Below are positions 1-64,000 of a DNA stretch of 64,000 bases, piece by piece. How positions within the stretch are numbered: position 1 is the stretch's first letter; every line of letters starts with the position of its first letter. Under the pieces are notes generated by a model, which did no database searches, had not been told where the DNA came from, and was given only the letters and a program-made list of their open reading frames with translations. Made by a program: the position numbers and the translations under genes. Source of the stretch: a virus; IMG/VR virus record IMGVR_UViG_3300036770_005052, positions 80,423 to 144,422 of that record; one strand, written 5' to 3'.

Positions 1-25
1 ACTACTTTTTTGAAGGGAAATTAAT

Positions 26-3000
26 ATGGAAAGGGATATTGAAGTATTTGGTAATGAAGTTTATTTCAATGAAAGAGTAACTTTTTATAAAAATAATTTT
101 CAATCTTCAAAATATCAACTTTCTGAAATATGGGAATCTGAAAATGAAATTCTTCCTGAAGGATCTTTAGGTGTAGAATCTGACACAAACTTTTTTAAGT
201 TTGGAGATGGGGCTACTAGATGGAATGATTTGCCATATGCCTCAACAAACAGTATTCAAGGAACTCAAGGACTTCAGGGAGTAGGATATCAAGGATCACA
301 AGGTCTTCAAGGAAATCAAGGTATTTCTGGAGCTTTTGCCGGAAAAGGAGACCAAGGTACTCAAGGTCTACAAGGATCTCAAGGTCTACAAGGATCTCAA
401 GGTCTACAAGGATCTCAAGGATCTCAAGGATTACAAGGATTACAAGGAAACCAAGGAAACCAAGGAAATCAGGGATTACAAGGAAACCAAGGATTCCAGG
501 GTGGTCAAGGTTTACAAGGTTTTGCAAATCAAGGATCACAAGGTAATCAAGGTCTTCAAGGGAATCAAGGAATTCAAGGAGTTCAAGGATTCTTAAGTAA
601 CTTCCAAGGAACGCAAGGTATTCAAGGTTCTCAAGGATTTCAGGGGTTACAAGGTAATCAAGGAACACAAGGTAATCAAGGAATTCAAGGTAGGCAAGGA
701 ACTCAGGGTAATCAAGGTCTTCAAGGGAATCAAGGAATTCAAGGACTTCAAGGACCTTTAAGTAACTTTCAAGGAACCCAAGGTAATCAAGGGACACAAG
801 GACTACAAGGACTACAAGGACGCCAAGGTCTACAAGGGTCAATTGGTTCTCAAGGAACTCAAGGATTCCAGGGAATACAGGGTAATCAAGGTCTTCAAGG
901 ACTTGATGGTGCTTTTGCCGGTCAAGGTGTCCAAGGTCTTCAAGGAATACAAGGTCGTCAAGGTGCTCAAGGATTAGCAAATCAAGGAGTGCAAGGAAGA
1001 ATCGGTTCTCAAGGATTCCAAGGAATTCAGGGTCGTCAAGGTGCTCAGGGTCGTCAAGGAACACAGGGACCTTTAAGTAACTTCCAAGGAACTCAAGGAG
1101 CTCAAAGTTCTCAAGGAACCCAAGGACTTCAGGGTAATCAAGGAACTCAAGGATTCCAGGGAATACAGGGCAATCAAGCTTCACAGGGACGCCAGGGATC
1201 TCAGGGTTTAAGTACTCAAGGTTCTCAAGGTATTCAGGGTCGCCAAAGTGCTCAAGGTTTACAAGGATTACAAGGACGCCAAGGATCTCAAGGATCTCAA
1301 GGATTACAGGGTGATCAAGGTACTCAAGGTAATCAAGGACTGCAAGGTAATCAAGGACTTCAGGGTAATCAAGGTAATCAAGGATTGCAAGGCAATCAAG
1401 GACTTCAGGGTAATCAAGGAAACCAAGGACTCCAGGGTAATCAAGGTGTTCAAGGTAATCAAGGTCTTCAAGGTAGCCAAGGTACTCAAGGTAATCAAGG
1501 ACTCCAAGGTAATCAAGGACTCCAAGGACTGCAAGGCAATCAAGGACTTCAGGGTAATCAAGGAAACCAAGGGCTCCAGGGTAATCAAGGTTTACAAGGT
1601 AACCAAGGTTTACAAGGACTCCAAGGTTTACAAGGACTTCAAGGTCGCCAAGGTGGTCAAGGAGTTCAAGGAAATCAGGGACTGCAAGGAAATCAGGGAT
1701 TGCAAGGAAATCAGGGACTTCAAGCTAATCAGGGTCTTCAAGGTCTTCAGGGACTTCAAGCTAATCAGGGTCTTCAAGGTCTTCAGGGTCTTCAAGGTCT
1801 TCAGGGTCTTCAAGGTCTTCAGGGTCTTCAAGGTTCTCTAAGTAATTTCCAAGGAACTCAAGGACTTCAAGGTAATCAAGGTCTTCAAGGACCTCAAGGA
1901 CTTTCTGGAGAATTTGCTGGACAAGGAACGCAAGGAACGCAAGGACTCCAAGGTTCTCAAGGTTTACAAGGTCTTCAAGGTTTACAAGGTCTTCAAGGAC
2001 CTTTAAGTAATTTCCAAGGAACTCAAGGACTTCAAGGACCTTTAAGTAATTTCCAAGGAACTCAAGGTAATCAAGGTCTTCAGGGGCTTCAGGGGCTTCA
2101 AGGGCTTCAGGGGCTTCAAGGACTTCAGGGTAATCAAGGATTGCAAGGAACTCAAGGTAATCAAGGTCTTCAGGGTCTTCAGGGTCTTCAAGGATCCTTA
2201 AGTAACTTCCAAGGAACACAAGGTAACCAAGGTGCTCAAGCAACTCAGGGTGCTCAAGGAACTCAAGCAAATCAAGGAATGCAAGGTCTTCAAGGACCTT
2301 TAAGTAACTTCCAAGGAACTCAGGGAAATCAAGGTGTTCAAGGTAATCAAGGTCTTCAAGGTAACCAAGGTACTCAAGGTAATCAAGGCTTACAAGGTCT
2401 TCAAGGATCACAAGGTCTTCAGGGAATGCAAGGTAGTCAAGGACTTCAAGGACCTTTAAGTAACTTTCAAGGAACCCAAGGTAATCAAGGGACACAAGGA
2501 CTACAAGGACTACAAGGACGCCAAGGATCTCAAGGATCTCAAGGATTGCAAGGTAATCAAGGAAATCAAGGGCTTCAAGGGCGCCAAGGTTCTCAGGGAA
2601 CACAAGGACTTCAAGGTTCTCAGGGAACACAAGGACTTCAAGGTTCTCAGGGAACACAAGGTTTACAAGGTATTGGAATTCAAGGTCCACAGGGAACTCA
2701 AGGAACTCAAGGACTTCAAGGTCTTCAAGGTATACAAGGATTACAGGGATTGCAAGGAATTCCAGGCTCAGGAATTATTTTTATTCAAGATGAAAACGAT
2801 CTAGATAAAACTTTTTATCCTTCATTTTTAGAACAAACAAGTGGAACAACAAGCACAGAATATGTTTCTTCTGAAAAATTAGTTTTCAATCCTTCTTCTG
2901 GAAGTATTGGTATAGGCACAAGTATTATTACAAATACACTTACTGTTGCAGGAACAGCTACTGCAACCTCATATTTTGGAGAGGGAGTTAATCTTGTCGG

Positions 3001-6000
3001 TATTGTAACCCAGTTAGTTCCTGGAATTGGTATTGACATTACTAGCACACAAAATCCAGGAAAGGGTGTAGTCAAGGTAGATGCATACAGACCTGTTGGT
3101 AAAACAATATACGTATCTCAAAATGGTGATGATAATAATACTGGATTAGCAGAAAATTATCCAAAGAGAACTATAAAAGCTGCAGCTTCTGTTGCCTTAT
3201 TTGGTGATACAATTAAAGTTTTCCCCGGATCATATGTAGAAGATAACCCAATTGTATTATCAAAAACAGTATCAGTTGAAGGCACTGAACTTAGAAACTG
3301 TGTAGTTACTCCAAGAAATTTAAATCAAGATTTATTCCATGTTAATAATGGTTGCCATATTACTGATGCGAGTTTTATTGGCGCTCCCATGACAAATGGA
3401 GCTGCTGCTGTTGCTCTTCAACCATTGTCAGGAGTTGCGACTGATAGATTTTTTGATGCGGCAAGAATGATTCGTTTTAATTTGGATTATATTGCTCAAG
3501 AATCTGTTGGATTCTTGACAAGTGGATTTAGTGGATTTGCAGGTAGTCATAGGGAGCAAGATGCAGCTAAACTTATTGATTCTAACTTAAATTATATTTC
3601 AAGCGAAGCAGTCGGATTCTTAACATCTCCTTCTGGATATAACTTTACTTTAAACAATAGTGATTATACCAACTGTAGAGAGGATATTGTCAGCATTATG
3701 CAGGCAGTTTCTTATGATTTGAAAGCAAATAGTAATCGCAAATCAATCGGAGCAGGTTATTCTTACTTTAATAACTCGGGTGGATTAATTCATATTACTG
3801 GAGTTGGTGTTTCTGAGGCAACTATTGCCACACTCGATTATGCAGCTGGAATTGCAACTTATATTATCAATAATCAAACACCTCCAATTTCTTATCAGGG
3901 AGTGGGTAATAGTATACCACAAGTTAAAAATCTTTCAGTAATTCAAGTAGAAGGTGGGTGTGTAGGTGTAGGTACGACTATTGGACAATTAGTTGGAATT
4001 GTAACTAATATGATTGGTGCAGGAACGACATTAAATGCACCTTCAGTGAGATATGGAGTTACATTAGAAAGTCAAGATTGTGCTGACGATATTAAGAGTA
4101 TATGGAAGTGTATAATTTTTGATATTACTAGAGGAGGAAATTCAAAATCTGTTTCGGCTGGAAGTGCATATTATGATGAGGAATGGAATTTGAAATCTGG
4201 AATCTTAAAAAATCCAGATGAAGTTAAACAAACTATAGCTACTATAGATTATTCTTTTAACGTCGCAAGAGCAATAATTAACAATTGCTCTTGGGGAGGA
4301 TATCCCGTAGGTCTAGGGACAATAGTTGTAAATGCATCATATAATGAAAATACAGGCATTACTACAATAACTGCAATAAATCATGGATTATCAAATAATG
4401 ACCCAGTTAAAATTGTTGGTTTAGGGTTTACTTGTCCATCAGGTCCAGGTACAATAATATATCCTAGCGGAACTTATGGTTATGTCTTCCCTGTAAAAAA
4501 TGTTTTAAATTCTGATACTTTTGAAGTAGTTGTTGGACAATCTACATTACCACACACGTATGTTTCTGGTGGAACTGCTCAAAAGTATACTAGTTTCCAA
4601 ACAAAATTTACGCAAGTTAAAGATCTTGCAATGCAAGTTGATTCTGAAACTGGATTTAATAATGTAATTACTTCTTGTTCGGATGTTGCATCTGCACTTA
4701 AAACATGTATAGGTATAGTAACTTCTATTGTTGGATTTGGTTCAACTGCATTTTCATATGTTGGATTTAATACAACATATCCTGGAAATAGAGGTAAGGG
4801 ATTTGATACTATTGTTGGTGTTACAAGCGCATTGTATGAAGAAACATCTGGAAAGACTACAATTAAAGCTCCTGGACTACCAGTCAAGGTTGGCGATTTA
4901 ATTGAAGTTAGAAATCTCACATTCTCTTGTTCATCTGGGGGACCAACATTAACACAAAAATTCCCATCAGGTTATTATGGATATGAATTTTATATTACTA
5001 AAATTAATCAAGATGAGTCATTTGAAATTTACACTGGAGTAAGTACTATTCCTCATACATATGTTTCTGGTGGTTATGTCATAAATCGTACAATAGGCGT
5101 CACAACTGCTCAATATGATAATATCACAGGAATTACTACAATTACTGCACCTGGTTTAATTGTTAAGACAGGGGATATAATTACGTTAAGAGATTTAGAA
5201 TTCTCATGTTCAAGTGGTGCGGGAACAACTACTTTGTATCCTACAGGAAATAGAGGATATGCTTTTGAAGTTTTATCTACAGTCAATGAAAAAGATACTT
5301 TTACTGTAAATGTAGGATCATCAACTATTCCGCACAATTATGTTTCTGGAGGAGTTGTTATTCCACCTTACTCTAAGGGTGTTGGTCCAATCACACAAGG
5401 TCCATATGTAAGAAATTGCACCAACTTTATAGCAGATAGTATTGGAATGAAAGTTGATGGTTTCTCTGCTGAGCCAGGAGATCAAGATGATATCGGTGTT
5501 ACTGGAACAATGAGTGTTGACTCATACACCCAATATAATCAAGGTGGTATTGGAGTTTCTATCACAAATGGTGCATATACCCAATTAGTTTCTATCTTTA
5601 CAATCTGCGATGACATTGGAATCTTTACAAAGTCTGGTGGACAGTGTGATATTACAAACTCAAATTGTTCTTTTGGTAATTATGGTCTAGTATCAGATGG
5701 TGTTGGCGATTACACTACTAAGTCAATATATAGATTTACTGGAGAAGTTGTTGAGGACACTGAAGAAGAAACAGCAACGGTTGTTATTTCAGGAGTCGGT
5801 ACTTATAGACCTTATGATGGTCAAGCAATATATTTTGGAGAACTATACTATCAGGTAAATACAATTAATGTTACCAATGGTGGAAATGGTTACAATCCAG
5901 ATAATCCACCAGTGGTTACAATTAGTTCTCCTGAAGGACCTAATGGAATTACTGCAGAAGCATCCGCAAATGTTAATGAATTTGGTCGCATATCATCAAT

Positions 6001-6490
6001 TGATATCATCAGTAATGGTAGCCAATATTTAAATCCACCGTCAATTACTATAGATGGTAATGGAGGAGCCACTGCAGAAGCTGTTATGTATCCACTATAC
6101 TACAGCATTGAATCCGCTTCACTCCCTTCAGCAGGAATTTCAACGGTGGTTCTGACACAAAATCTAAATAGTATTATTGGAGCAGGAACTACTGTTTATT
6201 TTTCCAGATTAAGTCTCCAAATTGCCACCTCAATATCACTTGAATGGGTTGGTTCTGGTACAAATATCAACACAGCAAAACCAGCATTAGGTGGAGTTAC
6301 GATTCAAGCAAATGAAGTCGATAAGAGAAATGGTGGTCAAGTTGTTTATACAAGCACAAACCAAGCAGGTAACTTCCAAATTGGTGAAGGTATTGTTATC
6401 AACCAGCTTACTGGAACTATTAGTGGAAGATCCTTTAGTCAAAGTTTGTTAAATACAGTAACACCATTGATTATTGCTTTAGGTAGATAA
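26..6490 (+). CDS. Giant collagen-like tail fibre / virion structural protein
   Basis: 2154 residues, ATG preceded by a GAAGGGA ribosome site. Residues 1-75 form a phage-fibre head module ending in a GDGATRWNDLPYA-type motif. Residues about 78-915 are almost pure (G-X-Q)n triplets with X mostly N, L, T or S, broken about nine times by an LSNFQGTQG interruption. Near residue 1023 a DUF1565-like right-handed beta-helix start appears (GKTIYVSQNGDD, then RTIKAA). Three related blocks of about 95 residues follow (roughly 1430-1520, 1597-1690, 1690-1780), each ending PH-Y-VSGG. The C-terminal 50 residues (GNFQIGEG, TGTISG, VTPLI) resemble the end of cyanophage structural proteins. Function by family: trimeric fibre or whisker that contacts the host. 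The stalk has almost no proline, unlike animal collagen. The exact fibre position on the virion is unknown. Confidence 0.88.
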   Translation: MERDIEVFGNEVYFNERVTFYKNNFQSSKYQLSEIWESENEILPEGSLGVESDTNFFKFGDGATRWNDLPYASTNSIQGTQGLQGVGYQGSQGLQGNQGISGAFAGKGDQGTQGLQGSQGLQGSQGLQGSQGSQGLQGLQGNQGNQGNQGLQGNQGFQGGQGLQGFANQGSQGNQGLQGNQGIQGVQGFLSNFQGTQGIQGSQGFQGLQGNQGTQGNQGIQGRQGTQGNQGLQGNQGIQGLQGPLSNFQGTQGNQGTQGLQGLQGRQGLQGSIGSQGTQGFQGIQGNQGLQGLDGAFAGQGVQGLQGIQGRQGAQGLANQGVQGRIGSQGFQGIQGRQGAQGRQGTQGPLSNFQGTQGAQSSQGTQGLQGNQGTQGFQGIQGNQASQGRQGSQGLSTQGSQGIQGRQSAQGLQGLQGRQGSQGSQGLQGDQGTQGNQGLQGNQGLQGNQGNQGLQGNQGLQGNQGNQGLQGNQGVQGNQGLQGSQGTQGNQGLQGNQGLQGLQGNQGLQGNQGNQGLQGNQGLQGNQGLQGLQGLQGLQGRQGGQGVQGNQGLQGNQGLQGNQGLQANQGLQGLQGLQANQGLQGLQGLQGLQGLQGLQGLQGSLSNFQGTQGLQGNQGLQGPQGLSGEFAGQGTQGTQGLQGSQGLQGLQGLQGLQGPLSNFQGTQGLQGPLSNFQGTQGNQGLQGLQGLQGLQGLQGLQGNQGLQGTQGNQGLQGLQGLQGSLSNFQGTQGNQGAQATQGAQGTQANQGMQGLQGPLSNFQGTQGNQGVQGNQGLQGNQGTQGNQGLQGLQGSQGLQGMQGSQGLQGPLSNFQGTQGNQGTQGLQGLQGRQGSQGSQGLQGNQGNQGLQGRQGSQGTQGLQGSQGTQGLQGSQGTQGLQGIGIQGPQGTQGTQGLQGLQGIQGLQGLQGIPGSGIIFIQDENDLDKTFYPSFLEQTSGTTSTEYVSSEKLVFNPSSGSIGIGTSIITNTLTVAGTATATSYFGEGVNLVGIVTQLVPGIGIDITSTQNPGKGVVKVDAYRPVGKTIYVSQNGDDNNTGLAENYPKRTIKAAASVALFGDTIKVFPGSYVEDNPIVLSKTVSVEGTELRNCVVTPRNLNQDLFHVNNGCHITDASFIGAPMTNGAAAVALQPLSGVATDRFFDAARMIRFNLDYIAQESVGFLTSGFSGFAGSHREQDAAKLIDSNLNYISSEAVGFLTSPSGYNFTLNNSDYTNCREDIVSIMQAVSYDLKANSNRKSIGAGYSYFNNSGGLIHITGVGVSEATIATLDYAAGIATYIINNQTPPISYQGVGNSIPQVKNLSVIQVEGGCVGVGTTIGQLVGIVTNMIGAGTTLNAPSVRYGVTLESQDCADDIKSIWKCIIFDITRGGNSKSVSAGSAYYDEEWNLKSGILKNPDEVKQTIATIDYSFNVARAIINNCSWGGYPVGLGTIVVNASYNENTGITTITAINHGLSNNDPVKIVGLGFTCPSGPGTIIYPSGTYGYVFPVKNVLNSDTFEVVVGQSTLPHTYVSGGTAQKYTSFQTKFTQVKDLAMQVDSETGFNNVITSCSDVASALKTCIGIVTSIVGFGSTAFSYVGFNTTYPGNRGKGFDTIVGVTSALYEETSGKTTIKAPGLPVKVGDLIEVRNLTFSCSSGGPTLTQKFPSGYYGYEFYITKINQDESFEIYTGVSTIPHTYVSGGYVINRTIGVTTAQYDNITGITTITAPGLIVKTGDIITLRDLEFSCSSGAGTTTLYPTGNRGYAFEVLSTVNEKDTFTVNVGSSTIPHNYVSGGVVIPPYSKGVGPITQGPYVRNCTNFIADSIGMKVDGFSAEPGDQDDIGVTGTMSVDSYTQYNQGGIGVSITNGAYTQLVSIFTICDDIGIFTKSGGQCDITNSNCSFGNYGLVSDGVGDYTTKSIYRFTGEVVEDTEEETATVVISGVGTYRPYDGQAIYFGELYYQVNTINVTNGGNGYNPDNPPVVTISSPEGPNGITAEASANVNEFGRISSIDIISNGSQYLNPPSITIDGNGGATAEAVMYPLYYSIESASLPSAGISTVVLTQNLNSIIGAGTTVYFSRLSLQIATSISLEWVGSGTNINTAKPALGGVTIQANEVDKRNGGQVVYTSTNQAGNFQIGEGIVINQLTGTISGRSFSQSLLNTVTPLIIALGR
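257..2768 (+). repeat. Collagen-like 9-bp-periodic repeat tract (G-X-Q codons)
   Basis: A repeat of GGN-NNN-CAA/CAG codons runs for about 2.5 kb, giving a strong 9-bp period. Segments are shared with the second fibre gene: 542-637 is identical or nearly so to 7892-7987, and 824-890 matches copies at about 7486-7610. The LSNFQ-coding interruptions are also nearly identical between copies. Long open frames on the minus strand and in the +2 frame here are by-products of the codon repeat. Confidence 0.9.
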
Positions 6491-6491
6491 A

Positions 6492-6854
6492 ATGGCAGCA
6501 GTAGCACTTAATAAATTCAGAACAATTAGAGTTGGTATAACCACCAATAATGTAGGAATATACACTTGTCCAATTGGTGTTGCTTCCATTGTTATTTTGT
6601 CTCAAGTTACAAATATTTCAACTGGAGCCGCAACAAGTACATACACTGTTACTGCTTATCATTCTCGCTCAAAGGAAGCTCCAAATACAGATTATAAATT
6701 TGCAAATGCGGTCCCAATTCCACCAAATGATAGTTATACTTTAGTTTCTGATGGAAGATTGGCATTAGAAACTAATGATGTAATTAAAGTTCAGAGCAAT
6801 GCAAATGGAGCATTAACTTTGCTTTTAAGTGTTTTAGAAACTGCAAAACAATAA
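6492..6854 (+). CDS. Small virion-associated protein of cyanophage fibre loci
   Basis: 120 residues, starting 1 bp after the previous stop, so translationally coupled to the fibre gene. The sequence is beta-rich with alternating hydrophobics (for example TNNVGIYTCP, ASIVILSQV, TLLLSVLE) and has no signal peptide or membrane segment. It looks like a compact beta-sandwich structural protein sitting between two giant fibre genes, which suggests a virion or fibre-accessory role. The exact function is not recognised. Confidence 0.75.
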   Translation: MAAVALNKFRTIRVGITTNNVGIYTCPIGVASIVILSQVTNISTGAATSTYTVTAYHSRSKEAPNTDYKFANAVPIPPNDSYTLVSDGRLALETNDVIKVQSNANGALTLLLSVLETAKQ

Positions 6855-6863
6855 TTAAGATTT

Positions 6864-9800
6864 ATGGTAAGATATAATTCTGGAAGAGTAAGAAAATTTG
6901 ATCAAACAGGTATAACCTCAGATCGATATCAATTTTTGGGTTTAGAGCAAGCAGAACCAGATTTAGGTGATCCTATAGTTGGAGTATCTTCTGTCATCGC
7001 AAATCCAGCTCCTCCAGGAGATCAATATGTATTAGCGGCAGTTGATGGGCAAGTTGGAAAAAGATATTGGTTAAAAAGTACCAATCTTGTAGGAATTGGA
7101 TCCACAGGAACTCAAGGAACTGCTGGTCCTCCTGGATCACAAGGAGTTCAAGGCTCACTCAGTAATTTTCAAGGAACTCAAGGTAGGCAAGGAACTCAAG
7201 GTAATCAAGGTCTTCAAGGGAATCAAGGAATTCAAGGAGTTCAAGGATTCTTAAGTAACTTCCAAGGAACGCAAGGCAATCAAGGTTCTCAAGGAACTCA
7301 AGGTAATCAAGGTCTTCAAGGAACACAAGGTAATCAAGGTCTTCAAGGAACTTCTGGAAATCAAGGTTCTCAAGGTCTACAAGGAAATCAAGGAGTTCAA
7401 GGTGTTCAGGGATTTTTAAGTAATTTCCAAGGAACACAAGGAAATCAAGGTTCTCAAGGTCTACAAGGAAATCAAGGTACTCAAGGTCTACAAGGGTCAA
7501 TTGGTTCTCAAGGAACTCAAGGATTCCAGGGAATACAGGGTAATCAAGGTACTCAAGGTCTACAAGGGTCAATTGGTTCTCAAGGAACTCAAGGATTCCA
7601 GGGAATACAAGGAAATCAAGGTCTCCAAGGTAATTTTGGTAATCAAGGAGTACAAGGAGCACAAGGATCTCAAGGAGTTCAAGGACCTAATGGATCTTTT
7701 GGTGCGAAAGGTGATCAAGGAGTGCAAGGTCTCCAAGGGTTACAAGGAACATCAGTTCAAGGGTCTCAGGGTGCTCAGGGAGTTTTAAGCAATTTCCAAG
7801 GAACTCAGGGTAATCAAGGTATTCAAGGTTCTCAAGGAATGCAAGGAGCTCAGGGAGTTCAAGGATTCTTGAGCAATTTCCAAGGAACTCAGGGTAATCA
7901 AGGTCTTCAAGGGAATCAAGGAATTCAAGGAGTTCAAGGATTCTTAAGTAACTTCCAAGGAACGCAAGGTATTCAAGGTTCTCAAGGTTCTCAAGCAACT
8001 CAAGGTGTTCAAGGAGCACAAGGTTCAATTGGTCCTCAAGGATTTCAAGGACTTCAAAGTTCTCAAGGAATGCAAGGTAATATTGGTAATCAAGGTGGAC
8101 AAGGACTTCAAGGTTTACAGGGAACCCAAGGATTTAGTGGATCCACAGGTTCTAAAGGAGATCAAGGTGCTCAAGGTCTTCAAGGATTACAGGGATCACA
8201 GGGTAATCAAGGATTATCAAATCAAGGACCTCAAGGTCCTCAAGGTTCTCAAGGTTCTCAAGGATTACAAGGTTCTCAAGGAACACAAGGGTTTACTGGA
8301 GGTGAAGGAAGACAAGGAGCTCAAGGACCCCAAGGTGTTCAAGGATTAAGTGGAGGTGAAGGAAGACAAGGAGCTCAGGGACCCCAAGGTGTTCAAGGTG
8401 TTCAAGGTCTTCAAGGTTTTAGTGGTAATGTCGGATCAAAGGGTGATCAGGGCGCTCAAGGTGTTGGAGCACAGGGTACTCAAGGTCTTCAAGGTTTCAG
8501 TGGTAGTATTGGTGGAAAAGGTGACCAAGGAGCACAAGGGATTCAAGGTGTTCAAGGTCTTACTGGAATTTCACCATTAACATCAGCAAGTCTTGCTGTC
8601 ATTGATGCCGCAGTTTCTTCTACAATCAATTTGGGATCTGGAGCAAGACTATCAACGGTTGCTAGTGTCAGTGCAATGGCAACCAGAACTGAAGTTCCTG
8701 GTTCAACTTCAATTGTAGTGTTTGATGGAAATGGAAATAGATCTGCAACAACTGCAGGAAAATATTATTTGTCTGCTGTTTCCAAATTGTTCTATTGGGT
8801 AAATCGTGGTGGTGGTGGATGGGGAGATGACCCAGCTGGTACTACAGTTGAATTGCAGTTTTCTTATGATGGTTCTACAGGATGGACAGCTTTAGATCAA
8901 GTTACAACTTCAATAGTATCTTCCAATAATACTTGGATTCAAAGAGAAATTATATTGTCTAATTTTTCAGGATCTCAATATTATAATGGTGTTTATCTAA
9001 GATTTGTTCAATCTCCATTATCAAGATCTAGTAATGTTGATACTTGGGCATTTACTTCCGTAATTTATCAAGCAGGATCTGCAGGTGGTGGTGGTTCTAC
9101 ATCCACAGGATCTAATTCTTTGGCAGTCATGGATGTTTCATCAACATCTACAATTTCTCTTCCATCATACCCAAGCACATCAGGTGTAAGACTAACCACA
9201 GTTAGTGGCGTTACTGGAATGACATCCAGAACTGAAGTTCCTGGTTCAACTCCAATTGTAGTATTTGATGGAAATGGAATTGCAAATTCCACAAGAACAG
9301 TAACATTACCAAATAGGGTTTATTTGTCAACTGTTAATAAACTTTATTATTGGGTTATTAAAGGTGGTGGTGGATGGGGTGATGAACCTTTTGATACTTT
9401 GTCATTACAATATTCTTATGATGGTACTAATTGGTTAGGTACTATTGATTCTACAGCTTATCAAGATATTTTATCTACAAATACATGGACTCAAAAGTCT
9501 GTAACAGTTCCTGCAGCCGCCAAATATTATAATGGTGTTTACTTAAGATTTTCGCAACCTGGTTATAATACATCTAGTACTTATAGAAGTTGGGCTATAA
9601 CTTCTATTATACCTGATTTTGGTGCTGCTGGTGGGGGAAGTTCTGGTGGATCAACTTCTCTTGCTTTAGTTGATTTATCATCTTCAAATAATTTTGATTT
9701 TCCAACCCCTCAGCCTGGAGCTAGATTAACAACAGTTTCCGCTGTTACTGGAATGGCAACCAGAACTGAAGTTCCTGGTTCAACTCCAATTGTAGTATTT

Positions 9801-11738
9801 GATGGCAATGGTTTTTATGGTTCAACTAGAACAGCTACAATTAAAAATAAAGTATTTCTTGCTAACGTTGATAAAGTTTATTATTGGGTTATTAAAGGCG
9901 GTGGTGGATGGGGCGATGAACCTTTTGATACTTTATCATTACAATATTCGATTGATGGAACTGCTTGGTCAGCTACTATTGACTCTACAAATTATTCAGA
10001 TATTTTATCTACAAATAGTTGGACTCTAAAGTCTGTAACAGTTCCTGCAGGTGCCAAATATTATAATGGTGTTTACTTAAGATTTTCACAACCTGGTTAT
10101 AATACATCTAGTGTTTATAGAAGTTGGGCATTTACTTCAGTTTTATTTGATTTAAACAGTATATCTTCATCAGGATCTGGAAAATCTACATCATTTGCTT
10201 TGATGGATTTATCATCTTCATCTAATATTATTTTCCCAACTCCTCAACCTGGAACTAGATTAACGACAGTTGGTAGTGTTACTGGAATGGCAACCAGAAC
10301 TGAAGTGCCATCTTCAACACCAATTGTGGTATTTGACGGTAATGGTTTTTATGGTTCAACTAGATGGGTTTCAATACCAAATAAAGTCTTTTTAGGTGGT
10401 ATGTCCAGACTATATTATTGGGTAAATCGTGGTGGTGGTGGATGGGGAGATACCCCCTATGACACTTTATCATTACAGTATTCAATTGATGGAACTACTT
10501 GGTCAGCCACTATTGATTCAATTTCACAAACAACTAGTTATGATGGTACAAGTGAAATTTCAAGTAATCAATGGACTTTAAGAGAAGTTGATATTCCACA
10601 AGGAGCCAAATATTATAATGGTGTTTACTTAAGATTTTCACAATCTACTTATAATACATCAAATGTATATTATACTTGGGCAGTAACTTCAATAGTTGCA
10701 ACTATTAACGAATATGATCAATCTTATACACCAAGTACACTTAGTTTAATTGATCTCTTAAATCAAGATACTTTTAATCTGACAAAACCACGTACAGCTG
10801 CAAGAATAACTACAGTTAGTGGTGTTGCTGGAATGGCAACCAGAACTGAAGTGCCATCTTCAACACCAATTGTGGTATTTGGTGAGGCTGACTTATATCC
10901 TGGATTTTATGGTTCATCAAGAACATTAACAAATAGATCGAAAATTTTCCTCTCTAATGTTAATCAAGTTCAATTTTATGTTAATAAAGGTGGATCTAAT
11001 GGGGCTCAAACATGGGGTGATGAACCATTTTCATCATTATTTTTACAATATTCCGCCGATGGAATTACTTGGTCTACACTTTATGAAGTAGTAAGGACTA
11101 CAGTATCACCAAATACATGGACTCTTCAAACTGTCACAGTTCCAGCGGGAGCAAAATACTACAATGGAGTTTTCTTAAGATTCTCCCAACAATCTTATAA
11201 TGCATCTTCTTCATATTACACATGGGCAGCTACATCAGTAGTGGCACTTCCATCATCTGGAACTTCTGGAACTATTAGTTATTCTGACGATACAACAACA
11301 AACAGTACATATTATCCATCCGTAATTTCCGCAACTAGTGGTGGTTCTTTAAGAATTTCTTCCACAAAACTAACATACAACCCTTCAACTGGAAGACTTT
11401 CTTCAAGTAGTGTTTCTGACTCTAAAGGAGACTTAAGAACAATTCCAGTTAATGTGAAAAGTACTGGATATACACTAGTGCTTTCTGATGCTGGTAAGAT
11501 TATATCAACATCTTCTGGAATAACAATTCCTACTAATGTCTTTAGTAGTGGAGATGCTATTAGTGTATTTAATAATTCAGCATCAACACAAACAATAACT
11601 GCAAGTTCCGTTACGATGTATTTTCCTGGTTATTCTTCAGCTTTTGGATCTATAACATTGGATGCGAGAGGTGTATGCACAATTCTTTGTGTATCATCTA
11701 ATGTTTTTGTAATTTCTGGTGCAGGATTGATACCATGA
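6864..11738 (+). CDS. Second collagen-like tail fibre with five tandem adhesin-type domains
   Basis: 1624 residues. Residues 1-75 are a short head domain. Residues about 78-570 are a (G-X-Q)n collagen-like stalk with six LSNFQGTQG breaks and a few GD/GS-K breaks. Five tandem domains of about 180 residues follow, starting near 575, 751, 930, 1109 and 1291. Each contains TRTEVPGST-IVVFDGNG, then YYWV-KGGGGWGD-P, then YYNGVYLRFSQ and W-TSI. The last about 160 residues form a separate beta-rich tip ending FVISGAGLIP. The repeated globular domains look like carbohydrate-binding or tip modules, but I do not recognise a named family. The gene overlaps the next start by 4 bp (ATGA). Confidence 0.85.
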   Translation: MVRYNSGRVRKFDQTGITSDRYQFLGLEQAEPDLGDPIVGVSSVIANPAPPGDQYVLAAVDGQVGKRYWLKSTNLVGIGSTGTQGTAGPPGSQGVQGSLSNFQGTQGRQGTQGNQGLQGNQGIQGVQGFLSNFQGTQGNQGSQGTQGNQGLQGTQGNQGLQGTSGNQGSQGLQGNQGVQGVQGFLSNFQGTQGNQGSQGLQGNQGTQGLQGSIGSQGTQGFQGIQGNQGTQGLQGSIGSQGTQGFQGIQGNQGLQGNFGNQGVQGAQGSQGVQGPNGSFGAKGDQGVQGLQGLQGTSVQGSQGAQGVLSNFQGTQGNQGIQGSQGMQGAQGVQGFLSNFQGTQGNQGLQGNQGIQGVQGFLSNFQGTQGIQGSQGSQATQGVQGAQGSIGPQGFQGLQSSQGMQGNIGNQGGQGLQGLQGTQGFSGSTGSKGDQGAQGLQGLQGSQGNQGLSNQGPQGPQGSQGSQGLQGSQGTQGFTGGEGRQGAQGPQGVQGLSGGEGRQGAQGPQGVQGVQGLQGFSGNVGSKGDQGAQGVGAQGTQGLQGFSGSIGGKGDQGAQGIQGVQGLTGISPLTSASLAVIDAAVSSTINLGSGARLSTVASVSAMATRTEVPGSTSIVVFDGNGNRSATTAGKYYLSAVSKLFYWVNRGGGGWGDDPAGTTVELQFSYDGSTGWTALDQVTTSIVSSNNTWIQREIILSNFSGSQYYNGVYLRFVQSPLSRSSNVDTWAFTSVIYQAGSAGGGGSTSTGSNSLAVMDVSSTSTISLPSYPSTSGVRLTTVSGVTGMTSRTEVPGSTPIVVFDGNGIANSTRTVTLPNRVYLSTVNKLYYWVIKGGGGWGDEPFDTLSLQYSYDGTNWLGTIDSTAYQDILSTNTWTQKSVTVPAAAKYYNGVYLRFSQPGYNTSSTYRSWAITSIIPDFGAAGGGSSGGSTSLALVDLSSSNNFDFPTPQPGARLTTVSAVTGMATRTEVPGSTPIVVFDGNGFYGSTRTATIKNKVFLANVDKVYYWVIKGGGGWGDEPFDTLSLQYSIDGTAWSATIDSTNYSDILSTNSWTLKSVTVPAGAKYYNGVYLRFSQPGYNTSSVYRSWAFTSVLFDLNSISSSGSGKSTSFALMDLSSSSNIIFPTPQPGTRLTTVGSVTGMATRTEVPSSTPIVVFDGNGFYGSTRWVSIPNKVFLGGMSRLYYWVNRGGGGWGDTPYDTLSLQYSIDGTTWSATIDSISQTTSYDGTSEISSNQWTLREVDIPQGAKYYNGVYLRFSQSTYNTSNVYYTWAVTSIVATINEYDQSYTPSTLSLIDLLNQDTFNLTKPRTAARITTVSGVAGMATRTEVPSSTPIVVFGEADLYPGFYGSSRTLTNRSKIFLSNVNQVQFYVNKGGSNGAQTWGDEPFSSLFLQYSADGITWSTLYEVVRTTVSPNTWTLQTVTVPAGAKYYNGVFLRFSQQSYNASSSYYTWAATSVVALPSSGTSGTISYSDDTTTNSTYYPSVISATSGGSLRISSTKLTYNPSTGRLSSSSVSDSKGDLRTIPVNVKSTGYTLVLSDAGKIISTSSGITIPTNVFSSGDAISVFNNSASTQTITASSVTMYFPGYSSAFGSITLDARGVCTILCVSSNVFVISGAGLIP
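7107..8565 (+). repeat. Collagen-like repeat tract of the second fibre
   Basis: Same GGN-NNN-CAA codon periodicity as in the first fibre gene. Stretches of up to about 96 nt are shared with it, including the break encoding FLSNFQGTQG. This indicates recombination or gene conversion between the two fibre genes. Confidence 0.88.
8585..11265 (+). repeat. Five tandem copies of a ~180-residue fibre domain
   Basis: Protein repeats are recognised by the recurring TRTEVPGST, VVFDGNG, GGGGWGD and YYNGVYLRF motifs. Copies 2-4 are closest to each other; copy 5 is the most divergent and carries a longer loop after VVFG. Confidence 0.85.
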
Positions 11739-12394
11739 GTATTCAGCAACTATTTTTTTCAGGTGGATTTAGTTTACAATTACCTGATTTTATTTCTTCT
11801 GGATCAAAATTACCTGTTTATGGAACAAGTGGTGGTTCCTACCCTCCTCCTGGATGGGTTGGTGTTCAAAATGCTTCTGTTGATGATGGTTGGTTATCTA
11901 TTTTTCTTCCATTTACATTTTATATTGCTGGAAATGGATACACTACAACCTATATAAGTTCAAATACCTATCTTACATTTGGTTCTGGATCTGCCAGTTT
12001 TAGCGGATTATCTGCCTCAAATCCAGCTCTTCCAAAATTTATGTTTGGTGCTTTCGATAACTCTTTTCAAAGAGTTTCTAGATTCACTAGTGGAACCGAT
12101 TATCAAAGAATTCGTTATGAAGGAACTGCCTCTACTATTGGTACTGTAGGTTCTCCAAATATTGTTCTTGAAATTACGTTATTTAATCCAGAAAATTATG
12201 GTGGATTAAATGTTCTCGAATTATTAACAGGGGATCATAACAGAACAGGAGGAGTAAGTCTTGTGGCAAATTCATCTACAGCATACGCTACATATACTCA
12301 ATCTCCTTTTAGAAGTTATGTATTTGTAGGAAATAGCAATGGAACATCATGGAAAATTTATACAGATTATTATGTAAATAACACTGATTATTAA
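11735..12394 (+). CDS. Putative fibre-tip or fibre-accessory protein
   Basis: 219 residues, starting within the stop of the collagen fibre (ATGA overlap), so probably made in fixed ratio to it. The protein is rich in Ser, Thr, Gly and aromatic residues with beta periodicity (YTTTYISSNTYLTFGSGS, IVLEITLFNPENY). No cysteines, membrane segments or enzyme motifs are visible. Position and composition suggest a virion protein, perhaps a fibre tip. It is the last gene before the consensus promoter at 12410, so it probably ends the late operon. Confidence 0.7.
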   Translation: MSIQQLFFSGGFSLQLPDFISSGSKLPVYGTSGGSYPPPGWVGVQNASVDDGWLSIFLPFTFYIAGNGYTTTYISSNTYLTFGSGSASFSGLSASNPALPKFMFGAFDNSFQRVSRFTSGTDYQRIRYEGTASTIGTVGSPNIVLEITLFNPENYGGLNVLELLTGDHNRTGGVSLVANSSTAYATYTQSPFRSYVFVGNSNGTSWKIYTDYYVNNTDY

Positions 12395-12409
12395 GCTAAC
12401 TAGCACCTC

Positions 12410-12438
12410 TTGACAACCCTTCACAGATGCTATATAAT
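12410..12438 (+). promoter_or_regulatory. Consensus sigma70 promoter
   Basis: TTGACA at 12410-12415, a 17-bp spacer and TATAAT at 12433-12438. This is a perfect match to the host housekeeping-sigma consensus, 26 bp before the next ATG. It suggests early expression independent of phage factors. Confidence 0.85.
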
Positions 12439-12463
12439 ACTCAGGTAATCAATCAAAGACCAA

Positions 12464-12649
12464 ATGAAAACCGAAGAGTTCTTGAGTCGTTGCGTTGTCG
12501 ATACTCTTGCACGTAAATTTTACCTATATTCTAGTGAAGGTTCAGAACGAATCGTAGAATGCGAGAATGTTGACCAGTTTATGAACGTACTGGAAGTTGT
12601 GCGCACTCAGGTAAGTGAAGATTGTCTTGCATACACCGATCCTCTTTAA
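12464..12649 (+). CDS. Small conserved cyanophage-type protein, function unknown
   Basis: 61 residues (MKTEEFLSR start). It is mixed helical with acidic patches and ends CLAYTDPL. It is first in a short operon under the promoter at 12410 and is followed 3 bp later by the antitoxin-like gene. No catalytic motif is visible. Confidence 0.75.
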   Translation: MKTEEFLSRCVVDTLARKFYLYSSEGSERIVECENVDQFMNVLEVVRTQVSEDCLAYTDPL

Positions 12650-12652
12650 GAA

Positions 12653-12826
12653 ATGGAAGTTTTCACTGTAGATGAATTTCAAGAACATTTTGATAAACTC
12701 ATGGAAAGAGTCGAAAATGGTGAACATCTAGGTATAATCAACGAAAACGGCCAGGCGACAGTGATGATGCCATACGATGATGACCTTATACGAATACACA
12801 CTGAATTAAACAACGAAGCATCTTGA
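12653..12826 (+). CDS. Phd/YefM-type antitoxin-like protein, solitary
   Basis: 57 residues, starting MEVFTVDEF and continuing with RVENGEHLGIINENGQ-ATVMMP. This is the usual Phd/YefM N-terminal DNA-binding fold pattern (helix, ERVENGE turn, beta-hairpin with V-M/L-P). It lacks most of the C-terminal toxin-binding tail, and no RelE/Doc-like toxin lies beside it. Family knowledge: such proteins repress their own promoter and neutralise partner toxins. Here it could counter a host toxin or act as a small repressor (inference). Its stop codon overlaps the -35 box of the tRNA promoter. Confidence 0.75.
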   Translation: MEVFTVDEFQEHFDKLMERVENGEHLGIINENGQATVMMPYDDDLIRIHTELNNEAS

Positions 12827-12851
12827 CAAAGAGTTCCAGATCCTCTATAAT
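12823..12851 (+). promoter_or_regulatory. Consensus sigma70 promoter for the tRNA cluster
   Basis: TTGACA at 12823-12828, a 17-bp spacer and TATAAT at 12846-12851. The -35 box shares bases with the stop codon of the antitoxin-like gene. The first tRNA begins 12 bp downstream. Confidence 0.85.
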
Positions 12852-12863
12852 TGATCTGTTCAA

Positions 12864-12951
12864 GCGAGTGAGACTTGGTAGTCAGAGGAGTCTTATAAAC
12901 TCTTTCCGCCAGATTAGCGGCTTTGACCTGGTTCGAATCCAGGCACTCGTA
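12864..12951 (+). tRNA. Type II tRNA with long variable arm, apparent anticodon UAU
   Basis: The acceptor GCGAGTG pairs with CACTCGT. The D-arm is GAC-TTGGTA-GTC. The anticodon stem GGAGT/ACTCT encloses the loop CTTATAA (12892-12898), placing UAU at positions 34-36 (AUA codon, Ile). The variable arm has a CCGC/GCGG stem, and the T-arm is CCTGG-TTCGAAT-CCAGG. The long variable arm is typical of Leu, Ser or Tyr tRNAs, not Ile, so the amino-acid identity is uncertain. No CCA is encoded. Confidence 0.8.
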
Positions 12952-12953
12952 TC

Positions 12954-12991
12954 TGCTTACCCATTTTGTAGTGGGTTTTAGAGGGTAAGCA
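12954..12991 (+). other. Strong stem-loop between two tRNAs
   Basis: TGCTTACCC (12954-12962) is the exact inverted complement of GGGTAAGCA (12983-12991), with a 20-nt loop that has an internal alternative CCCA/TGGG pairing. There is no T-run after it. It may be a processing signal or a remnant of a deleted tRNA. Confidence 0.55.
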
Positions 12992-13008
12992 ACAGTAAAC
13001 CTACTTGA

Positions 13009-13092
13009 AAAGCGGTGACGTAACTGGTAGCCGTATCAGACTTAAAATCTGCTGGGAGTATTCCCGTGGGGGTTCGATTCCCCCCTCGCCCT
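13009..13092 (+). tRNA. tRNA-Leu (UAA)
   Basis: D-arm with ACTGGTAGC. Anticodon stem CAGA/TCTG around CTTAAAA, giving anticodon UAA at 13043-13045. Long variable arm (GGGA/TCCC). T-arm GGGGG-TTCGATT-CCCCC at 13068-13084. The acceptor pairs poorly in the normal register, while a shifted register (GGTGA with TCGCC) gives five pairs, so the 5' end is uncertain. Confidence 0.75.
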
Positions 13093-13097
13093 ATAAA

Positions 13098-13104
13098 ATA
13101 AATA
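13098..13104 (+). promoter_or_regulatory. T4-type late promoter motif
   Basis: ATAAATA, 20 bp before the next ATG. The same motif recurs before other virion genes in this window (13426, 19586, 20318, 21345, 22907, 56447). In T4-type phages it is the -10 element read by the gp55 late sigma factor. Confidence 0.5.
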
Positions 13105-13123
13105 TAAGATATGGGAAATCCCA

Positions 13124-13429
13124 ATGTCTTATCGTATTGATCACGCATACTGCTGGTACAACAATGGCAGTATGATTGTGAAGATGTATTTTATCAATCA
13201 TATACCTTTTACATTTGATGAACTTCCAGATGGTCATTTGTACGATCAAGATCTTTGTAGATTAGCAGATCAACAATGCACATTTGAACCGGAAGATTTG
13301 TATAAAAATTCATTCTATTTAATAGATGAAGAAGTACATCCATGTTTTTTTCCAGTTGAGTTAGAAAATCCTGAAGATCTTCCAGATAACCTTGAATATG
13401 ATTATGGTGAAGAAGACTTGACTAACTAA
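13124..13429 (+). CDS. Hypothetical acidic protein
   Basis: 101 residues, very acidic at the C-terminus (NLEYDYGEEDLTN). The N-terminal half is aromatic-rich and beta-like (YCWYNNGSMIVKMYFINHIPF). It follows the tRNAs, has a late-type motif upstream, and precedes a giant fibre gene. No family is recognised. Confidence 0.75.
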   Translation: MSYRIDHAYCWYNNGSMIVKMYFINHIPFTFDELPDGHLYDQDLCRLADQQCTFEPEDLYKNSFYLIDEEVHPCFFPVELENPEDLPDNLEYDYGEEDLTN

Positions 13430-13432
13430 ATA
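13426..13432 (+). promoter_or_regulatory. T4-type late promoter motif (CTAAATA)
   Basis: CTAAATA overlaps the stop codon of the previous gene and lies 32 bp before the start of the S74 fibre gene. It is a variant of the ATAAATA motif found before other fibre genes. Confidence 0.45.
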
Positions 13433-13464
13433 AAACATAGAATTACTACAGCTAATATAATACA

Positions 13465-16400
13465 ATGCCTCTTAATAAGTTAGAGAATTTTATTAAGAAT
13501 ACAGAAGGTCGTATTCTTTATGTAAATCCAAATGATCTTGATTCAACTGATTCGATTACTAATCAAGGAAATTCACTTGCTCAACCGTTTAAGACTGTAC
13601 AAAGAGCTCTTTTAGAATCAGCAAGATTTTCTTATTTGAGAGGTTATAATAATGATCTTACTGAAAAAACTACAATTTTACTTTTTCCAGGTGAACATTT
13701 AATTGACAATAGACCTGGTTATGCAATTTATGATAATGATCCCCTTGGTGCATATGCGGTTCCCCCAACTGGTGGTGTTGGAGTTCCTGCACCACAAACT
13801 TTATCATTAGAACTAGATTCAGTATTTGATCTGACTGATCCAGACAATATTCTTTACAAATTTAATAGTGTATATGGTGGTGTTATTGTTCCTCGTGGCA
13901 CTTCAATTGTCGGTCTTGATTTAAGAAAGACTAAGATTCGTCCAAAATATGTCCCAAATCCAACCGACCCAAGTGCAACTAATTCTGCAATTTTTAGAAT
14001 TACTGGTGCTTGCTATTTTTGGCAATTATCAATCTTTGATGGTGATGAAAGTGGATTAGTTTATACAAATCCAACATATTCTACCAGTATATATCAATCT
14101 ACTCCTACGTTTTCTCACCACAAACTAACTTGTTTTGAATATGCGGATGGTGTAAATCCTGTTGGTTCTTATGAATTAACAGATCTTGATATGTATTATA
14201 GTAAGCTCTCGAATGCTTACAATACTTATAGAAATATTGATGCAAAATATCCTTCTGAACCATTAGGATTTTCGAAAAAAGCCCCAGAATGGGAAATTGT
14301 TGGTGCATTCGCATCTGATCCTATTGATATTACTGGATTATTTTCGGGCAATGGTACAACTGCCGGAGCTAGAGTTACTGTAACTACCGCGTTTGAACAT
14401 AATTTAAATTCCGGAACTCCAATTAAAATTCGTGATGTTTCGGAAGGAACTTATAATGTTTCAACAAAAGTACAAGAAGTTTTAAGTCCAACTCAATTTA
14501 CATATCTCTTAACCTCATTTCCAATCAATTTAGATGCAAATCCAAGTGTATCTGGTGCAACAGTTACTGTCGAAACGGATACTGTCTCTGGTGCTTCTCC
14601 ATACATTTTTAACTGCTCTTTAAGATCAGTATGGGGTATGAACGGAATGCACGCTGATGGGTCAAAGGCATCAGGCTTCCGTTCCATGGTTGTTGCACAG
14701 TTCACCGCAGTATCACTACAAAAAGATGACCGTGCATTTGTAAAATATAATAATGTAGCAAGAGCATATGAAGGTGTTACCATTTCTCCAGTATCAGGAG
14801 CAGCTTTATCATCTGGCTCTTCTCAAACTGATGCAGAATTGGTTTATCACTTAGATCAAAACGCAATATATCGAAATGGATGGGAAACTAGCCATATTAA
14901 AATTTCCAATGATTCCTTTATTCAAATCGTATCTGTTTTTGCAATTGGTTTTAATAAGCATTTTGATGTTCAAAGTGGTAGTGATGCATCTATTACAAAC
15001 TCCAACTCTAATTTTGGTCAAATTTCATTAAATGCTGAAGGTTTTAAAAATGCTGCCTTTGGCAAAGATAATAAAGCATTTATTACATCAATTATACCTC
15101 CCAGAAATATTGATGAATTTGATGAAGACATTATTGAATGGCTTTCTTTAGATGTTGGCATTACAACTGCATATGGTAATGATACTACTGATACCTCTAG
15201 ACTTTACCTTTATGGTTTTACTGCCAAAGATAGTCTTCCAGTTAGCTTAACACAAGGATATCGTGTCGGTGCTCGTAAAAATGATATCTTATATCTTTCA
15301 TATAATGGGGTAGAATATAATGCTAAAATATACATGGAGGATCCTAGTGGTGTTGGATTAATTAGTGCTGAAAAATCATATTCAGTAATAGGATCTCCAT
15401 CAAATAATATTTTTACTTTAAATACTCCTTTAAATTTATTAACAACTGGAGAAAAAGTTGTTATTAATAGTGAAGATGGAGATCTGCCCGAAAATATAAC
15501 AGAGCATATTCCATATTATGTCATTAAAATTAATTCAACTCAAATCAAATTAGCAACATCATATACTAATGCAATTTTAGACAACCCAATTACTGTTTAT
15601 GGTGGAACAAATCTAATCATCAAAAGTAGGGTGTCTGATAAAAATGCTGGTGAATATGGTTCTCCTCTTCAATATGATGATACCTATCAAAATTGGTATA
15701 TAAAAGTTGCAGAAGATAATCAAATATATAATCTTCTCAATACAATTGGTGTTCAAACACTTACAGAAACTACAGATTTAAGTTATATAAAAAGAGTTTC
15801 TGATGGAAGAGCTCTTGATGAAAAATTATATAAAGTTAGGGTAGTTATTCCAAAAGAATTTGCAAATGCAAAAAATCCAGAATCTGGATTTGTTTTGCAA
15901 GAATCAAGTTCAACTGGTGCTAGAAATTCTGCAGATTTTAGTCGTACTACAATATCAACAAGTGATTATGACTATAAGAAAAACCCAAGATTTATTGAAA
16001 AATGTACATTACAAGATAATACAGTAACAGTCACTACAGAACTTCCTCATAATTTAAAAGTTGGGGATATTGTAATTATTAAATATGTAACTGACACTAT
16101 TAATACTACTGGAGATCAAACTTTAGGATACAATGGTTATTTTAAAGTTACGACTATCCCAAATATAATGAGTTTTCAATATGATATTGTAGATATAAAA
16201 GGAAAGTCACACTCTCCTGGAGTTTTTACTAATGATGTAACAAATAGAACAACAACATTACCAAGATATGAAAGAAATGATTTAAAATCAAATATATTCA
16301 TTTATAGAAATCAAGTAATTTCTCCATATATTGAAAACAGCCAAGATGGAATCTACCATCTTTATCTACTGAATGCAAGCAATACAGTCTCAACAGAGTT

Positions 16401-19400
16401 TACAAATTTACAATACAGTCAAAATAGTGTTGATTTATACCCCCAATTAGATAGAGATAATTTCGATTCTAACCCAGAATCTTCTATTACATTTGCCAAG
16501 AGAAATCCAATTGGTGATATTGTAACAAATGATCTTAAAAGAAGTGTTACTAGAGAAACTGTTGATAAATTACTAAAAGATTTTGGAAAAGGATTGAGAA
16601 TTTCTAATGTTTCTAGTACATCATCTTCCGCAACGATTACAATTGATCGTGATCATTTGTTAGGCGGAATAGTTGGATATTCTGCTTTAACTGGTGGAAG
16701 TGGTCATACTCCAGGAACTTATTATAATGTAAAATTATATAATGATCTTGCCTTATCTGAATGGAATGGTGCAACAGCAAAAGTTACAGTTTCAGGTTCT
16801 GGATCTGTTACAAATGCTGAGATAATTGCAAACGGTTCTGCATATACAAATAATTCAACTTTATATTTTGACAGTTTAAAAATTGGTGGATCTGCAAGTG
16901 CAAGAATTACAGTTTCAACTTCTGGAATTTCTACAAGTATAGGTGATGTTGTACAAATTGCTGGAGCTGGCACTACAACTTCAAATCAATATTATAGGAT
17001 TACTTCATTACCAGCAACAAATCAAATAGCAGTTGCAAGAACATCTGGTGATGCTTCTATTGCTTCTGGTCAATATGCATTAGTTATTGGCCCATCAGTA
17101 AAAATTAGTAGCACATCATACACATCAAATACAGGTCTTTTAACAGTTAATTCATCATCTGCACACGGATTATTGGCTGGAAATAGATTTAGAATTATTG
17201 ATTCATCAAATAATAATCTTGGTGACTATGTTGTAAATGAAAGAATTAGCTTAACTTCATTTACAGCTTTTACATATAAATCTATTTCTGCATCAAATGG
17301 ATTTATTTTAAAACATGGCTTATCAGCTAATAATGGAGTTTCTGATACTAGAGGTGAAAACTTAGGTGTAAGAGGAATTCCATTATATGCAAATGAGTCA
17401 TTAAAACTTCAAAATTCAATTACAACAGATACTGTAATTGATGTATTACCATCTACGGTTGGAATAACAACAATTGCAGGAAGATTCCCATTAGGATCTT
17501 ATATTCAAATTGATAATGAAATTATGAGAATCACTACTTCTGGTAGTGAAACTACATTTGGTGTTATCAGAGGTTCTTTGGGAACACGTCAAGAAGATCA
17601 TGATGCAAATTCTATAATTCGTAAAATTGAACCAATAGCAGTAGAATTTAGAAGACCTTCAATTTTACGTGCATCTGGTCACACATTTGAATATATGGGA
17701 TTTGGACCTGGCAACTATTCAACGGGTCTTCCGCAAGTTCAAATACGTGCTCTTACAGATAGAGAGGAATTTCTTTCACAAGCACAAGAAAGATCTTGTG
17801 GTGCTGTAATTTACACTGGAATGAATAATAAAGGTGATGTTTACAGTGGTAATACAAAAACTATTGCATCTAGTGGTGAGATTATTTCTTATGACATTCC
17901 AAAACCAACAGTAACTGGACAAGATCCTACAAAATTAAGTGTTGTATTTGACGAAGTTACTGTTAAAGAAAGATTATTGGTTGAAGGTGGTGCATCTGCA
18001 ACTGTTCTTTCCCAATTTAACGGACCTCTTACACTTAATGGGCAACTTAGAGTTAAGGCAAAAGCAACATTTAGTAGACAAGTAAAAATTTCAAATACTA
18101 CACCATCAACCAACAAATTTACTGGTGCTTTGATCATCAATGGTGGTGTAGGAATTCTTGAAAATATAAATGTTGGTGGAATTGGTTCATTCTCAAATTC
18201 TCAAGATTCAACTACTATTGCCAACGGATCTATAGTTACAAATGGTGGAGTTGGAATTGAAAAAAGACTTAATGTTGGCGGCGCAGTTGGATTTACAAGT
18301 ACTACAGACTCGACAAGTGGATCAACTGGAGCATTTGTGATAACTGGTGGTGTTGGAATTGGCAAAAACTTAAATGTTAGTGGAATTACAAATGCTGAAA
18401 ACAGCACCGATTCCACATTAATTTCAAATGGATCTTTAACCGTTCAAGGTGGAGTTGGAATTAGAAAAAGACTTAATGTTGGTGGTGCTGTTGGATTTAC
18501 AAGTACTACAGATTCCACATCCACAACTTCTGGCGCATTAATTGTAACTGGTGGTGTTGGAATTGGTAAAACAGTATTCATTGGTGGTAGTTTAAATGTT
18601 GCATTAACTAGATCTACAACTCTTGGTGGAACATTGAGTGTTGTTGGAAATACAAATTTGAGTGGAACATTGGGTGTTGCAGCTGGTCAAGCAACTGATC
18701 TTGGCGGAACATTAAATGTTGATGGTGCCACAACATTGCAAAGCACATTAGATGTTACTGGAAGTTCAACATTTAATAGTAATACCACAATTAATGGAAT
18801 ATTAGATGTAAACTCTGGTGCCACTATTGATAATATCAGAATTGGAATTGCAAATGACAATACAATTGACACAAGCACTGGTGGATTAACATTAGATTCT
18901 TCGAGTGGTACAACTACAATCAGCGATAATACTACTATAACAGGAACTCTTGATGTTTCTGCAAATATAACTGGAAGTAGTGCTATCAGTGCTACTGGTA
19001 ATATTAGTGCTGGTAATAGATTAATTGGACAACTTCAAAGATCAGTCAGAATTGTGGGGTCTGGGGTCGATTCTACATTTAACAATAGCAGTGATGTTAC
19101 AGTTACCCTACCAGACAAAACTAAAATAACAGTTTCTGGAAGCACAGATCCTGGTATTTCAAATGGATTTAGGGAAAATATGACTGCAACCAGACAGGGT
19201 GATGCAGATACTTTGATGTTTAGGGGAATCAATGGTGGAACTTCAGTAGGAAGTGGTGGACTCACATGTGCTGGTGATATTATTGCATTTGCTTCTGATG
19301 AAAGATTAAAAACTAATATTGAGCCAATCGAAAATGCGGTTGATAAGGTACTCAAACTCCGTGGATTTACATATAACTTTAATGAAATTGGAGAAGAACT

Positions 19401-19593
19401 TGGATTTGATGCATCACTAAGACATGCAGGTGTATCCGCACAAGAAGTTCAAGAAGTTCTTCCAGAAGCAGTTTGCCCTGCTCCTGCAAGCGATGAGTAT
19501 CTGACAGTTAAATATGAAAAACTTGTACCACTTCTTATTGAAGCAATTAAAGAATTAAGAGCAGAAATAAATGAGCTGAGGAGATCTAAATAG
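13465..19593 (+). CDS. Giant tail fibre/spike with C-terminal peptidase S74 chaperone domain
   Basis: 2042 residues. The N-terminus (GRILYVNPNDLDS, PFKTVQRALLES, TTILLFPGEH) resembles a DUF1565 right-handed beta-helix. The middle has beta-sandwich blocks related to those of the first fibre. Residues about 1550-1720 carry repeats of the GGVGIGKxLNVGG type. The end is a clear intramolecular chaperone: ASDERLKTNI with Ser1944 and Lys1949 as the expected catalytic pair, then GVSAQEVQEVLPEAV, YEKLVPLLIEAIKEL and a final coiled coil. Family knowledge: S74 domains drive trimerisation of the preceding beta-helix and then cleave themselves off. This is likely a long receptor-binding fibre expressed late. 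Confidence 0.9.
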   Translation: MPLNKLENFIKNTEGRILYVNPNDLDSTDSITNQGNSLAQPFKTVQRALLESARFSYLRGYNNDLTEKTTILLFPGEHLIDNRPGYAIYDNDPLGAYAVPPTGGVGVPAPQTLSLELDSVFDLTDPDNILYKFNSVYGGVIVPRGTSIVGLDLRKTKIRPKYVPNPTDPSATNSAIFRITGACYFWQLSIFDGDESGLVYTNPTYSTSIYQSTPTFSHHKLTCFEYADGVNPVGSYELTDLDMYYSKLSNAYNTYRNIDAKYPSEPLGFSKKAPEWEIVGAFASDPIDITGLFSGNGTTAGARVTVTTAFEHNLNSGTPIKIRDVSEGTYNVSTKVQEVLSPTQFTYLLTSFPINLDANPSVSGATVTVETDTVSGASPYIFNCSLRSVWGMNGMHADGSKASGFRSMVVAQFTAVSLQKDDRAFVKYNNVARAYEGVTISPVSGAALSSGSSQTDAELVYHLDQNAIYRNGWETSHIKISNDSFIQIVSVFAIGFNKHFDVQSGSDASITNSNSNFGQISLNAEGFKNAAFGKDNKAFITSIIPPRNIDEFDEDIIEWLSLDVGITTAYGNDTTDTSRLYLYGFTAKDSLPVSLTQGYRVGARKNDILYLSYNGVEYNAKIYMEDPSGVGLISAEKSYSVIGSPSNNIFTLNTPLNLLTTGEKVVINSEDGDLPENITEHIPYYVIKINSTQIKLATSYTNAILDNPITVYGGTNLIIKSRVSDKNAGEYGSPLQYDDTYQNWYIKVAEDNQIYNLLNTIGVQTLTETTDLSYIKRVSDGRALDEKLYKVRVVIPKEFANAKNPESGFVLQESSSTGARNSADFSRTTISTSDYDYKKNPRFIEKCTLQDNTVTVTTELPHNLKVGDIVIIKYVTDTINTTGDQTLGYNGYFKVTTIPNIMSFQYDIVDIKGKSHSPGVFTNDVTNRTTTLPRYERNDLKSNIFIYRNQVISPYIENSQDGIYHLYLLNASNTVSTEFTNLQYSQNSVDLYPQLDRDNFDSNPESSITFAKRNPIGDIVTNDLKRSVTRETVDKLLKDFGKGLRISNVSSTSSSATITIDRDHLLGGIVGYSALTGGSGHTPGTYYNVKLYNDLALSEWNGATAKVTVSGSGSVTNAEIIANGSAYTNNSTLYFDSLKIGGSASARITVSTSGISTSIGDVVQIAGAGTTTSNQYYRITSLPATNQIAVARTSGDASIASGQYALVIGPSVKISSTSYTSNTGLLTVNSSSAHGLLAGNRFRIIDSSNNNLGDYVVNERISLTSFTAFTYKSISASNGFILKHGLSANNGVSDTRGENLGVRGIPLYANESLKLQNSITTDTVIDVLPSTVGITTIAGRFPLGSYIQIDNEIMRITTSGSETTFGVIRGSLGTRQEDHDANSIIRKIEPIAVEFRRPSILRASGHTFEYMGFGPGNYSTGLPQVQIRALTDREEFLSQAQERSCGAVIYTGMNNKGDVYSGNTKTIASSGEIISYDIPKPTVTGQDPTKLSVVFDEVTVKERLLVEGGASATVLSQFNGPLTLNGQLRVKAKATFSRQVKISNTTPSTNKFTGALIINGGVGILENINVGGIGSFSNSQDSTTIANGSIVTNGGVGIEKRLNVGGAVGFTSTTDSTSGSTGAFVITGGVGIGKNLNVSGITNAENSTDSTLISNGSLTVQGGVGIRKRLNVGGAVGFTSTTDSTSTTSGALIVTGGVGIGKTVFIGGSLNVALTRSTTLGGTLSVVGNTNLSGTLGVAAGQATDLGGTLNVDGATTLQSTLDVTGSSTFNSNTTINGILDVNSGATIDNIRIGIANDNTIDTSTGGLTLDSSSGTTTISDNTTITGTLDVSANITGSSAISATGNISAGNRLIGQLQRSVRIVGSGVDSTFNNSSDVTVTLPDKTKITVSGSTDPGISNGFRENMTATRQGDADTLMFRGINGGTSVGSGGLTCAGDIIAFASDERLKTNIEPIENAVDKVLKLRGFTYNFNEIGEELGFDASLRHAGVSAQEVQEVLPEAVCPAPASDEYLTVKYEKLVPLLIEAIKELRAEINELRRSK
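19586..19592 (+). promoter_or_regulatory. T4-type late promoter motif (CTAAATA)
   Basis: CTAAATA sits inside the end of the S74 fibre gene, 23 bp before the oxygenase start. Confidence 0.35.
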
Positions 19594-19615
19594 TTTTATT
19601 ATTTGATTTTATATC

Positions 19616-20314
19616 ATGTTAAAATATAATACTGCTCAGATTTTTCCAACAACAATTTATGTTGGAGATATGGAAAATCACGAAAAATATAAAGAAGAAT
19701 TTTATAAATTATATCATAAATTTGATTACGAAGTTACGTCAGAAAATAATACTGTTAGTGAGGAATGTGGTAATCCATTAATTCATTTAGAAGAAAGTTT
19801 AGAACCACTTTTTTCTGAGGTAACTTCTCATGTAAAAAATTATATTCATAACGTTTTAAATTTAAGGGATTTATTTGATGTAACAATAACTAAAACATGG
19901 CTATCAAGAGCTAGAGAAATTAAAGATGAAATACCTTGGCATATACATTCAACAAGTCATATTTCTTTTACATATTACTTAAATACCCCTACAAATTCAC
20001 ATACAATAACTTTTTCTAATCAACATGAGCCAAATAGCTTATTTTTGGGTATGTCAAAATTTAATGAGGAAAAAGAAAAAAGATTTGTAGATTTTTATAA
20101 TGAAAATAATGCAACGACATTTTTTATTACCCCCGAAGAAGGAAAGATTGTTTTATTTCCAAGTAAACTAGTACATTCAACAAAATCCAAATCCGAAGAA
20201 TTTAGTGGAGAAAGATTAGCAATAGTTGGAGATATTTCATTAATACTGAGAGAAGAGTATCTTTCATTTTCTATGGGGTATGTAAATGAAAAATATTGGA
20301 AAAAATTCAAATGA
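19616..20314 (+). CDS. 2OG-Fe(II) oxygenase-like protein (fibre-locus)
   Basis: 232 residues. The pattern WHIHSTSHISFTYYLN (His109/His111), GKIVLFPSKLVHS (His187) and an Arg in ERLAIVGDIS fits the 2OG-Fe(II)_Oxy_5-type family, where H-x-H replaces the classic H-x-D. These are cytosolic dioxygenases using 2-oxoglutarate and O2. The substrate is unknown. It lies between an S74 fibre and a glycine-rich adhesin, so virion-protein hydroxylation is possible but unproven. Confidence 0.75.
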   Translation: MLKYNTAQIFPTTIYVGDMENHEKYKEEFYKLYHKFDYEVTSENNTVSEECGNPLIHLEESLEPLFSEVTSHVKNYIHNVLNLRDLFDVTITKTWLSRAREIKDEIPWHIHSTSHISFTYYLNTPTNSHTITFSNQHEPNSLFLGMSKFNEEKEKRFVDFYNENNATTFFITPEEGKIVLFPSKLVHSTKSKSEEFSGERLAIVGDISLILREEYLSFSMGYVNEKYWKKFK

Positions 20315-20317
20315 AAA

Positions 20318-20324
20318 ATAAATA
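20318..20324 (+). promoter_or_regulatory. T4-type late promoter motif
   Basis: ATAAATA, 22 bp before the start of the glycine-rich adhesin, in an A/T-rich gap. Confidence 0.5.
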
Positions 20325-20346
20325 ATAAAAAACTCATAATAAACCA

Positions 20347-21345
20347 ATGGCATTACAATCTACTGGACAAATTTCTTTCAGTGATATAAGTAAAGAATTT
20401 GGAACACCTACTAGAAGAAACCTTGGTGCTTATAGAGTTAGTGAAAATTATGGGTCTCTAACAAATCTTCCTCTTGCAGAAGGAATACCTCAAAGTGGTG
20501 AAATAAAATTTAGTGATTTTTATAACAAAAGACTTAACATTGTTATCGTATTTGGAGGAGGGAGTCGCCTTACTGCAAGAACATATTATAATGCAAATGC
20601 TGTTAATGTTGTTGGAAAATTTAGAACAAGACCATCAAGCAGTTCTGGCTGTAGAATTTTAATAAATTTGGCATCCGGAACTTATTCATCAATTAATTGG
20701 AGTAGAAATTATTGTGCATTTAAGACAGGTGGATGGGATACTGATACAACGTTAAGATTAATCATTGCTTCGGGAGCTGGTGTCTATGGTTCTGGTGGTG
20801 ATGGGGGTAGAGGACAGTTTAGTGTATCCGATGGTGGGGATGGTTCTAGTGCATTGGGAATAGAGTATCCAACTACAATAATTAATGATGGATATGTTCA
20901 ATGTGGCTATGGTGGTGGAGGAGGAGGTGGATTTGGAACTTCCGACCCAGATAAAAATACAAGAGACTTTGGGGCACCGGGTGGTGGTGGAGGAGGAGGT
21001 GCAGGAATTCCTGCTGGGCGAGGTGGCTCGGCAGGTGGTGGTGGATATAATACTAATGGGGCAAGCAGAGGAAATAGTGCAACACAAACTATTGGTGGAT
21101 CAGGTGGTGGGGGAGGAAGCGGAGGCGGAGCAAGTGGAGGTCGTGGTGGTGATGGTGGAGGGACAAATAATGGAGGAGGTCAAGGAGGTAATCGTGGAGA
21201 TGGAAATATAACTGGAGGTGAAGGAAGAGCTGGTCAAGCAGGAGCAAATGGATATGGAATTATTATTGGACCTAGTGGTTCTATAGTTTCTTTAACTGGC
21301 GCCGGAACAGTTTTAGGTGGTCAAACTAACGGCACAGTTCTATAA
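20347..21345 (+). CDS. Glycine-rich adhesin-like fibre protein (gp38-like architecture)
   Basis: 332 residues. The N-terminus (QISFSDISKEFG, SGEIKFSDFYNK) is the short attachment repeat common to phage fibre proteins. Residues about 140-310 are dominated by polyglycine runs (GGGGGGGFG, GGGGGGGAG, GGSGGGGGSGGG) separated by short variable stretches, ending in a compact beta tail (GIIIGPSGSIVSL). The design resembles gp38 adhesins of T-even phages, where polyglycine-II sheets hold variable receptor-binding loops. Sequence homology to gp38 itself cannot be judged here. Likely a receptor-binding tip protein. Confidence 0.75.
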   Translation: MALQSTGQISFSDISKEFGTPTRRNLGAYRVSENYGSLTNLPLAEGIPQSGEIKFSDFYNKRLNIVIVFGGGSRLTARTYYNANAVNVVGKFRTRPSSSSGCRILINLASGTYSSINWSRNYCAFKTGGWDTDTTLRLIIASGAGVYGSGGDGGRGQFSVSDGGDGSSALGIEYPTTIINDGYVQCGYGGGGGGGFGTSDPDKNTRDFGAPGGGGGGGAGIPAGRGGSAGGGGYNTNGASRGNSATQTIGGSGGGGGSGGGASGGRGGDGGGTNNGGGQGGNRGDGNITGGEGRAGQAGANGYGIIIGPSGSIVSLTGAGTVLGGQTNGTVL

Positions 21346-21351
21346 TAAATA
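21345..21351 (+). promoter_or_regulatory. T4-type late promoter motif
   Basis: ATAAATA right after the adhesin stop and followed by a run of eight T. It lies 18 bp before the oxygenase ATG. Confidence 0.45.
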
Positions 21352-21369
21352 TTTTTTTTATTGATCAAT

Positions 21370-21942
21370 ATGAGAAATCATGATAATTTTTTAGGAATAT
21401 ATGAAAACTGCTTTGATAGTGAATACTGCAAAAAATTTATAGAGCATATAGATTTGCTAGAAGAACGTAGTATTGTTTTACCGACGCCAGAATTAAATCA
21501 TAGAGTTGATGACCATGGTGTATTTTTTTCTCATGATTATAATTTAAAATCATGGAGTTGGTTGGGTGAATCATTTTTACCAAAAATTCAACATCATGTT
21601 CAAAATTATATGGAAAAATATTCAATTTTGATGAAAAGTCGCTTTTTAATGCACGATATAAAAGCAAAAAAAATAGATTGTGGTGGAGGATTTCATGAAT
21701 GGCATTATGAAAACAGTTGTTTTGCCGCATTAAATCGAATTTTAGTTGTACAATTATATCTTAATACAATTGAAGAGGGTGGAGAAACAGAATTTTTATA
21801 TTTAAATAAAAGAGTAAATGCCGAAGAAGGAAAAATATTGATATTTCCTGCAGGGTTTACGCACACTCATAGAGGCAATCCACCAATAAATCAAACTAAA
21901 TACATAGTTACGACATGGGTACTGTTGCAGGAGGATAAATGA
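21370..21942 (+). CDS. 2OG-Fe(II) oxygenase family protein
   Basis: 190 residues from the ATG at 21370; an in-frame TTG lies 9 bp upstream. Motifs: FHEWHYEN (His112 and Glu114 as likely metal ligands), GGETEFLY, GKILIFPAGFTHTHRG (His165 or His167, and Arg168) and KYIVTTW. This is the prolyl-4-hydroxylase-like dioxygenase fold often carried by cyanophages. The substrate is unknown. It is unrelated in detail to the oxygenase at 19616, so the locus carries two different types. It overlaps the next start by 4 bp. Confidence 0.8.
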   Translation: MRNHDNFLGIYENCFDSEYCKKFIEHIDLLEERSIVLPTPELNHRVDDHGVFFSHDYNLKSWSWLGESFLPKIQHHVQNYMEKYSILMKSRFLMHDIKAKKIDCGGGFHEWHYENSCFAALNRILVVQLYLNTIEEGGETEFLYLNKRVNAEEGKILIFPAGFTHTHRGNPPINQTKYIVTTWVLLQEDK

Positions 21943-22286
21943 ATTTAATTTTTAAAATTGTAGAATATCTTGAAGAAACAGATCAAATTATTATTAAATT
22001 TAGCAGACAAAATTCACCAAAGCCAATAGATGAATATCCTCCAGTAGCAATTGATTGTTGTAATATTGATCAAAGTGATTATCACCAATTTGTATGTTCA
22101 ATTATGAGATATGGTATTGATATTGTTTTGAAACAAGAAGAAGAAGAACCCACTCTTCTAGAAAATGTCCCATCCGAACTTTTAGAATCTACAAATGCTA
22201 AAGATCATGTTAATCGTATTATTTCGTTAAGTGCAATGGAATTGGTGGCATCTTCATATAGAATGAATAAAATTAAATTAGATTAA
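21939..22286 (+). CDS. Conserved small cyanophage-type protein
   Basis: 115 residues, coupled by an ATGA overlap to the oxygenase. It starts with a beta-like stretch (LIFKIVEYLEETDQIIIKFSR), has a CC pair in VAIDCCNID, and ends in a helical segment (LSAMELVASSYRMNKIKLD). No enzyme motif is seen. Its place between fibre and oxygenase genes suggests a late or structural-accessory role. Confidence 0.7.
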   Translation: MNLIFKIVEYLEETDQIIIKFSRQNSPKPIDEYPPVAIDCCNIDQSDYHQFVCSIMRYGIDIVLKQEEEEPTLLENVPSELLESTNAKDHVNRIISLSAMELVASSYRMNKIKLD

Positions 22287-22298
22287 AATAAAAAAATT

Positions 22299-22910
22299 TT
22301 GAATGTGATAAAAAAATTTTCTGGTAAAGATACGAATATTATTGTTACCAGGTATGACGAAGGTTTATCTTGGATTAAACCTTATCTTGAGTATTCGATT
22401 ATTTACAATAAGGGTAAAGATGATCTCAAATATCCATCATTTAAATTGCCTAATATTGGTTTAGAGCATCATAGTTGGGTTTATCATATTGTAAATCATT
22501 ATGATAATTTACCGAATTATCTAATTTTTTTGCAAGGAAGTCCACATTATCATTTTATAGGTAATGTGGAAAGATTTTTGGATAGATTTTTAGATTTGGA
22601 TAGAAGAAAAAATATTCAAACAGAAGACTTTGAATATATACCTCTCACAGACTGGTACACAACAGAACCCATAAATTACACAGAGGTAGTTGAAACTTAT
22701 CAAGAACTTTTTGGCACAATTCCCCACTTTAAACATATTGAGTATGCAACTTGTGGACAGTTTTGCATATCTTCGAATAGAATTAAACATTATCCAAAAA
22801 GTTTTTATGAAAAATACTTAGCCATCTTTGAAAGAAAAAATAATATTGATTACGCATATACTGCGGAGAGAATGTGGTCTTTATTTTACTCTCAAAAATA
22901 TCTTAAATAA
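22299..22910 (+). CDS. DUF3431 family protein
   Basis: 203 residues from a TTG start (GTG at 22305 is the alternative). Motifs typical of DUF3431 are visible: IVTRYDEGLSWI, IYNKG, LPNIGLEHHSWVYHIVNHYDNLPNYLIFLQG. The family is found next to glycosyltransferases and may act on glycans, but no reaction is established. Here it sits among fibre genes, which would fit glycan modification or recognition (inference). Confidence 0.75.
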   Translation: MNVIKKFSGKDTNIIVTRYDEGLSWIKPYLEYSIIYNKGKDDLKYPSFKLPNIGLEHHSWVYHIVNHYDNLPNYLIFLQGSPHYHFIGNVERFLDRFLDLDRRKNIQTEDFEYIPLTDWYTTEPINYTEVVETYQELFGTIPHFKHIEYATCGQFCISSNRIKHYPKSFYEKYLAIFERKNNIDYAYTAERMWSLFYSQKYLK

Positions 22911-22913
22911 ATA
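22907..22913 (+). promoter_or_regulatory. T4-type late promoter motif
   Basis: ATAAATA overlaps the stop of the DUF3431 gene, 20 bp before the next fibre gene. Confidence 0.5.
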
Positions 22914-22932
22914 GTTCTAAAACCAATATAAA

Positions 22933-25191
22933 ATGGCAAATTATACAAAGTCATTTAATTTTAGAAATGGTGTTCAGGTTGATGACACCAACTTTATAGT
23001 AAATGCCAATGGATTGGTTGGAATTGGAACCAGCATTCCAAGAGAAATTTTAGATGTTCATGGAAATACTAAGATCGTTGGTCTACTTTCTGCGACTCGT
23101 ATTTACACTGAAGATATTAACGTATTAAGAAGTGGTTCTAATAGTTTAACCGTAGGTATTGTATCAATTTCTTCTGGAATTATAACAGCAACTTCTGGAA
23201 TAATTACATATTATGGTGATGGTGGAAATTTAATTAACTTACCAACGTCACAATGGATAGATGTTGATAGTGGATTTGGTTATACTAGCATATATGCATC
23301 AGGAAATGTTGGTATAGCAACAACATTTCCAAATTATACCTTGCAAATTGGAGGAAATCCTTCAATTCATAATGGTATCGGAATTAATTCAAGAGGATCA
23401 ATAGTAGCAACTGGTATTGTAACTGCAAATAAATTTGTTGGAATAGGATCAGATTTAACTTTATTAGATGCATCCAACATTTCTTCTGGAACTTTAAGCA
23501 ACTCCAGATTGCCATCAATTATCAGTGTAGGTGGTAGTATAAGTGCAGGAACTGGAATATATGGCGACACATTAAATATTGCTGGTAATATTACTGCAAA
23601 TGATATTAGTGCAGATGGTAATTTACTTACAAATTTAAACGCTACTAGTATTTCTTCTGGAACTCTAAACAACTCCAGATTGCCATCAGATATTACTGTT
23701 TCTGGCACAATTACTGCAGCATCTCTTAGTGGATCTGGAACTAATATAACAGCAATTAATGCGAGTAATATTTCATCTGGAACTTTAAATAATTCAAGAT
23801 TACCATCTAATATTAATATTTCGGGAATTATTACTGCAACTAGAATTAATGGAAGTACATTAACATTATCACAAAATATTAATGCACCTAGTGGTATTGT
23901 AACTGCAAATAAATTTATTGGAATAGGATCAGAATTAACTTTATTAGATGCATCCAACATTTCTTCTGGAACTCTAAACAACTCCAGATTGCCATCAGAT
24001 ATTAGTGTTTCTGGGACTATAACAGCATCTAATGGATTTGCTGGAAATATTGCTGGAAATGTAACCGGAAACGTTATTGGTGATTTAACTGGAACGGCAT
24101 CTTTAGCTAATAATCTTACTGGTTCTCCAGCTATTGTAGTAAGTAATATTAATAGCAATTTTTCTAATTTGGGTGTTTCTACATTAACAAGTGCTTATGT
24201 TCAAAATAGTATTGGAGTTGGTACACTTTCTCCAAATGCAACTGTTCATATTAGAAAAACATCAAGTCCAACATCACTTCAAATAACTAGTGATGCCGAT
24301 GAATCCTACATTACAATAGGAAGTTCAGAATCTAGATTGGGAAGTAATGGTGAAATTAAATATGGAAACATAAGTGGAATATATCCATATAGTTCTTCAA
24401 AAACCTTAGATATTATAAACTATTCTTTAGGAAATATCAATCAATATTTACATTTAGGAACACTACCAGGAATTGGAACTGGAAACTTTAATTGGATTTA
24501 TGGTCAAACCAACAATATTTTGTTGACACTGACCTATGAAGGTAAAATGGGAATTGGTGTCACAGATCCAATCAATACATTTGAAGTTGTTGGCACTTCA
24601 ACAGTGACTAATAACTCATACGTTGGAAATGATTTTTCAGTAAGTGGAAATGCAACAATTGGTGGAAATTTAACAATCAATGGTTCTTTATCTTCTCAAG
24701 GAGCTATAAATTCGGATGTTGCAGGAACCCTTACTGGAAATGTTAATTCCACTAGTGGAATTTCTACATTTAATGATGTAAATACAATTTCTTTAAATGT
24801 AACTAATTATGTTGGAATAGGAACTACTACCGATGGTGGAACACCTTTAAAAATAAACAAAGGTGTTAATGCAAGATCATTTATAGTATCTACAGATGGT
24901 TCAATAGGAATACAAACAAGTGAAATTCAAGACAATACAATTTTAACTGCAATTAGTGGTTCTTCTGTATTTTTATCAGTTGGTGTTGGTACAACTGCTT
25001 TACGTTCATCTGCAGATTTTGCAAATGCTGGTGGACCTGCGGGTATTAATTATAATTTTATGATTCTTCCAAAAGTTACTACAACTGAAAGAGATAATTT
25101 CACAGGTGTAACTAATGGATCAATAATTTATAATACCACGACCAATAAATTCCAAGGATATGCTGCTGGTTCTTGGATTGATCTTCATTAG
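22933..25191 (+). CDS. Repeat-rich tail fibre protein
   Basis: 752 residues. The N-terminus is MANYTKSFNFRNGVQVDD-FIVN-GLVGIGTS-P, a common cyanophage fibre start. The middle has at least four copies of NISSGTLNNSRLPS-I separated by VSGTITA-type strands. The C-terminus contains GIGTTALRSSADFANAGG and ends NGSIIYNTTTNKFQGYAAGSW-DLH, the usual final strand motif of phage fibres. It probably forms a trimeric beta-structured fibre. No chaperone domain is present. Confidence 0.85.
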   Translation: MANYTKSFNFRNGVQVDDTNFIVNANGLVGIGTSIPREILDVHGNTKIVGLLSATRIYTEDINVLRSGSNSLTVGIVSISSGIITATSGIITYYGDGGNLINLPTSQWIDVDSGFGYTSIYASGNVGIATTFPNYTLQIGGNPSIHNGIGINSRGSIVATGIVTANKFVGIGSDLTLLDASNISSGTLSNSRLPSIISVGGSISAGTGIYGDTLNIAGNITANDISADGNLLTNLNATSISSGTLNNSRLPSDITVSGTITAASLSGSGTNITAINASNISSGTLNNSRLPSNINISGIITATRINGSTLTLSQNINAPSGIVTANKFIGIGSELTLLDASNISSGTLNNSRLPSDISVSGTITASNGFAGNIAGNVTGNVIGDLTGTASLANNLTGSPAIVVSNINSNFSNLGVSTLTSAYVQNSIGVGTLSPNATVHIRKTSSPTSLQITSDADESYITIGSSESRLGSNGEIKYGNISGIYPYSSSKTLDIINYSLGNINQYLHLGTLPGIGTGNFNWIYGQTNNILLTLTYEGKMGIGVTDPINTFEVVGTSTVTNNSYVGNDFSVSGNATIGGNLTINGSLSSQGAINSDVAGTLTGNVNSTSGISTFNDVNTISLNVTNYVGIGTTTDGGTPLKINKGVNARSFIVSTDGSIGIQTSEIQDNTILTAISGSSVFLSVGVGTTALRSSADFANAGGPAGINYNFMILPKVTTTERDNFTGVTNGSIIYNTTTNKFQGYAAGSWIDLH

Positions 25192-25194
25192 TAC

Positions 25195-25223
25195 TTGACA
25201 TAAGATTAAAAACCATATAGACT
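25195..25223 (+). promoter_or_regulatory. Putative sigma70-like promoter
   Basis: A perfect TTGACA at 25195-25200 follows the fibre stop. The best -10 at 17-bp spacing is TAGACT (25218-25223), with TATAGA at 15 bp as the alternative. It would drive the helicase with a leader of about 110 nt. Confidence 0.45.
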
Positions 25224-25289
25224 ACCTTTGTCCTGGTTGAAGATAAGACTTAGCTTTCTTTAAGACACTTTAGAAACCGTCCACTACAA

Positions 25290-25309
25290 CCCCGTCAAGG
25301 GGATTTTTT
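25290..25309 (+). terminator. Hairpin terminator upstream of the helicase
   Basis: CCCC-GTCAA-GGGG, then A and six T. The stem is short (4 GC pairs) but the T-run is good. As in the downstream cassettes, a TATAAT follows within 15 bp. Confidence 0.55.
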
Positions 25310-25314
25310 ATTGC

Positions 25315-25320
25315 TATAAT
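25315..25320 (+). promoter_or_regulatory. -10 element directly after the terminator
   Basis: TATAAT 24 bp before the helicase start. The -35 region falls in the hairpin and is weak. The arrangement matches the terminator/promoter cassettes of the small-gene array. Confidence 0.5.
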
Positions 25321-25343
25321 ATCAAGACAGTCAACCAAACATC

Positions 25344-26576
25344 ATGTTTCAACTTCGTCCCCACCAACAACGTGGTCTTGATGCCATGATCAAACATCTT
25401 AAAGGTCAATTGGTCATGCCCACGGGTTCTGGTAAGACTCCTACGATGATCTTTGATGCTAAAAATCAATTTGACAATCATTACGGAGAAACTCTGATCG
25501 TTGTAGTTGCTCCGCGTATTCTACTTTCTGAACAACTTTCTAGTGAGTTTCTTGAGTTTATCGATAATGCTTCCGTGATGCATGTTCACACTGGTGAAAC
25601 CCATCATTATAGTAGTACTAGTCCAAGTGCAATTCGTTCCTGGGTAGATAACACCAGGGGACATAAGATTATTTTTACAACTTATAATTCTCTTTGCCGT
25701 ATTCAAAAGGCAGACATTCATGTGAATACGATTTACTTTGATGAAGCACATAATAGTGTTAAGAAGTCATTCTTTGAGTCAACTGAATATTTTTCAGGGA
25801 ATGCAGATCGTTGTTATTTCTTCACTGCTACACCAAAACACAGTGCAACGATTTCTAAACCTGGAATGAATGATTCTAGGGTTTATGGGCAGGTGATCTG
25901 TAATGTTTCTGCACCAGAGTTGGTTGATGCTGGATTTATTCTTCCAGCTAAAGTTTCAGTTCAAAAAATTGATCTGGTGCGTGATAAAGATTATGGTGCT
26001 GAGCGTGACTGTATGACTCTTCTTGACACGATTATCAATGAAGATCATATGGATAAAGTTTTGGTTGCGGCGCCGAATACTAAGGTTTTGATGCGTATGC
26101 TTGCGGAAACTGAATTCATGACCGAAATTCAGTCTTATGGCTATGATGTGATGTGGATTACTGCAAAGTACGGTGCATTCATCAATAACAAAAAGGTTTC
26201 GCGTGAGGTATTCTTCGATACCTTGACTGCATGGGGTAAAGATTCTGATAAAAAATTCATAATTCTTCACTACAGCATTCTGTCAGAAGGGATCAACTGC
26301 CCTGGGTTGACATCCTGCATCATGATGCGTAATATGGATGTGATCCAGATGTGTCAGACCATTGGTAGAGTGATTCGCCTGCATCCAAACGATTCCAAGC
26401 GCATTCAAGCTGGAGAGATCGCCTCAGGGGATCTTCAGAGCTACTCCAAGGCATTTGGAATGATTCATGTACCAGTTTATGCTAATACTGGTATTGCCAC
26501 CGCTAAGCGCCTTCAGAGCGTCGTTGACACTGTTTTTACACAGGGTCAACCTGCAATTTCTACAATCAAACTCTAA
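25344..26576 (+). CDS. uvsW: UvsW-like SF2 DNA helicase
   Basis: 410 residues. Q-motif region RPHQQRGLDAM; Walker A PTGSGKT (26-32); DEAH box (133-136); motif III-like TAT (161-163); C-terminal RecA motif VI QTIGRVIR (338-345). It is about the size of the UvsW-type helicases of T4-like cyanophages, though slightly shorter than T4 UvsW (503 residues) and without its small N-terminal domain. Family role: recombination-dependent replication, branch migration and R-loop removal. Led by its own terminator/promoter region. Codon use is more GC-rich than the fibre genes around it. Confidence 0.85.
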   Translation: MFQLRPHQQRGLDAMIKHLKGQLVMPTGSGKTPTMIFDAKNQFDNHYGETLIVVVAPRILLSEQLSSEFLEFIDNASVMHVHTGETHHYSSTSPSAIRSWVDNTRGHKIIFTTYNSLCRIQKADIHVNTIYFDEAHNSVKKSFFESTEYFSGNADRCYFFTATPKHSATISKPGMNDSRVYGQVICNVSAPELVDAGFILPAKVSVQKIDLVRDKDYGAERDCMTLLDTIINEDHMDKVLVAAPNTKVLMRMLAETEFMTEIQSYGYDVMWITAKYGAFINNKKVSREVFFDTLTAWGKDSDKKFIILHYSILSEGINCPGLTSCIMMRNMDVIQMCQTIGRVIRLHPNDSKRIQAGEIASGDLQSYSKAFGMIHVPVYANTGIATAKRLQSVVDTVFTQGQPAISTIKL

Positions 26577-26597
26577 TTTTTAACAGGAGATCTTATT

Positions 26598-26741
26598 ATG
26601 TTTTGTGAAGTTAAGCTTTACGTTGCTGGTAAAATTTTTTACGAAACTGTGATTGCTCGCGACTATGCGGAAGCCAGGCTTGTTGCAAAAACACGCAATC
26701 CAAATGCTACAATTATGGGTGTAACTGCTGTGGTTCGATGA
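26598..26741 (+). CDS. Conserved 47-residue cyanophage protein
   Basis: Starts MFCEVKLYVAGKIFYETVIA after a strong AGGAGA ribosome site 9 bp upstream. One ferredoxin-like half (beta-alpha-beta) is suggested by EVKLYV, DYAEARLVAKTRNP and ATIMGVTAVVR. It resembles a small protein common in marine cyanophages. Overlaps the next gene by 4 bp. Function unknown. Confidence 0.75.
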   Translation: MFCEVKLYVAGKIFYETVIARDYAEARLVAKTRNPNATIMGVTAVVR

Positions 26742-26965
26742 ACATTCAAAATGAAGGTATTTTAGATCCTGTTCCTGGTGAACCTAATGGGTTTGTCTCA
26801 AAAAATGGAGAATGGGCGGCAATTCCTTGGGGAAAGAAGTTCATTATTGTTTATAAGGGGCAACAAGTTCACACTGCAAAAAACTACAATTCTGCTAAAT
26901 CTTACATTCAAAAGTCCACAAAAGGTTCATCGGTTTCAACTTTGGATCAATTTTTGTCCGAGTAA
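26738..26965 (+). CDS. Hypothetical protein
   Basis: 75 residues, ATGA-coupled to the previous gene. The middle has a beta-strand pair (WAAIPWGKKFIIVYKGQQVHT) followed by a helical, Ser/Lys-rich tail ending TLDQFLSE. No known family. Confidence 0.65.
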   Translation: MNIQNEGILDPVPGEPNGFVSKNGEWAAIPWGKKFIIVYKGQQVHTAKNYNSAKSYIQKSTKGSSVSTLDQFLSE

Positions 26966-26987
26966 ATACACATAATGCTTTAATTCA

Positions 26988-27221
26988 ATGACACCTTCCT
27001 ACTACTTTTGGTTTTTTGCCTTTGCTGTAATTGCTTACTTTATTGTGACCGATAATAGTGTTGCAATTGCAGTGAATCTTATTTCTAAATTAGTAGGAAT
27101 TTGGTTTGAAAAGAAAAAATGGTGGTTGCTTCACAATCCTCGTAATCCTGTGATAAAATATCTAATGTGGCGTCATGCTCTGAAACTTGCCAAAGAAATT
27201 GAAAAGGAATTTAAACAATGA
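26988..27221 (+). CDS. Small membrane protein
   Basis: 77 residues. A hydrophobic N-terminal segment at residues 5-22 (YFWFFAFAVIAYFIV) is followed by an amphipathic stretch and a basic tail (KKKWWLLHNPRNP, LAKEIEKEFKQ). Probably anchored in the inner membrane with a cytoplasmic basic domain. Overlaps the next gene by 4 bp. Confidence 0.7.
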   Translation: MTPSYYFWFFAFAVIAYFIVTDNSVAIAVNLISKLVGIWFEKKKWWLLHNPRNPVIKYLMWRHALKLAKEIEKEFKQ

Positions 27222-27403
27222 AACCTAACTTTCGCAAAGTATTGGAGATGGCACTTGAAGAAGGTGTCCGTTATGGTTATTCTCGTGCTCATAAACACGT
27301 AGAAAATCCAACAGAAGGTGCTATTATTGATAATATTGTGGAGCAAGTTATGAATTCTTTGTATGAGTGGTTTGATTTTGAGGATAATAATGAACCTAAT
27401 TAA
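27218..27403 (+). CDS. Small helical protein
   Basis: 61 residues. The helix (RKVLEMALEEGVRYGYSRAHKHV) looks like the short all-helical proteins repeated in this array that count on a GxxxGY/H pattern. The acidic C-terminus (EWFDFEDNNEPN) overlaps the next start by 14 bp. Confidence 0.65.
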   Translation: MKPNFRKVLEMALEEGVRYGYSRAHKHVENPTEGAIIDNIVEQVMNSLYEWFDFEDNNEPN

Positions 27404-27701
27404 TTTTAAACATCGTAAAACATTAATTAAATATAATCATCGTGAAGATTTTGGACACGATTGGTACGTTCAAATTTTAAATATCAAACGATGGAGTTTA
27501 CTCCAAGTATCTGTAAGTTGGAATGATTATCCATCTTGGCCTTATCTGCAGATCAAATCTGGAACTGGTGATGTTCTAGATTTTTTGTTCTGGGTTTATA
27601 AGTTTGGAATTGATGTGACTCTGATTGGTAGAACTTGGAGTTGGGACTATTTGGATGAAATAGATGAAGAAGGAGAAGATAATGAAGGAATTTCCCGATA
27701 A
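27390..27701 (+). CDS. Hypothetical Trp/Tyr-rich protein
   Basis: 103 residues from the ATG at 27390. Beta-rich with many tryptophans (DWYVQILNIKRWSLLQVSVSWNDYPSWPYLQIKSG), plus an acidic tail (DEIDEEGEDNEG). Proteins of this type recur in cyanophage early arrays. No catalytic motif seen. Confidence 0.65.
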   Translation: MNLINFKHRKTLIKYNHREDFGHDWYVQILNIKRWSLLQVSVSWNDYPSWPYLQIKSGTGDVLDFLFWVYKFGIDVTLIGRTWSWDYLDEIDEEGEDNEGISR

Positions 27702-27870
27702 ACTTAATTTGGATATAATGTGGACGGTGGCAACATCGTCCAGTATTGAAACTGGCACAAGACCCCAATACGGGTTTGCCAAACTGCTGTATGATTACCT
27801 CACAGACAACGATCCCTATGGACTCTGTAATGACTTTAAAAGAAAAGAAAGCACTCCTGAAGAAACTTGA
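27682..27870 (+). CDS. Hypothetical protein
   Basis: 62 residues. The ATG at 27682 is chosen because AGGAG lies 7 bp upstream; an in-frame ATG at 27664 is possible. It overlaps genes on both sides. Middle segment: RPQYGFAKLLYDYLTDNDPYG. Unknown function. Confidence 0.55.
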   Translation: MKEFPDKLNLDIMWTVATSSSIETGTRPQYGFAKLLYDYLTDNDPYGLCNDFKRKESTPEET

Positions 27871-28114
27871 AACTGCCTACAACACGTGTTTTGATTGTGG
27901 GAAGAAGTATGGAGTATATTCTGTAGGATGCTCCTCTGTTTATGAGTCAAAGTGTGGTGTGTGCGATGAAATCAAACCCATTACTGAAACTAGGGATTTT
28001 GCTTACTTTATTACTGGTATTCGCAAACTGAAACTTGAGATCCAAAATGAGAAAAGTAACCGTAAAACCGAAAAGCAAAAAGGCGAAGAACAGACTCTGC
28101 AATGTGATGGGTAA
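27830..28114 (+). CDS. Zinc-ribbon-like protein
   Basis: 94 residues from the ATG at 27830. A helical start (MTLKEKKALLKKLETAY) is followed by CFDCGKKYG and KCGVCDEI, a CxxC...CxxC pair about 27 residues apart that fits a zinc ribbon. A lysine-rich tail suggests nucleic-acid contact (inference). It overlaps the previous gene by 41 bp, and an upstream ATG at 27746 is less likely. Confidence 0.6.
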   Translation: MTLKEKKALLKKLETAYNTCFDCGKKYGVYSVGCSSVYESKCGVCDEIKPITETRDFAYFITGIRKLKLEIQNEKSNRKTEKQKGEEQTLQCDG

Positions 28115-28241
28115 TAATCCCATTTGCATTGTAGAGCAAGACAAAGGAGATGGTATGTTGTTTCTCGCATCAGAGAATCAAAAATACTTTTTCTGGGTAA
28201 ACATCAACGACTTTTGGGAATGTGATTGGGAGGTTATTTAA
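28047..28241 (+). CDS. Hypothetical protein
   Basis: 64 residues, with a basic N-terminus (MRKVTVKPKSKKAKNR) and an aromatic-rich C-terminus (KYFFWVNINDFWECDWEVI). It overlaps the end of the zinc-ribbon gene. Start chosen at 28047; an in-frame start 12 bp upstream is possible. Confidence 0.55.
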   Translation: MRKVTVKPKSKKAKNRLCNVMGNNPICIVEQDKGDGMLFLASENQKYFFWVNINDFWECDWEVI

Positions 28242-28525
28242 TGAGTTTTTCTAAAACTGTTTCTGTTTTTGCTGCTCTTGCAAGTATCTTTGCTGCTGGT
28301 GCTACTGGTTGGAAACTTGCAGATTCACAAAAAGAAGTTCCTTTGAGTCCATTAGACCAAAAGGTTATGGAGTTGGAAAAGAAACTTGACCAAGCACAAC
28401 AACCCCAAGTTGTTCCAGAACCTGTAATTCTTCCTACCCCCCAACCTCAACTGCCTCAAACATCTCAAACCCCTCCTCCTCAACTGCCTCCTCCTGCTCC
28501 TGCTCCAGAAAATGTCACTCCTTGA
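28241..28525 (+). CDS. Membrane-anchored proline-rich protein
   Basis: 94 residues. A hydrophobic anchor at about 5-25 (TVSVFAALASIFAAGATGW), then a short coiled segment (LDQKVMELEKKLDQAQQ), then a Pro/Gln-rich tail (PQLPQTSQTPPPQLPPPAP). Likely an envelope-spanning or periplasmic linker protein like the small TonB/spanin-type linkers. No lipobox is seen, so a spanin role is only a guess. Confidence 0.6.
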   Translation: MSFSKTVSVFAALASIFAAGATGWKLADSQKEVPLSPLDQKVMELEKKLDQAQQPQVVPEPVILPTPQPQLPQTSQTPPPQLPPPAPAPENVTP

Positions 28526-28703
28526 TACTCTCAATTACCTTATACAAGACCAAGAAGGAGACCTTCAATGTTATGAATGGGATATTAGGGAAGAACTCAA
28601 TCACGAAGTTAATGATGTTGATTGGTATACTGAACAATACGACCTCACAAAACAAAGAATAGAAGACCTCAAACAAATCAAAATCATTATTGAAAATCAA
28701 TGA
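28512..28703 (+). CDS. Small acidic helical protein
   Basis: 63 residues overlapping the previous gene by 14 bp. Mostly helical and acidic (DQEGDLQCYEWDIREELNHEVNDVDWYTEQ), ending in RIEDLKQIKIIIENQ. Overlaps the next gene by 4 bp. Unknown function. Confidence 0.6.
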   Translation: MSLLDTLNYLIQDQEGDLQCYEWDIREELNHEVNDVDWYTEQYDLTKQRIEDLKQIKIIIENQ

Positions 28704-29137
28704 AAACCTACAATCTCACCATCACTGAAAAGCAGGCACGAGCACTTGTAGATGCTACTGATTTGCTTCAAAGAGTTCAATTGGGTCAGTGGAGGGAAAT
28801 TCAAGATAATCTTCCTCTTCAAAAACCAATTGATTATACAGAATTTCACCAGGATATGAAAATTATTGGAGCAATTCTATCCAAACATATGATTGATGGT
28901 ATTGATGGTGGTGCTTCCTCACTTGGAGTAGGACATCAAGACCTTCCAGAAAGTAATGGTATTCTTTATGACCTTCATCGGGTCATTCGCAGGAAACTTT
29001 CTGTGGAACGAGCAGTAGAGCAGGGTATTATTGAGAATGAAAATGTTTCCAGAAATGAAATGCCTATCACAGTGGATTTTGATTTACCTATGAAGTGGGG
29101 AACCGAACCACTTGCTAAACTGGAAAGGGTCAGTTGA
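28700..29137 (+). CDS. Conserved hypothetical helical protein
   Basis: 145 residues, one of the larger proteins of the array. It begins MKTYNLTITEKQARALVDATDLLQR, a pattern seen in phage early proteins whose N-terminus is a beta-strand followed by a helix that counts on TEKQA. The middle has GGASSLGVGHQDLPES and the tail is LAKLERVS. It ends at the first regulatory cassette. No enzyme function recognised. Confidence 0.7.
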   Translation: MKTYNLTITEKQARALVDATDLLQRVQLGQWREIQDNLPLQKPIDYTEFHQDMKIIGAILSKHMIDGIDGGASSLGVGHQDLPESNGILYDLHRVIRRKLSVERAVEQGIIENENVSRNEMPITVDFDLPMKWGTEPLAKLERVS

Positions 29138-29140
29138 GAA

Positions 29141-29184
29141 ACTGGCACAGGGTATCTCCACAGGTGCCCTTTTTGCCGTATAAT
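29141..29184 (+). promoter_or_regulatory. Terminator/promoter cassette 1
   Basis: Hairpin GGGTATC (29150-29156)/GGTGCCC (29163-29169) followed by five T. The loop carries TCCACA (29157-29162), and TATAAT (29179-29184) follows at 16-bp spacing. The conserved CTGGCACA precedes the hairpin. The cassette separates the operon ending at 29137 from the gene starting at 29206. Confidence 0.75.
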
Positions 29185-29205
29185 AATTTCAGTTCAAACA
29201 AACCA

Positions 29206-29376
29206 ATGGACGACCAACACACTCTCAACGTGCAGATCGCTGACACGCTTGAGAAGATCCAACACATCAATCCTGTGTTGTATGGTTTCTGGTATAGTAA
29301 GTTGTATCCTCCTCATGGCGACACCAAACACTGGACTACTGAAACTCTTGTCCATTTAAACAATCTTTTAAAATGA
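29206..29376 (+). CDS. Small conserved protein
   Basis: 56 residues from the ATG at 29206. The reading frame stays open upstream through the regulatory cassette, but that part is non-coding. Sequence features: TLNVQIADTLEKIQHINPVLYGFWYSKLYPPHG, then THWTTE-type text and a final helix. First gene of the operon under cassette 1. Confidence 0.65.
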   Translation: MDDQHTLNVQIADTLEKIQHINPVLYGFWYSKLYPPHGDTKHWTTETLVHLNNLLK

Positions 29377-29546
29377 TTAGAGCAATCCTTAATCAAGTTC
29401 CAGTTAAATATGGATCTTATACTGCTGAAGGTAACAAGATCCGCCGAACATTCTCCAACGGTTTCAGTTACATCGTAGAAGAATGTAACTCACCAGAGGA
29501 AGCACAACGCATCGTCAGTGATCTCAACTATCTTACAAGCAAATGA
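29373..29546 (+). CDS. Small conserved protein
   Basis: 57 residues, ATGA-linked on both sides. It has a beta-hairpin (KYGSYTAEGNKIRRTFSNGFSYIVEE) and a helix with PEEAQRIVSDLNYL. The fold looks like a compact beta-beta-alpha domain. Function unknown. Confidence 0.65.
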   Translation: MIRAILNQVPVKYGSYTAEGNKIRRTFSNGFSYIVEECNSPEEAQRIVSDLNYLTSK

Positions 29547-29830
29547 CTGAAACCAAAACCTATCCCTACCTCAAATACATTCCTCATTTTGTTGCAATTC
29601 GGTTGATTGTGCTTGGTCCCTTTGCGATTGCACAAGCAACGGCAGAGTTCATCTCCAACTCTCTGGATAAATTTACATACAAACTTGATAAACTTCTTCC
29701 ATCACCTTATATTGAAAAGCAAGTAGAATGGGATCAGTTGCCCAAACAAAATCAAGAAGCGATTGAGTATCTTGCAAAAAAGCGTGATACTACCAAAGAA
29801 CGAATTCTTATTCAAACTGTGAAACCATGA
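29543..29830 (+). CDS. Possible membrane-associated protein
   Basis: 95 residues. A hydrophobic stretch at 15-33 (HFVAIRLIVLGPFAIAQAT) could be a membrane helix. The C-terminal half is soluble (WDQLPKQNQEAIEYLAKKRDTTKERI). Coupled to both neighbours by 4-bp overlaps. Confidence 0.65.
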   Translation: MTETKTYPYLKYIPHFVAIRLIVLGPFAIAQATAEFISNSLDKFTYKLDKLLPSPYIEKQVEWDQLPKQNQEAIEYLAKKRDTTKERILIQTVKP

Positions 29831-30066
29831 CTAAACAACTACCACAAAAAACACACGCAGAGACACTAATTAAGGTCACAGAAGAATACACTCTACGACC
29901 CAAAACAGGTGATCGTGCTCGTGTATGTATTGCTACTCTTCAATATCTACTGGACAACTTTGCTTACAATGTTGAGTATGATGCTGATGGTTGGGGTGGT
30001 TCTGTTAAATGTGTAGAAACTGAAGACATTGAACATCTTATTTACCAACTGCAAAAACTGAAATGA
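29827..30066 (+). CDS. Hypothetical protein
   Basis: 79 residues with a helical centre (ARVCIATLQYLLDNFAYNVEYDADGWGG) and a C-terminal helix (DIEHLIYQLQKLK). Internal member of the operon, with overlapping start and stop codons on both sides. No family recognised. Confidence 0.65.
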   Translation: MTKQLPQKTHAETLIKVTEEYTLRPKTGDRARVCIATLQYLLDNFAYNVEYDADGWGGSVKCVETEDIEHLIYQLQKLK

Positions 30067-30239
30067 ACTACCTCTGCCTACTTGATGGTGTTGTAGAATA
30101 CGCCAGCACAGATCTCTACCAATTCAATCATTATCGTATGATGTATTACGAAGACCACAAAGATGCTGATGTAGAGTATCTTGTGCTAACTGATGAAGAG
30201 TATAATGCTATGTTCCCTGTAGAGGAGGATGAAGAATGA
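30063..30239 (+). CDS. Small acidic protein, duplicate copy A
   Basis: 58 residues: NYLCLLDGVVEYASTDL, then NHYRMMYYEDHKDADVEYLV and a very acidic tail. Nearly the same protein is encoded at 31099, about 1 kb downstream, with high nucleotide identity. This is a recent duplication. The fold appears to be beta-beta-alpha-beta. Function unknown. Confidence 0.7.
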   Translation: MNYLCLLDGVVEYASTDLYQFNHYRMMYYEDHKDADVEYLVLTDEEYNAMFPVEEDEE

Positions 30240-30520
30240 GCGGCGGACACTTCAACGATTGCGGATACGAATACTATAATGTCTCACAGTTTGCTGATGA
30301 ACTTGAAGCAGAAGTTCGTAACAACTTTGAGAAGGATGAGTATGGTTATGCCTATGAGTATCCCCCAGAAGTTTGTGAGTATCTTTTAGAACAGGTGCCC
30401 AAAATGCGTAAGATGGCAGAGATTATGAGGGCGGTGGATTACTTATACAGCGGCGACCACGGTAGCGATAGTTTTATGGAAAGGGTGAAAGAAGTAGAAG
30501 AGAAATATAAGGACACTTGA
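30236..30520 (+). CDS. Conserved phage protein with SGGHFNDCGYEYY start
   Basis: 94 residues. The N-terminal SGGHFN-CGY motif and the later YSGDHGSDSF motif occur in small proteins of several cyanophages and actinophages; no activity is known. The C-terminus KYKDT comes from the upstream arm of regulatory cassette 2. Confidence 0.7.
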   Translation: MSGGHFNDCGYEYYNVSQFADELEAEVRNNFEKDEYGYAYEYPPEVCEYLLEQVPKMRKMAEIMRAVDYLYSGDHGSDSFMERVKEVEEKYKDT

Positions 30521-30523
30521 AGA

Positions 30524-30567
30524 ACTGGCACAGGGCATCTCCACAGGTGCCCTTTTTGCCTTATAAT
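30524..30567 (+). promoter_or_regulatory. Terminator/promoter cassette 2
   Basis: Hairpin GGGCATC (30533-30539)/GGTGCCC (30546-30552) with five T. -35-like TCCACA (30540-30545) in the loop, 16 bp, TATAAT (30562-30567). The clearest copy of the type A cassette. Confidence 0.8.
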
Positions 30568-30589
30568 ACTCTTATAAGCAATCAAACCG

Positions 30590-30856
30590 ATGGACTACGA
30601 AACTGAAATCATAGATGGACGCAAAGCAGTTGTCCGTCATTTCTTCAAATCACACGAAATTCAAGTTGGTTCTCGTTGGGCACGGGCAGATGGTTCTAAA
30701 GGTTTTGTGACCGTTGAAGGTCTCAATTCTTATGGGAGCACAGACCCTTGGTATGAAGTAGTTTATTCTTGGGAAGAAAATGGTGTGAAGAAAATCTGGC
30801 AAAAAGAAACTTTTGCCTTTCAATGTCGTTATTGTTTGATTATTGAGGACACTTGA
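30590..30856 (+). CDS. Hypothetical protein
   Basis: 88 residues, first and only gene between cassettes 2 and 3. Beta-rich with many aromatics (VRHFFKSHEIQVGSRWARADG, WYEVVYSWEENGVKKIW), resembling a small barrel or tudor-like domain. The C-terminal IEDT is encoded by the cassette's GGACACTTGA arm. Confidence 0.65.
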   Translation: MDYETEIIDGRKAVVRHFFKSHEIQVGSRWARADGSKGFVTVEGLNSYGSTDPWYEVVYSWEENGVKKIWQKETFAFQCRYCLIIEDT

Positions 30857-30860
30857 AGAA

Positions 30861-30903
30861 CTGGCACAGGGCATCTCCACAGGTGCTCTTTTTGGTTTAT
30901 AAT
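30861..30903 (+). promoter_or_regulatory. Terminator/promoter cassette 3
   Basis: Hairpin GGGCATC (30869-30875)/GGTGCTC (30882-30888) followed by T5. TCCACA (30876-30881), 16 bp, TATAAT (30898-30903). Confidence 0.75.
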
Positions 30904-30926
30904 ACTCTCATACACACAGACACCTG

Positions 30927-31097
30927 ATGACTTTTCTATCTGGACTTGAAACTTACTTTCTGTTTTTTATTGGAGTTTATGCGGTAAATCAGGTTTGGAA
31001 TTTCTTTACAAAAGAACGAACCCAAATTCAAATCTTCACCGAAGCACTTCTTTGGGCAGGAGTTTGGATTGTTTTTGATAAAATCGTTGGTATTTGA
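30927..31097 (+). CDS. Small two-helix membrane protein
   Basis: 56 residues: MTFLSGLETYFLFFIGVYAV, a short charged loop (NFFTKERTQIQ), then ALLWAGVWIVF. Two hydrophobic segments suggest an inner-membrane hairpin. First gene after cassette 3. Confidence 0.65.
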   Translation: MTFLSGLETYFLFFIGVYAVNQVWNFFTKERTQIQIFTEALLWAGVWIVFDKIVGI

Positions 31098-31098
31098 A

Positions 31099-31278
31099 AT
31101 GTCTCTCAATTATTTGTGCCTTGTTGATGGTGTCGTAGAATACGGCAGTACAGACCTCAACCAATTCAATCATTATCGTATGTTGTATGCCGAAGACCAC
31201 CAAGATGCTGATGTAGAGTATCTTGTGCTGACTGATGAAGCATACAACGAAATGTTCCCTTGTGAGGATGAAGAATGA
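31099..31278 (+). CDS. Small acidic protein, duplicate copy B
   Basis: 59 residues, a close paralogue of the 30063 gene (LDGVVEY/VDGVVEYGSTDL, NQFNHYRMLY, DADVEYLVLTDE). The ATG at 31099 is preferred because it lies 1 bp after the previous stop and aligns with the paralogue's start. Confidence 0.7.
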   Translation: MSLNYLCLVDGVVEYGSTDLNQFNHYRMLYAEDHQDADVEYLVLTDEAYNEMFPCEDEE

Positions 31279-31556
31279 CTAACGAAGAACTCCCAGTATC
31301 AAACGAATTCATCACATTTGTGAGAATTCGACTTGACCACGAACAAAAACAACAATTCCGTCGTTATCTAAATCTCCATTATCTTGGTGATGTGAATTGT
31401 AATGAGTATGATGAGAATATGAAAATTGTTCCCAAATACCCAGAGAAAGAAACACAAGAGTTCAAAGATGCTATGTGGAGAGCAGATATGTCAGTAGATT
31501 ATCAAGTCAAAGTAGTTTATGATGTAAATGGTCAATGTAAATTGGAGTTGCTATGA
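31275..31556 (+). CDS. Hypothetical protein
   Basis: 93 residues, ATGA-coupled. Charged and soluble (RIRLDHEQKQQFRRYLNLHYLGDV), with a middle rich in Asp and Glu and a final beta-strand (DYQVKVVYDVNGQCKLELL). Unknown. Confidence 0.65.
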   Translation: MTNEELPVSNEFITFVRIRLDHEQKQQFRRYLNLHYLGDVNCNEYDENMKIVPKYPEKETQEFKDAMWRADMSVDYQVKVVYDVNGQCKLELL

Positions 31557-31720
31557 TTGACCTCAAAAGATATAAAATCACTATTACTGTCACCACAAGA
31601 GATAGTGCTTTTGATACAAAAATTGGAGACCCTATTTGGCATCTCCTTGATATTGAAAATGGAGAACGACTTGATAGTGTTTCTTTACCTGTTGAATTAC
31701 CTTTGATTAATTATGAATAA
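31553..31720 (+). CDS. Small hypothetical protein
   Basis: 55 residues with an alternating beta pattern (YKITITVTTRDSAF, IGDPIWHLLDIENGERL). Overlaps both neighbours (4 and 8 bp). Function not recognised. Confidence 0.6.
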   Translation: MIDLKRYKITITVTTRDSAFDTKIGDPIWHLLDIENGERLDSVSLPVELPLINYE

Positions 31721-31976
31721 ACTCTTTCAATACGATAAAAAAGTTTGGGAAAATGATGAAACTGACCGCACTTGGCAGTTCGGTGTCATCAACAATCGTT
31801 CATTACTTTGGGTGAATTATGAAAATCCCAGTAGTTTAGTTCATAGTAATGGTGGATTTCACATCATGCTCTCATTTCTTACTTCTTCTTCTCTTTTTGG
31901 AGTAGATTTTCAAGTTGGTAAGATTGGTTTGAGTTTTAACTTTTTCACAGAATACTTTGATGGGTGGGATGACTAA
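31713..31976 (+). CDS. Hypothetical protein
   Basis: 87 residues, rich in Phe and Trp (TWQFGVINNRSLLWVNYENPSS, IGLSFNFFTEYFDGWDD). Probably a beta-sheet protein. Similar aromatic-rich proteins recur across the array. Confidence 0.65.
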   Translation: MNKLFQYDKKVWENDETDRTWQFGVINNRSLLWVNYENPSSLVHSNGGFHIMLSFLTSSSLFGVDFQVGKIGLSFNFFTEYFDGWDD

Positions 31977-32176
31977 TGTTTAACTTCAAAGAGGACTGGG
32001 AAGAACCAACTCGTAAGGCAATTCAAAAAATGCTGACTTATAAGGGATACATTCCATCCAAAGACCTCAACGAGTATCAGTATCAAACCTATCTTCAAGT
32101 AGCATCACCATACGAACTTGAAAAGGACATTATCACCGAAAAAACGATGCTTAAAGTAAATGATGAAGAATTATGA
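31976..32176 (+). CDS. Small helical protein
   Basis: 66 residues (FKEDWEEPTRKAIQKMLTYKGY, then YQYQTYLQVASPYELEKDI). Starts on the last base of the previous stop. No recognised domain. Confidence 0.65.
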   Translation: MFNFKEDWEEPTRKAIQKMLTYKGYIPSKDLNEYQYQTYLQVASPYELEKDIITEKTMLKVNDEEL

Positions 32177-32406
32177 TTAAAATCTATTGTGTGGTTGATA
32201 ATGTTGATTTGGGTTATCACGTTCTGTGTGCTTCCACTTCCAAGGATAAAGCACAAGTAGCATTAGATATAAAGATTAAACAAAAATATGATTATGCTAT
32301 TAAACAACAAGTGCTTCGTGGATTTGATTACGAGAAAGCAAAAGAAAAAGTAGATGAATGCTTCTGGACTCCTTATGAAATTATTGAGATTGAGGTGGAA
32401 GAATGA
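32173..32406 (+). CDS. Hypothetical protein
   Basis: 77 residues. Begins as a beta-alpha unit (IKIYCVVDNVDLGYHVLCAS, then DKAQVALDIKIKQ), a pattern common in small phage proteins that reformat host interactions, but no precise family is visible. Ends in an acidic strand. Confidence 0.6.
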   Translation: MIKIYCVVDNVDLGYHVLCASTSKDKAQVALDIKIKQKYDYAIKQQVLRGFDYEKAKEKVDECFWTPYEIIEIEVEE

Positions 32407-32642
32407 ATAAGGACGCATACTACGACTGGATTGATGAAAACGACACATATCCAGAACATTCTCATAAGTGGATAGTGGGACTTTATAACAAATATGAAGG
32501 TGTAGAGGGACTTCATAGATACTTTGGAGTTTTTGAAACCAAAGAAGAAGCAAAAGTATTCGCAGCAGATTATAAAGACAAATATACAAAACCAGGATTT
32601 ATTTCAAGTATAAGAGTGTTCCCTTTGTGTGAGGTATTATGA
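32403..32642 (+). CDS. Hypothetical protein
   Basis: 79 residues. GLHRYFGVFETKEEAKVFAADYK suggests a beta-alpha fold. Acidic N-terminus. Operon-internal with 4-bp overlaps on both sides. Confidence 0.65.
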   Translation: MNKDAYYDWIDENDTYPEHSHKWIVGLYNKYEGVEGLHRYFGVFETKEEAKVFAADYKDKYTKPGFISSIRVFPLCEVL

Positions 32643-32839
32643 CCAACCCTGATTACCGAATTGAAGAATGCTTTGATTTTGATTGTATGACTACTTACTA
32701 TGTTATTCAAAGATATAATGTTGTTCAAGCAGAGTATGTTCTTCACTCAACAAAAAGATTTGGACAACTTATGCAAGCAAAAGAGGCAATTAGGATGTTA
32801 AGGAGATACAAAGAACCAATTTATCATTATATGGAGTGA
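32639..32839 (+). CDS. Hypothetical protein
   Basis: 66 residues: CFDFDCMTTYYVIQRYNVVQAEYVL, then a helix (QAKEAIRMLRRYKEP). Strand-helix architecture like its neighbours. Function unknown. Confidence 0.6.
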   Translation: MTNPDYRIEECFDFDCMTTYYVIQRYNVVQAEYVLHSTKRFGQLMQAKEAIRMLRRYKEPIYHYME

Positions 32840-32842
32840 GAA

Positions 32843-33019
32843 ATGACAAAACTCTACAATCGTCCTATGAATTTCTTTGAGAAACTTTCTGCTGGGTATT
32901 ATTGGTTTGGTGAATGTTGGAGTGAGTGGTGCTATACTATGAGAAGTGAAGACGGAGAGTTCTTTAACTATCTTCAAAGTGATTATGTCCGTTATGAACA
33001 GGATATGTATTATGACTGA
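32843..33019 (+). CDS. Small aromatic-rich protein
   Basis: 58 residues, very rich in Tyr, Trp and Phe (SAGYYWFGECWSEWCY). Starts 3 bp after the previous stop and overlaps the next gene by 8 bp. Confidence 0.6.
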   Translation: MTKLYNRPMNFFEKLSAGYYWFGECWSEWCYTMRSEDGEFFNYLQSDYVRYEQDMYYD

Positions 33020-33185
33020 TTGGTTGTCTGGTTTTAGAGAAGAAATCAAACAAATTAGAGAAGACAACAAACAAATTAGAAAGGAAGTTGAAAGATTGCG
33101 AAAAGAAAATGAAGCACTTCGTTCCATTACTCCTAAAAAATTATTAGAGATTGTGGAAAAATCTGTAAAGGAGGACACTTTCTAA
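33012..33185 (+). CDS. Coiled-coil protein
   Basis: 57 residues from the ATG at 33012. Heptad-rich and strongly charged (REEIKQIREDNKQIRKEVER, LRKENEALRSI). Likely a short parallel coiled coil. The C-terminal KEDTF is encoded by the cassette arm that follows. Confidence 0.65.
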   Translation: MTDWLSGFREEIKQIREDNKQIRKEVERLRKENEALRSITPKKLLEIVEKSVKEDTF

Positions 33186-33186
33186 A

Positions 33187-33229
33187 CTGGCACAAGACCT
33201 CACCACAGACCCTGTGGATGCCCTATAAT
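33187..33229 (+). promoter_or_regulatory. Terminator/promoter cassette 4 (diverged)
   Basis: Hairpin CCACAG (33203-33208)/CTGTGG (33212-33217) without a T-run, then TATAAT (33224-33229). The -35 position reads ACCACA. Because the T-run is lost it may act mainly as a promoter. Confidence 0.6.
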
Positions 33230-33254
33230 ACTCTCATACACAAAGGAACTCCAA

Positions 33255-33539
33255 ATGCTTGATGCTTTTACTGATTATCCTATTCCATCTTATGGTGATG
33301 TTGCGGGAGAAAAAGCACCTATTCGTAGAGCAAAAATCTTGACCTACGATAGAAATAAGTATTGTGATGTGCTTGTCTATCAAGTAGATAAAGATGGAGA
33401 TTTGAGAGGAACTGTTGTTAATTTTAAGCAGTTTTATCTTTATAAAAATGAAGCACGACTTGATGATGGCATTCCATTCACTGATGAAGAACTGAAAACT
33501 CTTCCTTGGACTAAAATAAGTTCTCCTCATTCCATTTGA
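33255..33539 (+). CDS. Hypothetical protein
   Basis: 94 residues with a likely SH3-like beta core (IRRAKILTYDRNKYCDVLVYQVDKDG, GTVVNFKQFYLY) and a final helical turn (FTDEELKTLPW). Similar small beta-barrel proteins are common phage inhibitors, but no specific match is recognised. Single gene between two promoters. Confidence 0.65.
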   Translation: MLDAFTDYPIPSYGDVAGEKAPIRRAKILTYDRNKYCDVLVYQVDKDGDLRGTVVNFKQFYLYKNEARLDDGIPFTDEELKTLPWTKISSPHSI

Positions 33540-33545
33540 TATAAT
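33540..33545 (+). promoter_or_regulatory. Promoter remnant (-10 only)
   Basis: TATAAT followed by the cassette's downstream text (CTCATACACAAAGGACTG) but without a hairpin or a recognisable -35. Looks like a truncated cassette. Confidence 0.45.
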
Positions 33546-33566
33546 GACCTCATACACAAAGGACTG

Positions 33567-33773
33567 ATGACTAACACCGCATACCAAATCTGGGAAACAT
33601 TCAAAGCAGAACTTACACAACCAGCAACAGATGATATGAAAGAAGCATTAGCATCTTCTATTCGTGTGATTTCTTCTCTCATTTATAGAGATGGAGTGCT
33701 TGCAGATGAACCTTGGCATTTTTATATTGCTCAAGAACTAAATGAATATGCTGATGAGGTGGAGGCACTATGA
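33567..33773 (+). CDS. Paralogue family B member 1
   Basis: 68 residues: NTAYQIWETFKAEL, DDMKEALASSIRVIS and a final ELNEYADEVEAL. Related to the genes at 33770, 34188 and 50324. All share an N-terminal RA/AYQxIxxxF helix and a C-terminal ELxDELE helix. All-helical small protein of unknown role. Confidence 0.7.
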   Translation: MTNTAYQIWETFKAELTQPATDDMKEALASSIRVISSLIYRDGVLADEPWHFYIAQELNEYADEVEAL

Positions 33774-33976
33774 CTGAAAGAGCACAACAGATTATGGATG
33801 TTTTCTATAAGGACGAAGATTTGGATGGTGATTTTATTCCAGATAAAATTGTTGTTGCGAATGTTCTTCGTAAATTGAATAGTATTTTTGCTGAAGAAGG
33901 ATATGGTGGTGATGAATTTTCTTGGCGTGTTTTTAGTGAAATTATTGATATAATTGATGAATTGGAGGCACTCTAA
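33770..33976 (+). CDS. Paralogue family B member 2
   Basis: 68 residues (MTERAQQIMDVFY, VLRKLNSIFAEEG, IIDELEAL). ATGA-linked to member 1, so a tandem duplication is likely. Confidence 0.7.
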   Translation: MTERAQQIMDVFYKDEDLDGDFIPDKIVVANVLRKLNSIFAEEGYGGDEFSWRVFSEIIDIIDELEAL

Positions 33977-34191
33977 TGATTTTAGATGAAGAAATCCGTG
34001 AACTTGCTAACACCTATGGGTTTGATAGACACATATGTAAAACAACACACGACATTTACTGGGAATGTGATGAAAAAGACTTCTTGAAGTTTGCCCGAGA
34101 ACTTTATGATGAGGGTTATACTAAAGGTTTTAAAGTAGGGCACGATGCTGGTTGGGAATTAAATGAAGAAGTATCACGCAGAGGATTATGA
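33976..34191 (+). CDS. Paralogue family A member 1
   Basis: 71 residues: LDEEIRELANTYGFDRH, FLKFARELYDEGYTKGFKVG. Shares the pattern (D-E-I-L-A-GF, then a second helix FAR-LY-EGY/G) with genes at 36058, 36494 and 46366. It is inserted between two family B copies. Confidence 0.7.
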   Translation: MILDEEIRELANTYGFDRHICKTTHDIYWECDEKDFLKFARELYDEGYTKGFKVGHDAGWELNEEVSRRGL

Positions 34192-34358
34192 CTGAAAGAG
34201 CAAAAAAGATTATGAAAGCATACGAAGCAGAGGATACATACAACTTTCCAAATGATGGAGTTGCTGCTGCTCTCCGTAAGGTTGTAGAAGAACTCAAGTA
34301 TATCGGTATTACTGAAAAGAACATCCTTGAACTTGCTGATGAATTGGAGGCACTATGA
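34188..34358 (+). CDS. Paralogue family B member 3
   Basis: 56 residues (MTERAKKIMKAYEAEDT, ALRKVVEELK, ELADELEAL). Shorter than its siblings by a middle deletion. 4-bp overlaps with both neighbours. Confidence 0.7.
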   Translation: MTERAKKIMKAYEAEDTYNFPNDGVAAALRKVVEELKYIGITEKNILELADELEAL

Positions 34359-34543
34359 TTACTCTTGATACACTAAAAGATAGTGTTTATTCTCTTCATC
34401 TCACAATAGAGCAGGATGAACAAGTTATGGATATTATAGAAACTGCTTATCGTCTTGGATGTGAAAATGGGTATGATGAAGCAGGAAGAATATATGCTCC
34501 AATTATTGATAAACTTATGACTTCTGTGGAAGAACTGAAATGA
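34355..34543 (+). CDS. Small helical protein
   Basis: 62 residues with helices TLKDSVYSLHLTIEQDEQVM and AYRLGCENGYDEAGRIYAP. Possibly another distant member of the all-helical families nearby. Confidence 0.6.
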   Translation: MITLDTLKDSVYSLHLTIEQDEQVMDIIETAYRLGCENGYDEAGRIYAPIIDKLMTSVEELK

Positions 34544-34761
34544 AAAACTTTGATGAACTTGATTGGATAGTTTTGTCTGTATTCTTTATTATAATCGTTG
34601 CTGCTACTTCTATCACTTATAGTGAGCAACAACAACGAGCACTCTTTCAACAAACATACAATAAGAACTTGGAGTGTCGTCAAGCACTCAAAAATAATAC
34701 AAAAAGTTTTGTTAATGAGATTTGTGGTCCTATTCCTGTGATTGGAGATTTTGTGAAATGA
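34540..34761 (+). CDS. Single-pass membrane protein
   Basis: 73 residues. Hydrophobic segment at about 8-26 (DWIVLSVFFIIIVAATSI) with a predicted extracytoplasmic Gln/Asn-rich domain with two Cys (LECRQAL, NEICGP). Similar in layout to the gene at 44077. Confidence 0.65.
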   Translation: MKNFDELDWIVLSVFFIIIVAATSITYSEQQQRALFQQTYNKNLECRQALKNNTKSFVNEICGPIPVIGDFVK

Positions 34762-34958
34762 ACGATGAAAGTGTGATTGGAACAGTTTGTCTTGGTATTC
34801 TCGCAACTATTGGTGTTGCATTTCTTTTAGGCACTCGGTTTGGTTTTGATGATGGTGTTGTAGAAGGGAAGAATGAAGGTATTGTGTATTGTGTAGAGAA
34901 ACCCAAAGAGTGTAAGATTGCTTATGATTACCTGAAACTTCAAGAGAAACAGAAATGA
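34758..34958 (+). CDS. Single-pass membrane protein
   Basis: 66 residues from the ATG at 34758. Hydrophobic segment at 7-24 (GTVCLGILATIGVAFLLGT), followed by VYCVEKPKECK, so a periplasmic disulphide is possible. Paired by a 4-bp overlap with the preceding membrane protein, which suggests the two act together. Confidence 0.65.
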   Translation: MNDESVIGTVCLGILATIGVAFLLGTRFGFDDGVVEGKNEGIVYCVEKPKECKIAYDYLKLQEKQK

Positions 34959-35239
34959 ACCAAATACTACAAGGTTGGAAAATGGTTCTCAAAGATTATC
35001 GGCACTGGAAAATGATACTCAAATATCCTTATGATGCTTTTGATTGTGCTGTTTTCTTTGGTAATCTTGCTCAACCACCAAACTCACTTGATGATTATAT
35101 CAAAGAATTGAAAGAACTTGACCCAGATTGGGAAAAAAATTATTATGATAATCTCTGGGTTCTTTATGATGATATTGGGGAACGAATGAACGAAACAGAT
35201 AAGTTGCTTGAAGAAGTTGATGAGGTATTGAAAAAATGA
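34955..35239 (+). CDS. Hypothetical protein
   Basis: 94 residues: WKMVLKDYRHWKMILKYPYD contains a short internal repeat (WKM-LK). The C-terminal helix is charged (ERMNETDKLLEEVDEVLKK). Cytosolic. No family known. Confidence 0.6.
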   Translation: MNQILQGWKMVLKDYRHWKMILKYPYDAFDCAVFFGNLAQPPNSLDDYIKELKELDPDWEKNYYDNLWVLYDDIGERMNETDKLLEEVDEVLKK

Positions 35240-35442
35240 CTAAATGCACCTGTTCTTACATCCAAATAGGATACAAAACCTCCAACACCAAAAACCTCAA
35301 TCCAGATTGCCCTCTTCACGGAACTGATAGTGTGTGGTATAATAGTCCAGAACAAGTCAAAAAAAGAGATGAAAGGTCTCAACGACTTCGGGAACTTTAT
35401 GATGCTGCTCGCAAAGCAAGGGAGAATATGAAAAATGACTAA
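35236..35442 (+). CDS. Small Cys/His protein
   Basis: 68 residues: CTCSYIQIGYKTSN then NPDCPLHG, a CxC...CxxH arrangement that could bind zinc; the rest is a basic helix (RDERSQRLRELYDAARKARE). This type of start is common in phage-borne mini zinc proteins. Confidence 0.65.
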   Translation: MTKCTCSYIQIGYKTSNTKNLNPDCPLHGTDSVWYNSPEQVKKRDERSQRLRELYDAARKARENMKND

Positions 35443-35605
35443 ATCCTACATTTCGTGCTACAATATGCCCTATAAAGACCTTCAAAACTTTGAGGTGCCC
35501 GATGCAGTTTATATCTACATTCGTCAGTTGGAAAACGAAATCATCAATCGTAATGGTGCCGTTCAACGACTTTATGATTTTAGGTTTGGTGAGAAACAGA
35601 AATGA
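35435..35605 (+). CDS. Small hypothetical protein
   Basis: 56 residues overlapping the previous gene by 8 bp. VYIYIRQLENEIINRN forms a likely helix and the tail is basic. Unknown. Confidence 0.6.
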   Translation: MTKSYISCYNMPYKDLQNFEVPDAVYIYIRQLENEIINRNGAVQRLYDFRFGEKQK

Positions 35606-35805
35606 TTGAAAACCTCTACGAACTACAAAGTAATGTAGAATGCTGGTGCCAAAAGTGTTGTGAGGAACAGACAGGGCATCAACATATGTTTAGAATGGTT
35701 CTGTGCCCTACTTGTGGTAATAAACGATGCCCCAAAGCAACCGATCATAGGTTAGAATGTAGTGGTAGTAATGAACCAGGACAGAAAGGGAGTGTGTATC
35801 AATGA
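35602..35805 (+). CDS. Zinc-finger-like protein
   Basis: 67 residues with eight Cys: ECWCQKCCEE, then CPTCGNKRCPKATDHRLEC. Two possible zinc knuckles. Such proteins are common in cyanophage early regions. Function unknown; nucleic-acid or protein contact is plausible. Confidence 0.7.
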   Translation: MIENLYELQSNVECWCQKCCEEQTGHQHMFRMVLCPTCGNKRCPKATDHRLECSGSNEPGQKGSVYQ

Positions 35806-36002
35806 TTGAAATGAGAATTGTAGAACACGAACTGGGAATGAAACCAGATATTCAGTATCGTTTTGTGCTTTCTACTGCTGATGCTTCTGTTCCTTTTATG
35901 AATACATCTATGAACTTGATTATGCAAAATAGTTTTGTTTGGAGTGAATGGAAAACTGCCGAATGGGTAAAAGCAGAGACACTTGAAGAACTGGCACAGT
36001 AG
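35802..36002 (+). CDS. Hypothetical protein ending inside cassette 5
   Basis: 66 residues. The last residues ETLEELAQ are read from the cassette's conserved upstream arm in a different frame from other genes, so the stop lies at the foot of the hairpin. The body is beta-like (IEMRIVEHELGM, IQYRFVLSTADAS). Confidence 0.65.
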   Translation: MIEMRIVEHELGMKPDIQYRFVLSTADASVPFMNTSMNLIMQNSFVWSEWKTAEWVKAETLEELAQ

Positions 36003-36033
36003 GCATCCAGAGTGGTCTGTGATGCCTTATAAT
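35991..36033 (+). promoter_or_regulatory. Terminator/promoter cassette 5
   Basis: Hairpin AGGCATC/GATGCCT around 36001-36027 with a longer loop. TCCAGA (36006-36011), 16 bp, TATAAT (36028-36033). No T-run. Confidence 0.65.
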
Positions 36034-36057
36034 AATAGGACAAACAAAGGAACTCCA

Positions 36058-36267
36058 ATGATTACTGATGAACAAATCCTTAAAATTGCCCGAGAACATC
36101 TTTATATTCTTACTTCTGTGAATGAATGGTGTGGTGAGGAGGGAGACCTCTTAAACTTTGCCCGAGCAATCTACGAAATCGGTAATGACAATGGTTGGCA
36201 AAGTCGTGAAGAAGCAGAATACTTCAACTCATCTTATCCAACTGGACTTGTAGGAGACCCACAATGA
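36058..36267 (+). CDS. Paralogue family A member 2
   Basis: 69 residues from the ATG at 36058; the upstream open frame crosses the cassette and is not coding. ITDEQILKIAREH, GDLLNFARAIYEIGNDNGWQ. Same two-helix pattern as the 36494 and 46366 genes, with a changed centre. Confidence 0.7.
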   Translation: MITDEQILKIAREHLYILTSVNEWCGEEGDLLNFARAIYEIGNDNGWQSREEAEYFNSSYPTGLVGDPQ

Positions 36268-36497
36268 AACTTGTAGCAATTTTTCATCATCACTCTAACA
36301 ATCTTCCTATTGTGATGGAAGTATCTTCAACTGAAAAGTTTCGGGATTGTTGTGACACACTTCCAACTGACTGGGCACACCTGATGAATAAGGAAACTGG
36401 AGAAATTACATACACTTATAGAAACAACACTCGTACTGTTTCTCAACCAACTTTTACAATCTCACAAGAACAATCTATCAACCGAGTAGAACGATGA
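36264..36497 (+). CDS. Hypothetical protein
   Basis: 77 residues: KLVAIFHHHSNNLPIVMEVSST, then EITYTYRNNTRTV. Beta-rich with a HHH stretch. Unknown. Confidence 0.6.
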   Translation: MKLVAIFHHHSNNLPIVMEVSSTEKFRDCCDTLPTDWAHLMNKETGEITYTYRNNTRTVSQPTFTISQEQSINRVER

Positions 36498-36718
36498 TTA
36501 CTGACGAACAAATCCTCAAGCTTGCTAAAACCTGTGGATTTGATGATTTCTCACCCGAAGATAGAGTGTGTTGGGAATGTTGGGAAGAACAACTGATTGA
36601 GTTTGCCCAACAAATTCGTAAAGAAACAATCAACGAAATTCTTTCTGCCCTCAAAAATGTTCCTAATCCAGAAGCAAACCGAACAGCAATCAATCGTATT
36701 GAAATGGAGTTAAATTGA
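36494..36718 (+). CDS. Paralogue family A member 3
   Basis: 74 residues. The first 17 codons are nearly identical at DNA level to those of the gene at 46366 (DEQILKLAKTCGFD). Middle: WECWEEQLIEFAQQIRKE. Likely a recent 10-kb-distant duplication. Confidence 0.75.
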   Translation: MITDEQILKLAKTCGFDDFSPEDRVCWECWEEQLIEFAQQIRKETINEILSALKNVPNPEANRTAINRIEMELN

Positions 36719-36885
36719 TGATTGAAGTAAAGAAATCTTATGTTTTGGAATTGACTGAAACACAGGCAAGGGAACTCTACAAACTTCTACTATCCGCAAA
36801 ACATACTGAACACATAACTCACGATAATGAACTGGTGCTTGTCTATCACGAACTCAAAAAACTCTTTGATACGGGGATACGATGA
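36718..36885 (+). CDS. Small helical protein
   Basis: 55 residues. SYVLELTETQARELYKLLLSA resembles the start of the 28700 protein (strand, TE-QA, helix). It starts on the stop codon of the previous gene (TGATG). Confidence 0.6.
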   Translation: MIEVKKSYVLELTETQARELYKLLLSAKHTEHITHDNELVLVYHELKKLFDTGIR

Positions 36886-37100
36886 ATAAGTATCGTATCA
36901 AAAAAGAAACTTATGGTGATACTACAAGGTATTATCCACAAGAGAAATTTTTGTGGTGGTGGTATAATGTCTTTGCTTTTGATGTTTATTTTGATGGTGG
37001 ATATGATACTCTGGAAAAAGCACAGAAAAACTTGTGTATCTACTGTAGGGGAACTATGGTAGAATATATTAACTTTAACCCTAATGAGGATTGTAAATGA
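36882..37100 (+). CDS. Hypothetical aromatic-rich protein
   Basis: 72 residues: KFLWWWYNVFAFDVYFDGGYDTLEKAQK. A strand followed by a helix, with a Cys pair (CIYC). The pattern FDGGYDTLEKA matches a beta-turn-helix seen in many small phage proteins. Confidence 0.6.
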   Translation: MNKYRIKKETYGDTTRYYPQEKFLWWWYNVFAFDVYFDGGYDTLEKAQKNLCIYCRGTMVEYINFNPNEDCK

Positions 37101-37438
37101 CTGCTGATTACAAACAACTTGCTCAAGAACTTTACAGGGTACTCAACAGATTTAGATGTTGGTCCCCAGAAATAGATGATGTTATCTCAAAATACGAATA
37201 CGCAACAACCAGAGGAACTGGACGAACCACTGCTCTCTATATGAAAGCAATCACAGAAGCACTTGAAAATCCTGGTAAGAGTGTGGAGTTTATTGACCAT
37301 TATCCTCATACTTTTCTTAGTGCTAAAAGTCACGGAAGCAATCTGGCAAATATTATTATTAAACTGGGATATGATATTGCGGTTACTGTTCCTTCTGGAG
37401 ATGGAAGAGTGTTTCTTTACAATAAGTTTGGACAATAA
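37097..37438 (+). CDS. Possible small P-loop-like protein
   Basis: 113 residues. RGTGRTTALYMKAITEAL looks like a degenerate Walker A with Arg in place of Lys, followed by VEFIDHYPHTFLSAK and a strand-helix unit. No Walker B is clear and the protein is too short for a full ATPase, so the nucleotide-binding assignment is weak. Confidence 0.55.
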   Translation: MTADYKQLAQELYRVLNRFRCWSPEIDDVISKYEYATTRGTGRTTALYMKAITEALENPGKSVEFIDHYPHTFLSAKSHGSNLANIIIKLGYDIAVTVPSGDGRVFLYNKFGQ

Positions 37439-37452
37439 GGACACTTACTAAA

Positions 37453-37496
37453 TTGGCACAAGGGCACTTGAAATCAGGTGCCTTTTGTCGCATAAT
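37453..37496 (+). promoter_or_regulatory. Terminator/promoter cassette 6 (type B)
   Basis: Hairpin GGGCAC/GGTGCC (37462-37482) followed by TTTT. The loop carries TTGAAA (37468-37473), 17 bp, CATAAT (37491-37496). Confidence 0.75.
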
Positions 37497-37519
37497 ACTT
37501 CTATACACACAGAAGACTG

Positions 37520-37813
37520 ATGACTGCTGAACGCATTACAATCAAAGAAAGCAAAGATTTTTGTTACTATGGTGAGTTTTATGGTTCAATAGACAAAATC
37601 ATTTCCACACTCCAAAGGTGCAAAGAACAGGGTTGGGAAGGTATTGATTATGATTATGATTATGGGAATGGAGGAAAAGACTACTATGTCTACAAAACCC
37701 GACTTGAAAATGATGAAGAGTATGAAAAGAGAGTGAAACAAGAAGAGCAACAAAAAGAAAATCGTCGTAAACAATATGAACAACTCAAAAAGGAGTTTGG
37801 TAAGGACACTTGA
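37520..37813 (+). CDS. Hypothetical charged protein
   Basis: 97 residues: helical SIDKIISTLQRCKEQGWEGI followed by an acidic-aromatic stretch and a long basic helix (EEYEKRVKQEEQQKENRRKQ). The last residues GKDT come from the cassette arm. Only gene between cassettes 6 and 7. Confidence 0.65.
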   Translation: MTAERITIKESKDFCYYGEFYGSIDKIISTLQRCKEQGWEGIDYDYDYGNGGKDYYVYKTRLENDEEYEKRVKQEEQQKENRRKQYEQLKKEFGKDT

Positions 37814-37817
37814 AGAA

Positions 37818-37861
37818 CCGTCACAAGGGCACTTGAAATCAGGTGCCTTTTGTTGTATAAT
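37818..37861 (+). promoter_or_regulatory. Terminator/promoter cassette 7 (type B)
   Basis: Hairpin GGGCAC/GGTGCC (37827-37847), TTTT after it. TTGAAA (37833-37838) in the loop, 17 bp, TATAAT (37856-37861). Nearly the same as cassette 6. Confidence 0.8.
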
Positions 37862-37884
37862 GACTTCATACGCACAGAAACCTA

Positions 37885-38160
37885 ATGAAAGTATTTTCTT
37901 TATACTACAACGATGAGTTCGTAGCATCTTTTCCCACAAAAGAAAGTGCTATTTTCTATGGTAAGCAATTCTATGAGGATGGATGGTCTTGTAATATTGT
38001 AGAAGAGTATTTGAGTAAATCTCCACTACTTTATAGCACTCCTTATACTCCTCTCACAAATCCAAATCCTATTCCTTATACAATTCCTCCTATAGTTTCA
38101 AAACCACCTGCGAAGTATCCTGACACTTATCCTCATATCTATTGTGATGGAACCAAATGA
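37885..38160 (+). CDS. Hypothetical protein with Pro-rich tail
   Basis: 91 residues. KVFSLYYNDEFVASFPTKESAIFYGKQ is a beta-hairpin plus helix, and the C-terminal 40 residues are rich in Pro, Tyr and Thr (TPLTNPNPIPYTIPP). Unknown. Confidence 0.6.
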   Translation: MKVFSLYYNDEFVASFPTKESAIFYGKQFYEDGWSCNIVEEYLSKSPLLYSTPYTPLTNPNPIPYTIPPIVSKPPAKYPDTYPHIYCDGTK

Positions 38161-38528
38161 AATGTAAATACTGGGATTGTGGGTTCTGTTATGCACCAGT
38201 AGATGTAGAAACCAACGCAACTCAAGGTGGATGTTTTGAACCAGAATATTGCCCTTATAAGAAATCACAAATGACTAATCAACAACTCCCTGATATTATT
38301 GAAATCGGTGGTGTAAAATACCAACGAGTAGAAGAACCAAAACCACAGACACTCTTTGAGATTATCCGTGAGTGGTGTGATGATGATAATCAACCAACTT
38401 GCGAAGAACTTGTGAGTAGGATTGAGACGGGATGGTTGCCTAATGAAGGTTGCCACGAACTAAACAGTAATGATTATTGTGAGGGTTGGAATGATTGCAT
38501 AGAACATCTAAAAGAGAACCTCAAATGA
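38157..38528 (+). CDS. Cys-rich head fused to a YQRVEEPKPQTLF module
   Basis: 123 residues. Residues 1-35 are Cys-rich (CKYWDCGFC, GGCFEPEYCPYKK), a likely small zinc or disulphide domain. From about residue 50 the module GVKYQRVEEPKPQTLFEIIREWC ends in a helix (GWNDCIEHLKENLK). The module recurs at 38728 and, more diverged, at 46976 and 47640, attached to different N-termini. Confidence 0.7.
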   Translation: MKCKYWDCGFCYAPVDVETNATQGGCFEPEYCPYKKSQMTNQQLPDIIEIGGVKYQRVEEPKPQTLFEIIREWCDDDNQPTCEELVSRIETGWLPNEGCHELNSNDYCEGWNDCIEHLKENLK

Positions 38529-38731
38529 CTGAAATACCAGAACCAAAAAAGTGGAGTGAGACTTACGATAAAGAACTCACACTTGAAGAACTATTTCAAC
38601 TGATTGGTGATGTTGAGTGGAACTTAAAGGATTATATTTGGGAACTTAAACAAGAAGTTGAAGAACTAAAAAAATTAGCACACTTTCACGACGATATGTA
38701 TACTGAAAAAGGTGAATTGATTAGAAAATGA
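38525..38731 (+). CDS. Small acidic helical protein
   Basis: 68 residues from the ATG at 38525. Coiled-coil-like (YIWELKQEVEELKKLAHF). Lies between two carriers of the YQRVEEPKPQTLF module. Unknown. Confidence 0.6.
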   Translation: MTEIPEPKKWSETYDKELTLEELFQLIGDVEWNLKDYIWELKQEVEELKKLAHFHDDMYTEKGELIRK

Positions 38732-39189
38732 CTGACGAACAAGGAAACTTGGAATGGGAAGAACTACGACTTCAAATAGAACAAAAAGCAAAAGAAATTG
38801 GAGACATTGTGAACATTCTTGAACGAAGGAGACAAAAACTTAAAGAAATCAACGACACAAACAAAGCAGTAGAGAACAAACGGAAAGAAAATCTTATTAG
38901 TGACCTACAATCCAAAAACTGGTATGTGAATATGAGGGAATTTATGTATCCAAAGGTGGAAGTGGTTGATGATGAAATTGTTACGATTAATGGTGTAAAG
39001 TATCAACGAGTAGAAGAACCAAAACCACAGACACTTTTTCAGCATTTGAATTCTTTTGGTATTGTTGGTGCTGAAGGCATCTGTAATATTGTAAGAGGTT
39101 GGTTGATTGACAACACAGTAATTGAAACTGAAGATGCTGAAAAGGTTACATTTACTATTCATAAAGAACAATTACAAACACCAAAATGA
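38728..39189 (+). CDS. Coiled-coil head fused to a YQRVEEPKPQTLF module
   Basis: 153 residues. A long charged helix at residues 1-60 (QIEQKAKEIGDIVNILERRR) precedes VTINGVKYQRVEEPKPQTLF at about 88-107 and a C-terminal alpha/beta tail. It shares the module's DNA with 38157 almost exactly, about 660 bp away. Confidence 0.7.
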   Translation: MTDEQGNLEWEELRLQIEQKAKEIGDIVNILERRRQKLKEINDTNKAVENKRKENLISDLQSKNWYVNMREFMYPKVEVVDDEIVTINGVKYQRVEEPKPQTLFQHLNSFGIVGAEGICNIVRGWLIDNTVIETEDAEKVTFTIHKEQLQTPK

Positions 39190-39359
39190 CTAACTTACTC
39201 AAATACATCAAATCTCTAAAAACAATTTATGTTCCTTCACTTTGGTTTGGTGTTCTGTTAGTTGCTTTGTTATTTCCACAGTATGTTTTGTGGTTTATGT
39301 TTGGAACTGCTTGGGGAGTTTCGTGGATGTTTGCTTACAATTGGTTTCACGACAAATGA
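39186..39359 (+). CDS. Two-helix membrane protein
   Basis: 57 residues. Hydrophobic segments at about 17-31 (PSLWFGVLLVALLFP) and 33-52 (YVLWFMFGTAWGVSWMFAY). Inner-membrane hairpin likely. Unknown role; holin-like activity is conceivable but nothing specific supports it. Confidence 0.6.
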   Translation: MTNLLKYIKSLKTIYVPSLWFGVLLVALLFPQYVLWFMFGTAWGVSWMFAYNWFHDK

Positions 39360-39496
39360 TTGACTACACCACAATAGAACTGGAACTTATCTTTGAGGAA
39401 GTCGCAAAACTTCCAAAAACCACAGACACTTCCTATGTGGTTCCAGATGTGTTAGAATTGGTGAGACAACGGATTTTTGATTATGAACTTCAATGA
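39356..39496 (+). CDS. Small hypothetical protein
   Basis: 46 residues from the ATG at 39356, ATGA-coupled to the membrane protein. TTIELELIFEEVAKLP and VVPDVLELVRQRIFDYELQ are helical. Overlaps the next gene by 14 bp. Confidence 0.55.
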   Translation: MIDYTTIELELIFEEVAKLPKTTDTSYVVPDVLELVRQRIFDYELQ

Positions 39497-39725
39497 TTTG
39501 CCCAATAATTCTTGGGAAAAAGTAATGGTTCATCTTGTGGAACATATTGGTGGGGATGGTGGGTCTCTTGTAAAATGGAGTGGAGAAATCCCAGACCCAG
39601 TAGAAACAGCAACTGCAATTTTGGGAATGGTTCAATATTATGACCCAGATTATCGGGACTTACCAGAAGGTGCTCTTGCTAAAGGTTTTAGAGCATTTTA
39701 TAGATTGGGAGAATATGAAGAATGA
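39483..39725 (+). CDS. Hypothetical protein
   Basis: 80 residues from the ATG at 39483 (a TTG lies 6 bp upstream). SWEKVMVHLVEHIGGDGG, AILGMVQYYDPDYRDLPEGALAKGF. Compact helical protein, unknown. Confidence 0.6.
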   Translation: MNFNDLPNNSWEKVMVHLVEHIGGDGGSLVKWSGEIPDPVETATAILGMVQYYDPDYRDLPEGALAKGFRAFYRLGEYEE

Positions 39726-39928
39726 CTTACGAAGATTTTTTGAATATTCCAGGTGGTGTTCTCAAAGATTTGCAAACTATTCTTATCTTGAAAGACAAGT
39801 ATCATATGGATATTACCACTGAAGAAAGAAAAATCTGCGAACATATAAACAGGTTTGCTGACGAACGAAGAAAATCTGCCGAACTCTGGAAACAAAAAGA
39901 ACAACTTGAAAACCTTTTTAGAAAATGA
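39722..39928 (+). CDS. Small helical protein
   Basis: 68 residues (LKDLQTILILKDKYHMDI, ERRKSAELWKQKEQLENLF). C-terminal coiled-coil tendency. Operon-internal. Confidence 0.6.
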   Translation: MTYEDFLNIPGGVLKDLQTILILKDKYHMDITTEERKICEHINRFADERRKSAELWKQKEQLENLFRK

Positions 39929-40194
39929 AATCCTTCAACATCAACTATACCGTCAAAGTAAAACTCACAAAGTTCGGTAAAGAACTTCATAAGAAACTCT
40001 GGGAAGATTTTTGGAACTCTCACGGTAAATTGGATAAGTTTCCTTATACTCCACCAAAGGAAGATGAAAATGGATACTGTGAGTTTGTAATGTGGGACTT
40101 GATGAATAAGTTTGGTTCTTATTGTGTATTGGGATGCGAACAACCTTTTGATACTATTATTCTGATTGATGAGGAGTATTTGAAAGATGATTGA
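39925..40194 (+). CDS. Conserved hypothetical protein
   Basis: 89 residues. The start NINYTVKVKLTKFGKELHKKLWE and DENGYCEFVMWDLMNKFG match a type of small phage protein where a beta-strand is followed by LT--G and a helix. Overlaps the next tiny gene by 8 bp. Confidence 0.65.
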   Translation: MKSFNINYTVKVKLTKFGKELHKKLWEDFWNSHGKLDKFPYTPPKEDENGYCEFVMWDLMNKFGSYCVLGCEQPFDTIILIDEEYLKDD

Positions 40195-40279
40195 GTTTCT
40201 TATGATTGTTATGCTTGTTTATATGGGAGGTTCTATGTTTTTGGGACTACTTGAATACCTTATGGATAGAAAGAAATGA
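40187..40279 (+). CDS. Micro membrane protein (30 residues)
   Basis: MIEFLMIVMLVYMGGSMFLG, then a charged end (MDRKK). One hydrophobic helix with a positive C-terminus. Fits exactly between genes with 8-bp and 4-bp overlaps, which supports it being real. Confidence 0.5.
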   Translation: MIEFLMIVMLVYMGGSMFLGLLEYLMDRKK

Positions 40280-40458
40280 CTGAACCAAAAATAAAGAATA
40301 TTCTTATACCCTACAAAAATAAAACGGTTTATGCTCCTTGTATTAAAACAGAATATGGTTGGTGTATTAATATGACTGATGAGGTTATGAAAATTTTGGA
40401 AACAAATGAAATAAGAATTGACGGTGTTATTACTGTGGAGGATTTGAGAGATGACTAA
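40276..40458 (+). CDS. Small hypothetical protein
   Basis: 60 residues: beta-rich (IKNILIPYKNKTVYAPCIKT, YGWCINMTDEVMKIL). Overlaps both neighbours. Confidence 0.6.
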   Translation: MTEPKIKNILIPYKNKTVYAPCIKTEYGWCINMTDEVMKILETNEIRIDGVITVEDLRDD

Positions 40459-40606
40459 ACTTGAACTTATTCAAAGATTACAGAACTCCCCTTTTACTAG
40501 ATGGTGGTGGAAAATGTGGATACATAACACAACCAGAAGAATTATAATGGTTCCTTTCTATAAAAATCCAGGAAAACAATATGAACTTTGTAAATTTAGA
40601 GAATAA
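40451..40606 (+). CDS. Small basic Trp-rich protein
   Basis: 51 residues: FTRWWWKMWIHNTTRRIIM. Highly basic and aromatic, perhaps membrane- or nucleic-acid-associated. Its stop overlaps the next ATG by one base. Confidence 0.55.
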   Translation: MTKLELIQRLQNSPFTRWWWKMWIHNTTRRIIMVPFYKNPGKQYELCKFRE

Positions 40607-40752
40607 TGACTGAAAAAAAGATTGTACATTTTGGGAAAGAATACATAATTCCACAAAATGTTATTGATGATTTGATGAAGTATCACGGTCTTGATGCCGT
40701 AGAAGCAGTGGAACAAATAGTAGAATTGAATGATGAGGTAAAAAATGACTGA
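40606..40752 (+). CDS. Small hypothetical protein
   Basis: 48 residues: EKKIVHFGKEYIIPQNVIDDLMKYHG, then VEAVEQIVEL. Strand-helix. Overlaps neighbours by 1 and 8 bp. Confidence 0.55.
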   Translation: MTEKKIVHFGKEYIIPQNVIDDLMKYHGLDAVEAVEQIVELNDEVKND

Positions 40753-40966
40753 CAGATTAAATCACAAACTTGATGTAAGTAAAATTCAAACTCTTGAAGA
40801 TGTGCGAAATGTTTTTGAGTGTATGAACTTGGTTGCTAATTCGAGTGAAACTAACGAACAGTATGAACTTCTCAAAGAGTATTTTACTATTCCTTATGTT
40901 CCAGAACCTTTGAAGTTTGATAAGGCAGATTTTGACTATCAAAATTATATTGAGGATTATAAATGA
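40745..40966 (+). CDS. Paralogue family F member 1
   Basis: 73 residues: RLNHKLDVSKIQTLEDVRNV, ELLKEYFTIPYVPEPLKF. The same scaffold (NHKL-PxK, then -YF-IPYxPEPPK-L) forms the N-terminus of the next gene, so tandem duplication followed by divergence is likely. Confidence 0.65.
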   Translation: MTDRLNHKLDVSKIQTLEDVRNVFECMNLVANSSETNEQYELLKEYFTIPYVPEPLKFDKADFDYQNYIEDYK

Positions 40967-41496
40967 CTGAAAAAATAGGATACAAACTCAATCCAAAGAA
41001 ACTCAAAAAAGCACCTCAATACATTACTCCTTATTTGTTTCTTGGTGCTTTTTATTACACCGAAGATTATGAGTATTTTGATGTAATCAAACCTTATCTT
41101 GATATTCCAGAACCACCCAAGTCATTAGAAGAAATCTCACAAGAATGTGAAGAGAAGTTTGATAAACATATTGAGAGTATCAAGCATAAGTTTGCTGAAC
41201 TCAAATGTCATCAAGAGTATCTGTACAATCAAAAGTTCAATAGGATTATTGAGAACTTTGAATACGCTAAGGAACACGGACAATTCCCAGTCAGATTTAC
41301 AGTAGGTAATTTAGATTGTTCTAACCTTATTGCGAATAATACTGTATCTTGGAGCACAGAGTTTAGAATTGGTACAGATGAAGTAGGATACTGGGACATC
41401 AAACCAAACATCAAAGTGTATCTGAAAAAGAAACCAAACCGTATTGTGAGATACTTTACCAAACTGCTTCTTGATTTTACTTGGAAAGACAAATGA
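40963..41496 (+). CDS. Paralogue family F member 2, extended
   Basis: 177 residues. Residues 1-55 resemble the preceding protein; residues 60-90 are a charged coiled coil (CEEKFDKHIESIKHKFAEL); the rest is a new beta-rich domain (ARFTVGNLDCS-type, EFRIGTDEVGYW) ending in a basic tail. It appears to be the family F unit plus an added C-terminal domain. Confidence 0.65.
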   Translation: MTEKIGYKLNPKKLKKAPQYITPYLFLGAFYYTEDYEYFDVIKPYLDIPEPPKSLEEISQECEEKFDKHIESIKHKFAELKCHQEYLYNQKFNRIIENFEYAKEHGQFPVRFTVGNLDCSNLIANNTVSWSTEFRIGTDEVGYWDIKPNIKVYLKKKPNRIVRYFTKLLLDFTWKDK

Positions 41497-41696
41497 AACT
41501 AACTGCTGCTGATATGATGGTGATTGTGGATACTCTCAATCATAGTTTGCGAATTGGAAATTATGGTGGAGGATTTACTACAGAAACCCGAGAACAAACT
41601 ATGAATGCTGTGATTGATATTATGGCAAATATGGGTGCAGAAGTTGTCTGTGGTGATGTAGAACCTATTGTAGTGAGTGGAGATGTTGAAGAATGA
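41493..41696 (+). CDS. Small hypothetical protein
   Basis: 67 residues from the ATG at 41493. LTAADMMVIVDTLNHSLRI is helical, followed by GNYGGGFTTETREQTMNAVIDIM and an acidic tail. Similar small proteins with an LTA-xM-xIVDTL start occur in other T4-type cyanophages; function unknown. Confidence 0.65.
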   Translation: MKLTAADMMVIVDTLNHSLRIGNYGGGFTTETREQTMNAVIDIMANMGAEVVCGDVEPIVVSGDVEE

Positions 41697-41998
41697 CTAA
41701 TCCTCTTATAGACAAATATAATGAAATCTACGGAAAGAAAGAGATTAAAAGTCCAATAACTTTATCAGACCCAAATATTTCACTTACAACAATACCATCA
41801 GTAGCAACATCAACCACAGGTATTACAAAGGCATCAAATTTTCTAACTCACGATATTCACGATACGGAGAAAACTTTTCTACAAGTCGCAGATAAAATCA
41901 AACAAGGAAAAGCAAAGGTAGGAAGTGTGAGTATAGAACACGATGTTATGCTTATGGGTGGAACAAAAGTATTTTTTGAGGTTTATGTTAACAATTGA
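41693..41998 (+). CDS. Hypothetical protein
   Basis: 101 residues. The N-terminal half is Ser/Thr/Ile-rich and low in structure; the C-terminal half has DTEKTFLQVADKIKQGKAKVG and beta strands (VMLMGGTKVFFEVYVNN). Unknown. Confidence 0.6.
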   Translation: MTNPLIDKYNEIYGKKEIKSPITLSDPNISLTTIPSVATSTTGITKASNFLTHDIHDTEKTFLQVADKIKQGKAKVGSVSIEHDVMLMGGTKVFFEVYVNN

Positions 41999-42143
41999 AG
42001 AACTCCAAAAATACTTGGATGATAATAAAATCACCCTTGAAGAGTATATGAGAGCAAATATGATTACTGATGAAGACAGGAAATATTTTGATAAGATATG
42101 GATGGATGCGATTTATAAGAACTTGGGTGAGGACACTTTCTAA
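41985..42143 (+). CDS. Small hypothetical protein
   Basis: 52 residues from the ATG at 41985: LTIEELQKYLDDNKITLEEYM is helical. The C-terminal GEDTF is encoded by the following cassette arm, as in the gene at 33012. Confidence 0.55.
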   Translation: MLTIEELQKYLDDNKITLEEYMRANMITDEDRKYFDKIWMDAIYKNLGEDTF

Positions 42144-42144
42144 A

Positions 42145-42187
42145 CTGGCACAGGGGATGCTCTGGGTGCCTCTGTGGGTGGTATGAT
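42145..42187 (+). promoter_or_regulatory. Terminator/promoter cassette 8 (diverged)
   Basis: The conserved CTGGCACA is present and GGCAC/GGTGCC can pair over a longer loop. TATGAT (42182-42187) is the -10, with no clear -35. The downstream text (ACTCTCATACACA) is conserved. Confidence 0.55.
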
Positions 42188-42210
42188 ACTCTCATACACA
42201 CAAAGGACTG

Positions 42211-42399
42211 ATGACTTCAAAAACCATATCAATTGGTGATTGGAAAATTAAAACTTTGACTGAAACAGAAGTCAAAGATATTATTGCTATGCTTCGTCAG
42301 GCACAACAAGACAATCTTGATGATGAGCATTCTTATGAGTACTTCAAAAAATTAGCATCAAAAATTCACCGAATGGGACTTGCTTTTCAATCTCTTTGA
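42211..42399 (+). CDS. Small hypothetical protein
   Basis: 62 residues. ISIGDWKIKTLTETEVKDIIAMLRQ is strand-helix, then a helix YEYFKKLASKIHRMG. First and only gene after cassette 8. Confidence 0.6.
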   Translation: MTSKTISIGDWKIKTLTETEVKDIIAMLRQAQQDNLDDEHSYEYFKKLASKIHRMGLAFQSL

Positions 42400-42405
42400 T
42401 ATAAT
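42400..42405 (+). promoter_or_regulatory. Promoter remnant (-10 only)
   Basis: TATAAT one base after the previous stop, followed by the cassette's ACTCTCATAAG text and AAACCG before the ATG. The hairpin is missing; it is similar to the remnant at 33540. Confidence 0.45.
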
Positions 42406-42426
42406 ACTCTCATAAGAAACAAACCG

Positions 42427-42600
42427 ATGAATTACGAAACTGACATCATCATTCATCAGTATTCATCTGATGGAGATTTTTATTACAAACTCAAAGTCAC
42501 AGATGTAATGAATATGGATTATCTGTATATGGGTAATGCTCCAACACTTGAAGGTGTTATGGAATGTATCCAACTTCACCTCAAACAACACCAGAACTGA
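42427..42600 (+). CDS. Small hypothetical protein
   Basis: 57 residues. The start MNYETDIII resembles MDYETEII of the 30590 gene, and both follow the same AAACCG leader. YYKLKVTDVMNMDYLYM is beta-like. Confidence 0.6.
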   Translation: MNYETDIIIHQYSSDGDFYYKLKVTDVMNMDYLYMGNAPTLEGVMECIQLHLKQHQN

Positions 42601-42601
42601 A

Positions 42602-42787
42602 ATGACTGACCAAGAAAAACTTTACAAACTCTGTATTCTTGAGTTGCTGATTGCGATTGATGAGGATGTAGTGGATTGGAGGAACTATCCTAAACTCTGG
42701 GAAGCAGTTAAACTTGCCGACAGAACTCTTGACATTTGGGCAGGAGACAATCTCAAACAAATGAAAGCAGAACTTGAAGAGGTGTAA
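42602..42787 (+). CDS. Small helical protein
   Basis: 61 residues from the ATG at 42602. LYKLCILELLIAIDEDVVDW, LWEAVKLADRTLDIWAG. All-helical and acidic. Confidence 0.6.
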   Translation: MTDQEKLYKLCILELLIAIDEDVVDWRNYPKLWEAVKLADRTLDIWAGDNLKQMKAELEEV

Positions 42788-42794
42788 AAACTAA

Positions 42795-42989
42795 ATGAAA
42801 TACAACATCAAAAAACAACAAATCATTCAAAATGAAGAAGAAGGTTGGAGTTTTCAATTTTGGGAAGAGGTAGATTTTGTAAAGATTGTTTATTTTGAAC
42901 AACTACTTTCAAAAACAACAGAATTTCGTATTCCTAAAGATTGTGTAGAATATTTTATTGATGCTTTGGAGAACCTGAATGACACTTGA
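42795..42989 (+). CDS. Paralogue family C member 1
   Basis: 64 residues. The C-terminal motif IPKDCVEYFIDALENL matches IPKDCIQHFIDALEQL of the gene at 44304. The N-terminal part is beta-like (WSFQFWEEVDFVKIVYF). The last residues NDT come from the cassette arm. Confidence 0.65.
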   Translation: MKYNIKKQQIIQNEEEGWSFQFWEEVDFVKIVYFEQLLSKTTEFRIPKDCVEYFIDALENLNDT

Positions 42990-42993
42990 AGAA

Positions 42994-43036
42994 CTGGCAC
43001 AGGGGGTCTCCACAAGACCCCTTTTTGCCTTATAAT
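42994..43036 (+). promoter_or_regulatory. Terminator/promoter cassette 9
   Basis: Strong hairpin GGGGTC (43003-43008)/GACCCC (43016-43021) followed by T5. TCCACA (43009-43014) in the loop, 16 bp, TATAAT (43031-43036). The stem sequence differs from cassettes 1-3 but pairing is kept, which supports a structural role. Confidence 0.8.
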
Positions 43037-43061
43037 ACTCTCATAGACAAAGGAACTCCAA

Positions 43062-43265
43062 ATGGCAATTGACACCAGCACCTGCATCAACATTCTTCCC
43101 GATGAGGAATGGTATTACACAGTTGAAGACTCAAATATTGTCACCAGTATGGATGGTTGCACCATTTCCTATTGGCAAGATGGAAAACGGCATACTCACA
43201 TTACGATGGAAAAAGAAGAAGCACTCGCAGTAGCAGACGCAATTTACAAACTCTTTAAGAACTGA
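43062..43265 (+). CDS. Small protein, possibly distant family C
   Basis: 67 residues: INILPDEEWYYTVEDSNIVTS, then a helix EEALAVADAIYKLFKN. The layout (beta sheet then a helix of the FIDAL/ADAIYKL type) resembles family C, but the IPKDC motif is missing. Confidence 0.6.
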   Translation: MAIDTSTCINILPDEEWYYTVEDSNIVTSMDGCTISYWQDGKRHTHITMEKEEALAVADAIYKLFKN

Positions 43266-43266
43266 A

Positions 43267-43596
43267 ATGATTGACCTTTCACAACTGACCAAAGAACAAC
43301 TCAACGAACTTGAACTTCAAATCCAAAAGCATAAGGAACAACAGAAGGTAAAGGATGCTTTGGAAAATCTAAAAGGTTATAAAGTAACTTTTTATATGAG
43401 GTTTGACCCTGAAAAGCATAAAGATAATGATATGCTTACAGATGATGGAGAACTTGACCCAAACATTTTTGCTGATTATCTGTGTGATAATCTTGTTACA
43501 GACCTGATTAGAAATTTTGAATTGTATGGTTATGAAGATGTGAGTTATCCTATTGTGGAGATAGCAACAGAAGAAGAAATTAAACACCAATTTTGA
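43267..43596 (+). CDS. Hypothetical protein
   Basis: 109 residues. An N-terminal charged helix (TKEQLNELELQIQKHKEQQK) is followed by KVTFYMRFDPEKHKDNDML and an acidic alpha/beta part. Starts 1 bp after the previous stop. Confidence 0.6.
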   Translation: MIDLSQLTKEQLNELELQIQKHKEQQKVKDALENLKGYKVTFYMRFDPEKHKDNDMLTDDGELDPNIFADYLCDNLVTDLIRNFELYGYEDVSYPIVEIATEEEIKHQF

Positions 43597-43606
43597 GGAA
43601 ACTGAA

Positions 43607-43996
43607 ATGAAACCCTTTGATTACTATTCCAAATCACAAACTGCTTATCCCAACAAAAAGGATTACATCAAGTATTATGTTTATGATAAGGGTGAAGTTC
43701 TTTGGTCTGGGCATGACTATGAAAAAACTAAACCTGAATTAGAAAAAGAGTATCCTGATGCTGTGATTCAGGTAGTTCTTGATAAAGAAGGATACAAAGC
43801 ACACCAACTTCAATATGCAGATGAAAAGCATAAACTTCACGAGGAGTTTGTGAATGACCTTTTTGAGAACTTTAATGTGACTGATAATCCTAAAAGGCAA
43901 AAGGCATTTGACCTTGCTTGGGAAAAGGGACACTCTAATGGTCTTGAAGAAGTTTATAATGAGTTTTATGACCTTGTAGAACTTATTAAAGATTGA
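43607..43996 (+). CDS. Hypothetical protein
   Basis: 129 residues with a GAGG ribosome site. YYVYDKGEVLWSGHDYEKTKPEL is beta-rich and the C-terminal half is helical (QKAFDLAWEKGHSNGLEEVYNEF), with the AW-xGH-xGxxEV pattern also found in other helical proteins of the array. Ends just before cassette 10. Confidence 0.65.
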   Translation: MKPFDYYSKSQTAYPNKKDYIKYYVYDKGEVLWSGHDYEKTKPELEKEYPDAVIQVVLDKEGYKAHQLQYADEKHKLHEEFVNDLFENFNVTDNPKRQKAFDLAWEKGHSNGLEEVYNEFYDLVELIKD

Positions 43997-44010
43997 GGAC
44001 ACTTCTCAAA

Positions 44011-44053
44011 CTGGCACAGTGGGTGCTTCACGGCATCCCAGATGCCTTATAAT
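44011..44053 (+). promoter_or_regulatory. Terminator/promoter cassette 10
   Basis: Hairpin GGCATC (44032-44037)/GATGCC (44041-44046) placed closer to TATAAT (44048-44053). The -35-like TTCACG overlaps the stem base. No T-run, so terminator activity is doubtful. Confidence 0.6.
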
Positions 44054-44076
44054 ACTCTCATACACACAGAGGACTA

Positions 44077-44307
44077 ATGAAACGCAACAACTTTGATCTT
44101 ATGGATGCTTGGATTGTTTTGGTTGCTGGTGGTGCTGTTTTGGTTATTACTGTTGCTCCCATCATAGGAGTTATGAAAGTCATTACAACTCAACAAGCAC
44201 TCAACGAACAGTGTGGGACTCACTACAACTTCTTCCAAGTTACTACTGCGGGTGATAATCTTTCCCGTCTTTGCCAAATCAAAAATCAAACGGTGACTAT
44301 CAAATGA
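44077..44307 (+). CDS. Single-pass membrane protein
   Basis: 76 residues. Transmembrane segment at about 11-34 (AWIVLVAGGAVLVITVAPII), then a periplasmic-type domain with two Cys (EQCGTHYNF, SRLCQIKNQ). Layout matches the gene at 34540. Confidence 0.65.
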   Translation: MKRNNFDLMDAWIVLVAGGAVLVITVAPIIGVMKVITTQQALNEQCGTHYNFFQVTTAGDNLSRLCQIKNQTVTIK

Positions 44308-44504
44308 CTTATCAAATCACAAAAGAAATTCGTATTCTTCACGAACAAGATGATTGGGATTATGTTTTTACAACTGATGAGTATGGAACTGTGAGTGTTA
44401 TTAGTTCCGAAGGTTTAGAGGCAATGACTGGTAAAACTACAACCATTTACATTCCCAAAGATTGTATTCAACACTTTATTGATGCTCTGGAGCAACTGAA
44501 ATGA
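44304..44504 (+). CDS. Paralogue family C member 2
   Basis: 66 residues from the ATG at 44304. EIRILHEQDDWDYVF, then IPKDCIQHFIDALEQL. Close to the 42795 gene in its C-terminal 16 residues at both DNA and protein level. Confidence 0.65.
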   Translation: MTYQITKEIRILHEQDDWDYVFTTDEYGTVSVISSEGLEAMTGKTTTIYIPKDCIQHFIDALEQLK

Positions 44505-44668
44505 CTGAACAAGAAGAACTTCTCAAAGAATATCAAAAAGAAGTTGAGAAATGTTGGGAACTTGCTCAAAAACTTGATACTCTAAATCCTGAACTTGTTG
44601 GTGCCTTTACTGGAACACCAAGTCAAAGGATTGAACGACAACTTTATGCTCTTGGTGTTTTGGAATGA
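44501..44668 (+). CDS. Small helical protein
   Basis: 55 residues: EELLKEYQKEVEKCWELAQK is a charged helix, then GAFTGTPSQRIERQLYALG. ATGA overlaps on both sides. Confidence 0.6.
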   Translation: MTEQEELLKEYQKEVEKCWELAQKLDTLNPELVGAFTGTPSQRIERQLYALGVLE

Positions 44669-44889
44669 CTGACCTCGCAAAATCCGTAAAGATTAACCCT
44701 TATACTGGAAAGATTTCAATTATGTGTGATGACCGAGTTGCCTTTACTATTAGTATTCTTGACGGTCATACTATTGAGGTTCGTGGTGGTGATGTAGTAA
44801 TGGATAAAGGAGTTGCTTATGATGAAAAACTTCAAATCACTCCTTGTTATTCTAATGTGGTTCAAGTAAGCAAAATGAGGTATGAGTGA
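44665..44889 (+). CDS. Small beta-rich protein
   Basis: 74 residues with alternating strands (KISIMCDDRVAFTISIL, TIEVRGGDVVMDKGVAYD). May be a small barrel. Unknown. Confidence 0.6.
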   Translation: MTDLAKSVKINPYTGKISIMCDDRVAFTISILDGHTIEVRGGDVVMDKGVAYDEKLQITPCYSNVVQVSKMRYE

Positions 44890-44890
44890 A

Positions 44891-45220
44891 ATGACTGCCT
44901 TTAATTACAAAGGATACGGACGCATCTACACTAATCCAGAGAACATTCAAGATGTAGAAAACATTATTCAAGAACTTGATGAGTTTGAGTGGGGTTATTA
45001 TACAGGAGGACTTGTAGCATCTTGGGATATGTATCCAAATGTTGAGTATGTTGGTAAGTTTGAACTGAATGAAGAAAAGTTCAAACAAATCTGTAAGGAA
45101 CGAAACATTCCTGTTTTTGTCTTTAATGCTTATGATAATGATTATCCTCGTGGTTATGTCAAAACCTTGACTGTAGAAGAAATCAAAACACTTTCTTATG
45201 GAGAACTGAAATGGAAATAA
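44891..45220 (+). CDS. Hypothetical protein
   Basis: 109 residues from the ATG at 44891 (44882 is an alternative that would overlap the previous stop). YKGYGRIYTNPENIQDVENI, GYYTGGLVASWDMYPNVEYV. Alpha/beta with a final helix. Unknown. Confidence 0.6.
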   Translation: MTAFNYKGYGRIYTNPENIQDVENIIQELDEFEWGYYTGGLVASWDMYPNVEYVGKFELNEEKFKQICKERNIPVFVFNAYDNDYPRGYVKTLTVEEIKTLSYGELKWK

Positions 45221-45543
45221 CTATTCAAGCAACTGAACTTCTTCAACTCTTCACCAAAGCAGAAAAACTTGACTTAAGTGTTAAGGTTCATGAGGACAAA
45301 GATGGGGATTATGTAATTCGCATCTATGAAATGTTCCGTCCAGAAAAGTTTGAAGAAAAAGTAGTCATCGATCAGAATGGTGGAAGCAGTTGGAACAAAG
45401 GTTCGTATAGTTTTGATGCTATGATGGATGTTCTTGATGGGATGTTGGAAGAAAAACTATTGGAGGAAATCAAAGCACGAAAACGACAAGAACTGATTGC
45501 TCGTTTGACTGATGAAGAAAAAGAACTTCTGGGGGTAAAATGA
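45211..45543 (+). CDS. Hypothetical charged protein
   Basis: 110 residues. A strand-helix head (EITIQATELLQLFTKAEKL) and a long C-terminal charged helix (LEEIKARKRQELIARL). Overlaps the previous gene by 10 bp. Confidence 0.6.
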   Translation: MEITIQATELLQLFTKAEKLDLSVKVHEDKDGDYVIRIYEMFRPEKFEEKVVIDQNGGSSWNKGSYSFDAMMDVLDGMLEEKLLEEIKARKRQELIARLTDEEKELLGVK

Positions 45544-45629
45544 AACTCAACACTATTGTTTTACTGAATGCTTATCAAACAATCATTCTTTGTTGGGGAA
45601 TAGCATATATTCTTGGTATTTTGGAATGA
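45540..45629 (+). CDS. Micro membrane protein (29 residues)
   Basis: NTIVLLNAYQTIILCWGIAY forms one hydrophobic helix. Overlaps both neighbours by 4 bp, which supports coding. Confidence 0.5.
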   Translation: MKLNTIVLLNAYQTIILCWGIAYILGILE

Positions 45630-45793
45630 AACTCTTAATCAAATTTCTATTTCAAATACCACTACTTTACTTTTTAGTCTTTGGAGTAAATTCAATTGTC
45701 GGTGATAACTTTTGGATTTCTTCTCTGGTTATAACTGCTGTCTTATTCCTTTATACTACTGGTGATTACCTTGATGGAGAAAAAGATGACTGA
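45626..45793 (+). CDS. Small two-helix membrane protein
   Basis: 55 residues: LLIKFLFQIPLLYFLVFGVN and FWISSLVITAVLFLYTTGDY, ending in an acidic tail. Follows the 29-residue membrane peptide, so the two may form a pair. Confidence 0.6.
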   Translation: MKLLIKFLFQIPLLYFLVFGVNSIVGDNFWISSLVITAVLFLYTTGDYLDGEKDD

Positions 45794-46013
45794 ACAACCT
45801 AAACTGTGTAAAGATTGTCTCCACTATAAGAAAAGTTGGTTAGGTCATCTTTTTGGGAGCAGCTCACTTGATAGATGCTACAATCCAATCATAACTAATG
45901 ATTTAATTACTGGAGATATAAAGAGTAAATCTTGTGAAAATGCCAGAGATTTTGAGATGTATTGTGGTAAAGATGGCAAGCATTTTGAGCAACTATGGGA
46001 GGATAGGAAATGA
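45786..46013 (+). CDS. Cys-rich zinc-type protein
   Basis: 75 residues from the ATG at 45786. KLCKDCLHYKKSWLGH, DRCYNP and CENARDFEMYCG give a CxxCxxY...C...C...C pattern common in small phage proteins that probably bind zinc. Function unknown. Confidence 0.65.
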   Translation: MTEQPKLCKDCLHYKKSWLGHLFGSSSLDRCYNPIITNDLITGDIKSKSCENARDFEMYCGKDGKHFEQLWEDRK

Positions 46014-46369
46014 CTGAACTTGAACTTGGGCAAATGTTGTTTGGAAATCCCACAGAGAAATATAGTGTTCCTCGTGAGAAATGGATGGGTGGTCCATTCC
46101 AAATCCTGATTGATGCGATTACAGAAAAGACAGGAGAAAAAGATTATGGATACACTCCACATTTCTCCAATGACTTCTTTATCATCCGTCCTTATTATTG
46201 GGGTGATGAAGAGGATGAAATGAATAAACCTAACTTTGAAATCCCAAGTGAAAACTTCCGTTTGACTTGGTATAAGTATCCTTTTAGGAGTTCTTATGCG
46301 AGTGAGAAACTTACTCCAAAGAGGTGGAATGACCTGATTCAAAAATGTATTAAGAGTTTGGAAGAATGA
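46010..46369 (+). CDS. Conserved hypothetical protein
   Basis: 119 residues. TPHFSNDFFIIRPYYWGDEEDE, FRLTWYKYPFRSSYAS. Contains the HFSNDxFxIRPYYWG pattern seen in small proteins of other marine phages. No enzyme motif. ATGA-coupled on both sides. Confidence 0.65.
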   Translation: MTELELGQMLFGNPTEKYSVPREKWMGGPFQILIDAITEKTGEKDYGYTPHFSNDFFIIRPYYWGDEEDEMNKPNFEIPSENFRLTWYKYPFRSSYASEKLTPKRWNDLIQKCIKSLEE

Positions 46370-46566
46370 CTGACGAACAAATCCTAAAACTTGCTAAAAC
46401 CTGTGGGTTTGATGAATTTCCAGATAATATTACATCAACCAAAAAACAACTCTTGAAATTTTCTGCATTAATCTACACAGAAGGTTTCAAAGTAGGATAC
46501 GATGAAGGTTGGGAAAGTAGTAATGTAAGCACCAAAATGAATACTTGGAGTTCTGATGATGACTAA
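46366..46566 (+). CDS. Paralogue family A member 4
   Basis: 66 residues. TDEQILKLAKTCGFDEF, LIYTEGFKVGYDEGWESSN. Near-identical start codons to the gene at 36494; its C-terminal half is closer to the 33976 gene (GFKVG-D-GWE). This mosaic suggests recombination among family members. Confidence 0.75.
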   Translation: MTDEQILKLAKTCGFDEFPDNITSTKKQLLKFSALIYTEGFKVGYDEGWESSNVSTKMNTWSSDDD

Positions 46567-46744
46567 CAAACTAAAATTTACACAAGTATCACGAGTAATC
46601 TGCCCGAAGACTGGTGTTCATTATCTTGATGCGATTGATGAGAATGGAATACACTGGGTTGCTCAACAAGAAATTGGTGTGGAACGGTGGATTACATACA
46701 AAGAAGTTTGGAAGAAAGACCCACAACAACCATTAGACCTATGA
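46556..46744 (+). CDS. Small hypothetical protein
   Basis: 62 residues (61 if the second ATG at 46559 is used). LKFTQVSRVICPKTGVHYLDAI, WVAQQEIGVERWITY. Beta-rich. Overlaps the family A gene by 8-11 bp. Confidence 0.6.
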   Translation: MMTNKLKFTQVSRVICPKTGVHYLDAIDENGIHWVAQQEIGVERWITYKEVWKKDPQQPLDL

Positions 46745-46983
46745 AACATCCAGCAAACGATTGGGACTTTGATGATACAATTGAAGAAGCATTTCAGGAA
46801 TGGTTTAATGACCTTAATGGTGGTTTTGCACTTCGTAGTGAATATTTTTTCGGTGATGCGGAAATCGGGGATGTGAATACTCGTAAGGATTTGATGTATA
46901 AGTGGTTGCACTCTGCGTTCGTTATGGGGTATAATATGGGAAAAATGGAAGGACTTGAAGTAGGACTGACAAACAATGATTGA
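46741..46983 (+). CDS. Hypothetical helical protein
   Basis: 80 residues from the ATG at 46741. EAFQEWFNDLNGGFALRSEY, HSAFVMGYNMGKMEGLEVG. The AxxxGYxxGxxEG helix also occurs in other helical proteins of the array. Confidence 0.65.
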   Translation: MKHPANDWDFDDTIEEAFQEWFNDLNGGFALRSEYFFGDAEIGDVNTRKDLMYKWLHSAFVMGYNMGKMEGLEVGLTNND

Positions 46984-47254
46984 AATTGACCCCTCTCTTA
47001 TTCTCAAAGACAAAGATTGTATCTACTTTCACGGAGAAAAGTATCAAAAAGTAGTAGAACCTAAAAGTTTTTATGATAAACTTTGGGAAGAACTTGGGAA
47101 GAAAGTTGGATATGGTATTGATTGTGATCAACTGACTGATGGGGTTATGGATTTGATTAAAGATAATATTCCAGAACCTTTGGAAAATAAGTATCACTCT
47201 GATATTATTGCAGGATACAATAACGCACTCAACGATTTAAGAGAGAAGTTCTGA
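46976..47254 (+). CDS. YQKVVEPK-module protein
   Basis: 92 residues. IYFHGEKYQKVVEPKSFYDKL is a diverged version of the GVKYQRVEEPKPQTLF module, followed by a domain ending DIIAGYNNALNDLREKF, like the tails of the 38157 and 47640 proteins. Here the module stands almost alone. Confidence 0.65.
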   Translation: MIEIDPSLILKDKDCIYFHGEKYQKVVEPKSFYDKLWEELGKKVGYGIDCDQLTDGVMDLIKDNIPEPLENKYHSDIIAGYNNALNDLREKF

Positions 47255-47580
47255 TGACTGAATTTCAACCAAAGAAGCAAAATCCAGAAGAAGTTGCCGA
47301 TGGATTGCGTAATGCTTTTAGACAAGCAATCAAAGATGGTGTGATGGATGCTACTCCTTACTTGAAACAAATGACTAAATATCAACCAAATCCACAAACA
47401 TTAGAACAAAAATTTGAAGAAATTCCTGAACTTTTAGACCAAGTTGATGCTCTTATGGAGTTTTATCCACTTCCCACTGCTGTATGGAGGGATATAAAGA
47501 AATTGATGATTTTGTCTTATGATAAAGGTTATAGTAGGGGTGGATATGATACTCATATGAAATATGCTGGAACTGACTAA
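47254..47580 (+). CDS. Hypothetical helical protein
   Basis: 108 residues: NPEEVADGLRNAFRQAIKDG, LEQKFEEIPELLDQVDALM, then a helix ILSYDKGYSRGGYDTHMKYA. Starts on the last base of the previous stop. Unknown. Confidence 0.6.
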   Translation: MTEFQPKKQNPEEVADGLRNAFRQAIKDGVMDATPYLKQMTKYQPNPQTLEQKFEEIPELLDQVDALMEFYPLPTAVWRDIKKLMILSYDKGYSRGGYDTHMKYAGTD

Positions 47581-47581
47581 A

Positions 47582-47617
47582 AGGGCACTTGAAATCAGGT
47601 GACTTTTGCTGTATAAT
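47582..47617 (+). promoter_or_regulatory. Terminator/promoter cassette 11 (type B, decayed stem)
   Basis: GGGCAC ... GGTGAC (one stem base changed from GGTGCC), TTTT, TTGAAA (47589-47594), 17 bp, TATAAT (47612-47617). The promoter half is intact while the stem is weakened. Confidence 0.7.
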
Positions 47618-47639
47618 GACTTCATAGACAAAAACTCAA

Positions 47640-48260
47640 ATGACTTTTAACACCGATATTCAAAAAACTGAAAAAGAAATTGCCGTCTTACAAAAAAAAC
47701 TTGAACTCCTCAAAGAGATTGAGACACATAAATCTCAACCAAGAATGGAGTTTGGATGTGGTGGTAAATTTGAGATTGTTTCTTATAATTCTGTGGATTA
47801 TTGTCGTTATGAATGGAACGATGGAAGTCATAAATGGTATAAAAGAAAGTATGCTGATGAGGGTGTGTTGATGATTGCTATTACTGATGGTGAAACTCAT
47901 CGTCTGCTTGAAGGTGTGTGGTTTAATGATGTGAAGAAAGGAAAGTATGATGAATCATATTGTCCTGATGAACCAGAACATTATGATGAAGTAGAGTGGG
48001 ATGAGAAAGATAATCCTGCTTCATACATTACCGATGAGGTTGTGAATAGGTTGGTAAAAAAATACGAAGCACAAAAACTTTTTAATAGATTGGTAGATGA
48101 ACTTGGTTATGATTTTGATGCTTGTAATGATGTTGTAGATTTGGTAGAAGATTGGTTGCCGAAAGAACAATCAGCAGAAGGAAGTCAGAATGTAAATACT
48201 GAATTGCTTGTAGATGGATTTAATGATTGTTTGCGTAAAATCAAGGAAATGTTGCGATGA
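47640..48260 (+). CDS. Multi-module protein with coiled-coil head
   Basis: 206 residues, the largest in this part of the array. Residues 1-25 are a coiled coil (KTEKEIAVLQKKLELLKEI). A beta-rich middle follows (FEIVSYNSVDYCRYEWNDG, HKWYKRKYADEG, LLEGVWFNDVKKG). The end (KKYEAQKLFNRLVDELGYDFD ... VDGFNDCLRKIKEML) matches the tail of the YQRVEEPKPQTLF module proteins. Confidence 0.65.
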   Translation: MTFNTDIQKTEKEIAVLQKKLELLKEIETHKSQPRMEFGCGGKFEIVSYNSVDYCRYEWNDGSHKWYKRKYADEGVLMIAITDGETHRLLEGVWFNDVKKGKYDESYCPDEPEHYDEVEWDEKDNPASYITDEVVNRLVKKYEAQKLFNRLVDELGYDFDACNDVVDLVEDWLPKEQSAEGSQNVNTELLVDGFNDCLRKIKEMLR

Positions 48261-48487
48261 GATACAATCCAGCAGATTGGAATACATATACTCAAAAACA
48301 AAGAAAAGAGTGGCATTACAAACCATATGAAGAACAAAGAGAGATTATAAATCAATCATATCTCTCTTTGATTGCTGATGAGAATGGAAATCTGGATGCT
48401 TTGAAAATACTTGAAGTTATTATGGATTTACAAGACCGAGTAGAAGACCTTGAAACAGAATGTGTGAGGAAGGAGTACTTCCAATGA
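48257..48487 (+). CDS. Small helical protein
   Basis: 76 residues. YTQKQRKEWHYKPYEEQREI is basic and aromatic, and the C-terminal helix is ILEVIMDLQDRVEDLETE. Unknown. Confidence 0.6.
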   Translation: MRYNPADWNTYTQKQRKEWHYKPYEEQREIINQSYLSLIADENGNLDALKILEVIMDLQDRVEDLETECVRKEYFQ

Positions 48488-48666
48488 CTGAAGACATTCA
48501 ACAACCCAATGGAGACTTTCTAAAGAATTATCCAGATGTAACTCGTGTTGAAGTCATTACTGGTGAAGGAAGAGAGTTTGTTCGGTATGAATGCTCTAAT
48601 GTTCAGGTAAGTCTTCAGGACGACGGACAAACACTTAAAGTATTTCTTTTTACGACTTATGACTGA
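48484..48666 (+). CDS. Small hypothetical protein
   Basis: 60 residues from the ATG at 48484. Beta-like (VTRVEVITGEGREFVRYECS, TLKVFLFTTYD). Overlaps both neighbours. Confidence 0.55.
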   Translation: MTEDIQQPNGDFLKNYPDVTRVEVITGEGREFVRYECSNVQVSLQDDGQTLKVFLFTTYD

Positions 48667-48808
48667 AGAATACGGGCATCTTCCTGATGCTTTCTTTCTT
48701 TCTGAAAAGGAGATTGAAGACTTGCGAAATGCTAAAAAAGAATTAACGACTTATGGTAGAGAGAAACTGAAAGAACTTCTTGAGAAGCAGAAGAAAGAGA
48801 ACACCTGA
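48659..48808 (+). CDS. Small charged helical protein
   Basis: 49 residues: FFLSEKEIEDLRNAKKELTT, then REKLKELLEKQKKENT. The last residues and stop are part of the cassette arm. Coiled-coil-like. Confidence 0.55.
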   Translation: MTEEYGHLPDAFFLSEKEIEDLRNAKKELTTYGREKLKELLEKQKKENT

Positions 48809-48812
48809 ACAA

Positions 48813-48856
48813 CTGGCACACGGGCACTTGAAAACGGGTGCCCTTTGCTGTATAAT
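48813..48856 (+). promoter_or_regulatory. Terminator/promoter cassette 12 (type B)
   Basis: Hairpin GGGCAC (48822-48827)/GGTGCCC (48837-48843) with TTT. TTGAAA (48828-48833) in the loop, 17 bp, TATAAT (48851-48856). Confidence 0.8.
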
Positions 48857-48878
48857 ATGAGAAATCAAAGGAACTCTT

Positions 48879-49235
48879 ATGGACTGCGAACCTTATCCTG
48901 ATGAAATGTTTGACGAGGCAGAACGTCGTGAGGCAGCAAACAGAGAACTTGCAAAAGAAGAATGGGAACGCAAAGAACGTAGTGATACTGTCCTGCGACG
49001 ATATAATGCTTTTTATAATGATGAAGTTTCTGGACTTCCTCACGGCACACCTGTAACAATGGAGCAACTTCAAGCAATCACACTGGATTGTGCTGTTGAT
49101 GCTCTTATGTGCGAAAACCTAAATGTGGAGTATAATGTGATTGCGATTGATGACATCAAGGATTTAATTGCCCGATTGTATCAACAAGGTAATGAGTATC
49201 TTGAAAGAGTTAGAAAACTTAAAGGAGAGGAATGA
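48879..49235 (+). CDS. Conserved hypothetical helical protein
   Basis: 118 residues. Charged helix (EAERREAANRELAKEEWERK), then VTMEQLQAITLDCAVDALMCE and IDDIKDLIARLYQQGNEYLERV. All-helical; may bind other proteins. First gene after cassette 12. Confidence 0.65.
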   Translation: MDCEPYPDEMFDEAERREAANRELAKEEWERKERSDTVLRRYNAFYNDEVSGLPHGTPVTMEQLQAITLDCAVDALMCENLNVEYNVIAIDDIKDLIARLYQQGNEYLERVRKLKGEE

Positions 49236-49438
49236 CTGAACTTACACAAGAACAACGACAAACAATTGAAGACGCACTTAATTCACTTCCAGAAGTAGTA
49301 AAAAAAGGAATGTTTTCTACTATGGAAGGTATTGAAGAACAACTTGCTCGTGGAGATAAGATTATCTTTTATATGAGACCACACGAAGTTCCTGGTGGTT
49401 TTTATATTGATAAAATGAAGGTTGGGGAAGATGACTGA
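49232..49438 (+). CDS. Small hypothetical protein
   Basis: 68 residues: TQEQRQTIEDALNSLPEVVK is helical, then a beta-hairpin (KIIFYMRPHEVPGGFYIDKM). ATGA-coupled to the previous gene. Confidence 0.6.
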   Translation: MTELTQEQRQTIEDALNSLPEVVKKGMFSTMEGIEEQLARGDKIIFYMRPHEVPGGFYIDKMKVGEDD

Positions 49439-49724
49439 TAAACCATTTTATCGGTTCTTTGCAATTGATTATTGTGCAACTGGTGAAGGTCGCTCTATTT
49501 GGTTAATGATCTGTCGTTATGACTTTGATGGAGAAAGAGATTATGAGTATGAAAGATTTGCAAACTTTGTTAATTATGATTATTATCTACGCGGATTTGA
49601 TGAATTTACAGAGCGAGAGTTTCTGGATAAGTATACGCGATTTATTCCTCACCTGATTGCCAATATGCTTCGGGATAGAACTATTGGCACTTGGCAAACT
49701 CATTTCCATTTTAATCTTAGTTAA
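49431..49724 (+). CDS. Hypothetical protein
   Basis: 97 residues from the ATG at 49431, with GGGGAAG before it. FYRFFAIDYCATGEGRSIWL, CRYDFDGERDYEYERFANF. Acidic, aromatic alpha/beta protein. Ends before cassette 13. Confidence 0.6.
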   Translation: MTDKPFYRFFAIDYCATGEGRSIWLMICRYDFDGERDYEYERFANFVNYDYYLRGFDEFTEREFLDKYTRFIPHLIANMLRDRTIGTWQTHFHFNLS

Positions 49725-49737
49725 TACACTTACCAAA

Positions 49738-49780
49738 CTGGCACAGGAGTGCTCCACAGACCCACAAAATACCCTATAAT
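49738..49780 (+). promoter_or_regulatory. Terminator/promoter cassette 13 (stem shortened)
   Basis: CTGGCACA is present. Only GGAG/CTCC (49746-49755) can pair. TCCACA (49753-49758), 16 bp, TATAAT (49775-49780) are intact. Probably promoter only. Confidence 0.65.
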
Positions 49781-49803
49781 ACACCCATAAACACCCAATT
49801 ACA

Positions 49804-50067
49804 ATGACTCACAACTTCTACAACAACATTATTGGAACTGATATTCTACATAGTATCACTGATGTTTATGAACTTTGTGATGAAGTGGAACGAATGACTT
49901 ATCGTGTAGAACTCCAAGCAGATAATGGTGGAGTTTATATTAAATCGGGTGAAAAGGGACACGAAGAAGGTTCTAAAAACATCACCGAAGATATGTCTAT
50001 TGGGAACAAACAACTTGCGATTGTTGTTGCAAAAAGGATTCTTGAACTTTACGGAGAACTAAAATGA
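49804..50067 (+). CDS. Hypothetical protein
   Basis: 87 residues: TDILHSITDVYELCDEVERM, YRVELQADNGGVYIKSG, then a helix AIVVAKRILELYGELK. Beta sheet plus C-terminal helix, loosely like family C. Confidence 0.6.
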   Translation: MTHNFYNNIIGTDILHSITDVYELCDEVERMTYRVELQADNGGVYIKSGEKGHEEGSKNITEDMSIGNKQLAIVVAKRILELYGELK

Positions 50068-50327
50068 AAATTCAATTCAAAGCTCATCAAACAACTGACC
50101 GAGAAGTAGAAATCACTCAAAAAGAACTCTTTCAAATCTTTGAGATGATGCGGGAACAGTTTGAGAATCACATTACCTATGCAAGATTCAATCATTCCTA
50201 TCCAGATCGTCTTGAGAAAACCATTGTAGATTTTTGCAATTCTCATTCAGTTGATGTAGAATACGACAAAGATCGTGTTGCGTTTTTTAGTGCAATTCTA
50301 GACAACCTCAAGAATCCTTATCAATGA
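50064..50327 (+). CDS. Hypothetical protein
   Basis: 87 residues: KIQFKAHQTTDREVEITQKE, LFQIFEMMREQFENH, then FFSAILDNLKNPYQ. Strand-helix-helix. Operon-internal. Confidence 0.6.
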   Translation: MKIQFKAHQTTDREVEITQKELFQIFEMMREQFENHITYARFNHSYPDRLEKTIVDFCNSHSVDVEYDKDRVAFFSAILDNLKNPYQ

Positions 50328-50524
50328 ACACAAGAGCACAAACAATCTGGAACGCATTTTGTGGAGAACTAATTGTAGAACCCACAGATGATATGAGAGA
50401 AGCACTTGCGACTGCTGTTCGTAAGATTGTGAATGAGTTTCAATACTATCACTTTGGTAATGGTGAGGATATGGTAGTTGATGCTAGAATGCTTTATGAA
50501 CTTGCTGACGAACTTGAAAAATGA
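50324..50524 (+). CDS. Paralogue family B member 4
   Basis: 66 residues: TRAQTIWNAFCGELIVEPTD, DMREALATAVRKIV, LYELADELEK. Closest to the 33567 gene, 16 kb away (shared DDM-EALA--R-I core). Confidence 0.7.
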   Translation: MNTRAQTIWNAFCGELIVEPTDDMREALATAVRKIVNEFQYYHFGNGEDMVVDARMLYELADELEK

Positions 50525-50703
50525 ACGATGAAAAGAACCCTGATGAGATTGTCGTCAGGGACATTGATATGATACACTTTGAGATGATGGATGATGGGTT
50601 CCTCTGGTGTGGAATCTATCATAAGAATGGTCAAGTGGATCATTTCAACATCACCGCAAAGAAAAACAAACTCTCTACACTCTGGATGCCTAATTGTGGA
50701 TAA
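50521..50703 (+). CDS. Small beta-rich protein
   Basis: 60 residues: IVVRDIDMIHFEMMDDGFLW, IYHKNGQVDHFNITAKK. Overlaps the next gene, which starts with GTG. Confidence 0.6.
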   Translation: MNDEKNPDEIVVRDIDMIHFEMMDDGFLWCGIYHKNGQVDHFNITAKKNKLSTLWMPNCG

Positions 50704-50917
50704 AAAAGAACTTTTTGAGATCGTAACCAAAATTATTGCATCTCCTCATACTGCCATCACAGAGCACGACAAACGCCGTGCTATTCAGGTATTTCTGGCA
50801 TTTGATGACTATCTGATTGATGTTGATGTTGCCGCAGGACGATGTGATGTTGGTGATGAGTATGACTTTTGTTCTTATGCTTCTGAACAACTTGACATCT
50901 TGGAGGGTAAAAAATGA
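50696..50917 (+). CDS. Small helical protein with GTG start
   Basis: 73 residues. The GTG at 50696 overlaps the previous stop; no ATG is close, and the open frame upstream is a shadow. KKELFEIVTKIIASPHTAIT, RRAIQVFLAFDDYLIDVDVA. Unknown. Confidence 0.55.
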   Translation: MDKKELFEIVTKIIASPHTAITEHDKRRAIQVFLAFDDYLIDVDVAAGRCDVGDEYDFCSYASEQLDILEGKK

Positions 50918-51141
50918 CACATGATGAATACTGGGGTATGAGTAAGTGGGAATGGTTCCGTGAGGGATTTTTCCATATTAGGTATATCCTAGATTGTTAT
51001 GAGACCGTTGAGCACTTTCCTGATGACTTTTGGGAGGCACTCTCTTGGGGTTGGTGTTGTGAATACATTTATCCTTATGATGATCCATATAATCCTTATC
51101 TTTCACCTGAACGCAAGTTGAGGTTGGGAAGATGGTCATAA
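50914..51141 (+). CDS. Hypothetical Trp/Tyr-rich protein
   Basis: 75 residues: MSKWEWFREGFFHIRYILDC, FWEALSWGWCCEYIYPYDD. Very aromatic. Similar in composition to the next gene, and the two overlap by 10 bp. Confidence 0.6.
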   Translation: MTHDEYWGMSKWEWFREGFFHIRYILDCYETVEHFPDDFWEALSWGWCCEYIYPYDDPYNPYLSPERKLRLGRWS

Positions 51142-51473
51142 ACAAGTGGATAATCGGATTTAAACCGATTAAATATACTCCGCTATGGTGGTGGTATCGC
51201 CTTATGAGTCATCAAGGCTTTCGCTTTGATGATTATCATGTATGGGGAGAGTTTTGGAGTTCTCTGAATGGCGGATGGTTGGATATGAACTATCAGTGGG
51301 AGTTTGAGAAGTTTTGGGGTAAGGGTGCAAAACCTGAACGCATTGTGTTGCCCGCAAAAGATTATGATGCCCTTGTAGAACGCTTGAATGAACCACCAGA
51401 TCCTAAAGTGGTTGAAAGACTTAAGCAGATAATGACAAAACCAGCACCTTGGGATGATGACAGAAAAATCTAA
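51132..51473 (+). CDS. Trp-rich protein with antitoxin-like C-terminus
   Basis: 113 residues. Residues 1-70 are rich in Trp and Tyr. Residues about 72-108 (RIVLPAKDYDALVERLNEPP, then P-VVERL--IM--PAPWDD) resemble the C-terminal part of DUF1778/TacA-type or related antitoxins (LPxxDYDxLVERLNxPPxP). The N-terminal part is not a usual DNA-binding domain. The antitoxin reading is tentative. Confidence 0.6.
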   Translation: MVINKWIIGFKPIKYTPLWWWYRLMSHQGFRFDDYHVWGEFWSSLNGGWLDMNYQWEFEKFWGKGAKPERIVLPAKDYDALVERLNEPPDPKVVERLKQIMTKPAPWDDDRKI

Positions 51474-51630
51474 AATCTTCTATGACATCTGGAAGTGTGC
51501 ATACCAAAGAAGAGCACTATATAAAGGAACTGCAAGAGAACACAGAGAGCACGAAACTGTGTGTATGTGTCTCAATATGAAAGATGTGAATTTCTATCAA
51601 TTTGATACGGAGAAACCGCGTTATGTTTAG
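51457..51630 (+). CDS. Small hypothetical protein
   Basis: 57 residues overlapping the previous gene by 17 bp. FYDIWKCAYQRRALYKGTAR, then HETVCMCLNM. Basic helix plus a CxC. Unknown. Confidence 0.55.
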   Translation: MTEKSKIFYDIWKCAYQRRALYKGTAREHREHETVCMCLNMKDVNFYQFDTEKPRYV

Positions 51631-52030
51631 CACATTAGTAAGAGGAACAGCGCCCAAAAAGAATAGAACCACCTTAAATTGGTGGGAATACTGGATTGGT
51701 CATTGTTGGATGACAGGATGGCAGAGTATTCGTGGAGCATTTCGTATCTGGACTGATCTGATGACATCTAACTATGAGAATTATGCTTTACTCAAAACAG
51801 TAGAAGATCCAGAACAAGAATGTTTAGAATGGTTTTGGGTGACACTTGGGGAAGATGAATGTTATCCAAAAGAGTTTCTTGAATATCTACTGCAAATGGT
51901 TGATGATATTGAAACTGGGAAAGAAAAACTCATTCCACTTGATGAAGATTTCTTCGACAGAATAAAAGAACTTACTGATGGAGTTGAAATTGATCTTAGT
52001 GAGGAATTAAAGAATGATGACAAAGTATGA
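51623..52030 (+). CDS. Hypothetical protein
   Basis: 135 residues from the ATG at 51623. A basic N-terminus (VRGTAPKKNRTTLNWWEYW) followed by WMTGWQSIRGAFRIW and an acidic helical C-terminal half (CYPKEFLEYLLQMVDDIETG). Unknown. Confidence 0.6.
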   Translation: MFSTLVRGTAPKKNRTTLNWWEYWIGHCWMTGWQSIRGAFRIWTDLMTSNYENYALLKTVEDPEQECLEWFWVTLGEDECYPKEFLEYLLQMVDDIETGKEKLIPLDEDFFDRIKELTDGVEIDLSEELKNDDKV

Positions 52031-52208
52031 TCGATTTTATGATGAACAACATTATGGCTGGGTTGTAGATAAACGCTACGACTGGATCAATATGCTTTCA
52101 AAAATGAGAGACAATAATCCTCAACGTTTTGAGGAATTTCAGTATTCAAACTCTACAATTTATTATCATTTGGAAAGAGTACAACAAGAGCAAAACATTT
52201 ACGACTAA
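52014..52208 (+). CDS. Small hypothetical protein
   Basis: 64 residues (a second ATG at 52017). YDEQHYGWVVDKRYDWINML, YYHLERVQQEQNIYD. Overlaps the previous gene by 17 bp. Confidence 0.55.
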   Translation: MMTKYDRFYDEQHYGWVVDKRYDWINMLSKMRDNNPQRFEEFQYSNSTIYYHLERVQQEQNIYD

Positions 52209-52369
52209 TGAATTTTACACCAGAACAATATAAACTTATCTTTACTGCTGTACGGCGTTATCAGTTTGAAAAAACAGTATTAAACAGCAAAGAATATTGG
52301 CAGTGTAACGAAGTACTTGACGAACTGTTTGATTCCGTGTATACTCAACGAGTAGAGCAACCAACATGA
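52208..52369 (+). CDS. Conserved small cyanophage-type protein
   Basis: 53 residues: NFTPEQYKLIFTAVRRYQFE, then a helix CNEVLDELFDSVYTQRVEQ. All-helical. The NFTPEQYKLI start is familiar from other cyanophages; role unknown. Confidence 0.65.
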   Translation: MNFTPEQYKLIFTAVRRYQFEKTVLNSKEYWQCNEVLDELFDSVYTQRVEQPT

Positions 52370-52563
52370 TTAAACCAGTTAAAGAAGAGTTTCCGCATTT
52401 TGGATTTCCCGTCAAAATTGTTCATAAAGACGGTAAAGATCTAAAAGATAAAAAAACTTGTTACTTCCAGTGTGAAGAACATGCTAAAAAATACCTAGAG
52501 CGTTCTAAACTGAAGAAAAAAGATTACACTATTTCATATAAAGGAGATGAAAGTGACGAATAA
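52366..52563 (+). CDS. Conserved small basic protein
   Basis: 65 residues: FGFPVKIVHKDGKDLKDKKT, CYFQCEEHAKKYLERSKLKK. Beta-hairpin and helix, lysine-rich. Overlaps the epimerase start by 17 bp. Confidence 0.6.
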   Translation: MIKPVKEEFPHFGFPVKIVHKDGKDLKDKKTCYFQCEEHAKKYLERSKLKKKDYTISYKGDESDE

Positions 52564-53575
52564 AGTTTTAATCACTGGTGGAGCTGGATTTATTGCCCAT
52601 CACTTAATTGGCAAAATTTTACAAACAACCGACTGGGAAATTGTTACACTTGATCGTCTTGATTATAGTGGAAACCTTAATCGTCTTCATGATTTAATGC
52701 TTTCTTTTGATACTGAAATACGTAAGAGAGTTAAGGTTGTCCATCACGATCTTAAGGCAGAACTTAATCCACTTGTTCGATCTGAAATTGGAAAAGTTGA
52801 TTATATTTTCCATCTTGCTGCAGGGTCTCATGTTGATCGTAGTATTGAATATCCAATGGAGTTTGTACTTGACAATGTGGTAGGAACTTGTAATATTCTT
52901 GAGTTTGCTAGATCGCATAATAATCTAAAAAGGTTTATTTACTTTAGTACCGATGAAGTATTTGGTCCTGCTCCTGATGGAATCAAATATAAGGAGAATG
53001 ATCGCTACAATTCAACCAATCCTTATAGTGCAACAAAAGCAGGTGGTGAAGAACTTGCCGTGGCATATGAGAATACGTATGGTTTGCCAGTCTATATTAC
53101 CCATACAATGAATGTTTTTGGTGAACGACAACATCCAGAGAAATACATTCCTATGTGTATTCGTAAAATTCGTGATGGTGAAACTGTAACTATTCATAGC
53201 GATTCTACACGAACTATTCCTGGTTCTCGGCATTATATTCATGCAGAAGATGTTGCAGATGCTATTCTATTTCTTGCAGACAAAAAGTACATTGAATCGA
53301 ACTATGGTGGTGCAAAGTGCCCCAAATTTAACATTGTAGGATCTGAAGAACTGAATAATCTTGAATTGGCACAAATTATCGCAGAAGCACAAGGAAAGGA
53401 ACTTAATTATGAATTAGTTGATTTTCACTCATCACGTCCTGGTCATGACTTGCGTTATGCACTGGATGGTAGTAAAATGAAAGAACTGGGATGGGAACCT
53501 GCCAAATCTGTACGGGAACGCATCGCAGAGGTAGTTAAATGGACTCTTGAAAACGAAAGGTGGATTACTTTATGA
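52547..53575 (+). CDS. NAD-dependent sugar epimerase/dehydratase (extended SDR)
   Basis: 342 residues with an AAAGGAG ribosome site. Rossmann motif TGGAGFIA (10-17), where Ala replaces the usual third Gly. Further motifs: Asp in LDRLDYSGN; AAGSHVDRSI; FSTDEVFG; YSATK (Tyr160, Lys164); DSTRTIPGSRHYIHAEDVADAI. It resembles dTDP-glucose 4,6-dehydratase-like enzymes (TDE instead of a plain S). It acts on nucleotide sugars, and with the cupin next door it suggests a small sugar-modification module. Exact substrate unknown. Probably a host-derived gene. Confidence 0.85.
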   Translation: MKVTNKVLITGGAGFIAHHLIGKILQTTDWEIVTLDRLDYSGNLNRLHDLMLSFDTEIRKRVKVVHHDLKAELNPLVRSEIGKVDYIFHLAAGSHVDRSIEYPMEFVLDNVVGTCNILEFARSHNNLKRFIYFSTDEVFGPAPDGIKYKENDRYNSTNPYSATKAGGEELAVAYENTYGLPVYITHTMNVFGERQHPEKYIPMCIRKIRDGETVTIHSDSTRTIPGSRHYIHAEDVADAILFLADKKYIESNYGGAKCPKFNIVGSEELNNLELAQIIAEAQGKELNYELVDFHSSRPGHDLRYALDGSKMKELGWEPAKSVRERIAEVVKWTLENERWITL

Positions 53576-53703
53576 CAACACGCACATTTGTTGATAAGAA
53601 TGAGAACTCTTGGGAATGGGAAGAAACTCCAGAAACCATTGAGGCGCTCAAGCAACTTCACGAAACTGTAAAGAAAGTGAATGAAAATCGTGCAAAGAAC
53701 TGA
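53572..53703 (+). CDS. Small linker protein
   Basis: 43 residues: TFVDKNENSWEWEETPETIE, then ALKQLHETVKKVNE. ATGA-coupled to the epimerase and overlapping the cupin by 23 bp. Real by context; function unknown. Confidence 0.5.
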   Translation: MTTRTFVDKNENSWEWEETPETIEALKQLHETVKKVNENRAKN

Positions 53704-54046
53704 AAGACCGTGGGGTTGGTTTGATCTTCATGAAGAGAGTGAAACTAATCCGTATAAGATTAAAACCATCTATATTGAACCTAATCTTCAATTTTCACTT
53801 CAAAGGCATGTCAATAGACAAGAATTTTGGGTAATTGTTGAGGGAGATGGTATTGTCACTACTTCAACATATCAGTGTGATGTGAGGAGGGGTGATTTTA
53901 TCCATGTTCGTAAGAATGAACTTCATAGACTAACTGCTGGTGAGTTTGGAGTTAGATTTGTTGAGGTTCAAGTTGGATCTATTTGTGATGAGGATGACAT
54001 TGTAAGATTTGAGGATGATTATGGAAGAAAAACGAATTTTAGTTGA
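53681..54046 (+). CDS. Cupin of mannose-6-phosphate isomerase type II family
   Basis: 121 residues. RPWGWFDL at the start, QFSLQRHVNRQEFWVIVEG (His and Glu metal ligands), RRGDFIHVRKNELHRL (second His), FVEVQVGSICDEDDIVR-EDDYGR at the end. This matches the C-terminal isomerase half of bifunctional ManC/AlgA enzymes, without the pyrophosphorylase. Likely role: mannose-phosphate or related sugar isomerisation, together with the epimerase. Confidence 0.8.
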   Translation: MKIVQRTERPWGWFDLHEESETNPYKIKTIYIEPNLQFSLQRHVNRQEFWVIVEGDGIVTTSTYQCDVRRGDFIHVRKNELHRLTAGEFGVRFVEVQVGSICDEDDIVRFEDDYGRKTNFS

Positions 54047-54236
54047 TGACTGCTTTTATGTTACTCAAAAGAAATATGGACTCTGGGACTCAACGGATCT
54101 TGAAGGAAATGGGTTGGTCACATCTCTCACTGAAGAGCAGTGTATATCAGCAACACGTTTTTATCTTAAAGGACGGCAGGAAGGTTTCCCTGAACCCGAA
54201 AAAGTTCATGAAGGTGTGGTAGGTGGAAAACTCTGA
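54021..54236 (+). CDS. Conserved cyanophage-type protein
   Basis: 71 residues from the ATG at 54021 (54015 also possible). RILVDDCFYVTQKKYGLWDS, GNGLVTSLTEEQCISATRFY, LKGRQEGFPEPEKV. Well-defined beta-beta-alpha pattern and typical of cyanophages. Function unknown. Confidence 0.7.
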   Translation: MEEKRILVDDCFYVTQKKYGLWDSTDLEGNGLVTSLTEEQCISATRFYLKGRQEGFPEPEKVHEGVVGGKL

Positions 54237-54390
54237 TTATCCATATCATGTGTTAGATCCTACAACTCCTTGGTATGAATGGTTATGTTATTGTGAAATT
54301 TGCCATCAATTAAATATTCGCGGACAACCAAACTGGAATCGTTTTATGAGATATAGAAATTATCTTAAAGAAGTTGGAGTTTTGCAATGA
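54223..54390 (+). CDS. Small Cys/His protein with GTG start
   Basis: 55 residues from the GTG at 54223, which directly follows an in-frame TAG. WYEWLCYCEICHQLNIRGQP contains CxCxxCH; then NRFMRYRNYLKEVG. A zinc site is possible. It fills the gap between two certain genes and ends in a 4-bp overlap. Confidence 0.55.
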   Translation: MENSDYPYHVLDPTTPWYEWLCYCEICHQLNIRGQPNWNRFMRYRNYLKEVGVLQ

Positions 54391-54629
54391 GAAAAATAAG
54401 GATATTGTTGTGGCAAATAGTTTCTGAACTTGAGCAAAAATTGTATCCTTATGAAAGGGAGGACAATAATGATTACTATTATACTGTCAAAAATGATGAA
54501 ACTGGTGAGTCCTACATGATCATCGAATGGATCAAATCATTTGATGAAAGAATACAAAGACTTCAAGATGAAATGATGTGGGTTATGAGTGAAATTGGGA
54601 GAATAAAAAATGATCAACAAGATTATTGA
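54387..54629 (+). CDS. Hypothetical protein
   Basis: 80 residues: RKIRILLWQIVSELEQKLYP, EDNNDYYYTVKNDETGESYM, then a coiled helix (SFDERIQRLQDEMMWVMSEI). Unknown. Confidence 0.6.
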   Translation: MRKIRILLWQIVSELEQKLYPYEREDNNDYYYTVKNDETGESYMIIEWIKSFDERIQRLQDEMMWVMSEIGRIKNDQQDY

Positions 54630-54843
54630 TTGGTTTTTTTCTCCATCTAAAAAACCAATAGTAGAAGATCATATCGATCTTTACACCAAACTTATAGAAT
54701 TGGAAAATCGTATCGAATCTATTGAGCAAGAAAATATTGAAACGACAAATTCAATATATGAAATTGCTAATAGTTTAGAAGCACGTATTGACATTCTTGC
54801 TTCAGAACCTTATAATCTTAATAAATTCTCTCTTGATAAGTAA
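54610..54843 (+). CDS. Coiled-coil protein
   Basis: 77 residues: LYTKLIELENRIESIEQENI and TTNSIYEIANSLEARIDIL form heptads. N-terminal WFFSPSKKP. Overlaps the previous gene by 20 bp. Confidence 0.6.
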   Translation: MINKIIDWFFSPSKKPIVEDHIDLYTKLIELENRIESIEQENIETTNSIYEIANSLEARIDILASEPYNLNKFSLDK

Positions 54844-55043
54844 TGTACGAAACTCTAACTGAATTTGAAAGAGCACTTGCTCGCTTTGGTGATAAGGTTG
54901 CTCTAATTGCTGGTCTTGAAATTAGTGATAAAATTTCACCAGAGGAAGCATATCAACAGATTAAAGATCTTTATAAAGAACTTAAAACTCTTCGTAAAGT
55001 TGAAAAGAAATCTTGGGAATCTGATATTCATGTTGATATGTGA
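54843..55043 (+). CDS. Small helical protein
   Basis: 66 residues: TEFERALARFGDKVALIAGL, SPEEAYQQIKDLYKELKTL. Compact all-helical. Start and stop bases are shared with both neighbours. Confidence 0.65.
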   Translation: MYETLTEFERALARFGDKVALIAGLEISDKISPEEAYQQIKDLYKELKTLRKVEKKSWESDIHVDM

Positions 55044-55201
55044 TGGAAGATACACTTAAAATATCAAAAAACGAAGACGGTTCATTTACAATGGACTGGG
55101 ACCCACAAGACCCAAGTTGGAAATGGCTTAATGAGTTGACAAGCAAAGAGATCCAGGTTATTATGGAACAAGCAATCAAGGACTTTACCAATGGACTTTG
55201 A
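55043..55201 (+). CDS. Conserved small cyanophage protein
   Basis: 52 residues: LKISKNEDGSFTMDWDPQDP, then WKWLNELTSKEIQVIMEQAI. The GSFTMDWDPQDPxWxWLN pattern recurs in marine cyanophages. Function unknown. Confidence 0.7.
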   Translation: MEDTLKISKNEDGSFTMDWDPQDPSWKWLNELTSKEIQVIMEQAIKDFTNGL

Positions 55202-55859
55202 CTACAAAAAGTATTCACTTGAAAAACTTGAAACTTGGGTAGAAGATACTTTAAATTCTACAGAAGCATCCCCACAAGAAATTTATGACTGCATTCGTAA
55301 AGTAGTCGAAGACAATTATTACTGCTACAAAAATAGTACTTCTCGTTGTTATGAACTCCTTGCATTATTAAATGGTAATGGTAAGGGTCATATTCCAGCA
55401 TATGATGAATATCTTGAGAAGAAAGAAAATCTTGTATGTGATAAAGATAGTCCATCAGAAGAATGCCAAAAGTCTTGGACTTCCTTCTGGGAAGAGCATT
55501 ATTACCCAGAAGAAGTAAAGGATGATGGTATGCGTCCTTGGGGTCATAGTGATTTAGAGTATGGTATTGCTAATCAAAAGAAGGATAAAGTAAAAAAGTG
55601 GATTCTTCCTGTAGAAGTGGATGGTCCAAGTGGTGAATACTTTATTACTTTCCCCGATGATTTGTTGGAAGCATCAGACCTTAAAGAGGGTGATCAAGTT
55701 AAGTGGATTGATCAAAGTGATGGTTCTTATTTGTTGAAAAAAGTACAAGATGCATCTTGGGTGAGGGGTAATGAACTTGCAAAAGTTAAAACCTATCAGG
55801 AAATGATTGATGATGGTTGGGTTATTACTGATGATGGTTTTTGGATTAAGGAGAATTGA
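55191..55859 (+). CDS. Protein with AbrB/SpoVT-like C-terminal domain
   Basis: 222 residues. Residues 1-100 are helical and Cys-containing (YDCIRKVVEDNYYCYKNSTS). Residues about 138-186 fit an AbrB-type swapped-hairpin (WILPVEVDGPSGEYFITFPD, DLLEASDLKEGDQVKWI). AbrB domains bind DNA in transition-state regulators and antitoxins; here it may be a regulator or a converted structural module. The tail WVITDDGFWIKEN is separate. Confidence 0.65.
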   Translation: MDFDYKKYSLEKLETWVEDTLNSTEASPQEIYDCIRKVVEDNYYCYKNSTSRCYELLALLNGNGKGHIPAYDEYLEKKENLVCDKDSPSEECQKSWTSFWEEHYYPEEVKDDGMRPWGHSDLEYGIANQKKDKVKKWILPVEVDGPSGEYFITFPDDLLEASDLKEGDQVKWIDQSDGSYLLKKVQDASWVRGNELAKVKTYQEMIDDGWVITDDGFWIKEN

Positions 55860-55860
55860 A

Positions 55861-56085
55861 ATGGCATTATCACAATCTGTTGAAGAATCACTTAAAGAAT
55901 CGGAAGCATCGTTGCGCAATGCTCTAGCATATGCTGCCCGTCAAGAGCGTCCTATGGTTTGTAGCGTGATTGCGGATCTTATTCATCGCATTGAAACCCT
56001 ACAAACCACCGATAGTCTTTTAGATAAACTTGAGAATCGTAAATCAGGAGATTCTGGATTCTTTGGTACGATGTTTGGAGAATGA
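55861..56085 (+). CDS. Conserved small helical protein
   Basis: 74 residues from the ATG at 55861. LSQSVEESLKESEASLRNAL, CSVIADLIHRIETLQ, then a Gly/Phe-rich tail (GDSGFFGTMFGE). Typical cyanophage accessory protein; function unknown. Confidence 0.65.
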   Translation: MALSQSVEESLKESEASLRNALAYAARQERPMVCSVIADLIHRIETLQTTDSLLDKLENRKSGDSGFFGTMFGE

Positions 56086-56450
56086 TGACTGAACCTAATG
56101 AATTTGGCAAAGCACTTCAAGAATGGTGGGATTCTGATGCTTGCAAACAACTCCAGAAAGAAACTGAAGAAGCAAAGCAACGTGCAGTAGGAAAGTACTT
56201 TATGCTTTCCGAAGAAGACAAACTTGATATTGTGCAGGCAATCTGCTACATTATGTGTAAGGCAGAAAGTGAAGGTTGTTCTCATCGTGCTCTTATGGAT
56301 GCACTGGGAATCTATCCTACAGGTTTCTGGATTGATAATCTTATGGACGTTCATAATGCTCTCTGGTCTTATTATAATGATAGAAAGCAAGATCAAGAAC
56401 TTAAAGATGATCTTGAGTCTTTAGAAAAATTTTTAGAAGATAAAAAATAA
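56082..56450 (+). CDS. Conserved hypothetical helical protein
   Basis: 122 residues (second ATG at 56085). NEFGKALQEWWDSDACKQLQ, VQAICYIMCKAESEGCSHRA, then IYPTGFWIDNLMDVHNALW. Conserved-looking helical protein. The promoter motif ATAAATA overlaps its end. Confidence 0.65.
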   Translation: MMTEPNEFGKALQEWWDSDACKQLQKETEEAKQRAVGKYFMLSEEDKLDIVQAICYIMCKAESEGCSHRALMDALGIYPTGFWIDNLMDVHNALWSYYNDRKQDQELKDDLESLEKFLEDKK

Positions 56451-56453
56451 ATA
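56447..56453 (+). promoter_or_regulatory. T4-type late promoter motif
   Basis: ATAAATA at the stop of the previous gene, about 70 bp before the gene at 56522. This is the only clear late-type motif in the right half of the window, and it sits before an oxygenase pair. Confidence 0.4.
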
Positions 56454-56521
56454 TGACTTTTCTAGCACCAAAATCTAAGTCAACTATTTGATACTTTAAT
56501 TTTCACTTAAATTTTTTTTAT

Positions 56522-57034
56522 ATGAATGATCCAAAGTGTAAAAGATTTTATAGAAAATGTGATGACTTTAGTTTGTGTGTAAACATAGGAGAAAAAGGAT
56601 ACGTTTTAGCAGAGCATCCTAATGAAAGATTCACAATTTTTTATTACGGATTATATGGATCTGGAATTTTTAGTAGAGTTTTTGATAAAGAAGACCCTAT
56701 TATATTGGATGCAAATAAAAATTTAGTCGTTGATGTTCAAAATTATATTCATGATAAAGTTTTATTTGAAGCAACTGAAGATTTTTATATTGTTGGATTC
56801 AATACTTTAGATAAAAAAATAAAGTGGGAAGCTCAAATATTAGACTCTAAAACAACTGAAATTAGAGGAGATTACGATAAATCGTATGCTTTGTGCATGA
56901 ATGGAAGTCCGTACATAAATGGGAAAAAATTCAAGAGATATGATTACTCCACATTACTTAAAAACAAAATCTACAATGTAACTATAAAAAATGATGATAT
57001 AATTATTATTTTTAATCAAGTTGGAGAATGGTAA
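56522..57034 (+). CDS. Hypothetical protein, beta-rich (cupin-like layout)
   Basis: 170 residues with AT-rich codon use like the fibre genes. ERFTIFYYGLYGSGIFSRVF, KVLFEATEDFYIVGFNTLDK. Alternating strands suggest a jelly-roll-type fold. It directly precedes and is coupled to the hydroxylase-like gene, which suggests they act together. Confidence 0.6.
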   Translation: MNDPKCKRFYRKCDDFSLCVNIGEKGYVLAEHPNERFTIFYYGLYGSGIFSRVFDKEDPIILDANKNLVVDVQNYIHDKVLFEATEDFYIVGFNTLDKKIKWEAQILDSKTTEIRGDYDKSYALCMNGSPYINGKKFKRYDYSTLLKNKIYNVTIKNDDIIIIFNQVGEW

Positions 57035-57516
57035 TGATAACCCAAAATGATTTGCAAACTTTATATGAGTGGGCAAAGATAACTAATTTTCCAACCAAAA
57101 AAGCGCCAACTTCAAATGGATATGCAAATAAAGACATTTATATATCTTGGCTAAAGGGAGTAGGTAAATCAATCACTATTCGTAAAAAACTAATGAGTGA
57201 CAAAATATATCAAATATTTGAAAATGATAATATTTTGTATGCAACCTACTCCTTGTTTGAATCTGGGACTATATTAAAACCCCATCGTGATCCTAATGTT
57301 TATCGTGAACCCTACAAAAGAATTCAAATCCCATTAAAAATTCCAGATAGAGAAAAATGTTACATGACCTGGCAAGGGAAAAAAATTTATTGGGATGAAG
57401 GCATTCCTCAAGTTTTTCCCGTTATGGACTATATTCATGATGGAGGAAATCTATCAGATTCTTCAATGGAATTTTTAATGCTTGATGTTAAAAAAAATAC
57501 TGTGATTAAATTATAA
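57034..57516 (+). CDS. Asp/Asn beta-hydroxylase-like 2OG oxygenase
   Basis: 160 residues. The ATG at 57034 is chosen because GGAG lies 7 bp upstream; an ATG at 57028 is in frame. SGTILKPHRDPN supplies His84-x-Asp86, followed by RIQIPLKIP and DYIHDGG with His135 as the likely third metal ligand. This is the AspH/aspartyl-asparaginyl hydroxylase-like core. It is a third, distinct 2OG oxygenase in this window. Substrate unknown; Asn in the G-N-Q collagen-like stalks is an idea only. Confidence 0.75.
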   Translation: MITQNDLQTLYEWAKITNFPTKKAPTSNGYANKDIYISWLKGVGKSITIRKKLMSDKIYQIFENDNILYATYSLFESGTILKPHRDPNVYREPYKRIQIPLKIPDREKCYMTWQGKKIYWDEGIPQVFPVMDYIHDGGNLSDSSMEFLMLDVKKNTVIKL

Positions 57517-57610
57517 TGTAAATGATTGTAACACGATCCCAAAGAAAACATTAAGTTTCTAGATAGTAGTGTATTGAAATGCTAACATTGGGTAACATCG
57601 CAAAAACTCT

Positions 57611-57817
57611 ATGACTTTACCAAAAACCAGCAACGAAATCCTTACAACTGAAGAATGGGACGAACTTGTAGCTCTTAAAGACGCAATTACTTATTATCCG
57701 TCGTCTGTTTCTGCCGAAAAAATGGAGAAGTTTGCTGAATTAATGGTAAGAACACTTGAAGGAAAATGTGATCCTCCCCCTCCAAAAAATTGGAGGGGTT
57801 CATCTTTGAGTGAATAA
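57611..57817 (+). CDS. Conserved small cyanophage protein
   Basis: 68 residues: LPKTSNEILTTEEWDELVAL, VSAEKMEKFAELMVRTLEG, then a Pro-rich end (CDPPPPKNWRGSS). Often found in T4-type cyanophages; function unknown. Confidence 0.7.
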   Translation: MTLPKTSNEILTTEEWDELVALKDAITYYPSSVSAEKMEKFAELMVRTLEGKCDPPPPKNWRGSSLSE

Positions 57818-57828
57818 TCATCAAGCCC

Positions 57829-57859
57829 TTGACAAATTCAGTGGGCACAATGCTATAAT
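57829..57859 (+). promoter_or_regulatory. Sigma70-type promoter for CP12/restriction-modification block
   Basis: TTGACA (57829-57834), 19-bp spacer, TATAAT (57854-57859). Consensus boxes with long spacing. It leads to cp12 at 57915 and then the endonuclease and methyltransferase with no further terminator visible. Confidence 0.65.
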
Positions 57860-57914
57860 ACCGGCATGGGTCATAATTCCCATGGTCTAAATTCTAAACA
57901 TTTCTAAGATAAAA

Positions 57915-58082
57915 ATGGAAAAACACATCCATAATAGTGCTTTTGATGCTCCATTAGAAGCACCAGATCCTCAAGATCCTAAAATTTCAAACAGAGCTAA
58001 TCGTCATCATCCTGGTACTCCTTTTGAAGAATATTGTTCAACACATCCAGATGCTGACGAATGTAAAGTTTATGATGATTGA
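57915..58082 (+). CDS. cp12: Minimal CP12-like Calvin-cycle inhibitor
   Basis: 55 residues. The C-terminus GTPFEEYCSTHPDADECKVYDD-type signature (Cys41 and Cys50, spacing as in the C-terminal redox pair of CP12, then ECKVYDD) is the GAPDH-binding part of CP12. The N-terminal Cys pair and the long helix of host CP12 are missing, so this is a shortened form with an Asp/Pro-rich start. Known role: CP12 bridges GAPDH and PRK to switch off the Calvin cycle. Cyanophages carry it to redirect carbon to the pentose phosphate pathway. The following gene starts 27 bp later. Confidence 0.8.
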   Translation: MEKHIHNSAFDAPLEAPDPQDPKISNRANRHHPGTPFEEYCSTHPDADECKVYDD

Positions 58083-58109
58083 TCCCTTAATTTTTTAATT
58101 TACTTTTTT

Positions 58110-58679
58110 ATGAAAAATTTTGTTATTGAGTCGAATGTTTACGGTGAGCCTAGTGTTTTTACCGTAACTAAGTATGATGAAAATGATATTCAAGACTTTA
58201 AAGAATATTTTGATTGCTGGCAAAATCTTAAAACTTCATCTTTAAAAATCGATGGAGGACCTGCAAATTTCCATGCAGCTTTTACTGAAGGTTTATTTTG
58301 TCTTTGGTCTGGTTGTGTAAGGTACAAAGATTCGAAATCAAAAAAACTTAAAAGTTCTTCTTTTGATGCGTATGATATTGTTACTGAAAAAACAAAGCAA
58401 GTTAAATCTACAATGATGGATATTGATTTGACTTCCTTTGGTCCCAAAACAAAATGGGATGACTTATATTTCCTGGATTTTTACAATGATGGTTCTGTAG
58501 ATGGTTCTTTCGACGTATATTACATTGAAAATGAAATTATTTACAATTCGCTTGTCAACAAATCCGAAACCTTAAAAGAGCAACAAGAAGCAAAGCGTCG
58601 CCCTCGTACTTCCGTTAAGAAAAACGTAATTGAAGTTTTTAATATTCAACCTGTAGAAAAAAAAGTAAAAATTTGGTGA
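58110..58679 (+). CDS. Type II restriction endonuclease, Bsp6I-like family
   Basis: 189 residues. The motif chain EGLFC (60-64), FDAYDIV...KQVKS (85-100, a PD-(D/E)xK-type site with QVK), DLTSFGPKTKWDDLYFLDF (106-124), VDGSFDVYYI (130-139) and QQEAKRRPRTSV (158-169) follows the Bsp6I family closely. Family specificity is GCNGC (from memory of the named family; not testable here). It cuts unmodified double-stranded DNA in the cytoplasm. Stop and the methyltransferase start are 1 bp apart, so the pair is co-translated. All expected catalytic residues appear present. Confidence 0.85.
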   Translation: MKNFVIESNVYGEPSVFTVTKYDENDIQDFKEYFDCWQNLKTSSLKIDGGPANFHAAFTEGLFCLWSGCVRYKDSKSKKLKSSSFDAYDIVTEKTKQVKSTMMDIDLTSFGPKTKWDDLYFLDFYNDGSVDGSFDVYYIENEIIYNSLVNKSETLKEQQEAKRRPRTSVKKNVIEVFNIQPVEKKVKIW

Positions 58680-58680
58680 G

Positions 58681-59622
58681 ATGATGAAGACTCTAGATTT
58701 ATTTGCCGGAATTGGTGGAATTCGCCTTGGATTTGAAAATGCTGGATTTAAAACAGTTTTTTCAAATGATTTTGAACCACTTTGCAAAACAACTTTCGAT
58801 TTAAATTTCGGAGAGCCACATCTTCATGTTGAAGATATTCGACAAATACCTCCTAGCAGTCTTCCAAACTTTAACATTCTTTTAGGTGGATTTCCTTGCC
58901 AGGCATTTTCAATAGCTGGATATCGACAGGGATTTGCAGACGAAAAGGATAGAGGTAATCTGTTCTTTTCAATAGCAAATATCTTACAAGAAAAAAATCC
59001 AGATGCATTTTTGCTTGAAAATGTAAAAAATTTAAAAGGACATGATAATGGAAATACTTTTAAAGTGATTCAAGATACATTATCATCTTTGGGGTATTGT
59101 GTAAATTTTAAAGTTATGAATACCATGGAATATGGTAATATTCCTCAAAATCGCGAAAGAATTTACATTGTCGGATTCAAAGATAGAGAGCATCATTGCA
59201 ATTTTAAATTTCCAGATCCGATTGATTTAACTGTGAAGGTTACAGATCTTCTTGATCAAAATATACCATCAAAGTATTACTATAATGGTAAACCTCTTTA
59301 TGATCGAATTAAAGATGATGTAATCGATCAAACAAAAGTATATCAATGGCGTAGGCAATATGTGAGAGAAAATAAAAAAGATGTTTGCCCTACTCTTACT
59401 GCCAATATGGGTACTGGTGGTCATAACGTTCCAATTATTAAGGATTCCAATGGTATTCGTAAATTGACTCCAAGAGAATGTTTAAGACTTCAAGGATTTC
59501 CAGATTCTTATATTCTTCCTGATATTTCTGATGCTACCCTGTACAAGCAAGTTGGAAATTCTGTGAGTGTACCTGTGATTCAAGCTATTGCAACACAAAT
59601 TTCCAAGGCAATGTGCCAATGA
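58681..59622 (+). CDS. DNA (cytosine-5) methyltransferase, partner of the endonuclease
   Basis: 313 residues, the usual size for type II C5 enzymes. Motif I DLFAGIGGIRLGFE (6-19), motif IV GGFPCQAFSIAG with catalytic Cys73, motif VI ENV (113-115), motif VIII QNRERIYIVGF (156-166), a target-recognition region of about 75 residues containing CPTLTANMGTGGHNVP, motif IX RKLTPRECLRLQGFP and motif X QVGNSVSVPV (290-299). All motifs are intact, so it should be active. It protects phage DNA from the neighbouring endonuclease and could also shield against host enzymes. Confidence 0.9.
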   Translation: MMKTLDLFAGIGGIRLGFENAGFKTVFSNDFEPLCKTTFDLNFGEPHLHVEDIRQIPPSSLPNFNILLGGFPCQAFSIAGYRQGFADEKDRGNLFFSIANILQEKNPDAFLLENVKNLKGHDNGNTFKVIQDTLSSLGYCVNFKVMNTMEYGNIPQNRERIYIVGFKDREHHCNFKFPDPIDLTVKVTDLLDQNIPSKYYYNGKPLYDRIKDDVIDQTKVYQWRRQYVRENKKDVCPTLTANMGTGGHNVPIIKDSNGIRKLTPRECLRLQGFPDSYILPDISDATLYKQVGNSVSVPVIQAIATQISKAMCQ

Positions 59623-59643
59623 AAAAACTGTCACATTAGAGAT

Positions 59644-59671
59644 TTTGTCTGACCTTGGTTGACCTTATAAT
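59644..59671 (+). promoter_or_regulatory. Putative promoter
   Basis: TATAAT (59666-59671) 25 bp before the next ATG, with a weak -35 (TTTGTC, 59644-59649) at 16 bp. The TTGACC directly before the -10 is too close to serve as -35. Confidence 0.45.
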
Positions 59672-59696
59672 ATGGATGTACACAATCAATCAGTTA

Positions 59697-60152
59697 ATGA
59701 CTACCACCTTCGCTGATTACGCCGCCACTGCAGAGGCACGAAAGAACATCGCAGAGGCAGTTCTGGGGCATACCTATGCCCTCTGTGAGGCACTGCGCCA
59801 GAACTACATTGATTACAGCATCAAGTCTCATCAACATGCCATTAAGAATAATGGTATCGTCGATGAGAGTTATGTTCCTTATCATCAGGAACAGATTGAG
59901 AAACTCAAGCAAGGTATTTGTGATTATGAGTTCTATCCTGAAACAGGACGGAAGTATCACAAAATCATTATGAATGCGAATGGTTCTCGCTCTGTTCATG
60001 CTTTTGTGGATCGTAAGACTGGTGAAGTTTACAAATCTGCTTCTTGGAAAGCACCTGCCAAGGGTGTTCGCTATGATCTTCGTCTGATTAAAGATCGTGA
60101 ATGGTTGCTTGAGAATGCTGACTGGTCGGGTGGTTACTTGTACGCAAAATGA
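59697..60152 (+). CDS. Conserved cyanophage protein
   Basis: 151 residues from the ATG at 59697 (the open frame extends 42 bp upstream into the promoter). YALCEALRQNYIDYSIKSHQ is helical. The C-terminal half is a beta-rich domain (KIIMNANGSRSVHAFVDRKT, GEVYKSASWKAP) resembling a short barrel conserved in cyanophages. More GC-rich than the preceding restriction-modification genes. Confidence 0.7.
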   Translation: MTTTFADYAATAEARKNIAEAVLGHTYALCEALRQNYIDYSIKSHQHAIKNNGIVDESYVPYHQEQIEKLKQGICDYEFYPETGRKYHKIIMNANGSRSVHAFVDRKTGEVYKSASWKAPAKGVRYDLRLIKDREWLLENADWSGGYLYAK

Positions 60153-60247
60153 AAACTTTCTTTTTATGTTGGCTTATTGCATCAGTTGTTGCTGGATTTA
60201 TTAATTACGCACTCATGCAGTTTACTGATTATGATGACGACAACTGA
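60149..60247 (+). CDS. Micro membrane protein (32 residues)
   Basis: KTFFLCWLIASVVAGFINYA, then an acidic end (DYDDDN). Overlaps the previous stop by 4 bp. One membrane helix. Confidence 0.55.
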   Translation: MKTFFLCWLIASVVAGFINYALMQFTDYDDDN

Positions 60248-60295
60248 CAAGCTCATCTTCATTTCTTCGTTCATTTGGTTTTTGCACTGGGGGCA

Positions 60296-60766
60296 ATGTC
60301 TTACGTCACGCATTCTGGATACGGTTATTCTAAACGCCTCTGTGAGGACGTTACCACTTGGTTTCTGAATAAGTTCTTTCCACGCCACAAGATTGATCTG
60401 GATATTGTGCATCGTGGTCTGAAACGTGAATGTGTTTATGGTTATTGTGATTATGTGGGCAAATCTTATCGTCCCCGTGAGTTCCTGATTGAACTTGACA
60501 CCCATATGTCTGAAGAGTTGTATATAAAAACTCTTTTACATGAATTGGTTCATCTGCGCCAGTGGGTAATTGGTTCTCTGAGGTCCAAGCGTGGAAAAAT
60601 GTATTATGGTAAAGTTGCAGTTGAACTTTACGACTATTGGCACCAACCACATGAAATGGAGGCAAGAGAGCAAGAAGAAACATTATATGTTGAGTATTTG
60701 GTTGAGAAACGAGGTGAGCAAATTCCAAAAGTGGCAAGATGCTTTCCTAATCGACTTTGCCAGTAA
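60296..60766 (+). CDS. HEXXH metallopeptidase-like protein
   Basis: 156 residues from the ATG at 60296. LLHELVHLRQW carries HELVH (82-86), and HQPHEMEAREQEETLYVEYL further on offers a Glu as third ligand. The layout is like SprT/WLM-type zinc peptidases, but the length is short and the fold unverified. Recurs in cyanophages without known substrate. Confidence 0.7.
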   Translation: MSYVTHSGYGYSKRLCEDVTTWFLNKFFPRHKIDLDIVHRGLKRECVYGYCDYVGKSYRPREFLIELDTHMSEELYIKTLLHELVHLRQWVIGSLRSKRGKMYYGKVAVELYDYWHQPHEMEAREQEETLYVEYLVEKRGEQIPKVARCFPNRLCQ

Positions 60767-60808
60767 CCACAAAATTCATCACATTAAACAAACTTACACA
60801 AATTCAAA

Positions 60809-61012
60809 ATGAATGACAAAGACATCAAACAATTTATTACTGCGTTCAAAGATTTTATGAAACATGCACAATCTCAAGAATTTAATATGAATTCTAAAAA
60901 AGAATATGATCGGTATCAAGAAGAAAGTAAAATGATGATTGAAAGTGAAATTGAAAAAAAAGCTGCCGAAATGGAAGTAACCGTCGATTATTATATTGCA
61001 GAATTTATGTAA
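60809..61012 (+). CDS. Small helical protein
   Basis: 67 residues: DKDIKQFITAFKDFMKHAQS, KEYDRYQEESKMMIESEIEK, ending VTVDYYIAEFM. The C-terminus looks like an IEFM/AEFM motif seen on other cyanophage small proteins. Unknown. Confidence 0.65.
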   Translation: MNDKDIKQFITAFKDFMKHAQSQEFNMNSKKEYDRYQEESKMMIESEIEKKAAEMEVTVDYYIAEFM

Positions 61013-61064
61013 TTGACAAATTTAAAATAGTCACCTAAAATTATTGAGCAATTTAACAAAAGAA

Positions 61065-61304
61065 ATGAAGTATCTTTACATCGTTGACTACTGGATTCCA
61101 TTTCCTTCTTCGGAATATGGTGGGGTAGTTGATGTTATAGCAGAGTCTGATCAAGAGTGTTTTGATTTATTGAAAGATTGGAGAGATGAATATAACTCCA
61201 ATTATGATAATTTGATCATGCAAAAAATTAAAACAGCTATCAAACTTAAATTGGATACATATAATGAAGAACCATCAAGGATTGCATCCGCTTTTACGAC
61301 ATGA
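61065..61304 (+). CDS. Hypothetical protein
   Basis: 79 residues from the ATG at 61065 (in-frame TTG at 61044). LYIVDYWIPFPSSEYGGVVD, VIAESDQECFDLLKDWRDEY. Strand-helix fold in which a beta-strand with PFPSSEYGG is followed by a helix; known from cyanophages, function unknown. Confidence 0.65.
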   Translation: MKYLYIVDYWIPFPSSEYGGVVDVIAESDQECFDLLKDWRDEYNSNYDNLIMQKIKTAIKLKLDTYNEEPSRIASAFTT

Positions 61305-61600
61305 CTGAAGAGCAAAACGTAAATGATTCTGAATCTACAGTAGTTGTAGATCTAGAGGTAGAAATTGAAAGAATAGAAGAAAATCATCAAAAAAATATTG
61401 ATACTCTTTTGAACAGTTACGAAAAAACATTTCGGGATCAAGAACAAAAAATATTAGATTTGTATGAAGAAATAGAAAAAGTAAAAGAGTCCTGTGCAAA
61501 TAAAAATAACGAAAGAATTGATTTACTTTTAAATGAAAATTCGAAGTTAAATGAGGAGTTAACAAAATTCAAACAATTGTATGGGGAACTCCCTGCATGA
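61301..61600 (+). CDS. Coiled-coil protein
   Basis: 99 residues, almost fully heptad-like from residue 15 (VDLEVEIERIEENHQKNIDT, EQKILDLYEEIEKVKESCAN). ATGA-coupled on both sides. Confidence 0.65.
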   Translation: MTEEQNVNDSESTVVVDLEVEIERIEENHQKNIDTLLNSYEKTFRDQEQKILDLYEEIEKVKESCANKNNERIDLLLNENSKLNEELTKFKQLYGELPA

Positions 61601-61797
61601 GTAAGGATTCTTTTTATGAAGGATTGGAAGTAAAATATAAAGGATTTATTGGACACATCAAATTTATTTGTGATGAGTATTTGACAATGTGCATACACAC
61701 AAATTCAGATCCATTAAAAGATGTTTGTGTTTTAATTTTTAATGAACAATTAAAGGACATTGAACTTATGACGGGAAATAGAATGAATGAAAAATAA
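61597..61797 (+). CDS. Small KOW-like beta protein
   Basis: 66 residues: GLEVKYKGFIGHIKFICDEY, LTMCIHTNSDPLKDVCVLIF. The GxxVKYKGxIGxIxFIxxxY pattern is a small barrel common in cyanophages. Function unknown. Confidence 0.7.
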   Translation: MSKDSFYEGLEVKYKGFIGHIKFICDEYLTMCIHTNSDPLKDVCVLIFNEQLKDIELMTGNRMNEK

Positions 61798-62059
61798 AAA
61801 TGTATGGAGATGGTGGGCAAAAGCGTTAGGAGAGAAAGCATCTAAGTGTGATCGTGAGTCTGATACAATTGCGATTATTAGGTCTTTTATTTTTGCAACC
61901 TATTTGATTACAAATGCCTTTATTGTTGCTGGTGTAATCAGGCACTGGAATGATAAACAATCAATTGAAATTTACATTGAAAATCCTTATGAAGTACCAA
62001 GTAATCTACAACAAAAACAAGAAGAAAAAGATCTCCAAACAAATCGCAACTTTTTATAA
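61787..62059 (+). CDS. Small membrane protein
   Basis: 90 residues. VWRWWAKALGEKASKCDRES, then a membrane segment at about 31-50 (IIRSFIFATYLITNAFIVAG). The rest is polar. The sequence resembles a conserved cyanophage protein. Confidence 0.7.
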   Translation: MKNKNVWRWWAKALGEKASKCDRESDTIAIIRSFIFATYLITNAFIVAGVIRHWNDKQSIEIYIENPYEVPSNLQQKQEEKDLQTNRNFL

Positions 62060-62138
62060 AATTGAAGATGCTTGCATGTGGGAAAAGCATGTTAAAGATC
62101 AAGGATGCTTTGATGTTGAGGTTGTGCCAGTTTTTTAA
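61989..62138 (+). CDS. Conserved small cyanophage protein
   Basis: 49 residues from the ATG at 61989, overlapping the previous gene by 71 bp in another frame. KYQVIYNKNKKKKISKQIAT, FYKIEDACMWEKHVKDQGC, FDVEVVPVF. The pattern (basic strand, helix, VEVVPVF) is common in cyanophages, which supports this frame. Confidence 0.65.
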   Translation: MKYQVIYNKNKKKKISKQIATFYKIEDACMWEKHVKDQGCFDVEVVPVF

Positions 62139-62250
62139 CTGTCACACCATCTCCCACTCCTGGACAAAATCTTGTAGACTGTATTGGTATTGAAAAAAGA
62201 CTCAATCTTGAAAATCAATGATTTCTTTGCCAAATTGTAATTCTTCCATC

Positions 62251-62487
62251 ATGACTGAACTGACTCAAGAAAACTATTGTGACCAACAACCTGTCACAAT
62301 GGAATTTACATTTGAAGAGCATGATTTTCTGAATGACATCTTGTGCCATGCATCAGATGGGATATTCGTTGCATATCCAAATTTTCATGAACTTCCAGAA
62401 GATTCTGAAATTTGCCAACGTTTTAAAATGCTTGAACAAATGAGGTACAAATCTAATCAACTTTGGAAAAACCGTTTCGGTAATTGA
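62251..62487 (+). CDS. Hypothetical protein
   Basis: 78 residues from the ATG at 62251 (in-frame ATG at 62218 is possible; neither has a clear ribosome site). VTMEFTFEEHDFLNDILCHA, then CQRFKMLEQMRYKSNQLW. Acidic, helical C-terminus. Unknown. Confidence 0.6.
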   Translation: MTELTQENYCDQQPVTMEFTFEEHDFLNDILCHASDGIFVAYPNFHELPEDSEICQRFKMLEQMRYKSNQLWKNRFGN

Positions 62488-62489
62488 TT

Positions 62490-63023
62490 ATGACACAACA
62501 ATTTAATATTGGTGATATTGTCACCAAAAAACATGGTAAAAAACCTGCTGAAATTGTCAGTAAAGGTTGGTATACGTCAGATTCTTGGACTTGTCGGTAT
62601 CTTCACTCCAAACAATCTTTTACTGAATATGCATCTGATCTAAAACTTTACGATGAGGAAACTGAAATGACTGCTGATACTAAAACTCTCTATTCTTTCA
62701 CCGTTGATGGTGTTGTTGCCTATGGTACTCACATCGGCACCAACAGTAGCAACCAATATCTGATTGAAGAAAAAGGCACTGGTAAGATTCACGTCTTTGA
62801 TAAGAAAGACCTGGAAGAAGTTGTACCTTATACTTTCAGTGCTTCTATTAGTGGCAAAGAAACTCATTATGTCGGCACTCCTGGTGCTCTGAAGAAAAAT
62901 GATGTGCTACTCTACACTGGTTCCAGCACTCCTCAGGTTGCTGTAGTGACTGGTGTGGATACCAAGAACAAAAGCGCCCGATCCAAGTTCAAGGGTGCTA
63001 AACTGGTGACTGAAGCAATCTGA
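62490..63023 (+). CDS. Conserved protein with repeated small beta domains
   Basis: 177 residues from the ATG at 62490. Residues 1-55 look like a hypervariable SH3/KOW-like barrel (FNIGDIVTKKHGKKPAEIVS, WTCRYLHSKQ). Residues 60-177 are another beta domain (LYSFTVDGVVAYGTHIGTNS, DVLLYTGSSTPQVAVVTGVD). Resembles conserved cyanophage proteins; function unknown. Confidence 0.65.
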   Translation: MTQQFNIGDIVTKKHGKKPAEIVSKGWYTSDSWTCRYLHSKQSFTEYASDLKLYDEETEMTADTKTLYSFTVDGVVAYGTHIGTNSSNQYLIEEKGTGKIHVFDKKDLEEVVPYTFSASISGKETHYVGTPGALKKNDVLLYTGSSTPQVAVVTGVDTKNKSARSKFKGAKLVTEAI

Positions 63024-63026
63024 TTT

Positions 63027-63215
63027 ATGAAAACTTCTACTGCTCTTGGTGTTGTATTTGGTGTAATTGTCCTTGCAACTGCTGGACTTCTTTTTGAGGC
63101 ATGGTTGCTTGGACTGATTCTGTCTTGGTTTGGTGTATCATTGACCTTCTGGCAGAATTTTGCTATTATCTTTCTCGCTAATCTTATTTTCAAATCTAAC
63201 GTATCTTCTAAATGA
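63027..63215 (+). CDS. Two-helix membrane protein
   Basis: 62 residues: ALGVVFGVIVLATAGLLFEA and LGLILSWFGVSLTF plus FAIIFLANLIF. Overlaps the next gene by 4 bp. Probably acts with the following membrane-anchored protein. Confidence 0.7.
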   Translation: MKTSTALGVVFGVIVLATAGLLFEAWLLGLILSWFGVSLTFWQNFAIIFLANLIFKSNVSSK

Positions 63216-63529
63216 AACCTCTTCTTGCTATTGTCGGTGGTGTCGTTGGTTTTGGTGCTTTCGTTTGGGGAGTTGCCTATCACGAACTCATCTTCACTTC
63301 ATTCTTTGCTCCTAAGTTTGAGAATGTTCGCAGGAATACTTTTGAGCAATCAAAGTCCTTCCGAACTGGTGCTGTTCAAGAACTGCAAAATATGCAGTTT
63401 GAATACATTAAAGCATCGCCTGAACATAAGAAAGCACTTGCAGATATTATTCGGCATCGTGCTGTAGAAGTTCCTGCTGATGCTATGCCTTCTGATCTTC
63501 AATCCTTTATCTCTAATCTTCCTCAATGA
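63212..63529 (+). CDS. Membrane-anchored protein with helical domain
   Basis: 105 residues. N-terminal membrane segment (LLAIVGGVVGFGAFVWGVAY), then a charged helical domain (FRTGAVQELQNMQFEYIKAS, KKALADIIRHRAVEVPADAM). The helical part resembles coiled accessory domains of phage envelope proteins. ATGA-coupled to the lipoprotein gene. Confidence 0.65.
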   Translation: MKPLLAIVGGVVGFGAFVWGVAYHELIFTSFFAPKFENVRRNTFEQSKSFRTGAVQELQNMQFEYIKASPEHKKALADIIRHRAVEVPADAMPSDLQSFISNLPQ

Positions 63530-64000
63530 AAACTATCATTTCTGTTGCTGCAATCGCTGCTCTCGGGATTACTTTGACTGGTTGTATTGAAGAAAACTCG
63601 GATGATGCTCAACGTTCTCAACAAGAACGTATCCTGAGGGAAGGAACTGCTCAAACTGGTATGCCTGCCATCAAGAACTTCCGTGAACGCAAACTCTTGA
63701 AGCAGATTATTGAAATGCGTGATCAGGATGGTCTGGTGACTTATACTTATACTGTTCCTGAAACTACTGGTCGTCCTGTGTTTCTGTGCAACTCTATTGG
63801 TTATGGTCTCCCTGCTGCTACACAATACACCAATCCAGAAAAATATGAAATGAGTGGAACAACTCTTCCTCAGGCAGATCCTAATGGTTTGTTCTCTCCT
63901 TCCAGTGCAGAAGGTACTTGGGTGATGTGTTCTGATCCTTCTGGCAGTGGCAAAACCCGCCCTGTTTATGTTGAACCTCGTATTATTGTTTCTCCATTCA
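63526..64000 (+). CDS. Lipoprotein (partial, runs off the window)
   Basis: At least 158 residues. The signal peptide TIISVAAIAALGITLTGC carries a lipobox (LTGC, Cys at about 20), so it should be lipid-anchored in the envelope. The mature part has CNSIGYGLPAATQYTNPEKY and VMCSDPSGSGKTRPVYV. Similar lipoproteins occur in cyanophages; possible roles are superinfection exclusion or envelope modification (inference). The 3' end is not in the window. Confidence 0.8.
   Translation, partial: MKTIISVAAIAALGITLTGCIEENSDDAQRSQQERILREGTAQTGMPAIKNFRERKLLKQIIEMRDQDGLVTYTYTVPETTGRPVFLCNSIGYGLPAATQYTNPEKYEMSGTTLPQADPNGLFSPSSAEGTWVMCSDPSGSGKTRPVYVEPRIIVSPF

Follow-up and report, generated by a model that had tools for sequence, protein, structure and literature searches.

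A candidate type II restriction-modification cassette with a variant Bsp6I-family endonuclease at a cyanophage accessory site

A cyanophage contig carries two adjacent genes for a Bsp6I-family endonuclease and a C5-cytosine methyltransferase, and sequence comparison supported their interpretation as a complete, linked restriction-modification (R-M) pair of the Bsp6I type. By gene content the pair classifies as type II, and by location as a phage-borne variant. We propose, with modest confidence, that it would function as a working R-M cassette that has been plugged into the accessory site separating cp12 from a gene for a DUF7717 protein. Its ability to cut DNA, its GCNGC target, and the timing and purpose of its action are inferred.

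Gene pair and predicted specificity

The window analyzed here (64,000 nucleotides) forms the final 64 kb of an IMG/VR contig 144,422 bp long. The contig carries psbA (contig positions 29092–29964) and cp12 and was therefore assigned to a cyanophage; for its last 19 kb, the only GenBank phage DNA matches were the Synechococcus phages S-SRM01 and DSL-LC03. The original prediction of adjacent, intact genes was confirmed: on the plus strand, a 189-aa endonuclease (58110–58679) is followed, after a single base, by a 313-aa methylase (58681–59622; second in-frame ATG at 58684). Its placement of the first protein in the Bsp6I family also held (RE_Bsp6I PF09504, E 1.5e-16, 61.1 bits, cut-off 25), and the methylase matched DNA_methylase PF00145 with 298 bits. 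PADLOC designated the two proteins REase_II (9.8e-24) and MTase_II (7e-123), respectively. This was the only C5 methylase on the contig, where no PF01555 or PF02086 methylases were found.

All C5 motifs (FAGxGG, PCQ, ENV, QNRER, and GNSV) were present in the aligned methylase, which matched M.HhaI at 1e-62 and showed 53–56% identity to its counterparts in five Bsp6I-type pairs, four of them on plasmids and one in a Blautia phage. Residues 215–266, which we take to include the recognition region, were 65–77% identical to Bsp6I-type methylases. Since a Bsp6I-type methylase of Mycoplasma agalactiae is reported to modify GCNGC (PMC9465063), this similarity makes GCNGC the best prediction for the specificity of the window pair. 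The expectation that such sites occur in the phage's own DNA was borne out by a count of 108 in the 144-kb contig. Observed/expected ratios of 0.90 (maximal-order Markov model) and 1.19 (first-order) indicate that the contig does not avoid the site, and within the R-M pair it occurs only once, at 58275 in the endonuclease gene. Separately, GGCC was strongly depleted on the contig (0.25 of expected) and CCGG and CATG occurred at about half of expectation, a possible trace of host restriction.

Active-site variant and phage relatives

The original prediction that every catalytic motif was present stood for the methylase and only in part for the endonuclease, which was 26–32% identical to the five Bsp6I-type enzymes. 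Glu60, an acid of the N-terminal helix (codon 58287–58289, plus strand), was invariant in a 27-row alignment and present in 74 of the 76 rows of a larger one, the remaining two being gapped. In the catalytic stretch D86 ... Q97-V-K99 (58365–58406, plus strand), D86 and K99 were invariant across the alignments, matching the catalytic Asp and Lys of PD-(D/E)XK nucleases, whereas Gln97 replaces the Glu of the D ... E-x-K arrangement of canonical Bsp6I members. An alignment-based scan of 84,980 prokaryote species (one genome per species) yielded 68 loci, with Q-x-K in the 17 closest cellular relatives (L014–L030) and E-x-K in the remainder. These 17 derive from Patescibacteria or archaeal metagenome-assembled genomes (MAGs), one being labelled only 'bacterium', and two of them (L014 and L030) likewise exceeded the PF09504 cut-off. 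Because Gln97 is common to all 17 and to all four phage copies described below, we regard it as a subfamily trait, and decay was dropped as a reading of the lost Glu. Judged by these alignments, the endonuclease is a member of a Q-x-K subfamily of the Bsp6I family rather than a canonical Bsp6I enzyme. TnsA likewise carries Gln at the corresponding position and is active.

The AF2 model of the endonuclease was confident (pLDDT 93.9). Its best PDB structural match, PvuII, was weak (E 0.19, TM 0.39–0.46), and PDB sequence searches returned no relative. The best viral structure match was a 705-aa protein of the giant virus Yasminevirus (BFVD A0A5K0U835, E 2.9e-15, TM 0.86, 31% identity); named a cytosine-specific methyltransferase, it shares the fold of the window endonuclease over one stretch and appears to be an R-M fusion enzyme.

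A single sequence of either protein, scanned against viral contigs, gave no match, and alignment queries were required to recover the same tandem pair in three further IMG/VR phages (L082, L083, and L165). Linked endonuclease and methylase genes, the gene content of a type II R-M system, thus occur in four phages including the window. The 172-kb L165 record contains psbA and cp12, and the L082 record contains cp12. Neither gene was seen in the 49.6-kb L083 record, although this contig matches L082 over the R-M region and parts of the flanking sequence. In both L082 and L083, TATAAT directly precedes the endonuclease (motif match only). The four phage copies formed one clade in both the endonuclease and the methylase trees, placed inside or beside the Patescibacteria/archaeal group. 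Between L082 and L083, dN/dS was 0.132 (0.054–0.223) for the endonuclease and 0.134 (0.084–0.213) for the methylase, so purifying selection acts on the endonuclease of these two phages as strongly as on the methylase. Comparisons of the window copy with the other phages were saturated and left unused, and the selection test covers L082/L083 only. Phage endonuclease branches were long (0.67, 1.07, and 0.68, against a median end branch of 0.18) and the window methylase branch was ordinary (0.18, median 0.15), and by these lengths the phage endonucleases evolve fast.

This rapid change bears on two alternatives. In the first, which we consider unlikely, only the methylase would matter, shielding phage DNA from host GCNGC restriction, and the window endonuclease would be a weakened or decaying passenger. 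Five near-invariant positions are changed in the window copy (R50G, P55H, S59T, A100S, and S102M), more such departures than in any other full-length member; the protein has diverged further than its methylase would predict (about 44%, where 57% would be expected); and a clear ribosome-binding site was not found before its gene, whereas GGTGAG precedes the methylase start. Recent loss of function is possible because the window copy lacks a close relative. However, the frame is intact, with D86, K99 and E60 kept, the sister-phage endonucleases are under purifying selection, and the pair has been kept together in four phages. Neutral frames would have closed by now, as an open frame was kept in 0 of 500 neutral runs simulated to the divergence estimated for the window copy. 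The second alternative assigns the Q-x-K subfamily a changed job, such as an altered or looser specificity, nicking, or modification-dependent cleavage. It would suit the clade-wide loss of Glu and the fast change in phages, but we judge it improbable given that D86 and K99 are kept and that its gene nearly always neighbours that of a methylase whose recognition region is conserved, Patescibacteria included. The earlier description of the endonuclease as apparently active must accordingly be narrowed: the active site is the Q-x-K variant instead of the canonical one, and we infer activity only from selection in the sister phages.

The cp12–DUF7717 interval

The cassette is flanked by cp12 on its left (57915–58082, plus strand, Pfam PF02672) and by the DUF7717 gene on its right (59697–60152, plus strand, Pfam PF24835), an order conserved in related IMG/VR contigs. 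Farther left, upstream of cp12, the window encodes a PF05118 aspartyl/asparaginyl beta-hydroxylase-like protein (57028–57516). In two relatives (L155 and L084) the site is empty: the cp12 and DUF7717 matches lie 85–87 bp apart, and the flanks match both ends of the window cassette. The interval in L121 is likewise empty. Comparison of the border sequences with L084 and L155 delimited the insert to 58083–59622 (plus strand). On the left, the 3' end of cp12 (AAAGTTTATGATGATTGA) is common to the empty-site relatives; on the right, AAAAACTGTCACA (59623–59635) matches AAAAACTGGCACA of L084, and the TATAAT before DUF7717 (59666–59671) is kept in L084 as well.

These borders change the view of the genomic context. 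The pair had been described as part of a promoter-led block with CP12. A TTGACA-N19-TATAAT motif pair does exist upstream of cp12 (57829–57859, plus strand), but it is a motif match only, and its 19-nt spacer lies outside the usual 16–18 nt, so a promoter scan restricted to that range did not report it. The shared block itself did not hold up, as the neighbourhood reflects insertion at an accessory hotspot and not a conserved cp12 operon. The same comparison bears on whether the cassette is an assembly chimera or a contaminating bacterial fragment. Its nearest cellular relatives are Patescibacteria, and AT content is higher in both R-M genes than in the gene on their right. Nevertheless, both flanks are standard for this phage group and in order in many contigs, the phage-clade version occurs on three other phage contigs, and the phage copies form their own clade. 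We consider an artefact highly improbable and rejected a chimera in view of the conserved flanks and sister phages.

A linked system in a phage had also been called rare. At the cp12–DUF7717 site of related cyanophages, modification cassettes are instead recurrent: by hand classification, 15 of 35 non-redundant intervals contained a DNA-modification gene, and 6 of the 35 a methylase with an adjacent candidate nuclease. Modification families at the site include PF01555, PF02086, PF05869, Eco57I, and Mom; among the hotspot intervals (L084–L163), L123 encodes the Mom-like protein. The candidate nuclease of L119 matched PADLOC REase_II at 1.1e-11 and that of L136 weakly at 4e-5, and those of L097, L132, and L144 had no significant family match. 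In the family shared by L097, L136, and L261, D75 and E91-x-K93 were invariant; the AF2 model of the L097 partner ORF was of low confidence (pLDDT 59). The Bsp6I-like pair of L082 sits elsewhere, about 5.3 kb downstream of DUF7717. In the cultured Prochlorococcus phage P-SSM7 (L253, GU071103, 37440–39713), a homologue of the L119 nuclease directly precedes two dam genes, making this 'hypothetical protein' and the dam genes a candidate R-M cassette. Homologues of the same type in S-SSM4, S-SSM2, ACG-2014f, and S-CAM1 have no adjacent annotated methylase. Some partner ORFs at the hotspot have homologues in cultured marine phages that mostly lack one, and we therefore treat these ORFs only as candidate restriction enzymes. 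The literature searched, with partial coverage, contained no report of R-M cassettes at the cp12–DUF7717 site.

Proposed role and comparison with known systems

Under the explanation we favour, both genes would be expressed during infection. The C5 methylase, probably GCNGC-specific, would mark phage DNA, and the Q-x-K endonuclease would cut GCNGC sites that lack the mark inside the infected cell. The most probable benefit would be to shut out unmodified rival phages, along with other DNA entering the cell; the Bsp6I system restricts phage lambda (PMC11324026). Cutting of unmodified host DNA may be a second effect, one that is less supported because a tested viral R-M system spared host DNA (PMC7253447).

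A rival explanation makes breakdown of unmodified host DNA early in infection the main task of the endonuclease, supplying nucleotides and stopping host expression. Chlorovirus restriction enzymes offer a precedent, and arithmetic alone places a GCNGC site every about 90–120 bp in a host of 60–65% GC, compared with about 1 kb in the 35% GC phage. The tested giant-virus (Marseilleviridae) system, however, left host DNA undegraded (PMC7253447), and the diversity of cassettes in the cp12–DUF7717 interval points to conflict with other DNA instead of a single unchanging role in the host. We therefore think this explanation doubtful, and a trifle more so than that of a passenger endonuclease.

The usual view casts phages as restriction targets that answer with lone methylases. 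We tentatively suggest, as an idea that could well prove wrong, that cyanophages reserve the cp12–DUF7717 interval as a dedicated plug-in site for the exchange of complete R-M and DNA-modification cassettes from many families. Restriction warfare between lytic phages in shared hosts would follow, one cassette being the Q-x-K PD-(D/E)XK variant common to Patescibacteria and archaea. If true, restriction would be an offensive trait in phage–phage or phage–host conflict among abundant photosynthetic hosts. This offensive reading predicts methylation of virion DNA and exclusion of rival phages, and it points to an uncharacterised Q-x-K endonuclease subfamily.

Among the closest described arrangements are the Bsp6I-family plasmid R-M systems of Firmicutes (for example Lactococcus pAF22, Streptococcus thermophilus pSt0, Bacillus altitudinis pTM1, and C. 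difficile pJMR5-4), in which the C5 methylase gene likewise comes after the endonuclease gene in the same orientation, and which share the RE_Bsp6I domain and the conserved methylase recognition region with the window pair. They differ in being plasmid-borne, in their E-x-K motif, and in the 88–106 bp between the genes. The Patescibacteria and archaeal relatives (L014–L030) carry a Q-x-K endonuclease 38–45% identical to that of the window and a methylase domain that is mostly 60–71% identical, but their genes are convergent, unlike the tandem window pair. Most of their methylases bear an N-terminal fusion to a LexA-like repressor, a domain that the window methylase lacks. In L014 (3552–5141, minus strand) the C5 methylase carries at its N-terminus a fused LexA DNA-binding domain and S24 peptidase, and the long methylases of most of L015–L028 have the LexA/S24 fusion too (Pfam checked in L014 and L023). 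Such a LexA-methylase with a Q-x-K endonuclease may constitute a Patescibacteria R-M system that contains its own SOS-type repressor; no paper on these fusions was found in the partially covered literature searched.

Among viruses, the Blautia phage NatCom_2932 (L002) resembles the window in carrying an adjacent Bsp6I-like endonuclease and C5 methylase in a phage genome, but its endonuclease belongs to an E-x-K branch near gut Firmicutes enzymes, outside the cyanophage clade. That E-x-K endonuclease beside its methylase (2154–3776) is annotated as hypothetical. None of the literature searched, whose coverage was partial, described the cyanophage lineage, the active-site variant, or the exchange site. 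The kind of system is already known, since Marseilleviridae and chloroviruses carry R-M systems (PMC7253447) and their use has also been attributed to jumbo phages (PMC7824862). The Marseilleviridae and chlorovirus systems share with the window a lytic virus, a complete pair, self-protection of the genome, and a proposed role in virus–virus conflict, but they are GATC N6-adenine systems of eukaryotic viruses (PMC7253447).
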